Assembly (NCBI GenBank): GCA_043817485.1
Contig: JBDRGX010000113.1
Coordinates: 1 to 24,302, forward strand
Origin: JBDRGX01 sp043817485 [NCBI: bacterium]
Lineage (GTDB): Bacteria > JBDRGX01
Reading direction: 5' to 3'
Length of the DNA: 24,302 nt
In this document: positions 1 to 24,302 of the stretch, piece after piece
How positions within the stretch are numbered: the first letter of the stretch is position 1
Layout: the number at the start of each line of letters is the position of its first letter
Made by a program: the position numbers and the translations under genes
The notes under the pieces: generated by a model
Told to the model about the DNA's origin: nothing
What the model saw: the letters and a program-made list of their open reading frames with translations, nothing else
Database searches by the model: none

Positions 1-31
1 AAAAATTATTAAGAGATAAAGGAGTATTTTT

Positions 32-1129
32 ATGGAAAAAATATCTTTTAAAAAATTTGTAGTTATTGATGGAACAAGAGATGATTTAGGCACTAATTCT
101 ATAATAGTTAGAATTTCCAAAATATCAATGAAAAAACTTGAATTATTTCCAGGATTAATTACATTAGAAGGAAATCAAGAAAAAACTGCTGAATTTCAAC
201 TTAAATCAGAATTACCGGATTATCCATTAGAAGAAATGAAAATTTCAATGACTTTTGAAGCAAGAAAATTATTAAATGTAGAAATTGGAAATGAAATTAT
301 TTTAGTAGATCAAAAAATAAAACATATAGATTTATTAGAACTTGAAACAATAATATCTTTTCATGAAGATGTAGGAATGAATCCTCCTATTTGTAGAATT
401 TCAGAAGAAAATATGGCACAATTAAGTTTTTATGAAAATAGTTTTGTTATTCTTCAATTTGAAAAAGCCTTTATAAGAATAAAAGTTAGAAAAGGAGATA
501 TGAATGATAATCAAATATCTATTTGTAGAGAGGTAAGAAATCTTTTAAAAGTTAATTTGGGACAAAAAATAATAATTAGAAAAGAAACAAATGCAGAAAA
601 AAGCGATTATTTTTTTAATATTCTTAAAAAAATTGATTTTATGCAAGCTTTTAAAGATACAGAAATTTTAAAATTAGCAAAAAGTTTAGAAAAAGAAGAA
701 TATCAAAATGGAGATATTATTTGTAATGAAGGAGAAGAAGGTTCTTCAATGTATATTATTGATATTGGAAAAGTAGAAATAAGTATTAAATCACATTTAG
801 GGCAAAAACATATTATTGCTTATTTGAATGAAGGTGATTTTTTTGGAGAAATATCTTTATTGACTGGACAAAATAGAATTGCTACAGTTAGTAGTACTAC
901 ATATACGGTTCTTTTAGTAATAAATAAACAATCTTTTAAAAATATTCTTATGATTGATCCTACCAGAGTGGAAAAAATAGCAGAAATAGTTAGTAAAAGA
1001 TTAAAAGAAACTAAAACATATATTGCAGAATCTGAATATGATGATAAACAATCTATTGAAAAAGCAAATAATAAAATGACTTTTAGTGAGCAAATAAGAG
1101 ACTTTTTTGCTCTTGATGTAAAAGATTAA
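32..1129 (+). CDS. Cyclic nucleotide-binding domain protein with tandem N-terminal barrel-like repeats
   Basis: A 365-residue soluble protein with no signal peptide. Residues about 195-335 form a Crp-type cNMP-binding domain. The phosphate-binding cassette is visible at 271-286 (FGEISLLTGQNRIATV), including the Arg that contacts the cyclic phosphate in this family. The N-terminal half holds two similar segments, about 23-94 and 118-185. Each has the pattern VRIS..M..L, then a basic strand, then I(S/C)...R.LL.V..G..I.(I/L), which resembles the double-psi barrel N domain of Cdc48/VAT-type proteins. That domain match is my inference. No helix-turn-helix follows the cNMP domain, so this is probably a sensor or adaptor rather than a DNA-binding Crp regulator. 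The start is preceded by AAAGGAG (18-24). Its stop codon overlaps the Shine-Dalgarno of the small gene downstream, suggesting translational coupling. Confidence 0.8.
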   Translation: MEKISFKKFVVIDGTRDDLGTNSIIVRISKISMKKLELFPGLITLEGNQEKTAEFQLKSELPDYPLEEMKISMTFEARKLLNVEIGNEIILVDQKIKHIDLLELETIISFHEDVGMNPPICRISEENMAQLSFYENSFVILQFEKAFIRIKVRKGDMNDNQISICREVRNLLKVNLGQKIIIRKETNAEKSDYFFNILKKIDFMQAFKDTEILKLAKSLEKEEYQNGDIICNEGEEGSSMYIIDIGKVEISIKSHLGQKHIIAYLNEGDFFGEISLLTGQNRIATVSSTTYTVLLVINKQSFKNILMIDPTRVEKIAEIVSKRLKETKTYIAESEYDDKQSIEKANNKMTFSEQIRDFFALDVKD

Positions 1130-1141
1130 GGAGGTTTTAAA

Positions 1142-1255
1142 ATGTCAAAAACAAGAGATAAAGGCGAAAAACATGAACTTAAAAAATCTAAACTTACTCT
1201 TAAAGAAAAAAGGAAGTTAAAAGATGAAAAGAAAAAAGGAAAAATTGAAATTTAA
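1142..1255 (+). CDS. 37-residue lysine-rich basic protein
   Basis: A short reading frame, too short for usual ORF thresholds, opens with ATG 6 nt after a strong AAGGAGGT (1128-1135) that overlaps the stop of the cNMP-binding gene. It encodes 37 residues, starting MSKTRDKGEK and ending KKGKIEI, with about two fifths Lys/Arg and alternating charge. There is no hydrophobic segment. The excellent ribosome binding site and tight coupling are the main evidence. Tiny KTRDKG-type basic proteins occur in several bacterial lineages without an assigned function, so I give none. Nucleic-acid or ribosome association would suit the charge but is a guess. Confidence 0.6.
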   Translation: MSKTRDKGEKHELKKSKLTLKEKRKLKDEKKKGKIEI

Positions 1256-1294
1256 AAAAAATTAAAATAAAAATATTGTTGTAGGAGATAAATA

Positions 1295-1759
1295 ATGGGA
1301 AAAATATATAAAGGGGATCTAATAGCTGATGAAATGCGATTTGCAATTATTTGTTCTCGTTTTAATGAATTTATTACTAATAAATTATTAGAAGGAGCAA
1401 TTGATGCTTTAATAAGACATAAAGCAAAAGAAGAAAATATAGATGTAATTTGGACTCCAGGTTCTTTTGAAATTCCAATTGTTGCTAATAAAATAGCAAA
1501 AACAAAAAAATATGATGCAATTATTTGTTTAGGAGCAATTATTAGGGGAGAAACTCCTCACTTTGAATATGTAGCATCAGAAGTTTCTAAAGGCATTTCT
1601 AAAATAGGATTAGAAACTTTAATTCCAGTTATATTTGGTGTACTTACAGTAGATACTTTAGATCAAGCAATTGGAAGATCTGGAACAAAATATGGTAATA
1701 AAGGATGGAGTGCAGCTCTTTCAGCTATTGAAATGGTTGACTTAATGAAAAAAATATAA
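1295..1759 (+). CDS. ribH: 6,7-dimethyl-8-ribityllumazine synthase
   Basis: Penultimate enzyme of riboflavin synthesis. It condenses 5-amino-6-ribitylamino-uracil with 3,4-dihydroxy-2-butanone 4-phosphate in the cytoplasm, usually as a large icosahedral or pentameric assembly. The 154-residue length is typical. Family signatures are SRFNEFIT (21-28), PGSFEIPI (55-62), the phosphate/active-site block [14 protein letters not shown] (80-93) with the conserved catalytic His89, and FGVLTVDT followed by a Lys/Gly-rich C-terminus. TAGGAG lies about 8 nt before the ATG. No riboswitch is visible in the 39-nt gap upstream. nusB follows after 9 nt, the common ribH-nusB arrangement. No other rib genes are in the window. 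Confidence 0.97.
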
Positions 1760-1768
1760 TTTTGGAGA

Positions 1769-2181
1769 ATGATGAGAAATAGAACTAAAGCAAGAGAAAT
1801 GACACTTCAAATTTTATATGAAATTGAAATAAAAGAAAAAATTTTATTAGATGAAATATTTTCTTATTTTTGGCAAAGGCACACAGTATCTTTAGAAATT
1901 CAAAAATTTATTCAAGAATTAGTAAATGGTGTTATAGAAAATAAAAAAAAAAAATTGATGAAATAATAAAAGAAAAAGTTTTAAATTGGGAAATAGAAAG
2001 AATTTCAATTATTGATAAAAATGTTATTAGAATTGCTATTTATGAAATTTTATATAAAAAAGAAATTCCTCGAAAAGTAAGCATAAATGAAGCTGTTGAA
2101 ATATCTAAAAAATATAGTACTGATGAATCTGGTAATTTTGTTAATGGAATTTTAGATAAAATTAAAAAGAATGAAGAATAA
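1769..2181 (+). CDS. nusB: Transcription antitermination protein NusB, split by a frameshift in A12
   Basis: NusB binds boxA RNA with NusE (S10) in rRNA antitermination complexes. As written, the frame opened at 1769 gives RNRTKAREMTLQILYEIEI and stops at 1966 after 65 residues. The remaining NusB fold continues in another frame from about 1954 to 2181: IDEIIKEKVLNW, IDKNVIRIAIYEILYKKEIP, INEAVEISKKYS and FVNGILDKI. The junction is a run of 12 A (1943-1954). Reading 13 A (or 10) restores an uninterrupted 137-residue protein of normal family length. Transcriptional slippage, -1 ribosomal slippage or a homopolymer sequencing error could all explain it; degradation is less likely because both halves are well conserved. 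The Shine-Dalgarno GGAG (1764-1767) is very close to the first ATG, so the second ATG (1772) may be the true start. Confidence 0.88.
1943..1954 (+). other. A12 homopolymer at the nusB frame junction
   Basis: Twelve consecutive A bases sit exactly where the nusB coding frame changes. Upstream codons are GTT ATA GAA AAT, then AAA x4; downstream the conserved frame resumes with ATT GAT GAA. Gaining one A or losing two would restore the frame. Confidence 0.9.
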
Positions 2182-2256
2182 AATTTTTTTTATAATTTAA
2201 TATTTTGCAAATTGTCAAGAAATAATTCATTTCAATATAAATTAAAGGATAATTTT

Positions 2257-2967
2257 ATGAAATATAAAATATTTTTTATTATAATAACACTTTTTTTTGT
2301 AAATTTTGTTTGTGCAGAAATAGAAAATTTTGAAAAATGGAGTAATTTATTTAAAGAAAAAGAGGTAGTGAAAAGTTTAGGAATAGTTATGGATCAAGAA
2401 GTTTTTTCTGCTCCAGAAATTAAAAAAACAAAAGCTCCAGAAATCGGTATTTATTGGTTAGTAGTAAATTTATCTTCTGTTGCTAAAAATGCTATTAAAG
2501 AAGAAACTAAACAAAATATTTCTTTTATTTCTGTTCCTGTCATTCAATCAAAAATGACATTTCCGGGTGATTTAGAAATAGGAACAAAATTTATTCCATT
2601 TGGATTATTCCCTGGTGTACAAACAATTGGTCTACGAGTAAAATATAATTGGAAATATAAAAATCTTTTTCTTGGATCATTGATAACAAATTTTAATATA
2701 TTAAAAACAAATTGGAATTGGGAAATAAGTAATTTTTCTTGTAAAGGAACTATAGGTAAAAAATTAAATATATTTACACCTTATATTGGTATTGGATTTA
2801 TTAGAACTTCTCCTTTGTTAAAAACTTTCATGTCAAAAACAATTGTTTCAGCACAAGATTATCTTTTTATTGCGGGCTTAAAAATAGAATGTTTTTCTAA
2901 TTTTGATTTATTACTTCAAGCAAATAACCAATCTTTTGGAACTGGAATAAATTTTAAATTTCAATAA
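2257..2967 (+). CDS. Exported protein, probable small outer-membrane beta-barrel
   Basis: I do not recognise the family. The 236-residue product starts with a classic signal peptide, MKYKIFFIIITLFFVNFVCA, with likely cleavage after residue 20. The rest alternates polar and hydrophobic residues with Gly/aromatic turns (for example IGTKFIPFGLFPGVQTIGL and YIGIGFIRTS) and ends GTGINFKFQ. This resembles a beta-barrel whose last strand carries aromatic residues. A TTG codon in frame at 2212 would add 15 residues ahead of the signal peptide. I prefer the ATG at 2257 because AAAGGA (2245-2250) precedes it and it gives a clean signal peptide. It stands alone: nusB ends 75 nt upstream and a convergent tRNA gene lies downstream. 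Confidence 0.65.
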   Translation: MKYKIFFIIITLFFVNFVCAEIENFEKWSNLFKEKEVVKSLGIVMDQEVFSAPEIKKTKAPEIGIYWLVVNLSSVAKNAIKEETKQNISFISVPVIQSKMTFPGDLEIGTKFIPFGLFPGVQTIGLRVKYNWKYKNLFLGSLITNFNILKTNWNWEISNFSCKGTIGKKLNIFTPYIGIGFIRTSPLLKTFMSKTIVSAQDYLFIAGLKIECFSNFDLLLQANNQSFGTGINFKFQ

Positions 2968-3164
2968 TATAAAAAAGTAAATTGTAATAATGAACATTTT
3001 TTTGTAGGCATAAATTTCGCAGTATTTTATAATATTATTTTCAGTTTAAAATATTAAAAATCATAGCGATAATATAATTTTAAAAAATCTATATTGATTA
3101 AATTTTATAACTATAAATATAATTTTAATATTTATGATATGAAGATTATTGTTATTTTGTTATG
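2968..3164. other. Convergent intergenic region, no gene seen
   Basis: About 200 nt of very A+T-rich DNA between the exported-protein gene and tRNA-Leu. No coding frame or clear GC-rich terminator is visible. The only structure is an A/T-only inverted repeat, ATAAATAT (3113-3120) with ATATTTAT (3128-3135), located 30-50 nt past the tRNA 3' end on the minus strand. It would form only a weak hairpin and has no obvious U tract. Confidence 0.5.
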
Positions 3165-3704
<540 letters not shown>

Positions 3705-3714
<10 letters not shown>

Positions 3715-4232
3715 TTAAATCCTTGAATTAATGCTTCTTTGTTTATTTCTAATAAATTTTGTTTAGTAGAAGATAAAGCATTTTTTAAAGAATTTAAACA
3801 ACTTTCTAAAGAAATAATTTGAGTTATTGCTATATATTTTCCAATCATTACCATGTTAGTAATTTTAACATTTCCTATTTTTTCTGCTATATCAGAAGCT
3901 GGAATTTTTATAAAATTTTGTTCATTTGAAATTTCTTTAATTAAAGAAGAATTTAAAATAATTATTCCATTTTTTTTTACTTTAGATTCTAATTTTTTAA
4001 AAGAAATATCATTCATGAAAATACCAATATCAGCTTGTGAAATAATTGGAGATCCTATTTCTTCAGAAGAAATTATAATACTGCAATTTGCAAATCCACC
4101 TCTCATTTCTATTCCATAGGATTTAAAAAGTGTTACTTCTTTTTTTTCTTGCATAGCAGCATAAGCTAAAAGATTCCCTGCTAAAATAATTCCTTGACCT
4201 CCATATCCAGCAATTATAATTTTTTGTTTCAT
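3705..4232 (-). CDS. 2-oxoacid:ferredoxin oxidoreductase gamma subunit (KorC/VorC-type)
   Basis: A 175-residue protein of the pyruvate/2-oxoacid:ferredoxin oxidoreductase gamma-domain family. It carries the N-terminal glycine loop AGYGGQGI (8-15), LAGNLLAYAA, and the conserved SYGIEMRGGFANCSIIIS region (about 38-55), then DIGIFMN and an IPASDIA segment. In known enzymes this subunit works with alpha (pyrimidine-binding) and beta (TPP-binding) subunits and often a ferredoxin-like delta subunit. None of these is in the window, so the gene is an orphan here. It has its own promoter (4257-4284) and AAGGAT 6 nt before ATG. It overlaps the downstream acetyltransferase by 10 nt. An indolepyruvate oxidoreductase beta subunit is the main alternative, but the size suits KorC/VorC better. 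Confidence 0.88.
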
Positions 4233-4256
4233 CTTTTATCCTTTTTATAAAAAAAA

Positions 4257-4284
4257 ATTCTATACTATTTTTTATAAATGTCAA
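4257..4284 (-). promoter_or_regulatory. Promoter of gamma subunit-acetyltransferase-tRNA-Leu unit
   Basis: On the minus strand TTGACA (4284-4279), a 16-nt spacer and TAGAAT (4262-4257) match a vegetative promoter well. Predicted transcription would begin near 4250, about 18 nt ahead of the gamma-subunit ATG. The -35 overlaps the TGA stop of the preceding membrane protein gene. Confidence 0.6.
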
Positions 4285-4922
4285 TTAAATTTTATGGAAA
4301 TTTGACTTATTCCAATTAACAAAAATATTATACCAGATATTATAGCAGATAGTTGTGCTATCCATTGTATTTTTTCTAATTTTGAAAAATATCCCAAAAA
4401 AATAAGAGGAATAAGGTAAATTGAAGTAGTAAGAAAAAATATAAAAAAAAATAAAATTCCATTTAAAAAATTTCCTATATTAAATATATAAGTTATTGCA
4501 AGAATAAAAGGAGGACAAATATTAAATCCCGTGAGAAATCCAAAAACAAAAGGCAAGTTAAACATTAAGTGAAATTTTTGAAAAAATAAACATAACTTAA
4601 ATTGAGGAAATGATTTTACTAATCCATAAAAAATTAAAAAAATAGAACAAATTATAATAATTATTGGTGTTATTTTATGGATAGTTTTATTTAAAAATAT
4701 TTTTCCTAAATAACCAGACAATCCACCTATTATTATATATGCTAATAATTTTCCAAAACAAAAATTAATTATTATTTTTACTCTATTTTTAAAAGATTGT
4801 TTTTCTGCTAAAACTATAGGAAAAGTAACAGGTAGACAATATCCTAAACAAAAAATACCAGTGGATAATCCAAGCAAAATACTTTGAGTAATTAAATTAC
4901 TTTGAGTAATTAAATTAAGCAT
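4281..4922 (-). CDS. DsbD_2/TauE-like polytopic membrane protein
   Basis: A 213-residue, very hydrophobic inner-membrane protein with about six transmembrane segments. The first helix contains GLSTGIFCLGYCLPVTFPIV with Cys pairs spaced CLGYC. A second internal half contains the matching motif GFLTGFNICPPFILAITY. This two-fold arrangement with Cys/Pro-rich re-entrant motifs is typical of the DsbD_2 / UreH-like / sulfite exporter-related families, in which a thiol or metal ion passes across the membrane. I infer the family but not the substrate. The N-terminus has a six-residue tandem repeat (NLITQS twice) caused by an 18-bp duplication, leaving the true start open. It begins 2 nt after the TPR gene, so the two are co-transcribed. 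Confidence 0.7.
   Translation of the reverse strand: MLNLITQSNLITQSILLGLSTGIFCLGYCLPVTFPIVLAEKQSFKNRVKIIINFCFGKLLAYIIIGGLSGYLGKIFLNKTIHKITPIIIIICSIFLIFYGLVKSFPQFKLCLFFQKFHLMFNLPFVFGFLTGFNICPPFILAITYIFNIGNFLNGILFFFIFFLTTSIYLIPLIFLGYFSKLEKIQWIAQLSAIISGIIFLLIGISQISIKFN
4881..4916 (-). repeat. 18-bp perfect tandem duplication in the membrane protein N-terminus
   Basis: The unit ACTTTGAGTAATTAAATT occurs twice without interruption (4881-4898 and 4899-4916). It duplicates codons for NLITQS near the protein start and keeps the frame. Confidence 0.95.
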
Positions 4923-4924
4923 AT

Positions 4925-5608
4925 TTAATCTGTTGTTTCTTTTAATAATTTTTTTGCTTCATTTGTTTCTTTTGAATTTAATGAAGTATTAATTACTTTT
5001 TGCCAATTTTCTCTTGCTTTAAGAATATCTCCATTTTTTTTATATGCATTACCAAGTCCTAAATAAATAGTAGCAAGAAGATTTTTATCAAAAGATTTTT
5101 TTTCATTTAGTAAAAGTAAATATTCGAAATCTTCAATAGATGTTTTTATTCGATGAAAAATATTTTCTGGTAAAGCAAGACAAGTATTCCCTCTGATCAT
5201 TCTTATAGTAATATTAGTAGAATCTAATTTAATTGCTTTATCCATTTGTGTTAAACCATCATTTACATATTTTAATTTTAGTAATGGAAAAATAGCATCT
5301 CTTCCTTTCATTGTAAGAATACTACCATACCATGTTAAAGCTTCAGAATTTTCAGGTTTTATTTGTAATAATTTCTTAAAATAAATTGCAGATTTTTTAA
5401 CTGCATTTTTATTCCCTAGTTTAGCTAATTCATGATAAGCAATTCCTATTTTCATTAAAAGTTCAGTATTTTGAGGATTTATTTTTAATTGATTTTCAAG
5501 TAAAATTATTTCATTTGGAATTAATTCTTTTTTAGATTGTTGAGAAAATATAAAAGTGGTACTAACTAAAAGCAAAATAATAAAAATTAATTTTTGTTTA
5601 ATAATCAT
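4925..5608 (-). CDS. Exported tetratricopeptide repeat protein
   Basis: A 227-residue protein with signal peptide MIIKQKLIFIILLLVSTTFIFS, placing it outside the cytoplasm. Helical repeat units follow: LKINPQNTELLMKIGIAYHELA, a canonical TPR around YFKKLLQIKPENSEALTWYG, AIKLDSTNITIRMIRGNTC, and a C-terminal IYLGLGNAYKKNGDILKARE unit. I chose ATG 5608 because AAGGAGG (5624-5618) precedes it by 9 nt and it begins directly with the signal peptide. An upstream in-frame ATG at 5653 would add 15 residues across the Shine-Dalgarno. The membrane protein gene starts 2 nt after the stop, so the pair probably forms one unit. The partner and function are unknown. Confidence 0.8.
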   Translation of the reverse strand: MIIKQKLIFIILLLVSTTFIFSQQSKKELIPNEIILLENQLKINPQNTELLMKIGIAYHELAKLGNKNAVKKSAIYFKKLLQIKPENSEALTWYGSILTMKGRDAIFPLLKLKYVNDGLTQMDKAIKLDSTNITIRMIRGNTCLALPENIFHRIKTSIEDFEYLLLLNEKKSFDKNLLATIYLGLGNAYKKNGDILKARENWQKVINTSLNSKETNEAKKLLKETTD

Positions 5609-5646
5609 TTTCAAAAACCTCCTTAAAATAAAAACTAAAAAAATAA

Positions 5647-5675
5647 TTGCCAATAATTAAAAAATATTATATTAA
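5647..5675 (+). promoter_or_regulatory. Possible promoter of site-2 protease-trpS operon
   Basis: TTGCCA (5647-5652), 17-nt spacer, TATTAA (5670-5675). In such A+T-rich DNA the -10 alone is weak evidence, but the spacing and location (leader about 55 nt) are reasonable. Confidence 0.35.
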
Positions 5676-5697
5676 GATTAAAATCAATAATTGTCAA
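5669..5697 (-). promoter_or_regulatory. Promoter of TPR-membrane protein operon
   Basis: Minus-strand TTGACA (5697-5692), 17-nt spacer and TAATAT (5674-5669). This lies about 60 nt upstream of the TPR start. The -10 coincides with the -10 of a plausible promoter for the divergent protease gene. Confidence 0.5.
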
Positions 5698-5737
5698 TAA
5701 TTTTATAAAAAATTAAAAAATGAAAAGAGGGATTATT

Positions 5738-6397
5738 GTGTTAGAAAAATTACCTGGTTTTATTATTATGTATCCAGCTCTTATTTTAGCGATAACTGCT
5801 CATGAATTTGCTCATGCATGGGCAGCTTCTAAATTAGGAGATAATACAGCTCGAAACGAAGGTCGTGTTTCTTTCAATCCTTTACATCATATTGATCTTA
5901 TTGGAACTGTAATACTTCCTTTAATGATGATTTTTACTGCAACTCCTTTTTTAATAGGATGGGCAAAACCAGTACCAGTTAATCCTTGTTTTTTAAAAAA
6001 TCCTAAAAAAGATACTTTATGGATTTCTTTGGCTGGTCCAATTGCTAATTTAATTTTAATGTTTATTCTTTCTATAATTTTTTATTTTATTAGATTTTTA
6101 CCTTTAAATTCCAATTTTATTTTTGTATTTGAACCTTTAATGGGATTTATTTCTATATGTGCTTACTTAAATTTAATTTTAGCTTTTTTCAATCTTGTTC
6201 CAATTCCTCCTTTAGATGGGTCTGGAGTTTTAAAAGGACTTTTACCTTATCGTTATTTAATTAAATACGAAGAAATTTTTAACAGATATGGTTTTATTAT
6301 TTTACTTATTTTATTATTTTCTGGTGCTTTACAATTGTATTTAAAGTTTGTTATTGGAATTTTAAAATACATTCCATTTATAAGAGTTATTTTATAA
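5738..6397 (+). CDS. Site-2 protease family protein (peptidase M50)
   Basis: A 219-residue multi-pass membrane metalloprotease of the short, PDZ-less M50 group. The zinc-binding HEFAH motif (residues 22-26, within ITAHEFAHAWAASKLGD) lies in the first helix. The third ligand region is in the last membrane segments, NLVPIPPLDGSGVLKGLLP, with its conserved Asp. FNPLHHIDLIGT and IGWAKPVPVNP are also characteristic of this YdiL-like group. The natural substrate is unknown; family members cut transmembrane segments. An ATG at 5720 is in frame but has no ribosome binding site, whereas AGAGGG (5726-5731) sits 6 nt before GTG 5738, so I use the GTG. trpS follows after 8 nt. Confidence 0.9.
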   Translation: MLEKLPGFIIMYPALILAITAHEFAHAWAASKLGDNTARNEGRVSFNPLHHIDLIGTVILPLMMIFTATPFLIGWAKPVPVNPCFLKNPKKDTLWISLAGPIANLILMFILSIIFYFIRFLPLNSNFIFVFEPLMGFISICAYLNLILAFFNLVPIPPLDGSGVLKGLLPYRYLIKYEEIFNRYGFIILLILLFSGALQLYLKFVIGILKYIPFIRVIL

Positions 6398-6405
6398 GGA
6401 AAAAA

Positions 6406-7380
6406 ATGTTAAAAAAAATAATTGTTAGTGGACTTCGTCCTACTGGAAAAATGCATCTTGGTAATTTTTTAGGAACAGTTTCTAATTGGTTTGATTATCA
6501 AAAAGATTATAAATGTTTTTTTATGATTGCTGATTGGCATGCTTTAACTACAGAATATAAGCAGCCTCAAAAAATAAAAAGTCTTAGTTTAGAAATGTTA
6601 AAAGATTGGCTTTCTTTAGGAATTAATCCTGAAAAAAGTACTATATTTATTCAATCACAAGTAAAAGCACATTTGCAGTTATATTTTTTACTTTCTATGA
6701 TTACTCCATTACCTTGGTTAGAAAGAAATCCTACTTATAAAGATTTATTAACAGAAAGAAAAGATGAAGATTTAAGAACTTTTGGTTTTTTAGGATATCC
6801 CGTACTTCAAGCAGCTGATATTTTAATTTATAAAGCTAATATTGTTCCTGTAGGATTAGATCAACTTCCTCATATTGAACTTACTCGAGAAATAGCAAAA
6901 AGATTTAATTTTCTTTATAAAGAAATTTTTCCTTTACCTGAATCTAAATTAACAGAAACTTCTAAATTGCTTGGTATTGATGGAAGAAAAATGAGTAAAA
7001 GTTATAATAATTGTATTTATTTAAGTGATGAGCCCAAGGATTTAAAAAAGAAAATTAAAAATATGATTACAGATCCAGCTCGAATAAAAAAAAGTGATTT
7101 AGGACATCCAGATGTATGTAGTGTTTTTCAATATCAACAAATTTTTAATAAATATAATGTTCTTCAAATTAAACAAGAGTGTGAAAACGCTACTATTGGA
7201 TGTGTAGATTGTAAAGAAAATATTGCATCTATTATTATAAACTTTTTTGCTGAATTTAGAGAAATACGAAAAGAAATAAAATTAGAACAAATAGAAGAAA
7301 TAATTGAACATGGAAATTCTAAAGCACAAAAAGAAGCAGAAAAAGTATTAAAAGAAGTGAATGAAGTAATGCAATTTTAA
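6406..7380 (+). CDS. trpS: Tryptophanyl-tRNA synthetase
   Basis: Class Ic aminoacyl-tRNA synthetase that charges tRNA-Trp. The product has 324 residues, the usual bacterial length. The Rossmann fold begins IIVSGLRPTGKMHLGN with the HIGH-like HLGN at 17-20. MIADWHALTT (40-49) and GLDQLPHIELTREIA (150-164) bind tryptophan and ATP. The second signature KMSKS is at 195-199 in GRKMSKSYNN. AAGGA lies 7-8 nt before the ATG. The gene is immediately downstream of the M50 protease, presumably co-transcribed. There is no T-box leader in the 8-nt gap. The 45-nt gap to the convergent regulator gene contains no evident terminator hairpin. Confidence 0.97.
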   Translation: MLKKIIVSGLRPTGKMHLGNFLGTVSNWFDYQKDYKCFFMIADWHALTTEYKQPQKIKSLSLEMLKDWLSLGINPEKSTIFIQSQVKAHLQLYFLLSMITPLPWLERNPTYKDLLTERKDEDLRTFGFLGYPVLQAADILIYKANIVPVGLDQLPHIELTREIAKRFNFLYKEIFPLPESKLTETSKLLGIDGRKMSKSYNNCIYLSDEPKDLKKKIKNMITDPARIKKSDLGHPDVCSVFQYQQIFNKYNVLQIKQECENATIGCVDCKENIASIIINFFAEFREIRKEIKLEQIEEIIEHGNSKAQKEAEKVLKEVNEVMQF

Positions 7381-7425
7381 TGCTAATTTTTATTAATACC
7401 AATTTGCATTCAATTATGAACTAAT

Positions 7426-9453
7426 TTATCTTCTATATTGTTTTGGAATAATATTATATTTTTCTAATCTTCTATAAAAAGTAGCTCTACTTATTCCTAA
7501 TATTTTAGCAGTTTTGTTTATATCTCCATTATTTGCTTTTAAAGTTTGTTCATATAATTCTTGATTTGAAATTTCTGCTTTATTTATTTTATTATCTAAA
7601 ACATTTTCAACTTCAACTGAATTTTTTTCTAAAGAAATTGTTTCTGTTAGTCTTTCTGGTAAATCTTCTATAGAAATATATTCTTTTTCTGTTATGGCAA
7701 TAGTATATTCAATTACATTTTCTAATTCTCTAATATTGCCAGGCCAAGGATAATTTAAAAATAATGTAAGAACTTTTTCATCTAATCCTTTTACATTTTT
7801 ATTTAATCTTTTGTTTAATACTTTTATAAAATGATTAGCTAAAATTTCAATATCTTTATTTCTTTCTTTTAAACTAGGAATATTGATATTAATAACATTT
7901 AAACGATAATATAATTCTTCTCTAAAATTTCCTTTTTTAATTTCTTGTAATAAATTTTTATTAGTAGCTGAAATAATTCTAACATCCATTGTAATAGATG
8001 TATTTCCTCCAATTCTAAAAAAATCTTTATTTTGTAAAACTCTTAAAAGTTTTACTTGCATATCTATAGGCATATCTCCAATTTCATCTAAAAGCATAGT
8101 TCCGCCTTCTGCTAATTCGAATTTGCCAATTGCTCCTTCTTTTCGAGCTCCAGTAAAAGCCCCTTCTGCATAACCAAATAATTCGCTTTCAATTAATTCT
8201 CTTGGAATACCAGCACAATTAATAGCTACAAAAGGAAAATCTGCTCTTGAACTTGCATTGTGAATTGCTTGAGCAAATAATTCCTTACCTGTACCACTTT
8301 CTCCTTGTATAAGAACATTAGAAAAAGTAGTAGATGCAATTGCAGCTAATTTTTTAGATTCTATTAAAGCATCATTTTGTCCTAAAATGTCATCAAAAAC
8401 ATATTTGGCTTGAGAGCCAACTATTTTATTAACTAATTTACCTAATTCTTTAATTTCTCTAAAAATTAAAACCTGTCCAGTATTTTCTTCAGTAATATCT
8501 TTTATATTAGTAATATTAGCAAACGCTCGAATTTTTTTATCACTTTTAGTCTTAATTTTAATTTCCTTATTTTTAGATTCTTCTTCTTTTTGACAAATTG
8601 TATTAATCGAAGGAGTGCTAATAATTATATCATCTATGTTTTTTTTTATGGAATCTTTTTTATCCATTTCTAACAAATTTAAAGCAAAAGAATTTATTTC
8701 TTTTATTTTCCCTTGTTTATCATAAGCAATAATTCCATTTGATATGGATTCAAGAATAGCAGTTAAAAGATTATTAGAAATAATAAAATCTTCGGACATT
8801 TTTTTAATTTTAAATACATTATCACTGAGATCAGTACAAATTTTAGCCATTTGAGATATATTTAATGGAGAAGAAGTATCTTTTAATCCCATAATTGATA
8901 AAATACCAATTGTTTGTCCTTTATCATTATGTAAAGGAGATGCACAACCTCTAATTTGATGAAAAGCTTTACAATAATATTCATATCCTTTTATGCTAAT
9001 GAGTTGATTATAAGATATAGATAAATTAACACAAGTTGTTCCTATTATATCTTCGCTTAAACTTGCTCCGGGTTTTAAATTTATGCTTTGACAAAAATTT
9101 AACATAGCATTATCGCAAAGCATTTCTAAACAACAAGCATCTTTATCATATAAAGATATTGCAAATCCTAAATACTTTATAGCTTCGTATAAATTTTCCA
9201 TAAATGGCTTAACATTATCAATAAAAAATTTATTTTCTTCTTTTCTTCTTTCTAAAATTTCAGAAGAATAAACAATATTTTTTTTTATATTTGGATTAAT
9301 GTTTAAATCTTTACATCTAATCCATGATTCGTAAATAATAGGTCTTAAAATTTTTTTATTAATTTTTCCATCAGTTATAAAATCTTGCCATGCTTTTTCC
9401 CAAATTTTATGTAAAGAATTTTCTTTTTCATCTTTGTCATTGAAATTATTCAT
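7426..9453 (-). CDS. Sigma-54-dependent activator, AcoR-like (GAF-PAS-AAA+-Fis)
   Basis: A 675-residue bacterial enhancer-binding protein. The N-terminus has the AcoR-type start (RPIIYESWIRCKDLNINPN, 37-55), then a GAF-like sensor (about 80-215) rich in Cys (C107, C108, C113, C121, C141, C161, C170). A PAS domain (about 228-335) follows. The AAA+ domain has Walker A GESGTGKE (384-391), the sigma-54-contacting GAFTGA loop (431-436) and Walker B GTMLLDEIGD (451-460). The C-terminus is a Fis-type helix-turn-helix (NNGDINKTAKILGISRATFY). It would drive sigma-54 promoters in response to a small ligand or redox signal, which cannot be named. GGAG lies 5-6 nt before ATG. It follows rluD-like by 41 nt. 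I saw no convincing -24/-12 element in the window. Confidence 0.93.
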   Translation of the reverse strand: MNNFNDKDEKENSLHKIWEKAWQDFITDGKINKKILRPIIYESWIRCKDLNINPNIKKNIVYSSEILERRKEENKFFIDNVKPFMENLYEAIKYLGFAISLYDKDACCLEMLCDNAMLNFCQSINLKPGASLSEDIIGTTCVNLSISYNQLISIKGYEYYCKAFHQIRGCASPLHNDKGQTIGILSIMGLKDTSSPLNISQMAKICTDLSDNVFKIKKMSEDFIISNNLLTAILESISNGIIAYDKQGKIKEINSFALNLLEMDKKDSIKKNIDDIIISTPSINTICQKEEESKNKEIKIKTKSDKKIRAFANITNIKDITEENTGQVLIFREIKELGKLVNKIVGSQAKYVFDDILGQNDALIESKKLAAIASTTFSNVLIQGESGTGKELFAQAIHNASSRADFPFVAINCAGIPRELIESELFGYAEGAFTGARKEGAIGKFELAEGGTMLLDEIGDMPIDMQVKLLRVLQNKDFFRIGGNTSITMDVRIISATNKNLLQEIKKGNFREELYYRLNVININIPSLKERNKDIEILANHFIKVLNKRLNKNVKGLDEKVLTLFLNYPWPGNIRELENVIEYTIAITEKEYISIEDLPERLTETISLEKNSVEVENVLDNKINKAEISNQELYEQTLKANNGDINKTAKILGISRATFYRRLEKYNIIPKQYRR

Positions 9454-9494
9454 TTAATCTCCAAAGTTTTATATTTTTTGGTAAAATTTTTTTA

Positions 9495-10415
9495 TTAAAT
9501 CTTTTTTATTCTATCAATTAATTCTTGAATATCATCTGAAATAGGAGTTGAAAACATCATTTTTTCTTTTGTTTTTGGATGAATAAATTCTATTGTTTGA
9601 GAATGTAAAGCTTGTCCAACAAAATCTACTAATTGTTTTTTTGGTCCATACAAAACATCTCCAACTATAGGATATCCAATATAAGAAAGATGTACTCTAA
9701 TTTGATGAGTTCTACCTGTTTCTAAATTTGCTTTAATTAATGTAAATCTATTATTAAATCTTTCAATAACATCTATATAAGTAATTGCTTTTTTGCTATT
9801 GATCATGGTTACTGCCATTTTTTTAAAATTCTTCAAATTTCTTCCTATTGGAGCATTTATAATATTTTGATTTTTTTCTATGTTTCCATAAACAACAGCA
9901 ATATATTCTCGTTTAACTTTATGATATTGAAGTTGTTCTTTTAACCATAGATGACTTGAATTATTTTTAGCTACAAGCATAAGTCCAGATGTATTTTTAT
10001 CTAATCTATGAACAATCCCTGGCCTAAAAATCCCACCAATAGAAGACAAATTTTCATTACAATAAGCAAGAAGAGCATTAACTAATGTTCCTTCAAGATT
10101 AGATGAAGTTGGATGAGTAATTTGACCTCTTTTTTTATTAATAACTAATAATTCATCATCTTCATAAATAATATTAAGAGAAATATTTTCTGGCTTAATA
10201 TAAAAGCTTTGATCTGAAATTTCTATTACAATTTCATTATTATTTTTAATTTTATAATTTGGTTTTAATATTTTTAAATTATTAACAGAAACTAAACCAT
10301 TTTTAATCATTTTTTGAATATAACTTCGAGAAAAAGAAATTTCTTTTTGAGCTAAAAAAAAATCCAATCTTTTATTTTCATCTTCAACTAAAGATTTATA
10401 TGTATGTTTTTCCAA
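9495..10415 (-). CDS. RluA/RluD family pseudouridine synthase
   Basis: A 306-residue RNA pseudouridine synthase. An S4 RNA-binding domain occupies about residues 13-75 (RLDFFLAQ...SYIQKMIKNGLVSVN). The catalytic domain begins at IIYEDDELLVINKKRGQITHP and contains the active-site motif HRLDKNTSGLMLVAK, with catalytic Asp139. It continues with the RTHQIRVHLSYIGYPIVGD block. The architecture is that of RluD (23S rRNA helix 69), but RluC-like specificity cannot be excluded, so no symbol is given. The start is TTG at 10415, 5 nt after GAGGA; no ATG gives the S4 N-terminus. A TTGACA/TATTGA promoter lies 46-74 nt upstream. The sigma-54 regulator gene follows on the same strand. Confidence 0.92.
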   Translation of the reverse strand: MEKHTYKSLVEDENKRLDFFLAQKEISFSRSYIQKMIKNGLVSVNNLKILKPNYKIKNNNEIVIEISDQSFYIKPENISLNIIYEDDELLVINKKRGQITHPTSSNLEGTLVNALLAYCNENLSSIGGIFRPGIVHRLDKNTSGLMLVAKNNSSHLWLKEQLQYHKVKREYIAVVYGNIEKNQNIINAPIGRNLKNFKKMAVTMINSKKAITYIDVIERFNNRFTLIKANLETGRTHQIRVHLSYIGYPIVGDVLYGPKKQLVDFVGQALHSQTIEFIHPKTKEKMMFSTPISDDIQELIDRIKKI

Positions 10416-10460
10416 AAAAATCCTCTTTTTGTTATTTTATTGTTAATAAATAAGTAGTTT

Positions 10461-10489
10461 TCAATATAATAGTAATTAATTTTTGTCAA
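10461..10489 (-). promoter_or_regulatory. Promoter of rluD-like gene
   Basis: Minus-strand TTGACA (10489-10484), 17-nt spacer, TATTGA (10466-10461). It is placed about 45 nt upstream of the TTG start, between the repeat array and the gene. Confidence 0.5.
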
Positions 10490-10529
10490 ATCTTTTGTTT
10501 TTTTTGAAGGAATGCAAAATAGATGGGTC

Positions 10530-10620
10530 TTGAACCTACGATTTAAATAGTAGGTTCAATAATCGTCGGTTCAAAAAATCATCGGTTTATTTCTATAATC
10601 TTCAAAAATCATAAGTTTAT
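10530..10620 (-). repeat. Array of degenerate 14-bp TTGAACCNAYGATT units ending in a hairpin
   Basis: On the minus strand, from just over the stop of the Gfo/Idh gene, five related units start at 10620, 10605, 10590, 10574 and 10559, a period of 15-16 bp. The clearest are ATAAACCGATGATT, TTGAACCGACGATT and TTGAACCTACTATT. The first two units are degenerate. The array closes with an inverted copy, AATCGTAGGTTCAA (10543-10530), two bases after the last direct unit. That pair gives a 14-bp stem with one mismatch and a 2-nt spacer. The same unit and end structure occur at 22449-22562. Confidence 0.8.
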
Positions 10621-11666
10621 AAAGGTAATTTTATAGATTTTCCTTCTTTAGAAGATTTATAAATAGCTTGAACAATTTCTAATGTTATTAATCCATCTAT
10701 TGCTCTAACTCCAAATGAAGGATCTTGATTTTTTCTAACACAATCAGTAAAATGAGCAATTTCGTTTGGATATCCAAGTTCCATTTCTTCATCTATTGCT
10801 GGCATTGTCCAGCCCTTTGTAGTTTCAGCTTTTTCAATAGCATAAGAATATCCATCTAAACTAAAAACAGAAATTGGAGATCCTTGAGACATTTTAATTT
10901 TTATAGTTCCAGTAGTTCCATAAATTTCAATAGTATTATCTAATCCTCCACAAGTAATATAATTACCTTCTATAAAAGCCTGAGTATTATCTTCTAATGT
11001 TAAAATAGCACATCCCCAGTCTTCTCCTTCAAAATAAGAATGTTTTAAATTTTGTTCACCACCTTTACTTATTTTTCCAATAACTTCAACTACTTCTTTT
11101 TCTTTTAACCATCTAACCAAACCAATAGGATGAATAGCTAAATGAATAATAGAACCACCACCACAATATTCTAATTTACGAGCATATTGTGAATGAGATC
11201 CAGGATGACATTCTTTTGCTTTAATATAAAGAACATCTCCAATAGCACCTTCTTTAATAATATTCTTTGCTTTTACTAATGCTGGAGCAAAAAGCCAATC
11301 TTCAGAATACATTAATCTTACTCCATTATCTTCACAAATTGAAATCATTTCTTTAGCATTTTCTAAGTTAGTTGCTAATGGTTTTTCACAAATAATATTT
11401 TTTTTACCAGATAAAGCAACTGTTTTTACAACTTCACAATGTAAAAAATTAGGAACACAAACACTAACTAAATCAATATCATTTCTTTCTAACATTTTTT
11501 TATAATCACTATATAAATTGGAAATATTATGTTTAGAACCAAATTCTTCTAAATTATCTATTGCAGCTACAGCAATTACATCAACATAATTTAATCTTTT
11601 GTATGCATCAATATGAAGTGATGCTGAAAATTTTGACCCAATAATTGCTACTCTAACTCTTTCCAT
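10617..11666 (-). CDS. Gfo/Idh/MocA family NAD(P)-dependent oxidoreductase
   Basis: A 349-residue sugar- or inositol-type dehydrogenase. The N-terminal Rossmann fold starts VRVAIIGSKFSASLH, where GSKFSA replaces the usual GxGxxG, a variant found in one subgroup of the family. VSVCVPNFLHCEVV and the signature EKPLA (94-98, with the active-site Lys) follow. The C-terminal alpha/beta domain contains GGGSIIHLAIHPIGLVRWL with the catalytic-region His residues and ends with an SFGVRAIDGLITLEIVQAIY segment. The physiological substrate cannot be told. AGGAGG precedes ATG by 8 nt, with a possible promoter at 11721-11749. It stands apart from its minus-strand neighbour; the repeat array sits directly behind its stop. 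Confidence 0.9.
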   Translation of the reverse strand: MERVRVAIIGSKFSASLHIDAYKRLNYVDVIAVAAIDNLEEFGSKHNISNLYSDYKKMLERNDIDLVSVCVPNFLHCEVVKTVALSGKKNIICEKPLATNLENAKEMISICEDNGVRLMYSEDWLFAPALVKAKNIIKEGAIGDVLYIKAKECHPGSHSQYARKLEYCGGGSIIHLAIHPIGLVRWLKEKEVVEVIGKISKGGEQNLKHSYFEGEDWGCAILTLEDNTQAFIEGNYITCGGLDNTIEIYGTTGTIKIKMSQGSPISVFSLDGYSYAIEKAETTKGWTMPAIDEEMELGYPNEIAHFTDCVRKNQDPSFGVRAIDGLITLEIVQAIYKSSKEGKSIKLPL

Positions 11667-11720
11667 AAAAAAACCTCCTGTTTTTTATTAAAATATTTGT
11701 TAATAATTAAAATTTTCATA

Positions 11721-11749
11721 TTTAAAATATACAATATTTTTTTTGTCAA
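11721..11749 (-). promoter_or_regulatory. Possible promoter of Gfo/Idh gene
   Basis: Minus-strand TTGACA (11749-11744), 17-nt spacer, TTTAAA (11726-11721). The -35 is exact and the -10 is poor. It lies about 55 nt upstream of the ATG. Confidence 0.4.
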
Positions 11750-11790
11750 TTTAATAATAAAATTTTTCCCAATTATTATTGTAGTTTTTC

Positions 11791-11817
11791 TTGACAAATT
11801 ATTATATTTTATATAAA
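11791..11817 (+). promoter_or_regulatory. Possible promoter of the DUF3857/transglutaminase gene
   Basis: TTGACA (11791-11796), 15-nt spacer, TATAAA (11812-11817). The leader to the GTG start is about 70 nt. The spacer is short, so the exact -10 is uncertain. Confidence 0.4.
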
Positions 11818-11892
11818 AAAATTCTGTTTATTTTATATTTTATCCATTATGAGTAAAATATTTTTTGTTTTTTCATAGGAGTTTAAAATAAA

Positions 11893-14800
11893 GTGATTAA
11901 ATTTTTAAAAATATTTTTTTGTTTTATTTTTCTTTTTTCTTCTGTTTTTGCTTCTTTTGAAACCTATCAACAAAAAATTATTCCAGAATTTGTTAAAGGA
12001 AATTATAATTTAGTACAACCAATGCTTATAAATCTTATTAAACAAAATTTAGATGATCCAACAAATGAAGTTTTTTTTAGACATTTGGAAAATATTATTG
12101 ATAAAACTGGAAATTATCAAGAAGCATATAATTTATGTAAATTAATTTTAAAAAATAAAAGCAAAATAATAAATCATAATACTTTATTATCTCGAGCATT
12201 AGCAATGGAAACAAGAATTTTAATTAATCAGGGAAAAATTCAAGAAGCAAAAAAAGAAGTAAAAAAATTAAATTTTATTACTGATTGGCAATTTATTGGA
12301 TCTTTTGACAATGAAGCTGGGTCTGGTTTTAATAAAATATTTCCACCCGAACAAGAAATAGATTTTACAAAAGAATATGAAGGAAAAATTAAAAAAGTAA
12401 AATGGTTCACAATTCCTGTAAATTCTTTATTAGGAAATATTGATTTTCAATCTATATTTTCATCTAATACTGATAGTTTGGCTTATGCTTTAACTTATAT
12501 TTATATTCCATTAGAAAAAACTATAAATATTAGAACTGGAAGTGCTGGAGCTATGAAAATATGGATAAATAATCAATTAATTTTTTCTGAAGAAGAATAT
12601 AGAAAAGGAGATTTCGATCAAAATATAATTTCTATAAAACTTAATTCAGGTTGGCATAAAGTATTAGTTAAATTATGTGTAAAAGAAGATAATTGGAATT
12701 TTTATTTTCGACTTACAGATGAAAAAGGATTAGGACTTGAAGGATGTAAAGTAAATGTTAATTTACAACAAAAATTTTTGCAAGAAAAATCTTTACAAGA
12801 AAAACTTTCTTTTAACAAAATACTTCCTAATTCTATTTCTACACTTCAACTTGATGATAAAGAGATGAATTGTGCTTATTTGGGATATCTTTATTATGAT
12901 TTAGATTTAAAAGATTTAGCTTTAGAACAATATAAAAAAGCTCAAAAATTAAATTCTACATTCTCATTTTATCCTTTAATGATTGGAACTATTTTCGAAG
13001 AAAAGGATTCAATAACAGATGCTATTATTTTTTATTCTCAAGCTATTAATATAGATTCAAATTGTTTAGAAGCAAAAAGAAAATTATCTCTTATTTATGC
13101 TAATGAAAAAAAAGATGATATGGCTATAAAATTACTTCAAGAAGTTGTAAAAAGCAATTCTCAATTTATTTTAACTCAATTAAATTTAGCAAATAAATAT
13201 TTTATTAAAGGTTGGGAATTTGAAGCAATTTGTCAAAATAAATTAGCTTTATCTTATAATTTTCAAAATGCTTTATCTTATTATTATTTAGGATATTTTT
13301 ATGAAGTAAAAGATGATTATAAAAAATCTATTTTTTATTATAAACAAGCATTAAAACGAAATTATTATCTTAATGAAGTAAGAAAATCTTTGGCTGTTCT
13401 TTATTATAAATTAGGTGAAATAAAAAAATCTATAAAAGAATATAAAACTTGTCTTATTTTAAATCCTTTTGATATTTCAGTATATTTTTCTCTTGGTCAA
13501 ATATATGTAGATAAAAATGAATATGAAAAATCTTTAAATACTTATTTTGAAATATTAAAAATATGTCCAGATAATGCAAAAGCTTATGAAAAAATTGGGC
13601 TTGTTTATCATTTTCAAAATAAAGAAAAAGAATCTTTTGAATCATGGAAAAAATCTTTAGATTTTGTTCCAAATGCTCCATATTTACGAGAATATATTGA
13701 ATTTTTAAATCCAAATTTTTTAATTTCTTCTGAAGAACAAAAAGAAAATGTTAAAGAAATAATAGAAGAAAAAATAAACATAGAAAATTATAAAGAAGCA
13801 GATGCTGTAGTTTTATTAGATAAAGTAGAACGAGTAATATTTGAAGATGGTACCAGTAATTATACTATTCATCGCATTATTAAAATATTAAGTAATGAAG
13901 GAAAAAGTAAATATGGAGAAGTAGAAATTGGCTATAATTCAAGTTATCAACAAGCAAAAGTAAGAAAAGCAAGCACTATTAAAAAAGATGGAACTTCTAT
14001 CGAAGCTATTTCTATTCGTAATTTAGCTATTTCAGAACAAGATATGTATTCTGATGCACAAGTCGTTTCTATTTCTATGCCATCTTTAGAAAAAGAAGAT
14101 GTTATTGAGTATATTGTCACCATAGAGAATTTTGGAGAAAATATATTTAAAAATAATTTTTGGGATACTTTTTATTTTCAAGAACATGATCCAGTTAAAT
14201 TAAGTAAATATATATTAACAATTCCAAAATCTTTAAATCTTAAAATTGTTCCACAAAATGTAAATATTATTCCGAAAATAGAAGAAAAAAATAATTCTAT
14301 TACTTATGTTTGGGAAATGAAAAACTCTACAACTTTTATTCATGAAACGATAATGCCTTCAATAAATGATATTCTTCCAAAAATTTCTATAACAACTATT
14401 GAAAATTGGGATACAGTATGGAATTGGTATCATAATCTTTGTATAGGACAATTTGAACCAGATGAAGAAATTAAAAATCAAGCTATTAAATTAACTATAG
14501 ATAAAAAAACAAAAGAAGAAAAAATAAAAGCTATTTATAATTATATTGTTTCTGAAATAAGATATGTAGGAATAGAATTTGGAATAAATGCTTATAAGCC
14601 ACATAAAGCAACAGAAGTTTTGAAAAATAAATATGGAGATTGTAAAGATAAATCTGGATTAATGATTTCTATGTTAGAATCTATTGGAATTAAAAGTTAT
14701 ATTGCTTTAGTATCTACTATAGATAATGGAGAAGTAAATTTAGATTGTCCTTCTCCTTCTCAATTTAATCATGCAATTGTGGCTATTCCAGATGATAAAA

Positions 14801-15573
14801 AAGAGGATTTTATTTTTGTAGATTGTACTATTACAAATTGGAATTTTGGTACTTTACCAGGACAAATTCAAGGAATAAAATCTTTTATTATTCAAGAAGA
14901 ATCTGGAATATTTAAAGATACACCAGTTTTGGATTTTTCTCAAAATCAATTTTCGGAAAATGCAAAAATAGAACTTAAAGAAAATGGATCTATTAAATCA
15001 AATGTTTCTCTTTCTGTTACTGGTTTTTTTAGTGCTTTGTATAGAGAAGCGTTAAAAGATAAAAAAACAGAAAAAGAAAATGTAGAAAGAGAATCTAATG
15101 AAGATTGTTCTGGTGCATCTTTGATTACATATAAAGTTTCTGATATGGAAAATTTAGATCTACCAGTAAAATTATTTTATGAATTTGAATCTAATAATTT
15201 TGCTCAAATAAACAAAAATAAAATAATTTTTCATCCAGTTTTTAGACCAATTAATCTTATTAATTTAGTAGCTAAATCAGAAAGAATTCATCCTTTACAA
15301 TTTGAATTTTTATGGCAATATAAATGTATTTTAGAAATTATTTTTCCGAGAGGGTTTAAAATAGAAAGTATTCCAGATAATGTAGAATTAAATACTTCTT
15401 ATGGTTCTTATACTTTAAAATATAAACTTGAAAAAAATAAAATAATTTGTGAAAGAAATTTTTTTCATACAGCAAAAAAATTAAAACAAGAAGAATATAA
15501 TAATTTAAAAACATTTTATGAAAATATTGCTAAATATGAAAAAATGTTAATTATTCTCGAAAAAAATAAATAG
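11893..15573 (+). CDS. Large exported TPR - DUF3857 - transglutaminase-like protein
   Basis: A 1226-residue protein with signal peptide IKFLKIFFCFIFLFSSVFA. Residues about 130-290 form a beta-rich module (WFTIPVNSLLG..., MKIWINNQLIFSEEEY, GWHKVLVKL) resembling a carbohydrate-binding/PA14-like sandwich. Residues about 330-610 contain multiple TPR units (for example YLGYFYEVKDDYKKSIFYYK). About 640-800 is a DUF3857-type domain (KVERVIFEDGTSNYTIHRI, MPSLEKEDVIEYIV). A papain-like transglutaminase core follows: Cys in YGDCKDKSG (about 916), His in FNHAIVAI (about 957) and Asp in FVDCT (about 976) form the triad. In the family these are periplasmic or surface proteins with no settled reaction. The start is GTG, with AGGAG 11 nt upstream. 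rsmH follows after 8 nt. Confidence 0.85.
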   Translation: MIKFLKIFFCFIFLFSSVFASFETYQQKIIPEFVKGNYNLVQPMLINLIKQNLDDPTNEVFFRHLENIIDKTGNYQEAYNLCKLILKNKSKIINHNTLLSRALAMETRILINQGKIQEAKKEVKKLNFITDWQFIGSFDNEAGSGFNKIFPPEQEIDFTKEYEGKIKKVKWFTIPVNSLLGNIDFQSIFSSNTDSLAYALTYIYIPLEKTINIRTGSAGAMKIWINNQLIFSEEEYRKGDFDQNIISIKLNSGWHKVLVKLCVKEDNWNFYFRLTDEKGLGLEGCKVNVNLQQKFLQEKSLQEKLSFNKILPNSISTLQLDDKEMNCAYLGYLYYDLDLKDLALEQYKKAQKLNSTFSFYPLMIGTIFEEKDSITDAIIFYSQAINIDSNCLEAKRKLSLIYANEKKDDMAIKLLQEVVKSNSQFILTQLNLANKYFIKGWEFEAICQNKLALSYNFQNALSYYYLGYFYEVKDDYKKSIFYYKQALKRNYYLNEVRKSLAVLYYKLGEIKKSIKEYKTCLILNPFDISVYFSLGQIYVDKNEYEKSLNTYFEILKICPDNAKAYEKIGLVYHFQNKEKESFESWKKSLDFVPNAPYLREYIEFLNPNFLISSEEQKENVKEIIEEKINIENYKEADAVVLLDKVERVIFEDGTSNYTIHRIIKILSNEGKSKYGEVEIGYNSSYQQAKVRKASTIKKDGTSIEAISIRNLAISEQDMYSDAQVVSISMPSLEKEDVIEYIVTIENFGENIFKNNFWDTFYFQEHDPVKLSKYILTIPKSLNLKIVPQNVNIIPKIEEKNNSITYVWEMKNSTTFIHETIMPSINDILPKISITTIENWDTVWNWYHNLCIGQFEPDEEIKNQAIKLTIDKKTKEEKIKAIYNYIVSEIRYVGIEFGINAYKPHKATEVLKNKYGDCKDKSGLMISMLESIGIKSYIALVSTIDNGEVNLDCPSPSQFNHAIVAIPDDKKEDFIFVDCTITNWNFGTLPGQIQGIKSFIIQEESGIFKDTPVLDFSQNQFSENAKIELKENGSIKSNVSLSVTGFFSALYREALKDKKTEKENVERESNEDCSGASLITYKVSDMENLDLPVKLFYEFESNNFAQINKNKIIFHPVFRPINLINLVAKSERIHPLQFEFLWQYKCILEIIFPRGFKIESIPDNVELNTSYGSYTLKYKLEKNKIICERNFFHTAKKLKQEEYNNLKTFYENIAKYEKMLIILEKNK

Positions 15574-15581
15574 AGGTAAAT

Positions 15582-16457
15582 TTGTTTCATATTCCAGTTT
15601 TAGTTGATGAAATATTAAATGAATTAGATTTAAAAGAAAATTTTATTTTTGTAGATTGCACTATTGGTGGTGGTGGTCATACAAAAACAATTTTAGAAAA
15701 ATTTCCATATGGAAAAATTATTGGAGTTGATCAGGATCAAGATGCTATTTCTTGGTTAGAAAAAGATTTAGGAGAGTATGAAAACAAAATTTCTTTAATT
15801 AATGATAATTTTAATAATTTAAAATTTTTTTTAGCAGAAAAAGAAATTTATGCAATAGATGGTATTTTATTTGATTTAGGTACTTCTTCTTATCAATTAA
15901 AAGATGAAAATCGTGGGTTTAGTTTTAGAATTAAAGCTCCACTTGATATGAGAATGAATATTAAAGAAGATACTACTGCTTATGATATAGTAAATACTTT
16001 TTCTTTTGAAAACTTAAGAGATATTATTGTGAAATATGGAGAAGAAAGATTTGCTTCTAAAATTGCGCGTTTTATTATTGATAAAAGGCCAATAAAAGAT
16101 AGTTTAGAATTAGCTAATTTAATTGAAAGAGCAGTTGGTTATTATTATAAAAAATTAAAAATTCATCCAGCAACTCGAACTTTTCAAGCATTGCGAATAG
16201 CTGTTAATAAAGAATTAGAAAATTTAGAATCTGGATTAGAACAAGCAATAATGCTTTTAAAAAAAGATGCAAAAATATTTGTTATTTCTTATCATTCTCT
16301 TGAAGATAGGATAGCAAAACATACTTTTAAAAAATATAGTAAAGATGATATTTTGGGAATAATTACTAAAAAACCAATTATTCCACAACAAGATGAAATA
16401 ATTAAAAATCGTGCAGCTCGTTCTGCAAAATTAAGAATAGGAGTAAAAATAAAATGA
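15582..16457 (+). CDS. rsmH: 16S rRNA (cytosine(1402)-N(4))-methyltransferase
   Basis: RsmH (MraW) N4-methylates C1402 in the ribosomal P site using S-adenosylmethionine. The 291-residue length is normal. SAM-binding loop DCTIGGGGHT is at 25-34. GILFDLGTSSYQL, NRGFSFRIKAPLDMRMN and HPATRTFQALRIAVNKEL are diagnostic, and VISYHSLEDRI lies near the C-terminus. The start is TTG at 15582, preceded by GAGGT and giving the conserved FHIPVLVDEIL N-terminus. In most bacteria rsmH heads the division/cell-wall cluster beside mraZ and ftsL. Here it sits between the DUF3857 gene and glnA, with a 4-nt overlap (ATGA) into glnA. Confidence 0.97.
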   Translation: MFHIPVLVDEILNELDLKENFIFVDCTIGGGGHTKTILEKFPYGKIIGVDQDQDAISWLEKDLGEYENKISLINDNFNNLKFFLAEKEIYAIDGILFDLGTSSYQLKDENRGFSFRIKAPLDMRMNIKEDTTAYDIVNTFSFENLRDIIVKYGEERFASKIARFIIDKRPIKDSLELANLIERAVGYYYKKLKIHPATRTFQALRIAVNKELENLESGLEQAIMLLKKDAKIFVISYHSLEDRIAKHTFKKYSKDDILGIITKKPIIPQQDEIIKNRAARSAKLRIGVKIK

Positions 16458-17773
16458 CTAAAAGTGATGTATTGAAAGAAGTAAAAGAAAAAAATATTAA
16501 ATTTATTAAACTTTGGTTTGTAGATATTTTAGGCCAATTAAAAAGTTTTTCGCTAATAGATAGAGAATTAGAAAAAGCTTTTGAAGAAGGGATGGGATTT
16601 GATGGTTCTTCTATTGAAGGATTTGCTCGTATCTTTGAAAGTGATTTAGTTGCGATTCCAGATCCAAAGACTTTTAAAATTTTACCATGGAGACCGAAAG
16701 AAGATGGTGTTGCCCGAATGTTTTGCGATATTTATAATCCAGATGGTACTCATTATGAAGGTGATACTCGTTATATTTTGAAAAAAAATTTAGAAAAAAT
16801 CAATAAATTAGGTTATATTTATAATGTTGGTCCAGAATTAGAATATTTTTATTTTAAAAATGATAAAGCCCCAGAAATTATAGATAGAGGTGGTTATTTT
16901 GATGCTTTACCACTTGATGAAGCCCATGATTTAAGAAGAGAAACAATACTTAATTTAGAAAAAATGGGTATTATGGTAGAATATTGTCATCATGAGGTAG
17001 CTCCTTCTCAACACGAAATTGATCTAAAATATAACGATGCACTTACTATGGCAGATAATGTTATTACTTACAAAGTAGTAGTAAAACAAGTGGCTTGGGA
17101 AAAAGGAATTTATGCTTCTTTTATGCCAAAACCTTTATTAGAAGTTAATGGAAGTGGGATGCATGTTCACCAGTCTTTATTTAAAGATGGAAAAAATATT
17201 TTTTTTGATTCACAAGATTCATATCATCTTTCTCAATTTGCAAAATCATATATTTCTGGACTTTTAACTCATGTTAATGAAATGACAGTAGTTTTAAATC
17301 AATGGGTAAATTCCTATAAAAGATTAGTAGTAGGGTATGAAGCACCAGTTTATATTTCTTGGGCAAGAAGCAATAGGTCTGCTTTAATTCGAGTACCAAT
17401 GTATAAACCGGGTAAAGAAAAAGCCACACGAATTGAATTACGATCTCCAGATCCTGCTTGTAATCCTTATTTAGCTTTTTCTATAATGTTAGCAGCAGGA
17501 ATGGAAGGAGTAGAAAAAAAATATAATTTTCCACAACCTATAGAAGAAGATATTTTTATGATGAGTGATGATATTAAAAAAGAAAAAAATATTAATTCTC
17601 TTCCAGGAAGTTTAATTGAAGCTATATCTTTATTTGAAAAAAGTGAATTAATGAAAAAAACTTTTGGAAAGCATATTTTTAATAAATTTATTGAAAATAA
17701 AAAAATAGAATGGGATAGATATAAAAGTCAAATAACTATTTATGAAATAGAAAAATATTTGCCAATTTTGTAA
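16454..17773 (+). CDS. glnA: Glutamine synthetase, type I
   Basis: Forms glutamine from glutamate, ammonia and ATP; a cytoplasmic dodecamer. The product is 439 residues, the size of the GSI-alpha subtype. Signatures are FDGSSIEGF (49-57) with a nearby Arg59, GPELEYFYF, NGSGMHVHQSLF, the ATP/Glu-binding RSALIRVP, and RIELRSPDPACNPYLAFS. At the position of the Tyr adenylylated in GSI-beta enzymes the sequence is DIFMMSDD with Phe368, so control by adenylylation is unlikely; feedback control as in GSI-alpha is inferred. The ATG overlaps the rsmH stop by 4 nt, with AGGAG 10 nt upstream, so translation is probably coupled. No GlnB or GlnR site was recognised. Confidence 0.97.
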   Translation: MTKSDVLKEVKEKNIKFIKLWFVDILGQLKSFSLIDRELEKAFEEGMGFDGSSIEGFARIFESDLVAIPDPKTFKILPWRPKEDGVARMFCDIYNPDGTHYEGDTRYILKKNLEKINKLGYIYNVGPELEYFYFKNDKAPEIIDRGGYFDALPLDEAHDLRRETILNLEKMGIMVEYCHHEVAPSQHEIDLKYNDALTMADNVITYKVVVKQVAWEKGIYASFMPKPLLEVNGSGMHVHQSLFKDGKNIFFDSQDSYHLSQFAKSYISGLLTHVNEMTVVLNQWVNSYKRLVVGYEAPVYISWARSNRSALIRVPMYKPGKEKATRIELRSPDPACNPYLAFSIMLAAGMEGVEKKYNFPQPIEEDIFMMSDDIKKEKNINSLPGSLIEAISLFEKSELMKKTFGKHIFNKFIENKKIEWDRYKSQITIYEIEKYLPIL

Positions 17774-17783
17774 ATTTTTGTAA

Positions 17784-17834
17784 GTGGGCAAAAACTATTC
17801 AGTGTTTGGTTGTAAAGTTGGTATTATGAAATAA
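17784..17834 (+). CDS. Candidate 16-codon peptide upstream of radical SAM gene
   Basis: Between glnA and the radical SAM gene, a GTG-started frame reads MGKNYSVFGCKVGIMK and stops with TAA 7 nt before the radical SAM GTG. It contains one Cys and three Gly, and the stretch is richer in G than the surrounding intergenic DNA. There is no Shine-Dalgarno, and a TAA lies directly before the GTG. The position would suit a peptide substrate for the maturase, but it may be chance. Confidence 0.2.
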   Translation: MGKNYSVFGCKVGIMK

Positions 17835-17841
17835 GGAAAAT

Positions 17842-18855
17842 GTGAAAATAATTAATTTATCATTTTTAAAAAAAATTCCATTAACTTGTATTTTTGAATT
17901 AACATATAATTGCAATCTTCATTGTTTGCATTGTTATGTTGTACCTAAAAAATGCAAGGAATTAAATACAGAAAAAATAAAAGAAATTATTTTACAATTA
18001 AAAAAAGCTGGGACTTTAATTCTTAGTTTTAGTGGTGGAGAAATATTAACACGTCCAGATTTTTGGGAAATAGCATCTTATGCTTCTTCTTTGAATTTTG
18101 CTTTAAATCTTTATACTAATGGAACTTTAATTACACAAGAAGTAGTTTCTAAAATTAAAAAATTGTTAATATATCAAGTTCATATTAGTATTTATAGTAG
18201 TATTTCTTCTATACACGATAAAATTACTCGATGTAATGGTTCTTTTGAAAAGTCAATTGAAGCAATTACTTTATTAAGACAAAATAAAATCAAAGTAAAA
18301 ATAAAAACACCTTTAATGAAACAAAATATTGAAGAAGTAGATAAAATTATTGATTTAGCAAAAAAATTAGATACAACTTATTTATTAGATCCAACACTTA
18401 CTTCTTGTCAAAATGGAGAAAAAACACCTTTAAAATGGCGTGTTGGTAAAAAAGATTTAATGAAATTTTATACAAATCCAAACATAATTCCCAAAAAAGG
18501 TGCAAATGTTTTTTATGACAAACAACAAGATTATCCGTGTAGTGCTGGTCATAATTTTTGTTCTATTTCTCCTTATGGAGATGTTTATTCTTGCTTGCAA
18601 ATTCCTCTAAAATCTGGAAATTTAAAAAATAAAACTTTTTTTGATATTTGGCATCATTCACCAGTTTTTAAAAAAATAAGAAATATTACTACAAACAAAT
18701 TATCTCAATGTAAAGATTGCAAATATTTATTTGTTTGTTCTCGTTGTGCTGGATTGGCTTATACAGAAGATGGAGATATTTTAGGTCCTTCTAAAAGAGC
18801 TTGTGAAGTAGCAAAAATAAAATGGCAAATAAAACAAGAAAAAAATGGAAATTAA
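17842..18855 (+). CDS. Radical SAM/SPASM domain protein
   Basis: A 337-residue radical SAM enzyme. The [4Fe-4S]-SAM motif CX3CX2C is at C24, C28 and C31 (TYNCNLHCLHCYV), followed by the GGE-type motif in LSFSGGEILTRPDF and an LYTNGTLIT strand. The C-terminal SPASM region has additional Cys: YPCSAGHNFCSISPYGDVYSC, then CKDCKYLFVCSRCAG and a final RACEV. These would bind one or two auxiliary Fe-S clusters, as in PqqE-type peptide-modifying enzymes. That points to modification of a peptide or protein, but the substrate is unknown. GTG start 17842 follows AAGGA by 5 nt. The next gene starts 11 nt before its stop. Confidence 0.9.
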   Translation: MKIINLSFLKKIPLTCIFELTYNCNLHCLHCYVVPKKCKELNTEKIKEIILQLKKAGTLILSFSGGEILTRPDFWEIASYASSLNFALNLYTNGTLITQEVVSKIKKLLIYQVHISIYSSISSIHDKITRCNGSFEKSIEAITLLRQNKIKVKIKTPLMKQNIEEVDKIIDLAKKLDTTYLLDPTLTSCQNGEKTPLKWRVGKKDLMKFYTNPNIIPKKGANVFYDKQQDYPCSAGHNFCSISPYGDVYSCLQIPLKSGNLKNKTFFDIWHHSPVFKKIRNITTNKLSQCKDCKYLFVCSRCAGLAYTEDGDILGPSKRACEVAKIKWQIKQEKNGN

Positions 18856-19264
18856 AGAATTTCAAAAAAAAATTGAAGAAAAAAACATTTTTGAATTAAA
18901 AGCAATTGGAACAAGTATGCATCCAACCATAAAAAATGGAGAAATACTTTTTTTAAAAAAAACTTCTAATTTTAAAAAAGGAGATGTTCTTTTTTATTCT
19001 TTAGAAAATCGTTTTTTTATTCATCGTTTAATTAAAAAAACTAAAAATGGTTTTTTAGTAAAAGGAGATATGCTACCTAAATTTGATGCTTTAGTAAAAA
19101 CAGAAAAAATATTAGCAGTAGTTGAAGCAATAAAAAAAAAAGAAAAAATAATTAAAGAAAATAAATGGAAAAATTATATTTTTGCTATATTATCGCAATT
19201 TAATTTATTTATATTTGGTTGGAAAATCAAAAAAAAATTTCCAATCTTTTTTATAAAAAAATAA
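18845..19264 (+). CDS. S24/S26 signal peptidase-like protein with Ser-His (ER-type) dyad
   Basis: A 139-residue protein of the signal peptidase I superfamily. The nucleophile Ser24 lies in AIGTSMHPTIKNGE. The second catalytic block is FFIHRLIKK...GFLVKGDM, with His60 where eubacterial LepB has Lys. This is the SipW/archaeal/ER-type arrangement. No hydrophobic anchor precedes Ser24. A basic and hydrophobic C-terminal tail (NYIFAILSQFNLFIFGWKI) may insert in the membrane. The start overlaps the radical SAM gene by 11 nt, so the two are coupled, and it may process the same peptide product; this is inferred. A run of 10 A (19132-19141) lies in the gene, but the frame continues sensibly past it. 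Confidence 0.8.
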   Translation: MEIKEFQKKIEEKNIFELKAIGTSMHPTIKNGEILFLKKTSNFKKGDVLFYSLENRFFIHRLIKKTKNGFLVKGDMLPKFDALVKTEKILAVVEAIKKKEKIIKENKWKNYIFAILSQFNLFIFGWKIKKKFPIFFIKK

Positions 19265-19277
19265 TGAAATCTAATCA

Positions 19278-20225
19278 ATGAAAAAAAATATTTTAGGAAA
19301 AACTGGATTTAAAGTAAGTCATTTAGGATTTGGAACTTTGCCAATGGGGCCTTTACAATTAAATCTTCCTTTGAAAAAAGGTGTTGAAATTATTCAATAT
19401 GCTTTAGAAAAAGGAATCAATTTTATTGATACAGCACATATTTATGGAACTTATAAATATATTAAATATGCACTTAAAAAAGTAAAACAAAAAGTTTTTA
19501 TTGCTTCTAAAACAAATGCTAAAGAATATCAAGAAGTAGAAAAACAAATTCAAAATGCTTTAAAACAAATGAATTTAAAATATCTTGATATTTTTTTAAT
19601 TCATGCTCCTCGTATTAATAATCCTTTTGAAGAAAGAAGTTTTGCTTGGAAATGTCTTATAGATTATAAAAAAAAGGGGTTAATTAAAGCAATTGGATTA
19701 TCTTCTCATTCTGTAAAAGCAATAGAATCAGCTTTAGAAATTAAAGAACTTGATATTATTCATCCTTTAATAAATTTTTCTGGACTTGGAATTTTAGATG
19801 GAACTAAAAAAGAAATGTTATCAGTTATTAAAAAAGCCCAAAAAAAAGAAATTGGTATTTATACTATGAAATCATTGGCTGGAGGTAATTTGATTGATAA
19901 TAGAATTAAATCTTTAAATTTTGTTTTGAAACAAAAATCTTTTCATAGTATTATGATAGGAATGGTTAAAAAAGATGAAGTAGATTATAATGTGAAATTT
20001 TTTAATTTTGAAAAAATACCAAATAAATTATCTCAAGATACAAAAAAACAAACAAAAAAAATAACAATATTACCTTTTTGTAAAAAATGTGGCAAGTGTA
20101 TTGATACTTGTCCTAATAAATCTCTTTCAATGGGTGAAAATAAACCAATAGTTAATAAAAGGAGATGTTTATTATGCGGATATTGCACTGTAGTTTGTCC
20201 AGAATTTTTCATACGATTAGCTTAA
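19278..20225 (+). CDS. Aldo/keto reductase with C-terminal 2[4Fe-4S] ferredoxin domain
   Basis: A 315-residue fusion. The TIM-barrel aldo/keto reductase part has the catalytic tetrad Asp51 and Tyr56 (FIDTAHIYG), Lys78 (IASKTNA) and His109 (FLIHAPR), plus GLIKAIGLSSHS. The C-terminal about 50 residues carry two cluster motifs, CKKCGKCIDTCPN and CLLCGYCTVVCPE, typical of a bacterial ferredoxin-like domain. Such Fe-S AKRs are known in anaerobes; electrons may come from or go to ferredoxin in place of or in addition to NAD(P)H. There is no Shine-Dalgarno in the 13-nt gap after the peptidase gene, so translation may depend on re-initiation. The last 52 nt overlap the next gene in another frame. 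Confidence 0.92.
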   Translation: MKKNILGKTGFKVSHLGFGTLPMGPLQLNLPLKKGVEIIQYALEKGINFIDTAHIYGTYKYIKYALKKVKQKVFIASKTNAKEYQEVEKQIQNALKQMNLKYLDIFLIHAPRINNPFEERSFAWKCLIDYKKKGLIKAIGLSSHSVKAIESALEIKELDIIHPLINFSGLGILDGTKKEMLSVIKKAQKKEIGIYTMKSLAGGNLIDNRIKSLNFVLKQKSFHSIMIGMVKKDEVDYNVKFFNFEKIPNKLSQDTKKQTKKITILPFCKKCGKCIDTCPNKSLSMGENKPIVNKRRCLLCGYCTVVCPEFFIRLA

Positions 20226-22436
20226 TTTTTTTATTGGGGGTTTTTGTTTATAGTGAAAATGTGAAAATTGGTGGAACATTAAATTTTTTTTTAGATGATA
20301 CAGATATAGGATGGAGATCAGATTATTCAAAATATTTATCTTTTTATGAAGTTAATAATTATAATGTAGATTTGAATGGTTATTTATTAAAAGATGACGA
20401 TAAAATTCATAATACTTCTTTTATGGCAACAGAACTTAATTTGTTTTTAAAAACAAAACTTTCTGATGAAACAAATCTTCAAATAAATTTTTTAGCACCT
20501 TATGGAGAAACTTTTACTCCAGAAAATTTATTTATAAAATCAATTGAACTTGAAAAAATAAAACAACCTAAATTGCTTTTTCAAATTGGAGCAATTACTC
20601 CAGATTTTTCTCCTTATTCATTATCTCATAAAACTTCTATTTTTAATGAAACAAATTTTAATAAAATAGATCCTTTGAAAAAACCTTATAATTTACAAAA
20701 TTTAAATCCTTATGATTATTACGGACTTTTATTAGATATGAAATTAGATTATTTTCAAATTCTTTTACTTGGATTAAGACCAGAAAATGAAAAAAAAAAC
20801 TTCTTCAGTTTATTTTCATCAAATTACAATTGAAACTCAAAATGAAGATGTAATTATCCCTTTACCAAAAGAAATTGGTTTTGATAATAAATATCTTTAT
20901 GATCCTTATTTAATTGCTTTAAAAAATTCTATGCAAAATTCTGCTCAAATATTTTTTATTAAAATTTATAGAAAAAAAAATAATGTTCGAGAAAATATTA
21001 CATATTTTCCAGAAGTAAAAATTGAACAAGATAGAATAATTATTGATAAAAAATTAGTAAATACAGGAGATGAAATTTATATTGAATGGTCAGATAAAAA
21101 TCCAAAATCTCAACTTACAAAATATCTTAATGCTGGACAAATAAAAGGAAATAATAATTTCTTAGAAAACTTTACATTTTCTTATGTTAATTTACATAAT
21201 GATAAAAATTCTTTATCAGGAATTGAAAAAGAAAAAGCTTTGTCTCCAATGTTAATAGAAATTTTTAGCATACAAGGAAAATATGAAAATCCTTTTAAAA
21301 TTACATCAGAAATAGCAATGAGTAAATATTCTCCAGATTGTAAAGAAATAACAAAAGATATTATTGGTTATTTAATTGGAGAGAAAAAAATAGGTAATAT
21401 TTTTTATAAATTTAATTTTCGTTATTTAGGACCAGATTATGTATTAAATATTGCTCCTATAAAAGATGTAAGATATTTAATACAAGATTCTCAAAAAAAT
21501 AATTATTGGGATTTTGAAAAAGAATATTTTTTTATTGGTGAAAAAGGAACGGGTATAAATATTTCACCTTATTTTAAAAGTATAAAATTATCAATGGGAT
21601 TAGATTATAATCAAAATATTTCAAGTCCATATTTAGAAAAAAAATATTTTCAAGAAATAAACTTTTTCAAATCTATTTGTAATAATCCATTAAAAAAAGA
21701 TAATTATTTTTATTCACCAACTCCTTCTGTAGATGATATAAAAACCTTAACTGGATTTTTAAAAAGTAATTATCAAATTTTAACTAATTTTAAAATACAA
21801 GGAGAGTATATTTCAAAGATTCTTTCTGGAGAAAAATTTTCAGTATCTCAAAATATTTCAAGTTATTTTTTAGAATGTAATTATTTTTTACCTAAAAAAG
21901 AAATTATTCAAGGAGAAATTAAAATAAGTGGTAAATATACAAAACAAGATGATAAACAAGAAAAAAATCAAGATACTTCTTTTTTTAATTTGAATAACAA
22001 AATTTCTTTAGAAGAAAAATTTGGAAAAATTACTTTTGGAGAATTTTTAGAACATCAATTTATTAAAAATTTTTGTTTTGATTTAAGAGAAAGAAGTTTT
22101 AAAAATTTAATTAATCAAACAAATACAAATGAAGACATTATTTTAGAAGGTGGTAATTATAATATTTTAATACCAGAATTTAAAATTAATTTTTCTATAT
22201 CTCCAGAATTTAATGTAGAATATTTACATAATATGAATTATTTTTTTGATCAAGAAAATCTTATAACACATAATATTAGATATTCGCAAATTAAGGGAAC
22301 ATATTCTTTTGGTTTAAAAAATACTTTTCTTTGTGCTTATTATGTTGAGAGAATAACAAGATTTAAACAAGAAAAAATGAAATTACATAATTTTAGATCA
22401 AAAGCAATTGTAGCAAGTTTAGAAATAACATTTTAA
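20174..22436 (+). CDS. Large outer-membrane beta-barrel protein, split by a frameshift in A10
   Basis: Two frames together describe one exported protein of about 753 residues. The first (ATG 20174, GGAG 9 nt upstream) has a signal peptide, ILHCSLSRIFHTISLIFLLG, then VKIGGTLNFFLDD and alternating polar/hydrophobic strands. It stops at 20833. The second frame (to 22436) continues the same barrel-like composition and ends AIVASLEITF, with a terminal Phe typical of outer-membrane barrels. The change occurs in a run of 10 A (20790-20799); reading 9 A joins them. The ATG at 20787 in the second frame has no ribosome binding site, so a separate gene is unlikely. I recognise no family; a DUF-type porin-like protein is the best description. 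The first 52 nt overlap the aldo/keto reductase gene. Confidence 0.65.
20790..20799 (+). other. A10 homopolymer at the barrel-gene frame junction
   Basis: Ten consecutive A lie where the reading frame changes. The upstream frame reads GAA AAT GAA AAA AAA AAC and ends 33 nt later. Dropping one A gives GAA AAA AAA ACT TCT and joins the downstream frame. Confidence 0.85.
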
Positions 22437-22448
22437 TAATAATATTTT

Positions 22449-22562
22449 TTAACACGAATGTTTTGAACCAATGATTTTGAACTAATATTTTGAACCAATG
22501 ATTTTAACACGAATGTTTTGAACCAATGATTCTTGAACCAATGATTTTAATCATTGGCTCAA
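22449..22562 (+). repeat. Array of seven 14-bp units (TTGAACCAATGATT) ending in a hairpin
   Basis: Units start at 22449, 22463, 22477, 22490, 22504, 22518 and 22533. Units 2, 4, 6 and 7 are TTGAACCAATGATT. Units 1 and 5 are identical to each other (TTAACACGAATGTT), so a 28-bp block repeats exactly at a 55-bp offset. Unit 3 is TTGAACTAATATTT. The last unit is followed after TT by an inverted copy, AATCATTGGCTCAA (22549-22562), with one mismatch in 14. The array lies 12 nt after the barrel gene stop and ends 26 nt before the enolase ATG. Confidence 0.9.
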
Positions 22563-22570
22563 AATATTAA

Positions 22571-23860
<1,290 letters not shown>

Positions 23861-23902
23861 AAAAACTTTATTTTACCAATTTTTGTTGATTCAAAGAAAA
23901 AA

Positions 23903-24179
23903 GAGACTGTGTCATATCATGTAAATTTGTTTTTATATACATAATTGCAAAAAGCAGTTTTTTTTCAATTAAGACACGGTTTCATTGGTTGAGACAGAGA
24001 GAATAATGAAAAAAGTAGATGAAATTGCTATTATAGAAATTATTTTTAGGGGCAATTCATCAGACTGTGTCATAATTCAATTTCACGGCAATTGTTTTAC
24101 AACATAAAGTGGTAGGTTTCCACAAAACCACAATATGTTATGGTATGGATGTCTAGATTTAGAGTTATGACACAGTCTC
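23903..24179. mobile_element. Possible MITE or insertion-sequence remnant with 14-bp terminal inverted repeats
   Basis: GAGACTGTGTCATA (23903-23916) and its exact inverse TATGACACAGTCTC (24166-24179) bound about 277 nt. A direct copy, AGACTGTGTCATA, lies at 24062-24074, and a 13-of-16 inverted version of the right end, TTAAGACACGGTTTCA, lies at 23969-23984. The region can thus be read as two adjacent units of about 82 and 118 bp. No transposase is encoded. No clear target-site duplication was seen. Confidence 0.5.
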
Positions 24180-24286
24180 ATATATGATCATTTTAAAAAT
24201 ATATCTACGAATAGAGTTATGTCTTTATATATAATATGATGAGGTGCTGGTAAATTGCAAATATGAGAATGGAGATTTATTAAATT

Positions 24287-24302
24287 CCCCTTTATTAAAG
24301 GG
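24287..24302. repeat. Terminal palindrome CCCCTTTATTAAAGGG
   Basis: CCCTTTA and TAAAGGG flank a single T and run to the end of the window. If the sequence continues with another G the stem would lengthen. It may be one arm of a dispersed hairpin repeat at which an assembly ended. Confidence 0.6.

Follow-up and report, generated by a model that had tools for sequence, protein, structure and literature searches.

A REP-like hairpin with a one-sided array of arm copies behind a Gfo/Idh/MocA family oxidoreductase gene

The window analysed here, a whole stretch of 24,302 nucleotides from a bacterial contig (JBDRGX010000113.1), has a GC content of 24% and holds 21 open reading frames (ORFs) of at least 100 amino acids, 20 of which were scanned against NCBIfam or Pfam. 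Ordinary bacterial domains were recognised in 17 of the 20, the remaining three (2212–2967, 20165–20833 and 20787–22436) gave no NCBIfam or Pfam match, and a transposase was absent from all 20. The array described below lies on the minus strand between a gene for a Gfo/Idh/MocA family oxidoreductase (10617–11666, minus strand; PF01408, 2.3e-22, and PF02894, 2e-23) and, downstream, a co-directional gene for an RluA family pseudouridine synthase (9495–10415, minus strand; TIGR00005, 295 bits for a cut-off of 192.7). A sigma-54 activator gene (7426–9453) is one gene away, and a TTGACA ahead of rluA was considered as a promoter and rejected, the spacing being 15. A sister array at 22 kb comes, on the plus strand, after ORF 20787–22436 and before the gene for enolase (22589–23860, plus strand; TIGR01060, 700.7 bits). 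ORFs 20165–20833 and 20787–22436, neither of which has a Pfam match, overlap in different frames and look like a single surface-protein gene interrupted, close to runs of A, by a frameshift, be it a sequencing error or real. Elsewhere in the window, the start of a DsbD_2-type membrane-protein ORF carries an 18-bp tandem repeat (2.3 copies, 4876–4917) that forms a hairpin with 13-bp arms at 4889–4917. As an earlier note on this DNA had proposed, both arrays (2/2) lie directly 3' of a gene in the sense direction, yet each also precedes a second gene of the same orientation (rluA and eno, respectively).

Read along the minus strand from the Gfo/Idh stop codon, the 10.5-kb array consists of a very weak unit, an unclear stretch, a decayed unit, two direct units (A and B), the dinucleotide TA and an inverted copy. 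The very weak unit, ATAAACTTATGATT (10607–10620, minus strand), overlaps the stop codon (TAA) and matches the arm at 10 of 14 positions, which is not significant on its own; no clear unit could be discerned in the following 10591–10606. The decayed direct unit ATAAACCGATGATT (10577–10590, minus strand) has two mismatches to the 14-mer pattern and 10/14 matches to the arm, and, taken singly, its score is equalled at other sites in the window. Unit A, TTGAACCGACGATT (10561–10574, minus strand; no mismatch to TTGAACCNANGATT), stands one nucleotide ahead of unit B, TTGAACCTACTATT (10546–10559, minus strand), the direct arm next to the centre, which together with the central TA and the inverted copy at 10530–10543 makes up a near-palindrome of 30 bp (10530–10559, minus strand; 13/14 arm matches). 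The claim of a second array of the same family at 10530–10620, with an inverted copy 2 nt away and 13/14 matching arms, is thus confirmed. The degenerate units said to run on from the stop codon carry little weight, since over both strands the window contains 32 sites that agree with the 22-kb inverted arm at 10 of 14 positions; apart from one clean and one decayed arm copy, the traces of units at 10.5 kb are indistinguishable from chance. The copies at this locus decay with distance from the hairpin.

The sister array (22449–22562, plus strand) has units at 22463, 22477 (decayed), 22490, 22518 and 22533, together with two TTAACACGAATGTT units, and ends in an inverted copy at 22549–22562. Its hairpin (22533–22562) has 13/14 arm matches and a 2-nt centre, as at 10.5 kb, and stops 26 nt short of the enolase start codon. 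The inverted copy matches 22483–22503 over 21 nt with one mismatch, and its match to the neighbouring unit is shorter. Within 22449–22531, TTAACACGAATGTT units alternate with TTGAACCAATGATT at a period of 28 bp, and a small AACA-CGAA-TGTT hairpin is possible in each repeated unit.

The two loci share a direct–direct–inverted module of 49 nt, at 10528–10576 (minus strand) and 22516–22564 (plus strand), which comprises two direct units one base apart and, two bases further on, an inverted unit; it aligns without gaps and is identical at 38 of 49 positions. Plain identity of this order is unremarkable in AT-rich DNA, where other pairs reach 37/49, and the fair test of kinship is a leave-one-out profile with a weighted score. 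The profile built from the 22-kb locus gave the 10.5-kb module 39.7 bits, where no unrelated site exceeded 4.4 and the highest score in 100 shuffles was 19.6, and the reverse profile gave the 22-kb module 38.7 bits, with unrelated sites at or below 2.9. These scores agree with the earlier claim of identical end architecture, and the proposal that the two loci belong to one repeat family is supported. When arms of 14 or more, no more than one mismatch and a centre not exceeding 4 were required, the window yielded the hairpins at 10530–10559 and 22533–22562 and no others, and 200 dinucleotide shuffles contained such hairpins at a mean of 0.47 (largest count 2), or 0.085 (again at most 2) when at least three G/C per arm were demanded. 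The hairpin alone is therefore unsurprising in DNA of 24% GC; the sequence common to both loci is the surprise. The 14-mer pattern, at up to two mismatches, matches the window 14 times for 4.87 expected, and none of 100 shuffles reached 14, a count that is descriptive since the pattern was derived from the two arrays themselves. A covariance model built from both loci, as had been suggested, finds both arrays and no third convincing locus in the window: its other matches were the arrays themselves, their opposite strands, or sites with E of at least 0.086.

We then consider the folding of the two regions. A 110-nt RNA starting at the Gfo/Idh stop codon folds with a z-score of -4.2, a stability attained by none of 200 shuffles, and in a comparison of 21 gene ends (20 ORF ends and one tRNA, with 60 plain shuffles each) the Gfo/Idh end had the lowest value (z = -2.91). 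Behind the 22-kb gene, a 100-nt stretch that ends before the inverted copy showed no excess stability (z = +1.85), and a 144-nt stretch gave z = -2.71, a stability equalled in 2 of 200 shuffles. In the minimum-energy fold of this 144-nt RNA the inverted copy pairs with a more distant unit; the inverted arm pairs equally well with the adjacent and the distal direct unit (92.9% of cells either way), and the energies of the two alternative hairpins are close (-12.3 versus -11.5 kcal/mol at 22 kb, -12.2 versus -13.5 at 10.5 kb). Given these alternative pairings and similar energies, the hairpin with the 2-nt loop is predicted to be only one among several foldings.

Pairing within each locus had been described as kept, which holds for 13 of the 14 positions at each but not for the last, as each adjacent hairpin has one uncompensated mismatch in the sense RNA. 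It had also been argued that compensatory change between the loci speaks for selection on the hairpin, and this argument is weak as it was put: only two pairs are changed on both sides, 128 of 500 shuffles do as well, and distal pairing likewise reaches 92.9%. Template switching is documented to create and maintain stems; as one arm is a copy of the other, this process, or an inverted duplication, would produce such a pattern with no selection involved (PMC8794818). With the shuffles and this alternative taken together, two loci do not show selection through compensatory change. The competing pairings raise the idea of a new type of gene-end element with a direct–direct–inverted layout, in which at least two 5' arms would compete for one 3' arm, forming two mutually exclusive hairpins of nearly equal energy, and whose number of arms could be tuned by slippage; we regard this as very unlikely.

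Similar hairpins were sought in other genomes by pattern. In the phylum of G005, a metagenome-assembled genome labelled Spirochaetes, the strict hairpin pattern with at most one mismatch matched 1 of 392 genomes; it matched none of 44 genomes in the phylum of G010 at up to two mismatches, and 1 of 395 in that of G013 at up to one, the last being a chance-like match and not a proper hairpin. A follow-up pattern with up to two mismatches, applied to the G005 phylum only, matched 7 of the 392 genomes: G121 (4 sites), G095 (3), G161 (1), G156 (1), G485 (1), G310 (2) and G114 (5). The matches in G310 and G114 belong to another repeat, centred on TTCGAA. G095 and G161 rank near the top among putative relatives of G121, and the G161 copy has two differences from the 10.5-kb hairpin over a core of 24 nt. 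In G121, two genes, one for an H+-pyrophosphatase and one PPIC/SurA-like (L154), have hairpins of this kind at their 3' ends, and T-runs follow two of the four G121 hairpins, namely those at the H+-pyrophosphatase gene (L098/L161) and at L154.

The viral contig L164, whose gene content includes a portal protein match (phrog_113, 3.2e-12), carries two similar hairpins behind one small gene, one of them overlapping the stop codon of that gene; its hairpin TTGAACCTACGATTTAAATCGTAGGTTCAT differs from the plus strand of 10530–10559 at 2 of 30 positions. In L164, 2610–2725 holds three consecutive hairpins behind the small gene, the first overlapping the stop codon. Across viral contigs, 43 sites in 42 contigs matched a loose hairpin pattern, but only three of these sites are complementary at each of the five free positions, two of them in L164, and a looser tandem pattern matched eight viral contigs, with no inverted copy after the units in the stretches viewed. 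No viral contig matched the strict hairpin, the strict array, or a CGATT hairpin with TTGAACC ends. BLAST searches with the 22-kb array returned phages at E of at least 0.5 (among the best 20 of 65 matches) and no plasmids, and those with the 30-nt palindrome returned matches at E of at least 2. Model R1 found matches at E of at most 1 (best, 0.0022) in 5 of 12 genomes, several of these matches being unlike the repeat.

An alignment of 11 hairpins, including the two of the window, pairs in 92.2% of cells, a value as high as that in none of 500 shuffles, the rows having been chosen by pattern. The stem pair 8/23, which is free in every pattern, is Watson–Crick in all 11 rows (9/9 when the two window hairpins are omitted) and occurs as CG, GC, UA and AU; the outermost pair, 1/30, is unpaired in 6 of the 11. 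Left out of this set were G156 (1), G485 (1), G310 (2), G114 (5) and the third G095 palindrome, in all of which the free pair is complementary too, as well as L163, the full palindrome in L195, the 40 loose matches in viral contigs that are not full palindromes, the non-hairpin match in the G013 phylum and weaker model matches. Although its rows were chosen by pattern, the wider set favours a palindrome kept as such. The TrpS protein of the genomes with similar hairpins is only 38–39% identical to that of the window organism; as these are not close relatives, the likeness of the hairpins could be convergence. An enolase search over one genome for each of 84,980 species returned at least 80 loci from several phyla, with 72% identity as the best listed, and searches with RsmH alone (a name we presume for a window ORF) or with RsmH, RibH and TrpS together found nothing closer than 49%, 62% and 55% identity.

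No array of direct arms was seen at the similar hairpins inspected outside the window. As a control, hairpins with at least one extra arm copy were counted at four loci (L035, L042, L060 and L085) per 1,413,995 bases (L001–L096), compared with two in the window; under a slightly different rule, extra arms accompany 1 of 29, 2 of 23 and 1 of 4 hairpins in sampled G121 (305,881 bases), G095 (296,249) and G161 (53,380), respectively. L035 (10334–10550) is a Bacillus contig whose palindrome, with arm TTGTTGTACGATT, is present in three copies at 102-bp spacing. In G095, one ORF (L100, 106–2979) combines Eco57I-type methylase domains with an in-frame Y1 transposase domain (PF01797, 3.5e-13, residues 432–527). 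One palindrome in this restriction-modification ORF codes for residues 484–493, within the Y1 domain, and another for residues 365–373, and both parts of the ORF hold palindrome-encoded residues; G095 also has a longer element that shares these ends, GAACC(C/G)TCGATTTC...GAAATCGA(G/C)GGTTC. Palindromes placed inside a Y1-containing ORF would fit a mobile palindrome, and in-frame REPs and REP-associated Y1 transposases are known (PMC3733652).

Published REPs are palindromes of 20–40 bp that lie mostly downstream of genes and to which a role as RNA elements is ascribed, and their tag is an unpaired GTAG or CGTC at one end (PMC3733652). The window element resembles them in its 30-bp palindrome with 13/14 matching arms, within the REP size range, and perhaps in placement, both of its extragenic copies, a small sample, lying in sense direction behind genes; in G095, unrelated to the window organism, similar palindromes stand inside a reading frame with a Y1 transposase domain. 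Unlike REPs, it ends in TTGAACC/GGTTCAA with no GTAG/CGTC tag; a GTAG does occur at 10.5 kb, but within the stem, and the 22-kb hairpin has none. Because the tag that defines both large REP superfamilies is absent, we do not file the element as a REP member. The tandem arrays of REPs and REPINs in P. fluorescens SBW25 consist of whole units with flanks at a spacing of 72–112 bp (PMC3116915), whereas in the window copies of the arm stand in tandem on one side only. Like Rickettsia palindromic elements and other intragenic palindromes, the similar palindromes of G095 stand in frame inside a gene, but the window copies are intergenic, and RPE-1 is longer than they are. In Rfam 15 the window has no match at gathering score, and eight weak matches over the two loci (E 0.017–0.76) all fall far below the gathering scores. 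The earlier remark that no named family with this layout is known holds in that the literature searched (mostly open-access) does not describe a direct–direct–inverted arrangement; the hairpin itself, however, is of the REP kind.

The explanation to which we assign about an even chance is that the 3' stretch of the Gfo/Idh gene carries a REP-like palindromic repeat, spread as a hairpin, with arms added by slippage or template switching, that yields a putative hairpin at the 3' end of the mRNA. A small dispersed repeat would spread as a hairpin; slippage or template switching at the hairpin would then add extra direct arms upstream, which at 10.5 kb are more decayed the farther they lie from it; if co-transcribed with the upstream gene, the element would place a hairpin of 13–14 bp at the mRNA 3' end, where it might mark or protect that end as a stabiliser or processing site rather than as a U-tract terminator. 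This account starts from the observed sequence, position and kinship of the two loci and would extend them to mobility, transcription, a role in RNA and an origin for the array. In its favour are the shared module, the sense position of both copies behind a gene, the stable fold after the Gfo/Idh stop codon, and the similar palindromes elsewhere, some at gene ends and some in a Y1-containing ORF. Speaking against it, dispersal is extrapolated from two copies in 24 kb, the copy number of the window; the GTAG/CGTC tag is missing and the 20 scanned ORFs include no transposase; the similar hairpins could be convergent, and those inspected show no direct-arm array; the outermost pair is often broken; and the 100-nt stretch at 22 kb has no extra stability.

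The same features could have arisen as a neutral by-product, a quasi-palindrome made and kept by template switching whose arm was multiplied by slippage, with little spread and no function. Template switching yields matching arms and locus-specific sequence without selection, and the arm sequences are indeed locus-specific and common to direct and inverted copies; one mismatch is kept in each hairpin, at 22 kb the inverted copy agrees over 21 nt with a unit that is not its neighbour, as expected had that stretch been copied in inverted form, the 10.5-kb copies fade away from the hairpin, and the process itself is documented as making and maintaining stems (PMC8794818). It is, however, a mutational process and not a repeat family, and alone it leaves a two-locus module unexplained: the presence of one module in one register at both loci calls for a common source from which it spread, and hairpins of similar sequence turn up again elsewhere. 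We consider this reading unlikely. Still less probable, and in our view quite doubtful, is an intrinsic transcription terminator of the upstream gene with a tandemly duplicated hairpin arm. Like a Rho-independent terminator, the window hairpin is richer in G+C and sits directly behind a gene, and two of the four G121 hairpins behind genes are followed by T-runs. However, direct copies of one arm precede it, and both window hairpins lack a T-run behind them in either reading direction (the tails are AATATTAAAAG and GACCCATC in sense, GAATCATTGG and TAATCGTCGG in antisense), so that standard intrinsic termination is unlikely, and a terminator scan of 9300–24302 listed neither hairpin. At 22 kb, moreover, the 26 nt before the enolase start codon leave little space for a separate promoter, and full termination would therefore silence enolase.

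Finally, the array might be a cluster of protein-binding sites, direct half-sites plus an inverted pair, through which a regulator would act on the gene downstream (rluA, eno) or on the genes at both sides. The layout resembles iteron arrays with an inverted operator, and the TTGAACC and ATT boxes are conserved and the positions between them variable. Against such a cluster, the spacing varies from 13 to 16 bp, no replication gene is adjacent, and pairing at the variable position is kept in the wider set, which a protein reader of fixed half-sites on double-stranded DNA would not obviously need; nothing ties the nearby sigma-54 activator gene (7426–9453) to the repeat. We judge this the most improbable of the explanations considered.

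The REP-like repeat of the window would seem to add a new relative to the small palindromic repeats that many bacteria carry. Small palindromes at gene ends are already known, and what seems new is the one-sided array of arms on a REP-like hairpin, an unusual feature in a family of small repeats, although two copies limit its weight. The hairpin sequence type recurs in distant lineages and on a viral contig. For small palindromic repeats in general, it is debated whether gene-end placement and stem pairing reflect selection on RNA or errors in DNA copying. Here one arm has been multiplied on the gene side and the other is single, so that surplus arms, which have no pairing duty, could separate the two ideas.
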